From positions 1-34,303 of IMG/VR virus record IMGVR_UViG_3300030101_001881: a stretch of 34,303 nucleotides of DNA, one strand, 5' to 3'. The notes below the pieces were generated by a model. It had not been told where the DNA came from, did no database searches, and worked only from the letters and a program-made list of their open reading frames with translations. Positions within the stretch are counted from its first letter, which is position 1; each line of letters starts with the position of its first letter. This document shows, one piece after another, positions 1 to 34,303 of this stretch. Made by a program: the position numbers and the translations under genes. The DNA comes from a virus.

Positions 1-36
1 GAACAACATATGCCCCACTGTGACCTCGCGGTTCAT
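1..36 (-). CDS. 5' end of a small gene, cut by the window edge
   Basis: An ATG at 36 overlaps the stop of the PAPS-reductase-like gene (ATGA overlap), the same translational coupling used elsewhere in this operon. Only 12 codons are visible (MNREVTVGHMLF), so no function can be given. If the two window ends are joined, the frame continues at 34303 and stops at 34238, giving a 33-residue protein. That joining is an inference. Confidence 0.4.
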   Translation of the reverse strand, partial: MNREVTVGHMLF

Positions 37-851
37 CCAGTACACTCCCCACCATCAACCTGGCAAAGATATGCCTCATCATCAAAGATCCAATCTCCCT
101 GACGCTGCACAAAATCACCCAGCTGTGCATACGTTCTTGTGTCATGGAAATGAGCCTGTTTGCCTATCTGTTCTGATTTCCAAGTTTCTATATCTGTCCA
201 CCAACGCATTCTGTCAGGGTACAAACGGAACATAGCTGCTAACGTTGCTTCTGATTTCAAGAAACATCCATCACAATTACCGCTACCAGGCACTATTTGT
301 AAGTCAAACGGTTGAGAGCCCCAGAAAGACATTATGTCTTTTTTTGTTACTTCTGCATTGTTTAATGGATACCAGTTTTGCCAACGCTTCTCTGTAGAAA
401 CTTTTATCCTACGTTTTTCATCTGCCCTTATACCAACAGTGTTATGCCAAGATTTCCAACCATGTTTTACTAAATATCTTTTGACCGTAAGCACTTTTAA
501 TTCTTGCGTACAAAACCGTCTAAATACATTTGGTAATATTTTTGGCTGTTCTAATGCTTGTCGGAAGGGCTCGCCAGCACGACTAGCAGAGTTGTGGCTA
601 ACAGTTACAAACTTAGGCATTTGCTTTCTGTACTCTAGCCATGTGATAGGCACACGCCAACGCTCGCTGCATTCTTGTACAAAGTCTAATGTTTCTGGCA
701 TCTCACGCCCCGTATTTGCAAAGACAACCTTACAACGCTCTGGCAAATCTCCGTTAACCTCAAGTATTTGATGCAACATATATCCTGACGTTCTGCCACC
801 GCTAAAAGCTATAGACACATTGCCATCAGGTATTGTGTATGGGCTACGCAT
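33..851 (-). CDS. PAPS-reductase-like PP-loop enzyme
   Basis: This 272-residue protein belongs to the phosphoadenosine-phosphosulfate reductase/ATP-pyrophosphatase superfamily. The N-terminal PP-loop SGGRTSGYML follows the strand VSIAF, and VVFANTGREMPETLDFV is the typical second strand and helix. A cysteine pair lies in GNCDGCFLK and another cysteine in RFCTQELK, as in the phage-borne branch of the family. Family members activate substrates with ATP or reduce adenylylated sulfate. Phage copies may serve sulfur assimilation or nucleic-acid modification, and the substrate here is unknown. It overlaps the upstream zinc-finger gene by 8 nt and sits downstream of a methyltransferase and a nuclease, so a DNA-modification role is conceivable but unproven. 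Confidence 0.85.
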   Translation of the reverse strand: MRSPYTIPDGNVSIAFSGGRTSGYMLHQILEVNGDLPERCKVVFANTGREMPETLDFVQECSERWRVPITWLEYRKQMPKFVTVSHNSASRAGEPFRQALEQPKILPNVFRRFCTQELKVLTVKRYLVKHGWKSWHNTVGIRADEKRRIKVSTEKRWQNWYPLNNAEVTKKDIMSFWGSQPFDLQIVPGSGNCDGCFLKSEATLAAMFRLYPDRMRWWTDIETWKSEQIGKQAHFHDTRTYAQLGDFVQRQGDWIFDDEAYLCQVDGGECTG

Positions 852-1047
852 CAGGATCCTCGTTTATAATCTCATCCTCAAGCAAGCTTACCTTGCCTGA
901 CCCACCACACACCTCGCATGGAACCATCTGGACGTACTCACCGTTGTTGTGCTCATGAGGCCAATGCACGTAGTAGGTCATTTCTCTCTCTCCAAACCCT
1001 CGACAACGTGAACAGCGAACCATGATCACATCGTCATCAGACATCAT
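844..1047 (-). CDS. DnaJ-like zinc-finger miniprotein (67 aa)
   Basis: The protein carries two CxxCxGxG-type modules, CSRCRGFGE near residue 12 and CEVCGGSGK near residue 43. This is the metal-binding pattern of the DnaJ cysteine-rich domain, reduced to a single zinc site. No J domain or other domain is present. Such miniproteins are common in phage early regions, where they may bind nucleic acid or protein partners, but no role is established here. Its start overlaps the end of the methyltransferase C-terminal frame and its stop overlaps the PAPS-reductase-like start by 8 nt, so the three are probably co-translated. Confidence 0.7.
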   Translation of the reverse strand: MMSDDDVIMVRCSRCRGFGEREMTYYVHWPHEHNNGEYVQMVPCEVCGGSGKVSLLEDEIINEDPDA

Positions 1048-2002
1048 ACGTTGCCTTAATCGTCTGCCCGATACGCATCGCTATCTGTGGCACAATGGCG
1101 TTGCCTAGTCCTCTAAGTCTGTCCACCCTTCTGGGTATCCCATGAGCCACTCTACCCACTGGGGGTTCAGGCTTCCAGATACCTCCGACACTACCATTGA
1201 CAGGTTCAACTGCTTCCCCTTCTCTTGGCGTCTTTGTATCGATGGCATTCCCTTGTGGCCGCGATCCCTGTTGTCGCTTGCTGTCGGCGTTGGCCACATT
1301 GTCCGAGCCACCACTGTCTCCAGGTTGGGGTTCTTGTCGTTGACCCTTCTGTGAATATTCTCCGCAGCCATTGCCGTGCAAGCGCGTGGCGTTGGCCAAA
1401 GCCCTTGATCGGCCATCGCGGCTGTTGCCGTTAGTGTGATCGTGTTTCTGGTGAACTCTGCCGGATACGCTCCCTCTTTGCTTATGTGGGCTGTCGGCGT
1501 TGGCCACATCTTTACATCCGTTCTGAGGCTTTTGTTCTGATTGCCGCCTGTTGATCCCATGCTGTCGGCTGCTGAAGGTGTTGCCCACATTGTCGGCTCT
1601 TGGGCTTGCTTCCATGCTTCCACAGTCTCCGGATTGACTTGCTCCCTTAGATTGGCCGGTTTTGATCTGCCCTTCCGTGTTGTTGTCGCTTGCTTCTTCA
1701 GTGCTTCTTCCGAGCGTTGGGGAAGGTGATCCATTGTGTTGGGCGTTGCCCACATTTCTGGCGATGATCCAAACTCTATCCCTTCGGTGGGGTGCGTCAA
1801 CGGCGCAAGCCGGAACAATAAACGGCCGGACGGCGTAGCTTGACCCTTCCAGATCAGAAAGCACTTCGTCGAGACCCATAGAGACGTGGCCATAAACATT
1901 TTCGAAAACTGCCCAAGTGGGTCGCTTTGCTTTAATAATGGTAAATATTTCTGGCCAGATATGTCGGTCATCTTCCGCGCCTCGGGAACAAGTCCATCTG
2001 GG
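1037..2002 (-). pseudogene. Cytosine-5 DNA methyltransferase, C-terminal frame
   Basis: This frame is open from 2002 down to the stop at 1037 and encodes the canonical second half of a Dcm-type C5 methyltransferase. It has RGAEDDRHIWPE, then FENVYGHVSMGLDEVLSDLE (motif VI ENV), then ACAVDAPHRRDRVWIIA (motif VIII) and a low-complexity target-recognition region with repeated NVGNA/VANAD phrases. It ends with RLRGLGNAIVPQIA (motifs IX/X). The first in-frame ATG is at 1879, inside the domain, and a TGA at 2005-2003 blocks the frame upstream. The N-terminal half lies in another frame (entry 1105-2178). The PCQ motif is encoded in neither frame. It is most likely a remnant of a C5 methyltransferase damaged by an out-of-frame deletion near 1983-1990. 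Confidence 0.75.
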
Positions 2003-2178
2003 TCATTTGCTAACTCCTTTACGTCTTCAGCTATCGGCACATCAGGCCAGTGCTTGGCTAATATCTGTCGGCTCCAAGGCTCTATGTCACAGAACAAAAC
2101 TGGTTTACTTAACTCTGCCCACTCAAAACCAAGACTAAAGCCACCTATCCCACTACAAAGATCCACATGCCGTAACAT
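1105..2178 (-). pseudogene. Cytosine-5 DNA methyltransferase, N-terminal half fused to overlapping alternative frame
   Basis: Translation probably starts at the ATG at 2178, which overlaps the VRR-NUC stop (TGATG). Residues 1-65 are a good Dcm N-terminus: DLCSGIGGFSLGFE is motif I (SAM binding), VLFCDIEPW is motif II and AEDVKELANDPDGLVP follows. The catalytic PCQ loop should come next but is missing. After about residue 65 the reading runs on in the frame that overlaps the canonical C-terminus, without a stop for roughly 290 codons. It contains five MWPTPTA-like repeats and ends NPQWVEWLMGYPEGWTDLED. I recall that ending from annotated phage methyltransferases, so this frame may not be accidental. 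Without PCQ the product cannot methylate cytosine by the usual mechanism. Confidence 0.7.
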
Positions 2179-2561
2179 CACTTCACCTTCAACTTTACCA
2201 ATGGCGTCAAAAACTCTGTAACGTCCTCGATGCTCTTGCACAGCGCCCAGGCAAAACCAGCCTCTATAATCTGATCTCGCATACGCCTTTGGTTCTCGTT
2301 CATCACACCACGTTTAGCTTTGAGCTCGATAAAGATTGCTTCGTTGGCGCCGGACTTGGTTGCACTGCCAGGACAAAACAATTCAAGGTCAGGCCATCCG
2401 TACTTCGTACCCATCTTTTTAAGCCGGTTTATGTAGTTAATATGTCTGCGACCCTCGTTAGGTGAGTGGTGGTAAACACAGCCATCAGGCAATGCTACGT
2501 CCAGCCAGGAAACTACTTGGCGTTGTATATCGTCCTCTTTAACGTTGGATGTAAAAGTCAT
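2178..2561 (-). CDS. VRR-NUC domain nuclease
   Basis: This 127-residue protein matches the VRR-NUC branch of the PD-(D/E)XK nucleases. GWPDLELF supplies the first catalytic acid, IFIELKAKRG the ExK motif, and the helix NENQRRMRDQIIEAGFAWAL with the CKSIEDV strand completes the fold. Phage stand-alone VRR-NUC proteins are structure-specific DNases thought to resolve branched DNA, in a role analogous to RusA. It overlaps the Cro-like gene by 23 nt and its stop overlaps the methyltransferase start. A restriction partner role for the neighbouring methyltransferase is possible but less likely than Holliday-junction processing. Confidence 0.85.
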   Translation of the reverse strand: MTFTSNVKEDDIQRQVVSWLDVALPDGCVYHHSPNEGRRHINYINRLKKMGTKYGWPDLELFCPGSATKSGANEAIFIELKAKRGVMNENQRRMRDQIIEAGFAWALCKSIEDVTEFLTPLVKLKVK

Positions 2562-2748
2562 TTGGCATTACCTGACCGTTGGTTTTTACAATGATGTTCG
2601 ACATGAATTCTTGATTTGGTATAAGTCTCGACTTATCGTCAAAACCTAAACACCAGCGACGAGCCACGGCTGCATGTGATGCACCTAGCTGCCTAGCCAG
2701 TTCTGAATAGCTCCAGTTATTTTGCTTTCTATAATCGTCAAGGGTCAT
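2539..2748 (-). CDS. Cro-like helix-turn-helix regulator
   Basis: This 69-residue protein has a helix-turn-helix near residues 12-35 (YSELARQLGASHAAVARRW), followed by a short arm ending VMPNDFYIQR, a typical ending of small phage Cro/YdaS-like proteins. It is the first gene of the leftward operon and diverges from the repressor gene, which is the classic cI/cro arrangement. A promoter at 2756-2784 places the transcription start within a base or two of the ATG. No Shine-Dalgarno sequence precedes the ATG, so the cro message may be leaderless. Confidence 0.8.
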   Translation of the reverse strand: MTLDDYRKQNNWSYSELARQLGASHAAVARRWCLGFDDKSRLIPNQEFMSNIIVKTNGQVMPNDFYIQR

Positions 2749-2755
2749 ATCAAGA

Positions 2756-2784
2756 ATTCTAAAAAACTTGACTTTAATTTACAA
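2756..2784 (-). promoter_or_regulatory. Leftward early promoter of the cro operon
   Basis: On the minus strand TTGTAA (2784-2779) and TAGAAT (2761-2756) are separated by 17 nt. The -10 box differs from consensus at one position. The predicted start falls at about 2749-2750, directly at the cro ATG. The -35 box lies inside the operator-like element 2767-2785. Confidence 0.6.
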
Positions 2785-2785
2785 G
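2767..2785. promoter_or_regulatory. Operator-like element at the cro/repressor switch
   Basis: CTTGACTTTAATTTACAAG has CTTG/CAAG arms at its ends and overlaps the -35 box of the leftward promoter. A near copy, one base longer, overlaps the exonuclease promoter (3618-3637). A repressor or Cro site shared by both promoters is the simplest reading. Confidence 0.5.
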
Positions 2786-2834
2786 CCTCTTAATTGTATT
2801 ATCGATTTGACCGAATGCGACAAGGTAAGTTATT

Positions 2835-3566
2835 ATGCAAACAACGATACATAATCTATTTAATGAACCAGCCATAATGCCAAACAATTTAGATGCAGTT
2901 ATTCGCGCGAGCGGTATAAATAAAAAGCAAGTTGCAAAAGCAGCTGGCGTTACACCAGAAACACTCTCAAGACACATTCATGGCAAAGTGCAAATGACGT
3001 TAGAGAATGCTGAGAAGTATGCTAATATCCTTGGTGTGTCTGTTCAAAAAGTTATGTTTGTAAATCCACCAACGCCAATTGTTGGAGAGGCAATATTAAA
3101 AACAAACAATAATATTGTTAGAAATTTTTACAAAGAATGGACAAGTGGTGTGCAAATCGCTGCTTACGTTTCCGATGATTTATGCGCTGTAAAATATACA
3201 GCAGAGCCTGCTTATAATGGCTATTGGTATGAATACGCGAATGCTCTTTGTTTTTATTTAAAGCAACCAATACTCGACCATACAGTGCATCCATCTTGTG
3301 TGCAAAACTCCTGTTTGGCTATGTTAGAAGATGAAATTAAACTTCCAAATCAGGAGCCAACGAAATTGCTTGCTGGCGTGTTATACCCAGAACCAGGTGA
3401 CCTTTATACAATAGACAGCCCAAAAAATGGTGTACATTTTAGAGGGCTGAAACTTTCATGGGCAACACCATTTCTATCTGCGTTGTTTAGGCCAGAACTT
3501 CGCGGTGTAACTTATGTAGACATAGAATCTGAACATTCTGACTGCGATGCTTGCAGCAATTCTTGA
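2835..3566 (+). CDS. CI-like phage repressor with HTH
   Basis: This 243-residue protein has an N-terminal XRE-type helix-turn-helix near residues 20-75 (SGINKKQVAKAAGVTPETLS, then HIHGKV). The C-terminal half resembles the S24/LexA-like part of phage repressors (LYPEPGDLYTI). I see no GxSM serine motif or catalytic lysine, so RecA-driven self-cleavage is doubtful. The ATG at 2835 follows AAGGTAAG. A second ATG at 2877 just before the HTH is an alternative start. It diverges from the Cro-like gene and probably maintains lysogeny by acting at the 2767-2785 and 3618-3637 elements. Confidence 0.8.
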   Translation: MQTTIHNLFNEPAIMPNNLDAVIRASGINKKQVAKAAGVTPETLSRHIHGKVQMTLENAEKYANILGVSVQKVMFVNPPTPIVGEAILKTNNNIVRNFYKEWTSGVQIAAYVSDDLCAVKYTAEPAYNGYWYEYANALCFYLKQPILDHTVHPSCVQNSCLAMLEDEIKLPNQEPTKLLAGVLYPEPGDLYTIDSPKNGVHFRGLKLSWATPFLSALFRPELRGVTYVDIESEHSDCDACSNS

Positions 3567-3675
3567 CCAATAGTATCCAACTCTATATTCTTTTTCTTGC
3601 ACGTTCTTGCATTAATTCTTGACATCTTTTTTACAAGCTGATTATTTGATCGTGCGACAAGAAATGGAGTAACTG
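3567..3675 (+). promoter_or_regulatory. Regulatory gap before the recombination operon
   Basis: No gene lies here. The gap holds TTGACA at 3619-3624 and TTATTT at 3642-3647 (17-nt spacer), a plausible plus-strand promoter. It also holds the operator-like CTTGACATCTTTTTTACAAG at 3618-3637 and a 16-nt leader block GCGACAAGAAATGGAG at 3654-3669 that supplies the GGAG ribosome site. TTCTTG words recur several times between 3590 and 3621. Confidence 0.55.
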
Positions 3676-4641
3676 ATGTTTGACATCCCAAATTGGGCTG
3701 TTCGACATGACTACTTTCATCATTCTAACCCTAGGTCTGGTGATCGGGCTAAGAAGTTATTTGAGAAAGTGCATGTTAGACCAGCTCTAAAAAAGGCGTT
3801 TGATACGCTAAAAAATATTGAGGCACATGAAACTGATCTAGCAAATGCCAGGCTCACGATTGATATCTTTAAGAACAATCGTGGGTCAGCAGCCATGGCT
3901 GCTGGTAGAGCTGTGCAAGATGGTTGTGATTTATGTCTTATACCTGACGGAGAATTTGGACAGACACTGAGCTTACGAGAAGCGCAGCTGATAGCTAAAG
4001 ATAACTTAGCCGGATATATACCAAAAAATTACGACAAGAGCGTTCACGATGACGATAAAGAGCGTCTGGAAAAGTATATGGAAGAAATACCTGACGTAGT
4101 GGAGAACGCAGTCATAGGCCTTAGAGAAGCTATGTCTCGTGACAACCGATACATTGGTGAGATTGAGCTGCTTGAGGCGCTACCAGGTAATGCACTACCC
4201 CATAACACACTACCAGATTATGGGCGTAGAGGTGATCTTAAAACCAAATGGTCTAGACCTACGACTAATAAGAAAGGCGAGCGTACTTGGGCAAAGGGAT
4301 CACTACCCTCATCACTAAGCGGCATGTTCGATATGAACAATGTCTACCAGGTTGCTGGGTTCTATGCTCTCAATGGCAAACAACCACCGTTCTTAGTCTA
4401 CGCAAATGCTACTGACTACCGGGTGTTTGATCAAACCAACACACCAGAGCTGCATCCTGACTACCTGGATGACGTAGTGCAAGACATAGCAATGCAACAC
4501 AAGATTACCGAAAACATACTACGCGCAGCTGAAACAAAAGAAGAGCTGTTGGGGCTAGTAAGCCCAGATTGGAATTCAATTTTTTGGCAAGAAAGCCCAG
4601 CGTATTTGCGCGAGGCTAAAATATTATGGGGGATGGAATGA
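3676..4641 (+). CDS. PD-(D/E)XK exonuclease (lambda Exo/YqaJ-like)
   Basis: This 321-residue protein resembles phage recombination exonucleases. The core LPDYGRRGDLKTKWSR (about residues 179-194) matches the x-D-x(n)-(D/E)LKTKW motif that binds metal in this clan. Helix E162-E164 and the C-terminal region ending LVYANATDYRVFD agree with the family. Such enzymes degrade one strand of duplex DNA to give single strands for a partner annealase, which here is the ERF protein three genes downstream. ATG 3676 has GGAG 6 nt upstream. The stop overlaps the next start (ATGA). Confidence 0.75.
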   Translation: MFDIPNWAVRHDYFHHSNPRSGDRAKKLFEKVHVRPALKKAFDTLKNIEAHETDLANARLTIDIFKNNRGSAAMAAGRAVQDGCDLCLIPDGEFGQTLSLREAQLIAKDNLAGYIPKNYDKSVHDDDKERLEKYMEEIPDVVENAVIGLREAMSRDNRYIGEIELLEALPGNALPHNTLPDYGRRGDLKTKWSRPTTNKKGERTWAKGSLPSSLSGMFDMNNVYQVAGFYALNGKQPPFLVYANATDYRVFDQTNTPELHPDYLDDVVQDIAMQHKITENILRAAETKEELLGLVSPDWNSIFWQESPAYLREAKILWGME

Positions 4642-4886
4642 AATTTACTAACGAGGAAACACGAACAATCATTCATGCATTACAAGAATATAAAGGTATT
4701 TTTGGTACATATGTAGACACTGATAACGCTACTGAAAATGAAATTATGAAAGATATTTTAAACTTAGAAAAACGTTTTGAAAATTACTTAAAACGGACAC
4801 AAACTAAAGAAGATAAACAAATGATGGAGCGTATAAACAAACGATTAAAAGAAAGCAGCATCTGGCCTTATGAGGACATGCTATGA
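4638..4886 (+). CDS. Small helical protein, tandem paralogue 1
   Basis: This 82-residue charged, helical protein begins MKFTNEETRTIIHALQEYKG and ends YEDML. It is related to the next protein (MKLNIDETNTIIQALEELKG, ending NEDML), so the pair arose by tandem duplication. The start at 4638 overlaps the exonuclease stop. I do not recognise a domain. Position between exonuclease and ERF suggests an accessory to recombination, but this is only by location. Confidence 0.7.
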   Translation: MKFTNEETRTIIHALQEYKGIFGTYVDTDNATENEIMKDILNLEKRFENYLKRTQTKEDKQMMERINKRLKESSIWPYEDML

Positions 4887-5080
4887 AATTAAATATTGAT
4901 GAAACAAATACAATTATCCAGGCGTTAGAAGAATTAAAAGGTTTGCAAGGTATGCCGTCTGATAAAATCGACGCTCTACTAAAACGTTTTAACAAATCTT
5001 TAGAACTTAAAATGATTGATCTAAGAATTGAAATGGAAATTGCTCAACACACACGTATACATAATGAGGACATGCTATGA
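4883..5080 (+). CDS. Small helical protein, tandem paralogue 2
   Basis: This 65-residue protein is a shorter relative of its upstream neighbour and lacks about 17 residues in the middle. Both end in EDML, and the DNA at both gene ends reads GAGGACATGCTATGA, so the duplication includes the ATGA overlap that couples translation to the following gene. Function unknown. Confidence 0.7.
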   Translation: MKLNIDETNTIIQALEELKGLQGMPSDKIDALLKRFNKSLELKMIDLRIEMEIAQHTRIHNEDML

Positions 5081-5751
5081 GCAACAAAGACGCAATAGCT
5101 GCACTAGCAAAAGCGCAGCAAGAAATGAAAACACCAGTTAAAGATGCAAATAATCCGCACTATCGAAACGGATACGCTAGTCTAAAGTCATGCATCAAAG
5201 CAATAAAGCCAGCTCTTAATGACAATGGGTTTGCACTATTACAATCTGCTGGCAAAGATGAGCAAGGTCATTACATACAAACTACTTTTGAGCATACATC
5301 TGGTGGTTTGTTTACCAGTAAGTTTTATATGGAGCCTGAGAAAAAAGGTATGCAAGGATTAGGATCCGCTGCAACATATGCCAAGCGATATGGCTTGCTA
5401 GGGCTTGCTGGCATCGAGCCTGATGAAGAGGCAGACGATGATGGTAATGCAGCAGATGAAAAACCAGCTCCGCCGAAACCAAAACCACAGGTAAAGAAAC
5501 CTGATCCAGAAGCAGCTCACGATGCAGCTGTACGAGAAGAACAAAACACTGCGCCTAGTACACCACTGCAGCTGAAAGAACTTATCGATGAAAAGATTAA
5601 AAAAGCTACGGAAACCTGGCAGCTTAAAAACATACCGAAAGAACACAGCAAAGATTTTGCAGTAATTAAAAAACACTCAGTAAATATGAGCAACGAACTA
5701 AGCGCCTACTACAAAACCAGATGGGAACAACTGAACACAGGGGAAAGATAA
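5077..5751 (+). CDS. erf: ERF-family single-strand annealing protein
   Basis: This 224-residue protein carries an N-terminal ERF domain: NPHYRNGYASLKSCIKAIKP, then DNGFALLQ, FTSKFYM and GLGSAATYAKRYGLLGLAGI. A proline- and lysine-rich linker (about residues 128-150) leads to a helical C-terminus. ERF proteins form rings on single-stranded DNA and anneal complementary strands, so this and the exonuclease form a two-component phage recombinase. In temperate phages this pair can circularise infecting DNA. Its stop overlaps the next start (TAATG). Confidence 0.9.
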   Translation: MSNKDAIAALAKAQQEMKTPVKDANNPHYRNGYASLKSCIKAIKPALNDNGFALLQSAGKDEQGHYIQTTFEHTSGGLFTSKFYMEPEKKGMQGLGSAATYAKRYGLLGLAGIEPDEEADDDGNAADEKPAPPKPKPQVKKPDPEAAHDAAVREEQNTAPSTPLQLKELIDEKIKKATETWQLKNIPKEHSKDFAVIKKHSVNMSNELSAYYKTRWEQLNTGER

Positions 5752-6152
5752 TGCCACATTTTGGAAAGAGTAATCACCAATTTAGAACAAGCTTAGATAG
5801 CACAAAACAATATCGTATTACTGCCTGGCTAAGTTTTAAACAAACTTGGAATGATGCAGAAAAAAGATTTGAAAAAAACACACCAGAGGAAATAAGTGTG
5901 TGCAGAAAATTGTTTGAACAGCTCGCGCAGCATCCAGGGCTACAGTTACAACTTAACATTGATGAGCGCATGAGTGGCATTGATGATGTTAAACAATTCC
6001 CTCGCGCAGCTATTTTAAATTTATATGTAGGCAATCAACAAAAGCCAGATTATCAAACGCAGCAGCAAATAGAAGAAACGCCTAGCTTTGACGATGACAT
6101 ACCATTCGGCAACGACAAGCCAGCTGATGATGAATTTGTGGGGTTTGAGTAA
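5751..6152 (+). CDS. Small protein with SSB-like acidic C-terminal tail
   Basis: The start at ATG 5751 overlaps the ERF stop, giving 133 residues. The body is not one I can assign: a mixed strand/helix region with FRTSLDSTKQYRITAWLSFK and LDVRE-free, basic segments. The C-terminus is acidic with SFDDDIPFGND and ends EFVGFE. DDDIPF is the tip of bacterial SSB proteins that recruits recombination and replication partners. With ERF immediately upstream, a single-strand-binding or SSB-mimic role is a reasonable inference. An OB fold is not obvious by eye. Confidence 0.6.
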   Translation: MPHFGKSNHQFRTSLDSTKQYRITAWLSFKQTWNDAEKRFEKNTPEEISVCRKLFEQLAQHPGLQLQLNIDERMSGIDDVKQFPRAAILNLYVGNQQKPDYQTQQQIEETPSFDDDIPFGNDKPADDEFVGFE

Positions 6153-6382
6153 TGAGCGAGAAACATTTATTAAGCGTTAAAGACGCTGCACAGTTTTTGT
6201 TTGGTGATTACGACAGAACGCATCAAGATCGTACCAGGCGATTAATAAATCAACTTAAAGTAAAACAAATTGTAATAGGAAAAAGAACATTCGTTGTTAA
6301 AAACGAGTTAGCTGACAAGCTGGAGATTAACTTGTCAGCTGAACCTAGCGATAAGGTAGTGCAACTAAAAGATCGCGGATAG
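6152..6382 (+). CDS. Xis-like small DNA-binding protein
   Basis: This 76-residue protein has LLSVKDAAQFLF, a MerR/Xis-type first helix, a second helix QDRTRRLINQLKVKQ and the wing VIGKRTFVVKNELADKL. This is the winged-helix pattern of excisionases and helix-turn-helix DNA-binding domains. It is the last plus-strand gene and its 3' end overlaps the convergent integrase by 18 bp. Position and fold suggest a directionality factor for excision. A general transcription regulator is the alternative. Confidence 0.65.
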   Translation: MSEKHLLSVKDAAQFLFGDYDRTHQDRTRRLINQLKVKQIVIGKRTFVVKNELADKLEINLSAEPSDKVVQLKDRG

Positions 6383-7504
6383 CTTATCTACAGCAGCTGC
6401 ATTGTCAGCGTCTGACTCTAACCAGTGACCGTATATGCCTTGCGTAATGCGAATGTCGCTGTGACCCATGTATGTTTTTACACGCCACAAATCATCCGGG
6501 TACGCCTGGAGAAGCTTTGATGCATAATAGTGTCTAAGCTCATGCCAGGTAATTGGTGCAACACCAGCGCGTCTGCAAGCGTCTTTAATACGTGTAAGAT
6601 ACTTTGCAGCTGTAACCGGATGATTGAACTCAGTACCGAACACAAGTCTGTCAGGATCGTTTGGTCTGCCTTGTGCTATAAACAGCTCTTTAAGTGCAGC
6701 CAGTACGTCACGAGTAAGCGGTATAGTACGCAACCCAGAATATGTTTTAGTGCTGCCTATGTCAGTAGTCTTGTGTTTAATCGCACGATCAATAACAACC
6801 TTGCCAGCTGTAAGATCTATCTGCCCCCAGGTAAGAGCACGTTGCTCACCCTGACGAACACCAGTAGTACATGCAAAGCGAGCAAAGAACTGCCATCTAG
6901 TACAGAGCTGAGAGATGATGTTGTTGATTACATCAGTAGCAATGCGCTGTGCTTTGTTGCTACCTTCAGCAGTCTGTATCGCACCTTTGCGCTTAACACC
7001 TTCTAGCGGATTAGTTTCTCTACAGCCCTCGATGATGGCGTAGTTGATCATCATGCCAACTGAGCCACAGATATTTTTTACAGTCTTGTCTGTGCGCTTT
7101 ACTTTAAGCTGATCCATTACCTGGTGGGCAACCATGCCCTTGGTAAGATCTGCAACACGCATGTCAGCAAGCGGCTTGCCATCGACAACGCAATCTAAAA
7201 AACAATCTACGTGTCGTACTTTTTCCTGGTGGTAGCTTTTTGATTGCTCGCCGGCACGATATTCTTTTTCAACTTGTGCAATGTAATTTTTTGCAAGCTC
7301 GTAGAACGTCCACTTCCAGGCATCACTAGATTTATTAGTGTCTGACGTTTCTTTTACAAGCGCGTCTATATAAGCTTGCGCTTGCTCGCGTGTTTCATAA
7401 AATTTACGTGTGCCACCAGACAAAGCAGATCGTGTATCTACACACCAAGGACTGTGTCCAGCAAGCGCTCTACTTTTACTTTTTTTAGGCGAAACTTGTA
7501 ACAT
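6365..7504 (-). CDS. int: Tyrosine integrase
   Basis: The protein is about 379 residues. An N-terminal arm-binding and SAM-like region (FYELAKNYIAQVEKEYRAG) is followed by a catalytic domain with TTGVRQGEQRALTW (catalytic Arg), TWHELRHYYAS (HxxR) and GHSDIRITQGIYGHWL (nucleophile Tyr, about 21 residues from the end). I chose ATG 7504 because GGAG lies 6 nt upstream, while the ATG at 7516 lies inside the shared leader block. It inserts the phage at a tRNA 3' end, using the attP core at about 7661-7687. A promoter at 7538-7566 resembles the cro promoter. Confidence 0.95.
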   Translation of the reverse strand: MLQVSPKKSKSRALAGHSPWCVDTRSALSGGTRKFYETREQAQAYIDALVKETSDTNKSSDAWKWTFYELAKNYIAQVEKEYRAGEQSKSYHQEKVRHVDCFLDCVVDGKPLADMRVADLTKGMVAHQVMDQLKVKRTDKTVKNICGSVGMMINYAIIEGCRETNPLEGVKRKGAIQTAEGSNKAQRIATDVINNIISQLCTRWQFFARFACTTGVRQGEQRALTWGQIDLTAGKVVIDRAIKHKTTDIGSTKTYSGLRTIPLTRDVLAALKELFIAQGRPNDPDRLVFGTEFNHPVTAAKYLTRIKDACRRAGVAPITWHELRHYYASKLLQAYPDDLWRVKTYMGHSDIRITQGIYGHWLESDADNAAAVDKLSAIF

Positions 7505-7510
7505 ATCTAT

Positions 7511-7566
7511 CTCCATTTCTTGTCGCTTTATATCAAGAATGTATGATTTTATTAGACAAATTACAA
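7511..7566 (-). promoter_or_regulatory. Integrase promoter and shared leader block
   Basis: On the minus strand TTGTAA (7566-7561), 17 nt and TACATT (7543-7538) form a plausible promoter. The same TTGTAA box is used by cro. ATTCTTGATAT (7540-7530) also occurs just before cro. The leader contains GCGACAAGAAATGGAG (7526-7511), identical over 16 nt to the exonuclease leader. Confidence 0.5.
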
Positions 7567-7800
7567 GTGTTACCCGCGACCCCCCCTAACCTTTTTGGCA
7601 CACAGCTTGGCACACGGACACCCCCAAAAGGGGTTAAGCCATTGTTTTATATAGGAAATAGGTGGCGCGGTTGACGGGACTCGAACCTGACAAATACCTG
7701 TTTATATTGCATTTTTCTAAAGTTTTTGCACCATCTTGCACCAATTTGTGCATGGTTGTGCGTAGACGTTTGGCACACATCTGGCACACCGTGTGCCAAA
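7567..7800. other. attP region: tRNA 3' tail flanked by integrase arm-like repeats
   Basis: No gene lies here. The core at 7661-7687 read on the minus strand is GGTTCGAGTCCCGTC followed by AACCGCGCCACC: the T-loop, 3' acceptor strand and encoded CCA of a tRNA. The isotype is uncertain; acceptor CAACCGC and discriminator G are visible. No 5' half of a tRNA is present. The ten-base word TTTGGCACAC or its complement or a one-base variant occurs at 7595-7604, 7606-7615, 7769-7778, 7780-7789 and 7791-7800. The last two form a 7-bp inverted repeat around CCG (7782-7798). Their placement on both sides of the core fits integrase arm sites. Confidence 0.75.
7661..7687 (-). other. attP core (tRNA 3'-end identity)
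   Basis: The minus strand reads a tRNA T-arm (TTCGAGTCCCGTC) and acceptor end through CGCGCCACC. Integrases of this class use such 3' tRNA segments and restore the host gene on insertion. The stem strand 5' of TTCGAGT (TCAGG) does not fully pair with CCCGT, which marks where phage and host sequence diverge. Confidence 0.75.
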
Positions 7801-8031
7801 TTACGAATCAAAATCAGGCTCTGGTCTAGGCTTTGGTTTAGGCATCGATGCAACTATATGTGACTGTTCACAACGCATCATAATTACACCATATCTTTCT
7901 TGCATAACGTCACGCAAATCAGTCTGCGTTACAGCTACACAATCGTCGTAACTCTCAAACATAAGTATGTGCTGATACGAGCTATCTTGAATGGAATACG
8001 TGAGCCAAAGAATAGTCCAAAACTTTATCAC
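7801..8031 (-). CDS. Small protein with hydrophobic N-terminus, type WxLWL
   Basis: This 76-residue protein starts at a GTG overlapping the previous stop (GTGA). The N-terminus (FWTILWLTYSI) is a short hydrophobic segment that could be a signal or membrane anchor. It is followed by HILMFESYDDCVAVTQ, a second cysteine in MMRCEQSH and a proline-rich tail. The layout resembles the 53-residue protein at 10081-10242 (WVLLWL, then SYSSEEQC, then VVCIEI), so the two are probably distant paralogues. Function unknown. It is the last gene of the late transcription unit. Confidence 0.6.
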   Translation of the reverse strand: MIKFWTILWLTYSIQDSSYQHILMFESYDDCVAVTQTDLRDVMQERYGVIMMRCEQSHIVASMPKPKPRPEPDFDS

Positions 8032-8231
8032 TTTTTGTTCTCGTTGATGCGTGAGATCCGTTTGCCTTTGCGAACTGCATCAGCCTTTGAGCTTGCTCCC
8101 CAATCACGCAGCGCTTGTAGAAGTGGTGTCGCTTTACCGTTCTTTTTTTCACGCCCAGGCATCTTGCCCATGCGCTGGAGAAACGCTGCTCGCCTACCGG
8201 AGTTACCAGATTTCTCAGGAGCACTAGCCAC
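8028..8231 (-). CDS. Small basic protein
   Basis: This 67-residue lysine- and arginine-rich protein (SGRRAAFLQRMGKMPG, LLQALRDWGASSKADAVRKG) starts at a GTG that overlaps the stop of the preceding tiny basic gene. I recall similar small basic proteins near the ends of marine phage genomes, without known function. It may bind DNA, given its charge. Confidence 0.6.
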   Translation of the reverse strand: MASAPEKSGNSGRRAAFLQRMGKMPGREKKNGKATPLLQALRDWGASSKADAVRKGKRISRINENKK

Positions 8232-8403
8232 CGTATGACCCCATCATTGATTTCTTTTTCTTTGGCTTCTTGGCGGTCTTCGCAGCATCTTTAAAATTTT
8301 GCGCTGTAGGAGCTCCAGGTGATCCAGGCTTACGCATCTTCTCGCCACTACCACCAGCTATGCGCTTCCGTTTTTTGTGAATGTTCTCATACAATCCAGG
8401 CAT
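8224..8403 (-). CDS. Tiny lysine-rich protein ending SMMGSYGG
   Basis: This 59-residue protein starts at ATG 8403, with GGAGAAAGGA upstream. It begins MPGLYENIHKKRKR and ends KKPKKKKSMMGSYGG. It shares the MPG start with the gene upstream and the C-terminal motif with the products at 8405, 8557 and 30200. Function is unknown, but the repeated tail suggests a shared binding partner or structural role. Confidence 0.7.
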   Translation of the reverse strand: MPGLYENIHKKRKRIAGGSGEKMRKPGSPGAPTAQNFKDAAKTAKKPKKKKSMMGSYGG

Positions 8404-8404
8404 G

Positions 8405-8557
8405 TTATTTCCTTTCTCCAAAACTATTCATCATTGATTTTTTTTTAGGCTTCTTTTTTTTAAGCTCTGCAAAGTCAGCACCAGTAATCTGGTTTTTAGG
8501 TTCAGCAGCTGATGCAATTTTCATTTGCTTGGCAGAAAGCTTTTTTATTCCCGGCAT
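8405..8557 (-). CDS. Tiny lysine-rich protein ending KKKSMMNSFG
   Basis: This 50-residue protein starts MPGIKKLSAKQMKIASAAEP, continues QITGADFAELKKKKPKKKSM and ends MNSFGERK. Its ATG overlaps the stop of the 19-residue gene upstream (TAATG), and its stop lies 1 nt before the next ATG. The MPG start and the S-M-M-x-S-(Y/F)-G tail make it a sibling of the gene at 8224-8403. Confidence 0.6.
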   Translation of the reverse strand: MPGIKKLSAKQMKIASAAEPKNQITGADFAELKKKKPKKKSMMNSFGERK

Positions 8558-8616
8558 TACTTTCCCTTTCCGTATCCGCTCATAATTGATTTCTTAGGCT
8601 TTGGTTTCTTTTTCAT
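8557..8616 (-). CDS. 19-residue lysine-rich peptide
   Basis: ATG 8616 has a strong AAGGAG 6 nt upstream, just after the endolysin stop. The encoded peptide is MKKKPKPKKSIMSGYGKGK. It is little more than the basic tail shared by the neighbouring miniproteins, which supports its being real. It is too small for a fold. Confidence 0.5.
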   Translation of the reverse strand: MKKKPKPKKSIMSGYGKGK

Positions 8617-8626
8617 AGTCAGCTCC

Positions 8627-9028
8627 TTATGTCATAAGTTCAAAATGTGGGGCATCAATGAACGGCCTACGTCCTTGCCCTCGCCTAGTATCAATGTAGT
8701 CATTCATTGCAGCTTCCATTGTGTCATCCCACTGGGCAATGTTAGGCACTGTCCACGATGCTCCCCAACGACATGGCACATCTACAGTGCGAGCCCCTTC
8801 AGCCATCGCGTCTGCAATGTCTACAGCCAGGCCATCGATGTGCTTAGACTTCATTGTCTGGCTCGCTCCTTTAGCCACAAGAGCTTTCTGTTCTTCTATA
8901 GTTCGCAGCCCACAGATAACGCCAAAATCTATCTTAGTTGCACCAATAGCGTGTTTCACTATTGCTACCAGGCGCTCGTCTACACCCTCTAATTTTTCTA
9001 AGCTGCGATTGCTTAATTTAAATGTCAT
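8627..9028 (-). CDS. Endolysin, M15-family peptidoglycan peptidase
   Basis: From ATG 9028 (overlapping the previous stop, TAATG) the protein has 133 residues. MKSKHIDGLAVDIAD supplies the zinc ligands H63 and D70 (SxHxxGxAxD), and the C-terminal PHFEL supplies H128. ICGLRTIEEQKALVAKG is the typical preceding arginine loop. M15 endolysins cut L-alanyl-D-glutamate or similar bonds in peptidoglycan peptides, as in phage T5. With the holin two genes upstream it forms the lysis module. There is no signal peptide, so release depends on the holin. Confidence 0.9.
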   Translation of the reverse strand: MTFKLSNRSLEKLEGVDERLVAIVKHAIGATKIDFGVICGLRTIEEQKALVAKGASQTMKSKHIDGLAVDIADAMAEGARTVDVPCRWGASWTVPNIAQWDDTMEAAMNDYIDTRRGQGRRPFIDAPHFELMT

Positions 9029-9294
9029 TAGTCTTTCTCCACTGGTTTCATTCCCCATTGCCTGGTGTAACCAAACTCTTCGTAAGCAGCTGCCCAACGA
9101 TTTTCAGTAAATGTTGCAAATGAAATGAGCTTGTCAGTATCTGCGTAGAGCTCGTTAACCCACTCAGTGTTGTCTGCTACTTGCTTTTCCAAGTGCTCTA
9201 TTCGATGAGCTTGATCTGACACCCACCAAACGCCAGCTACAACTTGAGCAATCATAGCTAGCACAAGCGCTAAAGGCAGTTTTAAATCTGCCAT
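9028..9294 (-). CDS. Small membrane protein with coiled coil in lysis module
   Basis: This 88-residue protein has one N-terminal transmembrane segment (LALVLAMIAQVVAGVWWV) followed by a helical region (HRIEHLEKQVADNTEWVNEL). It lies between holin and endolysin. This is the place and topology of an inner-membrane spanin, although no outer-membrane partner with a lipobox was found. A second holin or antiholin is an alternative. Confidence 0.6.
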   Translation of the reverse strand: MADLKLPLALVLAMIAQVVAGVWWVSDQAHRIEHLEKQVADNTEWVNELYADTDKLISFATFTENRWAAAYEEFGYTRQWGMKPVEKD

Positions 9295-9680
9295 TATTTT
9301 TTTCCGAAAAATTTCGTTGCTGACCTAACAGCAAAGCTACTAGCTACGATTACGCCTAGCGTGTACTGATACCACTCAGGCATTTGCTCTAGCGCTGTAA
9401 AGCCTTCTGCAACAACAGTACGACCCCACTCACCAGTAAACACAAGAATTAATGGTATGCTGAAAAGGATTACTAAATACTCATCTTTCCATGAGTTCAT
9501 AGTACCTTGAGCCATCAGTTTTTCCCACTCAGCCTCGCTCGTAGCGGCTGACTTCATGATGGTAGCTTTGGCTTCGGCCTCTACTAACTTAAGGTTTGCA
9601 GCAGCAGCTTGGGCATTTGCTTTTCCTTTAAGATAACCACTAGCCAGCTCAGCTAGTGGGTTTATTAGAGCTTGTAGCAT
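9294..9680 (-). CDS. 3TM holin family protein (GTA-holin-like)
   Basis: I chose ATG 9680, giving 128 residues that begin MLQALINPLAELASGYLKGK, because GGGGA precedes it and homologues start near here. A helical N-terminal part rich in Ala/Lys/Glu is followed by NSWKDEYLVILFSIPLILVF and MPEWYQYTLGVIVASSFAVR. These match the phage/GTA 3TM holin family (WKDEYW, MPEWY motifs). Holins form membrane lesions that time lysis and let the endolysin out. The start lies inside the preceding gene (overlap of 32 nt). Confidence 0.8.
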   Translation of the reverse strand: MLQALINPLAELASGYLKGKANAQAAAANLKLVEAEAKATIMKSAATSEAEWEKLMAQGTMNSWKDEYLVILFSIPLILVFTGEWGRTVVAEGFTALEQMPEWYQYTLGVIVASSFAVRSATKFFGKK

Positions 9681-9975
9681 TTTTATTCCCCATGTTTGTA
9701 AAGCCAAAGTACGCTGCTGTAACACCTGATACTGCAACCACATAAACTGCTGCTATGTCTGCAAGAAGATTAGAGGCTTGTTCTAAACCCATCCAAGAGG
9801 CAAGAACGATAGCAAATGGGTATAAAACCATACCACTAAGGGCGAACCAAGTCATGCGGAGCTGTGCATCACGTTTGGCATCAGCATCTTCCATCATCCT
9901 ACGTCGATCTTCTAGCATAATCTCACGCTCATCTGGATCAATCTTGCCGTTGTTGTTGAAGTCGTATTCGTTCAT
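9649..9975 (-). CDS. Membrane protein with EF-hand-like N-terminus
   Basis: This 108-residue protein opens with DFNNNGKIDPDE, a good calcium-binding EF-hand/dockerin loop (D-x-N-x-N-G-x-I-x-x-x-E). A charged helix and two hydrophobic segments follow (WFALSGMVLYPFAIVLASWM and AVYVVAVSGVTAAYFGF). I recall the same combination in other marine phages next to holin genes. A membrane role in lysis, possibly calcium-responsive, is a guess. It overlaps genes on both sides. Confidence 0.65.
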   Translation of the reverse strand: MNEYDFNNNGKIDPDEREIMLEDRRRMMEDADAKRDAQLRMTWFALSGMVLYPFAIVLASWMGLEQASNLLADIAAVYVVAVSGVTAAYFGFTNMGNKNATSSNKPTS

Positions 9976-10084
9976 TTATTATCCTTGCTGCATTGACTGC
10001 AATTAAGCGTTCACGAGTTATAACGATCACTTTTCCATCCTGGTCATACAAGATGAAACGGCCTTTCCACTCACGTAAAATCAA
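9938..10084 (-). CDS. 48-residue protein with probable TTG start
   Basis: The open frame reads MILREWKGRFILYDQDGKVI, then VITRERLIAVNAARI and a Gln/Arg-rich tail. TTG at 10084 overlaps the upstream stop (TTGA). The REWKGRFILYDQDGKVIVIT pattern of short strands looks like a real small fold. Its 3' end overlaps the next gene by 38 nt. There is no clear ribosome site, so the start is uncertain. Confidence 0.45.
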   Translation of the reverse strand: MILREWKGRFILYDQDGKVIVITRERLIAVNAARIINERIRLQQQRQD

Positions 10085-10242
10085 CGCTCTATTTCAATAC
10101 ATACCACTTTAGAATTATTGTTTGTGACCAATACCTTGGCCTGTGACATTGAAGTTTTACATTGCTCTTCCGAGCTGTAGCTACCAACGTGGTAGTGATC
10201 GAACTGCCCAGACACTATCTGAAGCCATAACAATACCCACAT
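10081..10242 (-). CDS. 53-residue protein with hydrophobic N-terminus
   Basis: ATG 10242 follows the upstream stop directly. The sequence opens MWVLLWLQIVSGQFDHYHVG, continues SYSSEEQCKTSMSQAKVLVT and ends with VVCIEIER. A short N-terminal hydrophobic stretch and two cysteines suggest membrane association or export. It resembles the gene at 7801-8031 and, from memory, small proteins in other marine phages. Function unknown. Confidence 0.65.
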   Translation of the reverse strand: MWVLLWLQIVSGQFDHYHVGSYSSEEQCKTSMSQAKVLVTNNNSKVVCIEIER

Positions 10243-10243
10243 T

Positions 10244-10720
10244 TTACCAGCGTCCTTGCTGCCGTCCTATAAGCCAAAACATAAAACCAAGTGCAGCAGC
10301 ACCGCCAAGAAATAATAAAAAACCTATAGTGAAATTAATCATAGCATCTATGCGCTCTTGCTTTTTATATAGCTCCTCCTTGCGTTGCTTGCGCATACGA
10401 GCTTCTATCTGCAAAACTTCTTCCCAAGCACTAGGCCCATAATTCCACGAGATGTGATCTTTGATCTCTGCTCTCATCTGTTCCATTTTCTTTTTGTTTG
10501 CAAATATCTCTATTGCTGTTTCTTCATCTGATCCTTTAAAAGTTCTTTGCCAAAACGGAGGATTCTTTTGTCTTTCCTCAAGGTTTGTAAAATCAGAAAA
10601 AGCTTTGCCCCAAGTGGAAAGCTGAGAATGCATATCTTGTAAATCTTTCCCAGCTCCGATAGCACCCTTGAGCGCCTTAAACGCCCCTGTCGCTAGGGCA
10701 ACACATGAAACCGGATCCAA
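10244..10720 (-). CDS. Conserved phage membrane-anchored protein, TTG start
   Basis: This 158-residue protein begins at TTG 10720, because the family N-terminus MDPVS starts there and no ATG is in frame nearby. A small amphipathic N-terminus is followed by NPPFWQRTFKGSDEETAIEIF and AEIKDHISWNYGPSAWEEVL, then basic helices and one C-terminal transmembrane segment (IGFLLFLGGAAALGFMFWLI). I recall relatives in marine podo- and myophages, where they are of unknown function. It may sit in the membrane late in infection. Confidence 0.7.
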   Translation of the reverse strand: MDPVSCVALATGAFKALKGAIGAGKDLQDMHSQLSTWGKAFSDFTNLEERQKNPPFWQRTFKGSDEETAIEIFANKKKMEQMRAEIKDHISWNYGPSAWEEVLQIEARMRKQRKEELYKKQERIDAMINFTIGFLLFLGGAAALGFMFWLIGRQQGRW

Positions 10721-10724
10721 TTAA

Positions 10725-10922
10725 CTAGCCTAAGAAGTTCATTCGTATAAGTAGCAGTAAGCTTGCACCAGTGATTGCAATGAGTATCATTTCCAAACGC
10801 TTGATCCTCTGCTGTAGATCTTTAACTGTAAGCGTAATAGTAGTCTTTATTTCAACAACATCTTTCTCGACTTGATCTATCCGCGAGTGTGCTTGTGAAA
10901 GTGTGCGAGTACGTTTATCCAT
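10725..10922 (-). CDS. Small coiled-coil protein with C-terminal membrane anchor
   Basis: This 65-residue protein has a heptad-like helix (SRIDQVEKDVVEIKTTITLT, VKDLQQRIKRLEM) ending in a transmembrane segment (ILIAITGASLLLLIRM). The layout resembles haemolysin XhlA-like phage lysis proteins. It overlaps the upstream gene by 8 nt. Confidence 0.65.
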   Translation of the reverse strand: MDKRTRTLSQAHSRIDQVEKDVVEIKTTITLTVKDLQQRIKRLEMILIAITGASLLLLIRMNFLG

Positions 10923-11118
10923 CTTTTACTAACTCTTTTTTTAAACGTTGCATGAAAGCCTCACGACCTACTTGCAGTTGCGTTAAATTAAACTGAGTGC
11001 TGGCTATCTTTTGATCCAAAGATCCAATATGATTTAGACAGCCCTTTGCTTCATCAGATAGCTGATTTTCAGTGTATTCTATCTCGTCAATCGTAATGAC
11101 CTTTTTATCTTCAGTCAT
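10915..11118 (-). CDS. DUF6447-like small protein
   Basis: This 67-residue protein reads KVITIDEIEYTENQLSDEAK, then a helix ending LKKELVKDG. The pattern of a short strand pair (VITIDEIEY) followed by LSDEAKGCLNHI and a long helix matches the small phage family annotated DUF6447. Function unknown. AGGAG precedes the ATG. Confidence 0.65.
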   Translation of the reverse strand: MTEDKKVITIDEIEYTENQLSDEAKGCLNHIGSLDQKIASTQFNLTQLQVGREAFMQRLKKELVKDG

Positions 11119-11136
11119 GTTGATCTCCTTTCTAAG

Positions 11137-11445
11137 TCATACAGCCCAAGGTTTTCCTGTGCCTGTGGTTGGTGTTTTCTGAAGATTAATGTTATCAGCG
11201 ATACCTGCTTCAATCGCATCCTTGTCTAAAGCAGCTTGCGCCCAAGCAATGCAGTTTGCTTCCGTTACGCTGTCGTATGCAATAAAACCGCTATCTGATG
11301 CATTTGGCGTGTGGCCTGTTGTGCCGTAATTAGATGCTGAGTGATCGCCATCTACCCCTGTGCAACGCCAATGAATTACAGTAATACCACCGTCAGACAG
11401 ATTGCGTTCTACTGTTTCAACAGTCCATGTGTGTGTTACAGCCAT
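11137..11445 (-). CDS. Conserved small protein downstream of tail fibre (DUF7936-like)
   Basis: This 102-residue protein begins MAVTHTWTVETVERNLSDGG, continues with GITVIHWRCTGVDGDHSA and has AYDSVTEANCIAWAQAAL. I recall this architecture from small genes next to tail fibres in marine phages. It starts 4 nt after the tail-fibre stop. A virion or fibre-associated role is suggested only by location. Confidence 0.65.
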   Translation of the reverse strand: MAVTHTWTVETVERNLSDGGITVIHWRCTGVDGDHSASNYGTTGHTPNASDSGFIAYDSVTEANCIAWAQAALDKDAIEAGIADNINLQKTPTTGTGKPWAV

Positions 11446-11448
11446 GTG

Positions 11449-14400
11449 TTATACTCCTTCTAATGCTGTTATTCTTGCTTCTAGCTCTTGAATTGTTTTT
11501 ACTAGCAATGGCACAAGATGACTGTGATCAATGCCTTGCATTACTGCATTCCCCTCATCATCGACCTCATCTTTTATGCCAGTAATTGCCTGTGGTACGA
11601 TTGATTGAACCTCATGCGCTAAAAAACCATCTGACCTAGTGCTATCTGCAATCCACTCAAAATTAACAGGGTTAAGTTGCTTTAGACGATCTGTTGCGCC
11701 TGTCATTGGCTGAACGTCAGTTTTTAGGCGGTAGTCTGATGAAGTGTTGTAACTAGTGCTAGAACCACTGACATCAATTGACCCAACATCAGCCCCATTA
11801 ATGTGAAAAATAAGTATTTCACGGTTTCCGTCAGTCCCTAATTTTAAAGGTGTGCCACCATCACGGTGAATACCAGTTCCGTTGGCAGCATTCATGATGA
11901 CTTGACTTACATGATTACCTATAGGATTTGTGTTTGTTCCTCCAATAAGTACGTTATTGCTGCTGTCTACACGGATCTGCTCCGTAGCATTGGTTCCAAT
12001 ACGTAACGAATCTGTTCCGTGGTCATAAATTAAGTATCCTGCAAATTGTCCTGACCCAGAAGTTGCGTCAGAAAAATAAATATTTGACCTATCACTGTTT
12101 GTTGATCTGAGTGTTAAACCAACTTTCCCGCTTTCAGAAACAGTTAACCTATCTGCTTCTCCAGATGAACCAGCAGTGCTAGTGCCAATCATCACCTTGC
12201 CACCGCCTATTCGCATAACTTCCGTAGATCCAGCCTTAAAAAGAGTTACACTTGCACTAGCATGTGTATTCCCATGAAGAGTTATGCCAGCGCCAGCATG
12301 CTCTGCATTAGAGCCAGTAAGAATTAAGGTATCGCCAGTTCCATTAGAGCCGATTACCCCACCGCCCTCAAGCTGTAATGCTCCTGTTGAAGTCATGGTT
12401 AAGTGGGTAGCGTGGTTAGTACCAAACAACATTCTGTTATCAGAGTGAACATATTGAATATAACCTTCATACTGTTGGCTTGTGGTTGTACCATCCGCAA
12501 ACATAAGGTTACCTGTGCTACCGTTGCCAGAATAGATAGTCATGCCTTGATCACCAGAGCCACTGCCAAGGACAAACAAATCAGCACCTGCTACTTGGTT
12601 GAAAGAAGCATTCGCAGATGTTTTCAAGCCTAATCTTCCGCTACTGTCGATGCGGAGTCTCTCAACTTGGCCTGACCCTGCATTCGTTTTAAACGCTAAA
12701 GCCTGAGTATAACCGCTAGAAATATAAGCAACGCTATCACTGTCAGAACCAATATCTACGCCAAATCCTGAAGTATTGTGAAATTCTGCGATTGCCCCTG
12801 ATGCACCTGATATACGAACATCAAGAGGAGCCGTTGGGCTTGAATGTCCAATTCCAACATTGCCGCCCTCAGACATATCAATTGTAATAGCATCAATCTC
12901 ACTACCACCGTCATTACCTCTTATAACAAAATCACCGTCACTGATTTGAGATTTTACAATAAGATTGTTACCACTTTTTGCTACTAATCCAAAAGAAGTG
13001 CCACCGTCTTTAAAATTTACAATTCCATCATCTGCATCAAGAATAATATCCCCTGCTACATCAAGAGTAAAATCACCAGATGTATTTGATATATTGCCAG
13101 TTACAGTAAGGCCACTTCCATCCACGACAGCTTTAGCACTTCCACCAGAATAAATAGTTGTATCAGTTGCAGTACTTCTCAAACGCAATGATGCTGTACT
13201 TATTTGAGCGCCACTGCCAGAAAGAGTTTGTGTATAAATATCAAAACTACTGTCATCAAAAGTTTGTACTAGCCTTGAGTAACCACCAGAAGTATTTGTT
13301 CCTTGCGTTAATTCCAAAAATGGTTGACTTGAATTGCCACTCGTATTTTTTGCATAAACATTTACAGTTGCATTACCGTCAGCCGTAGGCTCTTCAGCAG
13401 TTACATTATTACCTGTCAAAGTATGTGTAACAGTTATGTTTTTCCCACCTGTTAAATCTTTGTCTGCATCAACAACTAATGCCTTTGAGGCTGAAACTGT
13501 TCCAGCAGTAATTCCATCGATTGCTTCTAAATCTGTTTCAGAAATATCTGCACTGCCTATAACAAAACTTCCACCAGTAATTGCCCCAGTAGCAGTGAGA
13601 TTACGAAACGAAGAAACATCTTTATTTGTATCAACCACCACTGCTTTGCTTGCAGCTACTGTGCCAGCGGTCACACCATCAATAGCTTCAAGATCATTCT
13701 CATTAATGTCTGCGCTGCCAATTACAAAGCTACCACCAGTAATTGCTCCTGTGGCTGTAAGATTACGGAAACTTGCTATGTCTTTGTTTGCATCAACTTG
13801 AACAACTTTACTTGCAGCTACTGTACCAGCGGTCAGATCGTCAATTGCTTCAAGCTCTGCTTCAGAAATAACTGCACCAGACCCCAGTGTTATCGTACCA
13901 CTAACGTCTAAATTACCATTAACGTCAATTAGCGTAGCGTTTAGTTCAATCTCATCTGTCGCGTTAATATCTAGGACAGTGGCACTAGGAGCATTTATAA
14001 ACTGAGAAGCATCATTAAATTGTAGTTGCATTGTTGAATTTAACAGCAACCCTGTGTCTGCGACATGCGTAAGGGTAACGTCATTGTCTGCACCAAAGCC
14101 TAAAACAGCTGCGTCTGAAGCTAATTTTAAATCATTACCAATTTGAAAATCACCAGCAGCACTACTAACATCAACAATTAAATCCCATTTTGCACTGTCT
14201 GTATTTGTAGTAAGCGGCTGACTGCCCGATGATGTATGTGCTGTTTTTGCAATAAATATGTTGTTTGTACTTGTGTCTTTGACGAGATCACGTTCTACAT
14301 ATGCAGTACTAGCTGACCAGTTGCCTTTAAACGTTCCTAGCTCTTGAGTAACGGATAAATTACCACTACCGTCAAAAGCAAAAACTTTGTTTGCACGATC

Positions 14401-14829
14401 TGTTGCACTAATCGTAAACTCAGAGCCAGTAAGAGTGTTTGTGCGTGATGCCTTAATTGCGCGACCTAGTTCTTCCTCATGTTTTTGAGACATAAACGTA
14501 AGTTTATCTAGCGCTTCCTCTAAGCTTTCAGCCGGAAATGGATTGTTAGGAACTAAGTCTAAGCCCTGGGTTAGAGGCTGTTCACGTATTATAACCACCG
14601 TAACACCGCTTGCCGGGGCAGATCCAAACACAACATTACCACCACTGGCCTCGCCAACACCTGACACTGTGTAATGAGTTGTTATTGTCTGTGTTGTTTC
14701 CGTACCATCAGCTGCCCGGAGAATGACAGTCAGATCGTCTTGATCAAAGATCTTAAAGCTATAGGCAAACGTGGTTAATGAACCATTGCCAGAATAACTT
14801 ACTTTGTTTGTGGAGCTAGATACTGTCAT
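11449..14829 (-). CDS. Tail fibre with C-terminal S74 chaperone domain
   Basis: This is a 1126-residue protein. Residues 1-140 resemble the T7-like fibre N-terminus that docks to the tail (KVSYSGNGSLTTFAYSFKIF and LEEALDKLTFMSQKHEEELG). The shaft contains three tandem units of about 54 residues carrying LEAIDG(V/I)TAGTV and NLTATGAITGGSFVIGSAD, then many short beta repeats. The last 96 residues are a peptidase S74 intramolecular chaperone. Ser1031 and Lys1036 in SDYRLKTDVQPM form the self-cleavage dyad, and a trimeric coiled coil closes the protein (VKTIQELEARITALEGV). The chaperone probably cuts itself off before Ser1031 after the fibre trimer folds. This is the receptor-binding protein. The start overlaps the upstream stop by 4 nt. 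Confidence 0.9.
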   Translation of the reverse strand: MTVSSSTNKVSYSGNGSLTTFAYSFKIFDQDDLTVILRAADGTETTQTITTHYTVSGVGEASGGNVVFGSAPASGVTVVIIREQPLTQGLDLVPNNPFPAESLEEALDKLTFMSQKHEEELGRAIKASRTNTLTGSEFTISATDRANKVFAFDGSGNLSVTQELGTFKGNWSASTAYVERDLVKDTSTNNIFIAKTAHTSSGSQPLTTNTDSAKWDLIVDVSSAAGDFQIGNDLKLASDAAVLGFGADNDVTLTHVADTGLLLNSTMQLQFNDASQFINAPSATVLDINATDEIELNATLIDVNGNLDVSGTITLGSGAVISEAELEAIDDLTAGTVAASKVVQVDANKDIASFRNLTATGAITGGSFVIGSADINENDLEAIDGVTAGTVAASKAVVVDTNKDVSSFRNLTATGAITGGSFVIGSADISETDLEAIDGITAGTVSASKALVVDADKDLTGGKNITVTHTLTGNNVTAEEPTADGNATVNVYAKNTSGNSSQPFLELTQGTNTSGGYSRLVQTFDDSSFDIYTQTLSGSGAQISTASLRLRSTATDTTIYSGGSAKAVVDGSGLTVTGNISNTSGDFTLDVAGDIILDADDGIVNFKDGGTSFGLVAKSGNNLIVKSQISDGDFVIRGNDGGSEIDAITIDMSEGGNVGIGHSSPTAPLDVRISGASGAIAEFHNTSGFGVDIGSDSDSVAYISSGYTQALAFKTNAGSGQVERLRIDSSGRLGLKTSANASFNQVAGADLFVLGSGSGDQGMTIYSGNGSTGNLMFADGTTTSQQYEGYIQYVHSDNRMLFGTNHATHLTMTSTGALQLEGGGVIGSNGTGDTLILTGSNAEHAGAGITLHGNTHASASVTLFKAGSTEVMRIGGGKVMIGTSTAGSSGEADRLTVSESGKVGLTLRSTNSDRSNIYFSDATSGSGQFAGYLIYDHGTDSLRIGTNATEQIRVDSSNNVLIGGTNTNPIGNHVSQVIMNAANGTGIHRDGGTPLKLGTDGNREILIFHINGADVGSIDVSGSSTSYNTSSDYRLKTDVQPMTGATDRLKQLNPVNFEWIADSTRSDGFLAHEVQSIVPQAITGIKDEVDDEGNAVMQGIDHSHLVPLLVKTIQELEARITALEGV
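13420..13873 (-). repeat. Tandem 54-residue repeats in tail fibre gene
   Basis: Three consecutive coding units (the third diverging after its middle) share EAIDGVTAGTVAASK and NLTATGAITGGSFVIGSAD. The unit is about 162 bp. Near-identical DNA in units 1 and 2 makes this a likely site of repeat-number change. Confidence 0.7.
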
Positions 14830-17800
14830 TGTTTTATAATCCCTAGTTCATCAATGATTTTTTTTGTTTCTTGTCTGTTTTCGTAAGCTGTTGCTAGATT
14901 TGCGTTTTCGGGTTGCTGCAACAAAAGCTCAAACCCAGCTTTGTAATAATCGTCTTCTATGGTTCTTATGATTTCTAGTAGATCATCGTCATTTAACTCG
15001 CTTTGATCTATACCTTTGCGATAAACGCTTGTTGGGAATGTCATTTCATACTCCAACGCTTCTCTAAAAGTCATGTTGCCATATTTAGATAATATCGGCA
15101 GCACAGTGCCGTCAGGCATTTTGTGCTGTGCTTGGTTCTTTGCCAAGTTTACAAGATCAAATCTTGCACCTTTAGATAGTCGCAGACCATCCTGGGTAAC
15201 TTTTGTTCTAAGAGGCCACACACCAGTTTTTTGATGAAAATCAGCAAGAGCTGTTTCAAGCTCAGTGGGTTCTGTACCAATCCGACATCTTATACCAGTA
15301 AAGCTATTCCACATAGCTAACGCTGGGTTTATTGCAAAGCTTACATCATTGTAACCTATCTTTCTGCCAAGCATATCATAGCCAACAGTATTCAAATCTT
15401 TTTCAATTGTTTGCCTATTTTCAAACGCACTACCTTTTACAGCCATTGCAAGAATGTCTTTGTAAGCTCTGTACATCTCATCTGTTATTTCTGTTTTGGG
15501 CTGACCAACTAAAAAGTATGCTTTTTCATCTTTTATTTTTTCGCCGCGCTCATTGATAACATAAAAAACAGGGTCACCTTTTTCATCTAATGCATCGATA
15601 TCAGCTAAGGTGTAGTACTCATAATCGCCTCTAGGATATAGTCGTGTCGGATCTTCAAGCCTGTTTTCTTGTCGTTGCAGTGCAGCTATTGGATTTGGCA
15701 CACCAAAATAACTAGCGCCCTCTGCTGGTGTCCTAGCTAACCGTACAAGACCTTCTTTAAAATCTTGAAAATCTTCAAAGTCTGCTAATGAAGCAACATC
15801 AGACATTCCCTCAAGCATCGGGAGTTCTTTCATATATTTAAAAGTTGCACCAATAACTGAGAAAATTACGTCATCGTATAATTTAAAATTTGTTTTATCT
15901 TCCATAACACCTGTTTTGTGCAGCGCTTCAATGACAGAATTGTTAAGGTGTATTATCGCGCCAACAGGCTCTAGACCGTTAAAAGAACAATACATTAGTT
16001 CTCCATTAGGTCTGCCTTTGTCATCGTACATTGGCAATAAATCGTCTGTCTCAGGATCACGAGGCCAGTTATTTTTATCTCTTATAAAAGTGTAGCTATT
16101 CGGTTGCCATCCAGGTTTTTGTACAAGCAACGCTTCTCGCTCGTTTTTATTTGTTGGCATTTGTCCAGTAAATCTACCGTTTGCAAATTCATTAGCAACG
16201 TAAGCACCCATCATTGATGCCATTGAAAATTTTGCTAATGCTTTTTGTTGTTGTGCAGCTGTGCCAGAACCTAATGCTTGAAAAGTTTTATGGAATGGAA
16301 ACGCAGCAGCAATGCCTTTGACAAGAGCATTTGCTGGCGTTTGTGCAAATGGCAAAATAATTCTACCAATTGGTATAAAACCCAATCTCAAATTTTGAAT
16401 GAATGTTGATGGTTTGCGTAGAAACGCGATATCATCTTGTAGCGTGTTATATTTTGCTACAGCAGTCATCTCATCTTTATAGTTTTCTGGGCTTAGTAAA
16501 ACCATGCCAGCTTCATCGAGCGCTGTTCTTTTATCTTCACCTCTTCCTAATGCGTTGCGATATGCATGATTTGCCTGGACATAAAGCTCACCACGTTGCG
16601 ATATTGTTTTAAAAAAATCATCAGCTGTTGTTAATGTACGCAAAAACAACCTGCTGCCTTGACCAACCGTATTTATTGCTGTGCCAAAAACAGTAGGGCT
16701 ATTGCTGCGTAATGCACCACCATAATTTTCTATATCTTGTTTTGCACCGACAGCAGCTTGCTCACGCACAAACGCGACTTTTGCTACACGTAGTGCATCA
16801 CCAAATGAATCAATGTAACCTTTAAATCTAAATAGTACGTCAGTTTTAAAAACTTGGTCTGAGTTGTCTAAACCAAGTGCATCTCGATATTTACGAACTG
16901 GCAAATTAAACAAACCAGCTATTGATTCCTCTGGTAGCTGCCATGCCATCCACAAAGTATTGCCAAGCAAATTACGCACTTGTGTACCAGTACCTGACAA
17001 CATGCCTGACTGATAAGCTTCACCTAATGCATCAGAGGTTTTTGCCATAGCAGATTTAGCATGAAACCTCATAAATCCTATAAAGCCTTTGTCACTTCGC
17101 CTGATATCTCTTGCTTTTTTTGCTATTTGCTCGACAGTTAATTCGCCAAGATCTTCTGCCACCATGTCCGTTTGCGCTTGAGCAATTTCGAAAAGACCAG
17201 TGTCGCCACCCATAAATTTTTGTAAATTTAATCCGCGTCCGTATTCAGATCTATTACCAGTTATTTGCAGAAAGACCGCTGGTACAATTTTGTTTAGACG
17301 AATGTATCTAAACTTATCGTCTTTAGTCGCCGTTTTATTTAAGATCTTTGCTTCCAGCTTTAGCATTTGTTTTGTTGTTTCGCCAAGAATTTCAACAGCA
17401 GCGAAAAGGTCTTCTGGTGTTAAAAGACCTTCATCTAAACGTTTGTTAAGTATTCTTTTGGTTGTGTTAAAAGTATCAGCAAATGCTGCCGCTGCTTTCT
17501 TTTTACTTACAGAAATTGGTACTTTGCCACGAGTAGCTTTGTTAATTAGCTGTGGCATCGCTTCCGCTCTTTTCTTTAGAAGCTTTGCTACATCGTCTTG
17601 TGTTTGCAACAAATCAAAGTTAATGCCATCAACACCAGTTGGTTTTGGCATCTCCGCTCGTTCATCAACTTCTTTTTTTACTGTGTCATCAAGCTTTTCA
17701 ATTTTGGATTTTTTACCAGTAAATACATTAAGTATAGACGCATTTGCATCATCCATCAATTTGTTAAACTCTGTTTCAACAGGATCAACGTCATCAAGCA

Positions 17801-18227
17801 GCTCATCAACAGCTGCTGCGCCCTCATCTATTTTTGTTTGGCGTGTATTGCCGGAAGAAAATCCGCGATCTGCAAAAGTCTTAACGCCTTGCTCAGATAA
17901 TATTTGCGGAGCCAAAGCAACTTTAGCTGCCTTTGGGTCATAGTCAGGTGGCGCTATAACTTCTTCTTGTTCTGTCGGGATCCGTTGCGGTTGCGTATTT
18001 GACAGCTGCGTAAATGCTGGCGGTATTGCCTGGTCAGGTGGTGTTTGTGTTTTAGAAGCAGAACCTAAACTATTAAGCAAAAGACGTAATGTTTCCTTTG
18101 CGCCTTTACCGCCTAGAGCCAATTGATTTTGTGCTGGATCAATTGCCATTTCTGTAGGCGCACCAGCTGCATCAATTTGCGCTCTTTGTGTTTGCTCTTC
18201 AGCTAGATCTTGTGGATTTACTGCCAT
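14826..18227 (-). CDS. Large internal virion protein, LPD38-like (T7 gp16-like role)
   Basis: This 1133-residue protein is the second longest in the window after the tail fibre only by a few residues. It has a disordered Pro/Gln-rich N-terminus, then a helical middle with YQSGMLSGTGTQVRNLLGNT and GFIPIGRIILPFAQTPANAL. This middle matches the large polyvalent-protein domain LPD38 found in phage ejection proteins. By position (after tail tubular proteins and before the fibre) and size it corresponds to T7 gp16, ejected into the host to help DNA entry. No transglycosylase motif is evident. An intrinsic terminator ends 12 nt before its ATG, so its level depends on read-through. GAGG precedes the start. 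Confidence 0.75.
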   Translation of the reverse strand: MAVNPQDLAEEQTQRAQIDAAGAPTEMAIDPAQNQLALGGKGAKETLRLLLNSLGSASKTQTPPDQAIPPAFTQLSNTQPQRIPTEQEEVIAPPDYDPKAAKVALAPQILSEQGVKTFADRGFSSGNTRQTKIDEGAAAVDELLDDVDPVETEFNKLMDDANASILNVFTGKKSKIEKLDDTVKKEVDERAEMPKPTGVDGINFDLLQTQDDVAKLLKKRAEAMPQLINKATRGKVPISVSKKKAAAAFADTFNTTKRILNKRLDEGLLTPEDLFAAVEILGETTKQMLKLEAKILNKTATKDDKFRYIRLNKIVPAVFLQITGNRSEYGRGLNLQKFMGGDTGLFEIAQAQTDMVAEDLGELTVEQIAKKARDIRRSDKGFIGFMRFHAKSAMAKTSDALGEAYQSGMLSGTGTQVRNLLGNTLWMAWQLPEESIAGLFNLPVRKYRDALGLDNSDQVFKTDVLFRFKGYIDSFGDALRVAKVAFVREQAAVGAKQDIENYGGALRSNSPTVFGTAINTVGQGSRLFLRTLTTADDFFKTISQRGELYVQANHAYRNALGRGEDKRTALDEAGMVLLSPENYKDEMTAVAKYNTLQDDIAFLRKPSTFIQNLRLGFIPIGRIILPFAQTPANALVKGIAAAFPFHKTFQALGSGTAAQQQKALAKFSMASMMGAYVANEFANGRFTGQMPTNKNEREALLVQKPGWQPNSYTFIRDKNNWPRDPETDDLLPMYDDKGRPNGELMYCSFNGLEPVGAIIHLNNSVIEALHKTGVMEDKTNFKLYDDVIFSVIGATFKYMKELPMLEGMSDVASLADFEDFQDFKEGLVRLARTPAEGASYFGVPNPIAALQRQENRLEDPTRLYPRGDYEYYTLADIDALDEKGDPVFYVINERGEKIKDEKAYFLVGQPKTEITDEMYRAYKDILAMAVKGSAFENRQTIEKDLNTVGYDMLGRKIGYNDVSFAINPALAMWNSFTGIRCRIGTEPTELETALADFHQKTGVWPLRTKVTQDGLRLSKGARFDLVNLAKNQAQHKMPDGTVLPILSKYGNMTFREALEYEMTFPTSVYRKGIDQSELNDDDLLEIIRTIEDDYYKAGFELLLQQPENANLATAYENRQETKKIIDELGIIKQ

Positions 18228-18239
18228 GATGCCTCACGC

Positions 18240-18262
18240 AAAAAAGGCCGCCAAAGCGACCT
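18240..18262 (-). terminator. Intrinsic terminator before the LPD38-like gene
   Basis: The minus strand has AGGTCGC, loop TTTG and GCGGCCT (7 bp with one G-U pair), followed by a T run. It lies between the ART-domain gene and the next start at 18227. Confidence 0.75.
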
Positions 18263-18284
18263 ATAAGTAGTTATGTTTATTTAT

Positions 18285-20750
18285 TTATGTTTCGTCTTCT
18301 TGGTCTGAAGATTTTACAGCCATACTGCTTACTGCTACTGGTGCAGCAATGCCGTACTTTTTCATTATGTTAATAAGTTTTTCATCAAAAATAACGTAAT
18401 TATTGTCGGCTTTGTTAATTGCTTGATCAGCCCAATCTCGTGCTTGTTCTTCTGTTTTATAAGGTGGGCTTGTTGTAACAATTCTGCCAGAACCACCAAC
18501 ACCACCTTGCCTATTTTCTACAGCAACCTTTGCACGAAAACCATCATCTGTTTTTGATACATCAATAAGATTTCCGCCAGAAGTATTTCTAGAAGAATTT
18601 TCTAAATACTTAATACCTTTTATACCATATTTATCTAATAGCTCTTCAGCCGCACTGTCATAACCTCTAAAAACCGCCCAATCATTTAAAAACGAAACTA
18701 CAGAACGATTTTCATTAAGCATATTCGCCTTTGCCTTATTTATTTCTAACCCTTCAAAACCAAGATTAGCCGCATCATCTTCATTTAATTCTGCTTCTAC
18801 AAGTTTTTGCAAACGCTCTTTGATAAAATCATTTTGTTCGCCAAGAGGTTTATCATAATCAAGCAATTTGTCAGGAGTTACATCAAGTTTAACTTTAAAA
18901 ACTTTACCGCGTTCAATTGCTATATCGTCAGGGTTTATGTCTATTAATGCTTGTTTTCTTATTTCTGCTTCCTTAATAAGCAATTCTTCTAACGTTTGCC
19001 CATCTCTTAATTCCGTTCTTTCTCTTTTATTATTAACTGCATTAAGATTTTTATTTTTTTCTATTTCAGCATCTATTCTTTTTAAAAGTCGTTCTTTAGC
19101 TGCCGTTGCTGTTGCCAATTTAGGGTTTGCTGGTAAGTACTTATTCATTTCTTCCGCAATGTTTGTAATAGCCATATATGATGGCGGTGCTGCTTCTGCT
19201 GCTGGTGTATCGCCTAAATCCTCAAAAATTTCGCCTTTGTATTTTATTCGCTTGCCTTTCATGTTGTTGTTAAAGTCTAACAGCGCACGATAATATTCTG
19301 CTATGTCTTCAACATCACTAAAATATAATCCATAACCAAATGCTTGATTACCCTCGCCAGTTCCAATTTTTTCTAATTTAAATTCGTTAAAATCAGCACC
19401 AGACCCATGAAATGCAATGATGCCAGGTTTGTTTTCCGTTGGTGCTTCTACCTTTGCTACTGGATCATTAGGATCATTACCAAACCTTTGTATGTTTGCT
19501 TCTCTGCGTAACGCATCAACGTTACCTAAGTTGCTGCCAAGAGGTGGCATTTGTCCAGGCTGGTTAAGTCTCTCACCAACGTCTTTAACAACATTAGTAA
19601 ACGTTTCTTGCATGTTATTTGTTGCAGCTTTTACAAACGGTAATACTTGCTCTTGTGTAATATCACCGTCTTTTATGGCTCTAAATGTTTTGCCAATACC
19701 TATTAAGATTGGCTCTGCAATTGAAGTGAGTACACCACCTTCTAATGCAGTCTTAAATCTTCCTACATAATCAGGATCGTTAGGATCTGTTTGCATAAAA
19801 TCTACTATAACGTTTTGTGGTATTTCTTTACCGAACGCTTCACCTAGCTCATAAATAATATCAGATAAGCGTCCTTCGTTTCCCTCAAATGCTAGGAAAT
19901 CTGCAGCAGCTCCACCAGTAAAACCCTTCATAAAGTTACTTTTGCCAAATCTAAAAAACTTACCAAGCCCAGCATAAGCACCAATAAACTGTGCAAAGGT
20001 TCCTAGCACTTGCGCTCCACCACCTGACTGTTCATCTACTTGCAGTAAGCTTTCAAGATCTACCGCATATGGGCGCTTTCCATTTTCGATTTGTGCAATC
20101 TGTGCATTTATTTCATCGCTTGACGCAAACTTTATTGCTGGATCAAATTCACCAGTTTCTGGGTCAAAAATTTGAAATTGAAAACTACCTTCTAAATCAA
20201 ATAAATTTTCAGCTATCTTTTGATCTTCTGTGCTTTCTGGTTTTGGTAAAGCATTACTTAGAAATAGTGCTGGGTTTTTTATACCACCACGAGCAAGACC
20301 TTTAGTAATTTCTTTTACGCTGCCCTTAAATACTGGGTTATCAACTGGGCTTACCACATCAAAACCTAAATCAAATGCTTGCTGTTGCACCTCTTCAGTC
20401 AACGGCTCAGTAATGCCAGATTTTTCTTGGACGTTTATAAATCCACCTTCGTTTATAATTGCATCATCAAAACCAGCTGCGTAAAAATCATCAGAAGTTG
20501 GCGTAATCCCATTGTCTAGCAATGACTGATTGTACATCTGTGCATCTTCTAATGCAGTAAGCGGTTGTTCATGTACTTTAACAGCACCACCGCTTGCAAG
20601 CTTTGTGTAAAACTCGTTACTGTTTGACGCGACATTAAAAACTTTTTTTGTATTGTTGAGGTTTGTTCCAACGTTTGCCGATAGTGCTTCTTCTGCATCG
20701 AAGTAACGATCTAACTCATCATCTAATGTTTTGTTAAAAATATATGTCAT
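18285..20750 (-). CDS. Internal virion protein with ADP-ribosyltransferase-like domain
   Basis: This is an 821-residue protein. Residues 1-430 are a virion-type region with hydrophobic stretches (VLGTFAQFIGAYAGLGKFF and GGVLTSIAEPILIGIGKTF). From about 445 an ART fold of the polyvalent-protein type follows. IIAFHGSGADFNEF carries H448, FGYGLYFSDVEDIAEYYRAL carries Y476, KYGIKGIKYLE forms the core strand and NNYVIFDEKLI carries E790. Together these give an H-Y-E triad. The domain is interrupted by helical and Gly-rich inserts. ART enzymes move ADP-ribose from NAD to targets. As an ejected virion protein it could modify host proteins at the start of infection, as T4 Alt does. Target and activity are unknown. 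Confidence 0.75.
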   Translation of the reverse strand: MTYIFNKTLDDELDRYFDAEEALSANVGTNLNNTKKVFNVASNSNEFYTKLASGGAVKVHEQPLTALEDAQMYNQSLLDNGITPTSDDFYAAGFDDAIINEGGFINVQEKSGITEPLTEEVQQQAFDLGFDVVSPVDNPVFKGSVKEITKGLARGGIKNPALFLSNALPKPESTEDQKIAENLFDLEGSFQFQIFDPETGEFDPAIKFASSDEINAQIAQIENGKRPYAVDLESLLQVDEQSGGGAQVLGTFAQFIGAYAGLGKFFRFGKSNFMKGFTGGAAADFLAFEGNEGRLSDIIYELGEAFGKEIPQNVIVDFMQTDPNDPDYVGRFKTALEGGVLTSIAEPILIGIGKTFRAIKDGDITQEQVLPFVKAATNNMQETFTNVVKDVGERLNQPGQMPPLGSNLGNVDALRREANIQRFGNDPNDPVAKVEAPTENKPGIIAFHGSGADFNEFKLEKIGTGEGNQAFGYGLYFSDVEDIAEYYRALLDFNNNMKGKRIKYKGEIFEDLGDTPAAEAAPPSYMAITNIAEEMNKYLPANPKLATATAAKERLLKRIDAEIEKNKNLNAVNNKRERTELRDGQTLEELLIKEAEIRKQALIDINPDDIAIERGKVFKVKLDVTPDKLLDYDKPLGEQNDFIKERLQKLVEAELNEDDAANLGFEGLEINKAKANMLNENRSVVSFLNDWAVFRGYDSAAEELLDKYGIKGIKYLENSSRNTSGGNLIDVSKTDDGFRAKVAVENRQGGVGGSGRIVTTSPPYKTEEQARDWADQAINKADNNYVIFDEKLINIMKKYGIAAPVAVSSMAVKSSDQEDET

Positions 20751-22540
20751 GGTCGGTTTACGTTGTTTATAGCATCAAGTTTATTTGCTAATTCTAAAAA
20801 TGATCTTTTGTATTGAGAATATCTTTTTGTTTCGAGATCAGTTGCATTAGACAAACTATTATACCAAGTTTCTAAAATGGCTGATGCTTCTCTTGGATTG
20901 CTAGATGAAAGCAATTCCGTTTTTATCGAATTAAACTGGTCAACTCTTGTTGCTGCAAAACTTAAAGTTTCTACAAATTGCTCTGTAATAACTTCTGAAA
21001 ACCTTGGAGCAATTTCAACGAGAAGTTCTAATCCTTTGTTTTGTATTTCTAATTTAGTTAAAGGTTTTTTATTTTCTATGGCAGTTCTTATAGCGTCATC
21101 AAGTTTAGTGTATATATCATCTATTTGGTTTGTAACCCTTAACGCTAAATCTTCATCTATTTCGGCTGATATAAATTCGGACGTTTGATAGCGTAATGCA
21201 TTTCTTATGTTGCTTTTTGCGTCTACTTCACCTTTTTCAGAGTCTCTTTGTGCTTTTTCAGTAAATTTTAACAAGGATGCTGACGATAATCTATTAGACA
21301 CCTCTAGTACATCATTTACACTCAGATCATCAAATGCTTCTTTTGCATTGAGCATATCAATAACTTCCATATCATCTTGTCTTTCTGGTTTTTTATCTGC
21401 ATCAAAAGCCTTGATTTGATTACGCATTTCAAAAGTAAGCTCATTTAATCCAGCCAAGTGATTTTTAATAGCTTCTGCCATTCTGTAACCAGGCGCTATT
21501 TCATTACCATCTTTATCTTTTTGAATACCCAAAACTTGTATATTTGGAAATATTGACCTTAATTCATTAAGATTAAAGAAGTCGGTTTTATTATTTTCGG
21601 TGCGGTAATAAAAATATCTATTATAAATTGCATTTACATTATCATTAAAAATTGTTTCGCTTTTTGCATCTAAATCTCTTTGTATTTTTGCAATAGAAGC
21701 TGCGCTTTTTAACGTAGCAGTAATTATTTTTTGCCCATCACTTGGTGAAACTTTTTGCAATACATTTAATACATGCGGTGGTATTTCTTCAAAATTTTCC
21801 GCATCAAATGTTCCATTTTGGATTGCATCAAAAGCATGAAACAAAGTATTTGCTTTTGCCATATCGCGCCCGGCATAGGCTGGCATAAGATCTGTCGCTA
21901 TTCTTTTTAAAACGTTATTAGGCAGCTCTGACATTACATCTTTTTCAAATGCACCTAGTTCAACTGCTTTACTTGTTTTCTCTTTTTCAGCAGCAAAATC
22001 TATATCAAAAGTAGTTGTGTTTACATATGGATCTGATCCATACTTAAATACAAAATCTTCCCAGCCCTCATTAACAGAAGCAACGTGCATCTTTTCTATT
22101 TTGGTATCAATCTGTCCTTTTAACTGAAACCGTAAAGGCAACTCTGCTTGTGCAAAGGCTGTATCAAACGCAGCCAGCGCATATCGATCCGTACCAATCT
22201 TTGACCGGAGTTTATTCTTTATATCTTTTGTTTCTTGATCCCAACGACCAGTTCCATCTGGCTCAAAAATATCATAGGGCTGATTATCATTCAGAAACGC
22301 ATCTGATAGCTGCAGCATTGCTTCTTTAGCCCCGAGAATAGCTTCGTTCTTACGTGCCTCGACTTTGATCTTGCGTTGCGTTGCTGCATAGCTTGCCGCT
22401 TGAGAAAACAACTCCGCTTGCATGTCTCCCTTGGCAACTGCTTGTTTAACAAACGGATTAGGGTTTTTACGTGCAGTAAAGCTTGCACCAGGCGCTTGCG
22501 TTGTAATCTGCCCCTGCGCTCGATAGGTAGGTATTCTCAT
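20747..22540 (-). CDS. Helical internal virion protein (T7 gp15-like role)
   Basis: This 597-residue, highly charged, almost entirely helical protein begins MRIPTYRAQGQITTQAPGAS, a form seen in ejection proteins that follow the gp14-like gene. It contains no enzyme motif. Gene order (tail tubular B, gp14-like, this, ART protein, LPD38 protein) and its length match the ejectosome scaffold proteins of T7-like phages. It is assigned by context and composition, not by a recognisable motif. Its stop overlaps the next start. Confidence 0.65.
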   Translation of the reverse strand: MRIPTYRAQGQITTQAPGASFTARKNPNPFVKQAVAKGDMQAELFSQAASYAATQRKIKVEARKNEAILGAKEAMLQLSDAFLNDNQPYDIFEPDGTGRWDQETKDIKNKLRSKIGTDRYALAAFDTAFAQAELPLRFQLKGQIDTKIEKMHVASVNEGWEDFVFKYGSDPYVNTTTFDIDFAAEKEKTSKAVELGAFEKDVMSELPNNVLKRIATDLMPAYAGRDMAKANTLFHAFDAIQNGTFDAENFEEIPPHVLNVLQKVSPSDGQKIITATLKSAASIAKIQRDLDAKSETIFNDNVNAIYNRYFYYRTENNKTDFFNLNELRSIFPNIQVLGIQKDKDGNEIAPGYRMAEAIKNHLAGLNELTFEMRNQIKAFDADKKPERQDDMEVIDMLNAKEAFDDLSVNDVLEVSNRLSSASLLKFTEKAQRDSEKGEVDAKSNIRNALRYQTSEFISAEIDEDLALRVTNQIDDIYTKLDDAIRTAIENKKPLTKLEIQNKGLELLVEIAPRFSEVITEQFVETLSFAATRVDQFNSIKTELLSSSNPREASAILETWYNSLSNATDLETKRYSQYKRSFLELANKLDAINNVNRP

Positions 22541-22543
22541 TCT

Positions 22544-23167
22544 TTATCCTATCACGATTGAACTGCCCAAAGTTCCTGGGCGTGGGGGTGGTGATCCAAA
22601 GTTAGTCATACCAACTGGCGAGGATCTAAACGCACCCTCGTCAAACAGCCCAGCACCAGATGCAAAGTTAAGTGAATTACCAATGCCAGCAATAAGCGAT
22701 TGCGTACCTTGCGCACGTAATGTGCCAGCGCTCGCACCACCTTCCATTCTTGTAAGTTCCGCTGATAACCTGGCATTTTCTTTACCATCAGCAATTTTCA
22801 TTTGCGTCACGCTGTCGTTGAATCTTTGTACAGCCATATCATATTCAAAAACCCTTGCGTTTTGGCGTAGCTTTCGCATGGGCGTACCAGACGCGACATC
22901 AATACCGTTTGCTGCATAACCCGCAACGACACTGCCTTGAAGGTTAGCGAAATCAAATCTACCACGTTTTTCTCTCAGAGACTGAGCAACATCAACAAGC
23001 TTTGACTGTCTGTCTAGGATATCAATATCACGCTCAATAATATCAGCGTTGAAGTTTGCTGCTTCCTGTGCTGCCTCTGCTGCTTTATCAGCAGCGCTTT
23101 TAGACTTAATTCCGCCAAATAAATTAAGAAGTGTATTAAAACCGGCTATCGCTGTAACTGGATCCAT
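22544..23167 (-). CDS. Internal virion protein (T7 gp14-like)
   Basis: This 207-residue protein has MDPVTAIAGFNTLLNLFGGI, then an Ala-rich amphipathic helix (KAAEAAQEAANFNADIIERD). GSVVAGYAANGIDVASGTP is the signature glycine-rich core of the gp14 group. It ends in a Gly/Pro-rich tail. In T7 the equivalent is a small inner-core protein that enters the outer membrane on infection. Confidence 0.8.
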   Translation of the reverse strand: MDPVTAIAGFNTLLNLFGGIKSKSAADKAAEAAQEAANFNADIIERDIDILDRQSKLVDVAQSLREKRGRFDFANLQGSVVAGYAANGIDVASGTPMRKLRQNARVFEYDMAVQRFNDSVTQMKIADGKENARLSAELTRMEGGASAGTLRAQGTQSLIAGIGNSLNFASGAGLFDEGAFRSSPVGMTNFGSPPPRPGTLGSSIVIG

Positions 23168-23178
23168 TCTATAACCTT

Positions 23179-25440
23179 TTACTTATCAAACGTGTTTAGC
23201 CGTGGATAAATTGCTAATACTGTCATAGGCAAAGGTTGCGTTTGCCTAACAAATATTTTCGCGTCATCATCATAGCCACCAGGAAATTCTATTTCTTTAT
23301 CGCCAGTGAAGAGCGGCACAGCTGTATCCATTGACATGCTACTGTCTCGAAAAAATATTCTATCTAAATTATTTTCATCGGTGCCGACCTCGATACCAAC
23401 GGTTTTGTCTAATCTTAACGTAACTGCATGGATGCGTTTAATCTTGCCCTGTGATGTGCCATCTACTGACCCAGCCTCTAGTCGCAAAGTTTGCATTTGG
23501 CTTGTGTAGCCAAAGCCTATAGCCGCTGACGTAACCCCTATGTCAAAACTAATACTAGCCGACGATACAGCCTTATCTGAGTGGCTTGCACCGTTTGCCA
23601 GGATTGAAACTGTCTGACCTTCCAGGTGTTGCATTCCTGACAGTGATGTTGTTGAGCTGCCCGAATAGCTAAGACCGCTATCAACAAAAAAAGAAGTTGT
23701 TGGCACTGATCCAAAATCAAAAGTTTTCATTACCTCGATGTAGCGTTTTGTCTGTGAGTTGATTGTGCGTTTTACAATCATGTATAACTCATCCTCACCG
23801 CTGTCAGTTGGCAGAGAAACAATGCTTTCTACAACTGCCTGACCAGACCCGAACACACCGCCTATGACATGCTTATGCCACGCCACAACTTCTTCTTCGC
23901 GTCGATATGTCAAACCCAGTAATGTGCCATCCGCCCGTAATGCCCACACAATGCTCTCAGGCTCTTGCTGGTACGCGAAATCTGTAAGACCACCCTCAGT
24001 TAGATGTTCAGCCAATATCGTTATGTCTGGCGCTGCATATCCGCTTGTATCAACTTCCCCAGCGTATTTAAACTCTCTGACCTTGCGACCACCGCGCTGA
24101 ATAAACAAGGTTAAGTCTGCTACTTGCACAGGTTCATCGTTTGTACATCCGTAGTTGCTGTACTTGCGGATTACAGTTGAATTAGCAGTAACGGGCCCAC
24201 CATTTGTCGTGGTTAGCACGTACTCGCCACCAGACGTACCAATAATAAGTATTCGGGTGGCAGACAGATACCTAATCGCGTTTACTTTGTTTGACGCAAT
24301 TGTGTAAATAAGCGCATCGTTATCAGCCGCTGAACCAACGCTAAAATTTTCATACTGCGCAGATTTGCTAAAGAATAAGGTTTGCGGATTATTGTTTGTT
24401 GCCGCAAAAACCAAACGTTGTTCGAAAAAGGTTACAACACTTGGATTGTTGTCAGTTCCATAGAGCGCTGGAACAGTTGTTTCTATTTTTTTTGCTGTGC
24501 CGCCAGAAGAATACGCAGTAAAACCTGACGTATCTATGTCTGCACTATCAATATCTTGTAACGTAAAAGTGTTTGTCGTAGCGTTAGCAACTTTGAAGTA
24601 TTTATTATTTAGCTCTGTCATGCCAACAACAGCTTCGATCAGCACTGGATCACCGTTACTAAATCCATGCGAACTGCTTGTTAAAACACCTGGAGAAGCT
24701 TGGGTTGCTGCTGTTATTGTTTTTGCAGTTTGAGGTTCGCCTAAATAAATGGCGTTAATTGTCCAGGCGTTGTGATCTGTTCTCACTAAAGTTCTGACCT
24801 GGTATGATGGATGTACTAAATACATAACATCAGCAGACTGAACAAAACGCAGATCAGGTATATCCGCTGTTACATATGGCGTTGTAATTTCATATATTTT
24901 ATCAACTGTGACGCCACTATCAAACGTTGTAAAACTCGTTGTGTTTATTGCAACTCCAAACAAATCTGTAAGAGTAAAGGTGTTTGTTGTTACATTTGCT
25001 ATTTTATAATTTCTTGCAGTAAGCTCAGTCATTGCTCCTGTGTTTGTAAGATACACCTCATCGCCATTTGCCAACCCATGACTATTGCTCGTAAGCACTC
25101 CAGGATTTGCTTTTGTAATGGCAGAAACCGTTTTTGCGCTACCCTCTAAAACTTGCAAACCATTGCGTAAAACACGCATGTATTGATTACCAAACTCCAA
25201 AACATATGTGTCTGACGTTTTAAACTCAAACGGTATAAGTCTGGTTTTTGCAGCGCTGTTTTTTACTTCGCCTAAGAACTCTGTACCTGGTCTACGTGTT
25301 ACACCGCCATGAGGCTGCACAATCATATTTGTAAGATCAGATAAACCCTCTCTGTATTTTTCTATTGTAATCCGACCTTCAAGACGCGGAGAGATTTCCC
25401 CGGCTGTAAAGGTGGATAGTGCTGGAGCTGATCGCGCCAT
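23179..25440 (-). CDS. Tail tubular protein B (T7 gp12-like) with two FCCH-type repeats
   Basis: This 753-residue protein has the gp12 N-terminus (FTAGEISPRLEGRITIEKYR, then MIVQPHGGVTRRPGTEFL). Two inserted repeats at about 102-185 and 238-320 share PGVLTS(N/S)SHG, GMTELN and ATTNTFTLxD. These are the small beta domains often labelled ubiquitin-activating-E1 FCCH in phage tail proteins. The remainder is beta-rich nozzle sequence (FWYAGEVDTS-type strands). It forms the tail nozzle below tail tubular A. The repeats may contact host glycans, which is inference. Confidence 0.9.
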   Translation of the reverse strand: MARSAPALSTFTAGEISPRLEGRITIEKYREGLSDLTNMIVQPHGGVTRRPGTEFLGEVKNSAAKTRLIPFEFKTSDTYVLEFGNQYMRVLRNGLQVLEGSAKTVSAITKANPGVLTSNSHGLANGDEVYLTNTGAMTELTARNYKIANVTTNTFTLTDLFGVAINTTSFTTFDSGVTVDKIYEITTPYVTADIPDLRFVQSADVMYLVHPSYQVRTLVRTDHNAWTINAIYLGEPQTAKTITAATQASPGVLTSSSHGFSNGDPVLIEAVVGMTELNNKYFKVANATTNTFTLQDIDSADIDTSGFTAYSSGGTAKKIETTVPALYGTDNNPSVVTFFEQRLVFAATNNNPQTLFFSKSAQYENFSVGSAADNDALIYTIASNKVNAIRYLSATRILIIGTSGGEYVLTTTNGGPVTANSTVIRKYSNYGCTNDEPVQVADLTLFIQRGGRKVREFKYAGEVDTSGYAAPDITILAEHLTEGGLTDFAYQQEPESIVWALRADGTLLGLTYRREEEVVAWHKHVIGGVFGSGQAVVESIVSLPTDSGEDELYMIVKRTINSQTKRYIEVMKTFDFGSVPTTSFFVDSGLSYSGSSTTSLSGMQHLEGQTVSILANGASHSDKAVSSASISFDIGVTSAAIGFGYTSQMQTLRLEAGSVDGTSQGKIKRIHAVTLRLDKTVGIEVGTDENNLDRIFFRDSSMSMDTAVPLFTGDKEIEFPGGYDDDAKIFVRQTQPLPMTVLAIYPRLNTFDK

Positions 25441-25443
25441 TAC

Positions 25444-26049
25444 TTACAATCTCGCTTCAATAAATTCGCTTGCCTCGATGCGTTGAGGAGCTCCCTCTGT
25501 GCCATCAACAAATCGTGCTTCTTTGAGTTTTTGATCATACAAACCAGCAGTAAGCTGAATAATTGAATTTGACCCGGTGATTGCGTAGGCTATTTCCATT
25601 GCCAGTTTTGCCGCTAACGTTTCTACCAGGTTGGCCTCGTATTGCTGTGGATCGGTTACACGCCCGACATATTTGATTTTTGCAACACCTTCATCTGTTA
25701 AGAGCTTACGCCCCTCAATAACAAACACAGGGCCACCCGAATTGCTTGTCATATTATCCTGAGGATAGCTTAACGTGCCATTTGAAAACTCTAATACACG
25801 CAGACAAAATGGATCTGTTGGCAATGCGTATTGATTTGCATATCCAAACTCCGGCGCAGTACTTTCCTTTGCCAATTCAGCTCTGCGTAATAAACAGTTC
25901 CAGGGATGCGCTCTAAACACAGTATCACGCACTGACTGATACCGTTGGTTGATAATTCTGGCTGGTTTACTGTTTTCATCAAGCGACGTTATATTTGTCG
26001 CTCCAAGCGTATTCAGCGCGTAGTTTGCAATATCAACTTCAGAAGTCAT
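25444..26049 (-). CDS. Tail tubular protein A (T7 gp11-like)
   Basis: This 201-residue protein has the hallmark ANYALNTLGATNITSLDENS and DTVFRAHPWNCLLRRAEL, with YALPTDPFCLRVLEF, of tail tubular A/gp4-type adaptors. It forms the ring between portal and nozzle. A strong terminator ends 13 nt before its ATG, overlapping the approach to its GGGGA ribosome site. Confidence 0.9.
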   Translation of the reverse strand: MTSEVDIANYALNTLGATNITSLDENSKPARIINQRYQSVRDTVFRAHPWNCLLRRAELAKESTAPEFGYANQYALPTDPFCLRVLEFSNGTLSYPQDNMTSNSGGPVFVIEGRKLLTDEGVAKIKYVGRVTDPQQYEANLVETLAAKLAMEIAYAITGSNSIIQLTAGLYDQKLKEARFVDGTEGAPQRIEASEFIEARL

Positions 26050-26061
26050 TTGTTATCCCCA

Positions 26062-26091
26062 TAAAAAAAGGGGGGCGCAAGTGCGCCCCTC
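26062..26091 (-). terminator. Strong intrinsic terminator after the capsid cluster
   Basis: On the minus strand GGGGCGC, loop ACTT and GCGCCCC (7 perfect bp) are followed by a run of seven T. It separates the capsid and decoration genes from the tail genes. Confidence 0.9.
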
Positions 26092-26095
26092 TTAA

Positions 26096-26557
26096 TTAGT
26101 CAACCACGTATTTTATGGTTAGTTCGATAGTGCCAGTGCCAGCAGCACCGCCCATCGTAACTGTAACAGGCACACCATCCTCGTTTGCGTCTGTCTCTGT
26201 GCCGGAGCCTAGAGCCAACGTTGCAAGAATATCTACCTTTTGCGCTGATGTAGAAGCCGCAGCAGCTTTATATGCAGCAGCCGCCGCACTTACCGCTGTA
26301 CCAGCTGCATTTGTGTGTGCAGCATAGCCAACAGACAAGGTTGTAGATGAACCAAGCGCATCATGTGCGAGCGATCCTTCTAGCAATCTTGCGCCATCAG
26401 GCAGTAAAAACATCTCAATTACATCACCAGATGCCAATGAAGATGCCTCATATGTGCCATGAGCAACACGTATTCTGCCGCTCATCTCGTTTGCTTTATT
26501 CATCGTAGCTGGTGTTGCTCGTGAATTAGTTCTTTGGGTGGAATAAACAGTAGCCAT
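26096..26557 (-). CDS. Head decoration-like structural protein
   Basis: This 153-residue protein has SGRIRVAHGTYEASSLASGD, then VIEMFLLPDGARLLEGSLAH and strands typical of small capsid-associated proteins. It follows the capsid gene directly. The Ala-rich middle (TAVSAAAAAYKAAAA) looks like a flexible or helical insert. Head decoration is the best guess, made from position and size. Confidence 0.65.
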   Translation of the reverse strand: MATVYSTQRTNSRATPATMNKANEMSGRIRVAHGTYEASSLASGDVIEMFLLPDGARLLEGSLAHDALGSSTTLSVGYAAHTNAAGTAVSAAAAAYKAAAASTSAQKVDILATLALGSGTETDANEDGVPVTVTMGGAAGTGTIELTIKYVVD

Positions 26558-26568
26558 TAGTCAGTCTC

Positions 26569-27429
26569 CTATTCGTTACACGCAATTTCTACGACCTTCG
26601 CCTCTTCCATGCGTGTAGCACCAAGGGTCTGGCAGTAGTAAACTTGCGTTGCGTATGACTTATCGCTTCGTTCATCAATTTTCGCCATTGGCTCTTTGCC
26701 CATGCCTACTTTGATTCCATCAGATGCAAACGCAATAACCTGGCGGTCTGAGTTTGAGTCTGTTGTAAGGCGGTTTGACACAATGAAATTAAACCCTACG
26801 AAAGAACTTAATTCACCTTGCGCCAACGCTTTTACAGTGTTGAAATCAGATGATGTAACAGTTGTGTTATTTAACAAATCAGAGATTTGCTTTGGTGACA
26901 CAACGATATGTCTTGTGATTGATGGATCAACAGAGTTCGCATCTAAGACTTCTTTAGCGCTTAGAAGCTTTGCTATTGTTAAACCAGCAGATCCATGAGC
27001 AATTTTCTGTCCAGCTGGTAGCGCTGTATCCGTACCACCATCTTTACCAGTTTTTGCTGTACCAAGTGCAGCAGCAATAATCTCATCATCCATTGCTCGA
27101 CCCATCGCAGCAGCAGCCGCTCTGCCATAGGTTGATGTTGGATCAATTAGCAAACGAACTTTGTCTTGCTCATCTATTAAGTCTGCCCACTCATAGTCAG
27201 ACATTGTGACCATTCTACGAGTATGTGGTGTTTCAACAAGTGGCGTATCTGCATGACGGCTTGTTTTCTTTACCGCTGCTGATGAACCAACTTGATCAAA
27301 AAAAGCTTTTTCGCCATTCACACTTTCCACATCAACTGCATCTCGCAGCAACGACCCCATTTGCTGTGATAGCATTTGGACGTTAGCGGAAAACTGATTG
27401 ACAAAAGCTGTAGTGATTTGAGTAGACAT
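26569..27429 (-). CDS. Major capsid protein
   Basis: This 286-residue protein starts from ATG 27429, chosen because AAAGGAGAGACTT precedes it. STQITTAFVNQFSANVQMLS, DYEWADLIDEQDKVRLLIDP and GRAMDDEIIAAALGTAKTG are typical of the T7-like/podoviral HK97-fold capsid proteins. The ending GATRMEEAKVVEIACNE also fits. It forms the icosahedral shell with the scaffold encoded upstream. A 142-nt leader precedes it and a terminator follows its downstream neighbour, so capsid and decoration proteins may be expressed from a distinct message. Confidence 0.9.
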   Translation of the reverse strand: MSTQITTAFVNQFSANVQMLSQQMGSLLRDAVDVESVNGEKAFFDQVGSSAAVKKTSRHADTPLVETPHTRRMVTMSDYEWADLIDEQDKVRLLIDPTSTYGRAAAAAMGRAMDDEIIAAALGTAKTGKDGGTDTALPAGQKIAHGSAGLTIAKLLSAKEVLDANSVDPSITRHIVVSPKQISDLLNNTTVTSSDFNTVKALAQGELSSFVGFNFIVSNRLTTDSNSDRQVIAFASDGIKVGMGKEPMAKIDERSDKSYATQVYYCQTLGATRMEEAKVVEIACNE

Positions 27430-27571
27430 AAGTCTCTCCTTTACAGTTTGTTTCAATAAATTTTAGGGTTGCTGCGCTTGGTTATCTCTATCGAGGCCGT
27501 GCTTACTGCTTTGGGCAGTCACTCCGCATGTCGCACATGCTTGATGCGTGGGTCTGTCGATTATCCACTAA
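27430..27571 (-). ncRNA. Candidate structured leader of the capsid gene
   Basis: This 142-nt gap is unusually long for this operon. On the minus strand it has two hairpins, GCATGT-GCG-ACATGC (27540-27526) and ACTGC-CCAAA-GCAGT (27519-27505). A CTC-GATA-GAG mini-stem follows further on. It holds no convincing promoter or terminator, only an 11-codon open frame. A structured 5' leader controlling capsid translation, or an RNA processing site, is possible. Confidence 0.35.
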
Positions 27572-28390
27572 TCACGATGCAAGTTCGAAAAGCTCCTGTG
27601 CTTTTTGTACATAGGCATCATGTTCCGGGTGTCTGGAGTCCGTATATGGAGTACCAGGACGCATTAGTTCTTTAAGCTCTTGTTTAGCTTGATCTGGTGT
27701 TTTTATTAGCTCAGTAGGCTCGCCAAGCAAGCTATCCTCACCAATTTTTTCAGCGAGATTTACGAACATTCTTACAATGTCAGGATGATCCCCTAATCTT
27801 CGCCCATCTTCTAATTGCACTTCTTCAAATATTGCTAAACCTTCTTTACCTAAAAGCGTGGTAGCAGCGTTATATGCCATTTGCGTTTTTTGTTCATACG
27901 CCTGACCATACTCACTTTTTAGCTCTTGTATTGCACCATCAACCGCTTGTGCTGCAGATTGTTCGTTATACTCATACGCACCTTGTGCCTGGTTGCTTAG
28001 ATACTGCGCAATTGTTTGCGCTTGTCCTGGTGCTAGTCCAGCATCAAAGGCAGCTTGTCTAAATGCCTCTAGATCGCCATCAGCGACTTCTACACCGAAA
28101 TCTATTGCATATTCACTTGCGCTTTGTGGTCTGCCTGTTTCAGCATAAAACTGCGCGTATTGATCTGGCGTCCAGCTTTGTTGCGGCTTGCCAATGCTAT
28201 CAGCTCCAATCATTGATCGTGCATGAACATATGACTTTGCCAAAGATCCAGCATCTGTGAAATTTCGCAGACTTGGATTATCTCGTAAATCCTCTGGTAA
28301 ACTTTCTAAAAAATTTGCTGGAGCTGTTTGTGTTACAGCTTCCGGTGCGACTTCCTGAGATCCAGTTTCTTGGGTTGCCTCTTCGCTCAT
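27572..28390 (-). CDS. Capsid assembly scaffold protein
   Basis: This 272-residue acidic protein has FLESLPEDLRDNPSLRNFTD followed by AGSLAKSYVHARSMIGAD, the standard opening of podoviral scaffolds. A long helical, Gln/Ala/Glu-rich middle and a C-terminal PEHDAYVQKAQELFEL helix follow. It guides capsid assembly and is then lost. The start overlaps the upstream stop by 4 nt. Confidence 0.85.
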   Translation of the reverse strand: MSEEATQETGSQEVAPEAVTQTAPANFLESLPEDLRDNPSLRNFTDAGSLAKSYVHARSMIGADSIGKPQQSWTPDQYAQFYAETGRPQSASEYAIDFGVEVADGDLEAFRQAAFDAGLAPGQAQTIAQYLSNQAQGAYEYNEQSAAQAVDGAIQELKSEYGQAYEQKTQMAYNAATTLLGKEGLAIFEEVQLEDGRRLGDHPDIVRMFVNLAEKIGEDSLLGEPTELIKTPDQAKQELKELMRPGTPYTDSRHPEHDAYVQKAQELFELAS

Positions 28391-28596
28391 TTTGGTTCCT
28401 TTTCTTCGGTCAGCATTCGGACAATCAGCAACACGGTTGCCCGCTGACCTTCATTAAATGCAGAATTATATGGATTGTCCGAATATGTGGTTGTCTCAAA
28501 ACCAAACCTGGCCTTGAGGTCACTAAGTACTTTATCGCCATCTTCGGTGTTGAACGTCCGACGATAGGCACGTTTTAACTCTTCTAGTTGTTTCAT
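28387..28596 (-). CDS. Bbp19-like small protein
   Basis: This 69-residue protein contains AYRRTFNTEDGDKVLSDLKA, RFGFETTTY and DNPYNSAFNEGQRATVLLIV. These match the Bbp19-like domain found between portal and scaffold in podophages. Function unknown. Its start and stop both overlap neighbours (ATGA). Confidence 0.75.
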   Translation of the reverse strand: MKQLEELKRAYRRTFNTEDGDKVLSDLKARFGFETTTYSDNPYNSAFNEGQRATVLLIVRMLTEEKEPK

Positions 28597-30200
28597 TGCT
28601 GTTGTGCAGTTTGCGCTTGCGCTTTAATAAATGGAGCAACTTTATTTGCTACTTCTGCCTCTTGCATTTGCGCTTGTTGTTGTTGCGCTGCAGCGTTTGC
28701 TTGAGCTTGTTGTCTTCTTATTTCTTCAACCTCGCCAGCGCCACGAATAACTCTTGCTGGAAGCCCAGCGGTTTCAACTAGGTATTGCACCATCTTATCG
28801 CCATCGAGGTAATCGGTTACTGGTGCAACTTCTGAAACTTGCAATAAGATTTCAAACCCACGCAGCATCGCCTGGAGATCTGTAAGCTTCTGCGCCTTGG
28901 CAAGTGGCGAAACATACTCAATATCTATTTCTTGTCCTTGTAACTCCTCAGGAGCCGGAGGGAGGAGGCCGTTCCTGAGGAGTAATGCAAAAGACCTTGA
29001 GATGAGCGGCTGGAGCAATTCGGCCTGAAGTCTCCCCAAAACCGGGCCTAATAACCGCATTTTCTCTTCGTTCCGTTGCAACACTTCCGTTGCTGTCATG
29101 TTTGCTCCTTGCCCTAGCAGCAACTGATCTACATAAAAAGCTTGACGTATTGCGTTTCGCCTTTGCTCTTCCATATTAAGTCCAAGTGGATTATTCGCGC
29201 CTATGTTCAGCGGCTCTAGTCTGTCTCTTGTGCCAGATCGATAGAAATTAAGCGCACCTGGTGAAGTTCTTACTGGTGAGATAAAACCATCATCAGGAAC
29301 CATCAGTGGTGGATCTAGTTGTTTCTGGCTGGCTCGTATGGTCACTTCGCTCATTTTATTGAGCATTTTTACATCTGGCAGAGCAGTCATTGCTGGAGAG
29401 CGACCATACTGGCTAACTGAATCTTTTACAAAACGCGGAACCATAAACGGAAAGTCATCAAAGCCACTTTCCGAAAGCATTGCAAGACCGTTATCAAGAT
29501 AATAAATCGATGCAATAGGTTTGTCTTTTGCAAAGCTTCCCTTCGTTTCACTGCGTGGAAAAACGGCATGTATAACATCATGTTCTGCATATGGATCTTG
29601 TTCTACGTCTTTTACAATTTTTTGCGGAAGCTGCGCCTCTGGAAATTGCATTTGTATGGCGCGAGCTGACATTTTAAACTTACGATAGATTGTATCAACT
29701 CGACCCCTTGGATCTTCTGAAATACATATCTCCGCAATATGTCTGCAAGCAAATCGCAAACCATCAGCGTCCATCTCCACATAAAATGCACCTGTGCCAA
29801 AAACCACCAGGTCATAATAAAGCTCATGGATTTCTTGCTGAAAGTTTGATCTATTAAAAGCCTGGTACATTTGATCTGTACACACTTCTAGCCATTCATT
29901 TGCTGCATCATCTCTTTGTAGACCAGGGTTTCTGTATCGCATTGAAAACCACGGTGTACTTGGGCTTGTCAACATACCATGCAAGCTCGATGCCAGCAGC
30001 TCTACCGCGTGTATTGCTGTTCCATCAAAAATTAATTCTGTTCGTTTATCACCTTGCGTTCTGCGTTTTGTAATATCTGCTTTGCGTGGCAACATGAAAT
30101 CTGCCAGCTGTTGCCAGTGGCTTTCCCAATTGGATCGCTGGCTTTGTAGCGTTTTTCGTCGCTTATCTAGCTGCGTTATAATAGGATTTATTTGTGCCAT
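28593..30200 (-). CDS. Portal / head-tail connector protein (T7 gp8-like)
   Basis: This 535-residue protein matches the head-tail connector family. It has LADFMLPRKADITKRRTQGD, LIFDGTAIHAVELLASSLHG and MLTSPSTPWFSM at the N-terminus. QLLLGQGANMTATEVLQRNE, found in the stem/wing, is characteristic, and a Gln-rich tail ends the protein. It forms the dodecameric ring through which DNA is packed and ejected. Start TAATG-overlaps the small upstream gene. Confidence 0.95.
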   Translation of the reverse strand: MAQINPIITQLDKRRKTLQSQRSNWESHWQQLADFMLPRKADITKRRTQGDKRTELIFDGTAIHAVELLASSLHGMLTSPSTPWFSMRYRNPGLQRDDAANEWLEVCTDQMYQAFNRSNFQQEIHELYYDLVVFGTGAFYVEMDADGLRFACRHIAEICISEDPRGRVDTIYRKFKMSARAIQMQFPEAQLPQKIVKDVEQDPYAEHDVIHAVFPRSETKGSFAKDKPIASIYYLDNGLAMLSESGFDDFPFMVPRFVKDSVSQYGRSPAMTALPDVKMLNKMSEVTIRASQKQLDPPLMVPDDGFISPVRTSPGALNFYRSGTRDRLEPLNIGANNPLGLNMEEQRRNAIRQAFYVDQLLLGQGANMTATEVLQRNEEKMRLLGPVLGRLQAELLQPLISRSFALLLRNGLLPPAPEELQGQEIDIEYVSPLAKAQKLTDLQAMLRGFEILLQVSEVAPVTDYLDGDKMVQYLVETAGLPARVIRGAGEVEEIRRQQAQANAAAQQQQAQMQEAEVANKVAPFIKAQAQTAQQQ

Positions 30201-30403
30201 TATTTTTTTCCGTAACTGCCCATAATCGATGGGCGTTTTACCTTAATACCTTCTAAAACCTTGCCTTGAGATCGTCCGGCTGATTTTTGCATCATGCGCT
30301 CTAACGGATCGACAGTTGCAATACCCGGCATCTGAGCTGGCTGCATTGCATCACGACCCATAAGCCCAGCTATATTCTGGGGTTTTTTCTTGTTCATTAT
30401 CAT
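30200..30403 (-). CDS. Small basic protein ending SIMGSYGKK
   Basis: This 67-residue protein lies between the 312-residue gene and portal. It ends VKRPSIMGSYGKK, the same tail as the tiny proteins at 8224-8616, and contains an internal MPGIATVDPLERMMQ. Its location next to portal suggests the shared tail acts in virion assembly or DNA binding, but no function is known. Confidence 0.65.
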   Translation of the reverse strand: MIMNKKKPQNIAGLMGRDAMQPAQMPGIATVDPLERMMQKSAGRSQGKVLEGIKVKRPSIMGSYGKK

Positions 30404-30404
30404 A

Positions 30405-31343
30405 TTAACTAGCTATCAATGACCGCCTACGCCGCAGCGCTGGGTCTTCTTCATCTGTCAATAAACCACCAGGCGATGTCATTATCGTCGATCTTCGACC
30501 AGACGTATAAAAATCTATTGCTTCATCCTCTGCTGGCGCGACAGATATTGCAGCGTCTTTTTCCATCTCGCCACCTGCTGCAGTGCCAGTAGACATTGTT
30601 GGTGGTGTAGTTGTATCCCTATCTCTATCTTGAGGCGTTACAACTCTATCTGCTGCCGTGCCAAGAATACTTGTTGTGTCTGTAAAACTCGATGTGCTTT
30701 GATCAAGATCGCCAATAATATCACCGCCAAAAGCTTGAGCACTTCCAATTCCAACTTCTTCTAATGCCGTTTCAGCAACATCTGCTTCCGCACTATCGCC
30801 CAGATCAATCTTCGTTTCATCCGTAATATTTTTTTCAACAACTGCATCAGCAGTAGTAATCCGCGTGTCAGTGTCATCGGTTGTAGTTGTATCTACTTCT
30901 TGCTCGTCTTTTGGCTTATTTGATATTGATACCGCACCTACTTCATCTGCTAATGCTTTTAAATTTTTAATTTCATTGCTTGTATCACCAGCAGCTGATG
31001 CCAACACAGTGCCATCGGACAACGTAATCTTAGACGCAGTATCTTTTTGTAAAAATCCACCGCGTCCAGAGGCAACATCATCATCAGTGTACGTTAGCTG
31101 TTCACCGGCTTCGGCCTTTTGTAACGCTGATACAAACGTATCAAATTCCTGGCCTACTTTTTTTCTATTAGCGCCTTTATCATCAAACCCTCTTTTAGAA
31201 GAACTAATGACAGTTTTGTTTCCATCCGCATCTTCTTTAAATATCCTTGTACGTTTGCCGGTGTAATCAGCAATATACTTCGTACCATCAGCTGCCGTGT
31301 ATGTATCATAAACAACTGTATTTTTTAAGTTAAGAAAAGCCAT
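30405..31343 (-). CDS. Structural or accessory protein between TerL and portal
   Basis: This 312-residue acidic, low-complexity protein has an N-terminal segment LKNTVVYDTYTAADGTKYIA and an Asp/Thr-rich middle. It ends GRRSTIMTSPGGLLTDEEDP followed by ALRRRRSLIAS. I recall a similar RRSTI(L/M)TSPxGLL ending in phage proteins placed just before portal. The function is unknown. The good AAGGAG ribosome site supports the start. Confidence 0.65.
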   Translation of the reverse strand: MAFLNLKNTVVYDTYTAADGTKYIADYTGKRTRIFKEDADGNKTVISSSKRGFDDKGANRKKVGQEFDTFVSALQKAEAGEQLTYTDDDVASGRGGFLQKDTASKITLSDGTVLASAAGDTSNEIKNLKALADEVGAVSISNKPKDEQEVDTTTTDDTDTRITTADAVVEKNITDETKIDLGDSAEADVAETALEEVGIGSAQAFGGDIIGDLDQSTSSFTDTTSILGTAADRVVTPQDRDRDTTTPPTMSTGTAAGGEMEKDAAISVAPAEDEAIDFYTSGRRSTIMTSPGGLLTDEEDPALRRRRSLIAS

Positions 31344-31352
31344 TATTTCTCC

Positions 31353-32627
31353 TTACGCCGCAAACGGATTGTAACCGTTCTCAGCATTCCTTTGAGCCGG
31401 GCGTAAACTGTCTGAAACAGCCCTGATACCAACCGCCATGTATCTTGCACCATCGGCTGCATGCGAACTCCAATCATGAACAGGGGTGTTCCTAAAAGAA
31501 CGTAAACGCTCATTATAAGCCCGGTGGTACTGCCTAAGAGCCTCAAGCCCAGGTTTGCACAACTCCGCATCAAACCAGCAACGAGGGAGGAGCATTTTTG
31601 TAGCATGTATCCCATCCTCTAATGGCAATTTCGGAACAACCCTAAAATTAATCCCCAGGTCATAAGCAGCCTCTCGCCTAGACTTCCCAGTACTTAACTC
31701 TCTTACCTCAATGTCATGCGGTGCATGATGCATCGAATATAAATACTCTTTTTGCTGCAGCACCTTCGCATAGTGCGGCAAGCCCTCGCCTCTATTCTCA
31801 TAGTAATCAATCACATGAACAGCTCGCCCTACTTGCTGTACAAACCATATGACCGTGCTATCGCCTACACCCAGATCCCAAAAAGTTTCTACCCTAACAC
31901 TAGGATCATACGGAACTGAAGTAATGCGCCCCTTCTCATGCAGCTCCTGCAACTCTTTTCCATAAACAGCACCCGGTACATTCGCTACCCAGCTACACTC
32001 ATACTCCTGTGCATACTGGTCAGCGCTCATCATACTCGATGCAGCCTCTAACTCCTCATCATCCAGTATCCCTGTTTCACTCGCCTTAAATAAAGCCGTG
32101 TGCCAATCGTCTTGCCTCTCAGCTGCGTCATACAGCTCATAAAACGCATTGTGACCCCTAGGCGTACCAATAAACAACGCCCACCCCTTACGATCACTCA
32201 GCGCCGGCCTAATAATCTCAGGAAACAAACTCTCTGGCATATCTGCCATCTCATCTAAACACGTACCGTCCTGGTAGATCCCACGCAGACTATCAGGGTT
32301 CTCAGCACCCAGTAACTGTATCCTCGCACCATTCGGCAAGTCACACCGCAATTCAGTCTCGTGAAAACGTACCATCGGTATCGCTCCAGCAAACTGCTTC
32401 AGATAATCCCAAGCAACAGCCTTTGCCTGACGATATGTCGGTGCAATGTAACTAAACCTTGGATTAGGCTTGTCACAAAGAATAGCAGCCCTCAACAAGT
32501 GGTTGATTGCCATAACCGTCTTGCCAAACCTACGATGACATACAACAACACCCCAGCGCTTCTTAGCTAACGCCTGGTGCAATTCGTTTTGTAATGGCCT
32601 TGGTGAATAAGGGATCTCGATGTGCAT
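31353..32627 (-). CDS. terL: Terminase large subunit
   Basis: This is a 424-residue protein. The ATPase Walker A variant CHRRFGKT spans residues 30-37 and Walker B GTCLDEM ends in D125-E126, followed by the coupling motif FIGTPRGHN. The nuclease domain has FWDLGVGDSTVIWF and the C-terminal HDWSSHAADGARYMAVG. It drives packaging of DNA into the prohead and cuts it. The small subunit lies 271 nt upstream, an unusual gap for a terminase pair. Confidence 0.97.
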   Translation of the reverse strand: MHIEIPYSPRPLQNELHQALAKKRWGVVVCHRRFGKTVMAINHLLRAAILCDKPNPRFSYIAPTYRQAKAVAWDYLKQFAGAIPMVRFHETELRCDLPNGARIQLLGAENPDSLRGIYQDGTCLDEMADMPESLFPEIIRPALSDRKGWALFIGTPRGHNAFYELYDAAERQDDWHTALFKASETGILDDEELEAASSMMSADQYAQEYECSWVANVPGAVYGKELQELHEKGRITSVPYDPSVRVETFWDLGVGDSTVIWFVQQVGRAVHVIDYYENRGEGLPHYAKVLQQKEYLYSMHHAPHDIEVRELSTGKSRREAAYDLGINFRVVPKLPLEDGIHATKMLLPRCWFDAELCKPGLEALRQYHRAYNERLRSFRNTPVHDWSSHAADGARYMAVGIRAVSDSLRPAQRNAENGYNPFAA

Positions 32628-32898
32628 GTGTGAGAGTGTCTTGTGTAGGTGTTATATACGTATAGTAGGAGCGCCCAGTTTTTTGGGGGGTGGGGGTCTG
32701 CCCCTGGCTAAAATTATAGGGTCATCGGGTGTGTATCCCGACTACATTACTTGCAATTACAATAGGTTAACTATGCTGTGTGCCAAACGTGTGCCAAACA
32801 CCAGGCATATCTAAAACAAAATCAAATCTTCTGGGGGGTCTGCCTTGTACGCGCGACCCCTGCCTCAGCCTATGCAATATACACACAAATCCACAACA
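32628..32898. other. Gap between terS and terL
   Basis: No convincing gene lies here. The gap has G-rich plus-strand runs (32683-32704) with GGGG-TCTG-CCCC. A GGGGTC/GACCCC inverted pair lies near 32831-32859, and GGGGGTCTGCC occurs twice. GTGTGCCAAA appears twice in direct repeat at 32778-32787 and 32789-32798, the same word as the attP arm-like sites. A packaging (cos/pac) site or a vestige of another element is possible. Confidence 0.5.
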
Positions 32899-33312
32899 CT
32901 ATCCAGCTTCTGCACTGACCTCACCACCTGACCAAGTCAATGTGATCTGCCCAGCTTGCTGCTTATCCTCTTGCTTATCACGTAAGCCTAGTGGCTGCAT
33001 CTGTCGTATATGTTTATCCATGTGATCTGCTTGCAGTCTCCGCCGCTGTACTTCAGCCATAGCCAGCTTTGGATCTGTTGGTAGCTCTGCCTCAACCAGG
33101 TCTAATATCTGATCACGCATAACCTCACACTGCAATGAACGTGCTGTGCGATACTGTGTGTATGCATCTTCGTTCTCTTGCACATATCTTAAGATAGTAC
33201 GCCATGAAGGTAAGTGATCGTTCTCGTTACAAATACGTGTAAGGCTTACACCTTCCGCTATTGCTTCGCAGATTTCTTCTAGCTGTGCTTTTGTTACATT
33301 ACGTTTTGGCAT
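32899..33312 (-). CDS. terS: Terminase small subunit
   Basis: This 137-residue protein has an N-terminal helix-turn-helix (LEEICEAIAEGVSLTRICNE and SWRTILRYVQE). YTQYRTARSLQCEVMRDQIL and DPKLAMAEVQRRRLQADHM match the phage terminase-small-subunit-like family. It recognises the packaging site and recruits TerL. It is preceded by a 290-nt gap with regulatory features. Confidence 0.85.
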   Translation of the reverse strand: MPKRNVTKAQLEEICEAIAEGVSLTRICNENDHLPSWRTILRYVQENEDAYTQYRTARSLQCEVMRDQILDLVEAELPTDPKLAMAEVQRRRLQADHMDKHIRQMQPLGLRDKQEDKQQAGQITLTWSGGEVSAEAG

Positions 33313-33604
33313 TGTGTACCTAAGAAAAAGACCTGACTAGACTGGTTTACAGTTGAGACAGCATAAGCGCCAGTTGATTATGAATCTAGCCAGGTAAGTT
33401 AGTTGTTGAGGTATGGAATATACAGGCATTCCAGGCTGTCGTGCTGACAGCTCAGACCGTTACTTTGCGACAAGAAAAGGAGGAGCTGCCAGCGTTTGAC
33501 ATAACTTAAACAACATCTGCCTAAGTATATCATATCCCATACTACATTTCGTGCACTCATACAAGCAATAGTTTTTTTTCAGTCAAGTAACATGACATAT
33601 ATCG
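33313..33604. promoter_or_regulatory. Non-coding leader before terS with hairpin and shared block
   Basis: No convincing gene lies here. A possible minus-strand extended -10 box (TGATATACT, 33532-33524) faces terS. A perfect 6-bp hairpin GCTGTC-GTGCT-GACAGC lies at 33435-33451. On the plus strand GCGACAAGAAAAGGAGG (33467-33483) followed by TTTGACAT closely resembles the exonuclease leader and start. A 28-codon plus-strand frame (33413-33499) covers this block but has no other support. Confidence 0.4.
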
Positions 33605-34033
33605 TCAAAAGTACTCTGCCAAGATCTCATCATCCGTATACTTGAGCTTTGCCCAGAGCCTTATTAAAGCATCCTGGTATCTGCGTTTGATCTGTCTACC
33701 ATCACGCAATCCATTCATTCTTGCAAGCTTCTGCCATTGCGCGCCTCGCTCACGAAAGGCAGCGCTATGGCTGACAGCCCAAACCATCTTACGATCATCT
33801 GCATCCATGTGCATTATGCCAAGAATAAGAGCTTTGTCATACTGTGTTACTTGCTTTGGAGATGGTGCTGGTAGCTTTGGTTTAAACTCTGTGCTGCCAT
33901 ACGCCGACCACTGCTGTTGATACTCAGGCCATGATCCTAGCTTTTGTTTTCGTATTGCCGGGGGAAGAGCTCGCTCTGTTTCTGCTGCTTGGAAAAACAT
34001 ATCACTGAGCTGTGCTACATCTGGGTTATCCAC
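33605..34033 (-). CDS. DUF6362-like HTH protein, first late gene
   Basis: This 142-residue protein uses GTG 34033, with CGGAG 8 nt upstream. LPPAIRKQKLGSWPEYQQQW, then PSPKQVTQYDKALILGIMHM and DGRQIKRRYQDALIRLWAKL match the DUF6362 phage family with a C-terminal helix-turn-helix. Members commonly sit just upstream of terS. A role in late regulation or packaging is likely, and it is the obvious candidate to bind the adjacent 13-bp repeats, which is inference. Confidence 0.75.
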   Translation of the reverse strand: MDNPDVAQLSDMFFQAAETERALPPAIRKQKLGSWPEYQQQWSAYGSTEFKPKLPAPSPKQVTQYDKALILGIMHMDADDRKMVWAVSHSAAFRERGAQWQKLARMNGLRDGRQIKRRYQDALIRLWAKLKYTDDEILAEYF

Positions 34034-34203
34034 AAAGATTGCTCCGAAAAAATATGATGGCTATATACACTTAGTGTATTCACTTAGTGTATACTCTTTG
34101 TGTATTTATCGCTTTTGCAAATGAGCTTTATGTTTGCTCATTTACAACGCTGTGTAATCACTTAGTGTTAACACTTAGTGTATACTGTGTTGCGACTGCG
34201 TCG
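34034..34203 (-). promoter_or_regulatory. Late leader with 13-bp iterons and hairpin
   Basis: Two arrays of a 13-bp unit with the palindromic core ACACTTAGTGT occur. Array A holds three units (34067-34105, the third diverged) and array B two units (34158-34183). A hairpin AAATGAGC/GCTCATTT (34119-34143) separates them. In array B neighbouring units create a perfect 12-bp palindrome AGTGTTAACACT (34164-34175). The arrays lie downstream of the promoter and upstream of the first late gene. Confidence 0.75.
34067..34183. repeat. Five copies of a 13-bp palindromic repeat
   Basis: Core positions are 34067-34077, 34080-34090, 34093-34103 (variant ACTCTTTGTGT), 34158-34168 and 34171-34181. Within each array the spacing is exactly 13 bp. 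A protein-binding array of operators or iterons is the natural reading. Confidence 0.85.
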
Positions 34204-34233
34204 ATTATAAGAACACCCAAAAAACCTAGTCAA
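34204..34233 (-). promoter_or_regulatory. Strong sigma-70-type late promoter
   Basis: On the minus strand TTGACT (34233-34228), 18 nt and a perfect TATAAT (34209-34204). It points at the iteron arrays and the late operon, with a predicted start near 34197. It is the best promoter in the window. Confidence 0.75.
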
Positions 34234-34237
34234 TCCC

Positions 34238-34303
34238 CTATTTTTCCACAAACGTCTGACTTGCTATTTGACGTACGTCCTCGTGTATTAACGTATAAGT
34301 TTT
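34238..34303 (-). other. Open frame entering from the right edge
   Basis: Read from the edge on the minus strand, the frame KTYTLIHEDVRQIASQTFVEK stops at TAG 34240-34238. If the window is circular, it is the exact in-frame continuation of the gene started at 36. On its own it could be the tail of another gene or chance. Confidence 0.3.

Follow-up and report, generated by a model that had tools for sequence, protein, structure and literature searches.

The region 34026-34250 of the window (the whole stretch of viral DNA analysed here, which covers 34,303 of the 34,601 bases of the virus record and is followed by a scaffold gap of ten N from 34,304) is best read as a late promoter joined to an iteron-like replication origin that is bracketed by DnaA boxes. 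This reading would explain most of the features; we prefer it tentatively, and give it somewhat less than an even chance. Such statements of confidence, here and for the other readings, are judgements and not computed probabilities. The features of the region, and the genes referred to below, are as follows.

34242..34250, plus strand: box 1, a DnaA-box-like 9-mer (TTTTCCACA) upstream of the -35 element
34204..34233, minus strand: late promoter TTGACT-18-TATAAT, 11 of 12 matches
34193..34203, minus strand: inverted repeat CGAC-GCA-GTCG, at the likely start site
34148..34184, minus strand: promoter-proximal array, two good repeats and one half-site
34110..34150, minus strand: central hairpin, core stem AAATGAGC/GCTCATTT, with the 9-nt loop AAACATAAA on the sense strand
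34064..34105, minus strand: promoter-distal array, two good repeats and one degenerate
34026..34034, plus strand: box 2, TTATCCACA, a perfect DnaA box that overlaps the DUF6362 start codon GTG
33605..34033, minus strand: DUF6362 protein (142 aa), the first late gene; predicted fold weakly nearest to antiterminator Q21
844..1047, minus strand: zinc-finger protein (67 aa) among the early leftward genes, with weak similarity to Q-like antiterminators (phrog_127, E=0.0033)
6365-7516: integrase
5077-5751: ERF recombinase
2835-3566: CI-like repressor
2539-2748: small Cro-like protein, weakly HTH-like

Judged from its genes for an integrase, a CI-like repressor and an ERF recombinase, the source phage is temperate. 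A family of marine temperate phages carries the module just upstream of the virion genes, which in the window start at 34,033 and run leftward. These virion genes are common to the family and to the abundant HTVC010P-type pelagiphages (the capsid is ~60-70% identical to capsids of that type). Promoter and leader are located between the early leftward genes and the DUF6362 gene, which starts with GTG at 34033 and is preceded by GGAG. Phage records contained neither a DNA match to the region nor a relative of DUF6362. A search with DUF6362 yielded 23 relatives, most with a complete leader, among which the promoter, the start-site inverted repeat, the arrays, and the hairpin recur; further lineages came from searches seeded with more remote DUF6362 proteins, with a protein encoded nearby, and with a pattern for the promoter. 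The leader is untranslated in class I proper (window, L176, L181, L233, L234). In G016/L222 the flanks are the same, an open frame spans the array, and the central hairpin is absent. In class II (L037, L058, L040, L155, L159, L164, L182, L261) a related promoter is followed by an array within an open frame. Two scans of genome contigs for a named host returned no contig and then a single one, binned in a Flavobacteriales MAG. This contig (L261) carries DUF6362, a promoter, and an array of GCTAAGCTTAGC whose centre is A+T-rich, and may be a viral contig that was mis-binned.

The near-consensus promoter proposed in a preliminary description of this DNA was confirmed. Read on the minus strand from 34233 to 34204, it stands at the head of the late operon, is directed towards the terminase and virion genes, and is conserved in relatives. 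The inverted repeat at the likely start site had not been described before; its counterparts in other lineages are CAC-GAA-GTG, CGGC-TGT-GCCG, and CGC-GCA-GCG. In class II phages, a short inverted repeat directly after the -10 element stays paired despite changes in the overlapping codons (GCCT/AGGC in L037, 1049-1066; GGGT/ACCC in L040, 2408-2420; GCCC/GGGC in L058, 2836-2851; GGCC/GGCC in L164).

The leader holds ~11-bp repeats at 13-bp spacing, four of them good and two degenerate, with the hairpin between them. Repeats of the ACACTTAGTGT type are perfect at 34067-34077 and 34171-34181, deviate by one mismatch at 34080-34090 and 34158-34168 and by two at 34093-34103, and are reduced to a half-site at 34148-34155. 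The earlier claim of five 13-bp palindromic repeats holds for the two arrays around a hairpin, but the fifth repeat is degenerate. The 13-bp period is kept inside each array, with 78 bp from array to array. Direct 7-mer pairs number 36, compared to a shuffle mean of 2.06 (0/1000 shuffles as high), and the leader is the top-scoring 145-nt stretch of the window for repeat content. The motif CACTnAGTG occurs four times in the region and once elsewhere (at 9161) in the 34.6-kb record.

The window clade has two array types, A (ACACTAAGTGT) and B (ACACATTGTGT), which share identical outer half-sites (ACAC...GTGT) while the three central bases switch in concert. Other groups have the repeats CGCTAAGC, GCTCAGCGCTGAGC, CATATATGCGCT, AACTATATAGTT, and AGTGATTACAGTGTA. 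Layout and promoter are conserved, and the repeat sequence is fully replaced between lineages; the repeats are lineage-specific and clustered at one place per genome. Repeat content was scored in 15 lineages by direct and by inverted 7-mer pairs; with the better of the two scores, no lineage had more than 32 of 1000 shuffles that reached its value, and the weakest are L181 and L182.

The strict pattern TTWTCCACA is found in the window only as TTATCCACA and TTTTCCACA, the two 9-mers that flank the region and that had not been reported previously. TTATCCACA is the DnaA consensus (PMC8203912). The looser pattern TTWTNCACA occurs six times in the window, which equals the chance expectation, so the case for the boxes rests on the relatives. 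Both 9-mers bracket the region in 24/24 class I representatives at a distance of 185-218 bp, and box 1 is conserved in these 24 in its sense-strand form TGTGGAWAA, with L222, L225, L233, and L234 having been retrieved by a pattern that requires box 1. Within the window clade, box 2 is TGTGGACAA in four representatives and TGTGTATAA in two. Matches to TTATNCACA are limited to the bracketing pair in G016 (34,987 nt) and G018 (14,472 nt), and the second box of G016 is inside a different gene.

Several observations fit an origin: the array, the boxes on its flanks, the single location per genome, and the missing replication genes. Of the 19 records examined, several of them fragments, no array-bearing one had an AAA_25 or DnaB_C match above the cut-off, whereas in the array-less sister group (G012, G013) AAA_25 is encoded in a primase-helicase-like gene upstream of terS; since many records are fragments, the missing helicase genes are no proof. 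Neither Pfam nor PHROGs recognised an initiator gene. The position of the class II arrays inside an open frame was also counted for an origin, the iterons of phage lambda being located in gene O. At iteron origins, repeats specific to the replicon occur together with DnaA boxes (PMC5043065), and ori-lambda needs nearby transcription, which is stimulated by DnaA (PMC8203912, PMC3985674). By analogy, host DnaA would bind the two flanking boxes and a phage or host initiator the iteron-like repeats, while transcription from the promoter would assist in opening it, a role that transcription and DnaA have at ori-lambda. Replication and late transcription would then start from one place.

Other results count against an origin. 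The class II phages have the array and lack the flanking DnaA boxes, the looser box pattern stays at chance level in the window, and the conserved hairpin loop (see below) is better explained by RNA. GC skew gave no origin signal. The 13-bp spacing puts the repeats out of helical phase, and we therefore do not file the region under the plasmid iteron class. Visual inspection shows a clear A+T-rich centre in G016 and L261; in the window, the leader has an AT content of 65% and its centre is taken up by the hairpin.

The same repeats and boxes might instead form an operator array, to which a phage or host DNA-binding protein (possibly including DnaA, acting as a transcription factor only) would bind to repress or activate the late promoter, with no role in replication. 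In the window clade the repeats show dyad symmetry (ACAC-N3-GTGT) at a constant 13-bp spacing and begin a few bases past the start site, and their three central bases change in concert between types A and B. Box 1, just upstream of the -35 element, would be at a frequent activator position. An operator array would explain the repeats. We nevertheless consider it unlikely, given that the repeat spacing is not constant in group B, that the palindrome excess is found mainly in the window clade and L261 and is missing in most other lineages, that the phage's other control region lacks the repeats, and that no candidate binder emerged, as no examined phage protein changes with the arrays.

The last point concerns the binders put forward in the preliminary description, which saw the arrays as operators for the HTH protein or the repressor. 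The recognition region of DUF6362 (DGR[QV][IV]KR.Y.DAL) is constant across phages with unrelated arrays that differ beyond recognition, and DUF6362 was rejected as the array binder. CI is 33-79% identical among phages sharing the type A array, and the array repeat does not occur in the cI-cro control region. No difference in the Cro-like protein, TerS, the zinc-finger protein, p72, or p66 goes along with types A and B, and the HTH regions of the Cro-like protein and TerS stay constant as the arrays change, although the A/B comparison alone is not decisive for a binder because the outer half-sites are shared. None of these proteins, CI included, tracks the array type, and all were dismissed as binders. 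Together, the sequence data do not support operators for DUF6362, CI, or Cro-like proteins.

A role in packaging, with the small terminase binding the region as a start site (pac or cosB), is very improbable. The region lies one gene upstream of terS, and array repeats around a hairpin resemble lambda cosB, where repeats surround a bend or hairpin. However, TerS of group B (L019-L021) is 98% identical to that of the window while the array is different, and the array stays with the promoter, even in L037, where terS begins ~3 kb further on. As array type does not follow TerS, a pac/cos site was rejected.

The hairpin between the arrays, formerly described as 8 bp long, is present and shows compensatory changes, but it is longer than stated: at 34110-34150, the 8-bp core is extended to ~12-14 pairs in the predicted fold. 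In a comparison of nine sequences (lineages A, B, L176, L181, L233, and L234), the core stem is paired in 93% of the cells and six of its eight pairs have changed on both sides, even with the L176 hairpin, which MAFFT misaligned by one column, kept in the pair count as a handicap. The covariation score of the stem is 0.62; shuffles give 0.25 (0/500), and slid controls do not exceed 0.19. The loop, of 9 nt (10 in L176), retains CA, in most cases within CATA. Such a combination of conserved loop and changing stem indicates a structure that acts single-stranded and, as the hairpin is in a transcribed leader, RNA would be the simpler reading. Folding of the leader is much stronger than that of shuffled sequence (z -5.35; other lineages z -1.8 to -7.2); both strands fold about equally, so that the strand comparison gives no decision between RNA and DNA. 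Rfam families gave no match in the leader above or near the gathering score. The proposed nut-like RNA site was not borne out: the boxA-like GCTCTTWA is absent from 34034-34303 even with one mismatch, which makes a lambda-type nut site unlikely. Antitermination as such, which had also been suggested for the late switch, has become somewhat likelier from the weakly Q21-like fold of DUF6362.

The AlphaFold2 model of DUF6362 is helical (pLDDT 81). Its top three structural alignments are to Q21 structures (Z 7.2, 7.0, and 6.4 over 119, 115, and 93 residues); the Z of 7.2 is the best of 26 alignments, a Z of 7 being middling, and the alignments ranked after Q21 cover the sigma-4-like half only. The model was also aligned with AlpA (Z 4.0). 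Foldseek with the model gave nothing significant, and a Pfam scan of the protein returned the DUF6362 match only and no PF06530. Membership in PF06530, the Q21 family, was rejected by hhalign against PF06530 members (probability 0.3 and 0.2 percent), with phage Q genes as the yardstick. We found no paper naming DUF6362 in a literature search. A Q-like role for DUF6362 is thus a weak lead from the predicted model and implies no family membership.

These similarities bear on a purely transcriptional, Q-type late switch, in which DUF6362 or the zinc-finger protein would join the polymerase on the promoter with the help of two sequences, an element in the -35/-10 spacer and a -10-like pause site at the array start. 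The strongly folding leader would then impose pausing or termination, or provide a site for loading through RNA, and only the modified polymerase would pass it well. Q21 uses an element between -35 and -10 together with a -10-like pause sequence (PMC6606751), and the sites of Q21 and of Caulobacter GafZ are likewise between -35 and -10 (PMC6606751, PMC11150451). Several lineages share the spacer element TTTTGAATCAYGTT, and -10-like TA-rich hexamers are seen by inspection at ~+14 to +19 from the predicted start site, at the start of the array. The alignments of DUF6362 with Q21 and AlpA, its place as the first late gene, the strong folding of the leader, and the hairpin covariation with its conserved loop point the same way. 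On the other hand, the spacer of the window lacks TTTTGAATCAYGTT, a search of 33000-34303 gave no intrinsic terminator, folding is about as strong on one strand as on the other, and the Z scores are middling, with Foldseek non-significant and the Q21-family profile comparison negative. Such a switch would explain the promoter, DUF6362, and the hairpin, and would leave the DnaA boxes unexplained. We regard it as a less probable explanation, at roughly one chance in four. Within the preferred reading of a joint promoter and origin, DUF6362 might initially be expressed from transcripts that read through from the early leftward genes, and might then act as a Q-like antiterminator on polymerase coming from the late promoter, steps that are less supported than the others. 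The 67-aa zinc-finger protein is a possible partner of the site, judged from its sequence, and not part of it. CxxC proteins related to it are also encoded upstream of the late promoter in other lineages.

Among known systems, ori-lambda with pR/pO and DnaA is similar in having a symmetric repeat array by a promoter, DnaA sites nearby, and transcription through or near the origin, and the class II arrays within an open frame recall gene O. It differs in that no O- or P-like genes were recognised here, the repeats are 13 bp apart rather than being ~19-bp iterons, the promoter is late rather than early, and a central hairpin with a conserved loop is present. Iteron plasmid origins (P1, F, pSC101) share replicon-specific repeats, DnaA boxes, and one site per genome; here, no Rep gene was found, the spacing is out of helical phase, and only some relatives (G016, L261) have a clear A+T-rich centre, the window having the hairpin. 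The late promoter of phage 21 (Q, PF06530) and AlpA resemble the present case by a late promoter with a short HTH protein, a predicted DUF6362 fold that aligns over most of its length, and -10-like hexamers in the initial transcribed region. Sequence-profile similarity is missing, however, the window spacer has no TGAGCA direct repeat, and the DUF6362 gene is downstream of the promoter that it would serve. GafZ, the regulator of the Caulobacter GTA, is an antiterminator with a sigma-like HTH and serves one promoter before virion genes with a long untranslated leader; in contrast, the -35 and -10 of its promoter enclose a palindromic site, and the Caulobacter control genome had no PF19889 match. 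HK022 put RNA and lambda nut also place structured RNA in a leader, but the leader studied here has no boxA-like sequence or Rfam match, and CA(T)A is not a boxB loop.

The region matters for how these phages, which have no recognisable replication genes and no phage polymerase, copy their DNA and turn on late expression. If the origin reading is true, a single element of 220 bp would be relevant to both processes and would tie late expression to host DnaA, and the DUF6362 family gains its first testable function. That a single DnaA-bracketed element fires replication and late transcription from one promoter, its repeats replaced wholesale under a constant layout, and does so in phages without a recognisable initiator, helicase, or primase gene of their own, appears to us a doubtful proposition on present sequence data, with perhaps a one-in-five chance of being correct.

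Two minor observations concern small ORFs. Those at 8224-8421 and 30200-30403 (both on the minus strand), although far apart, have similar ends (SMMGSYGG and SIMGSYGKK). The ~60 bp upstream of box 1 (34250-34303), which fall within a small ORF at its 3' end, come in alternative versions, as they do at the corresponding place in L004, L010, L015, L017, and L019, and some of these versions carry GCACT(A/T) repeats at ~10-11 bp spacing.
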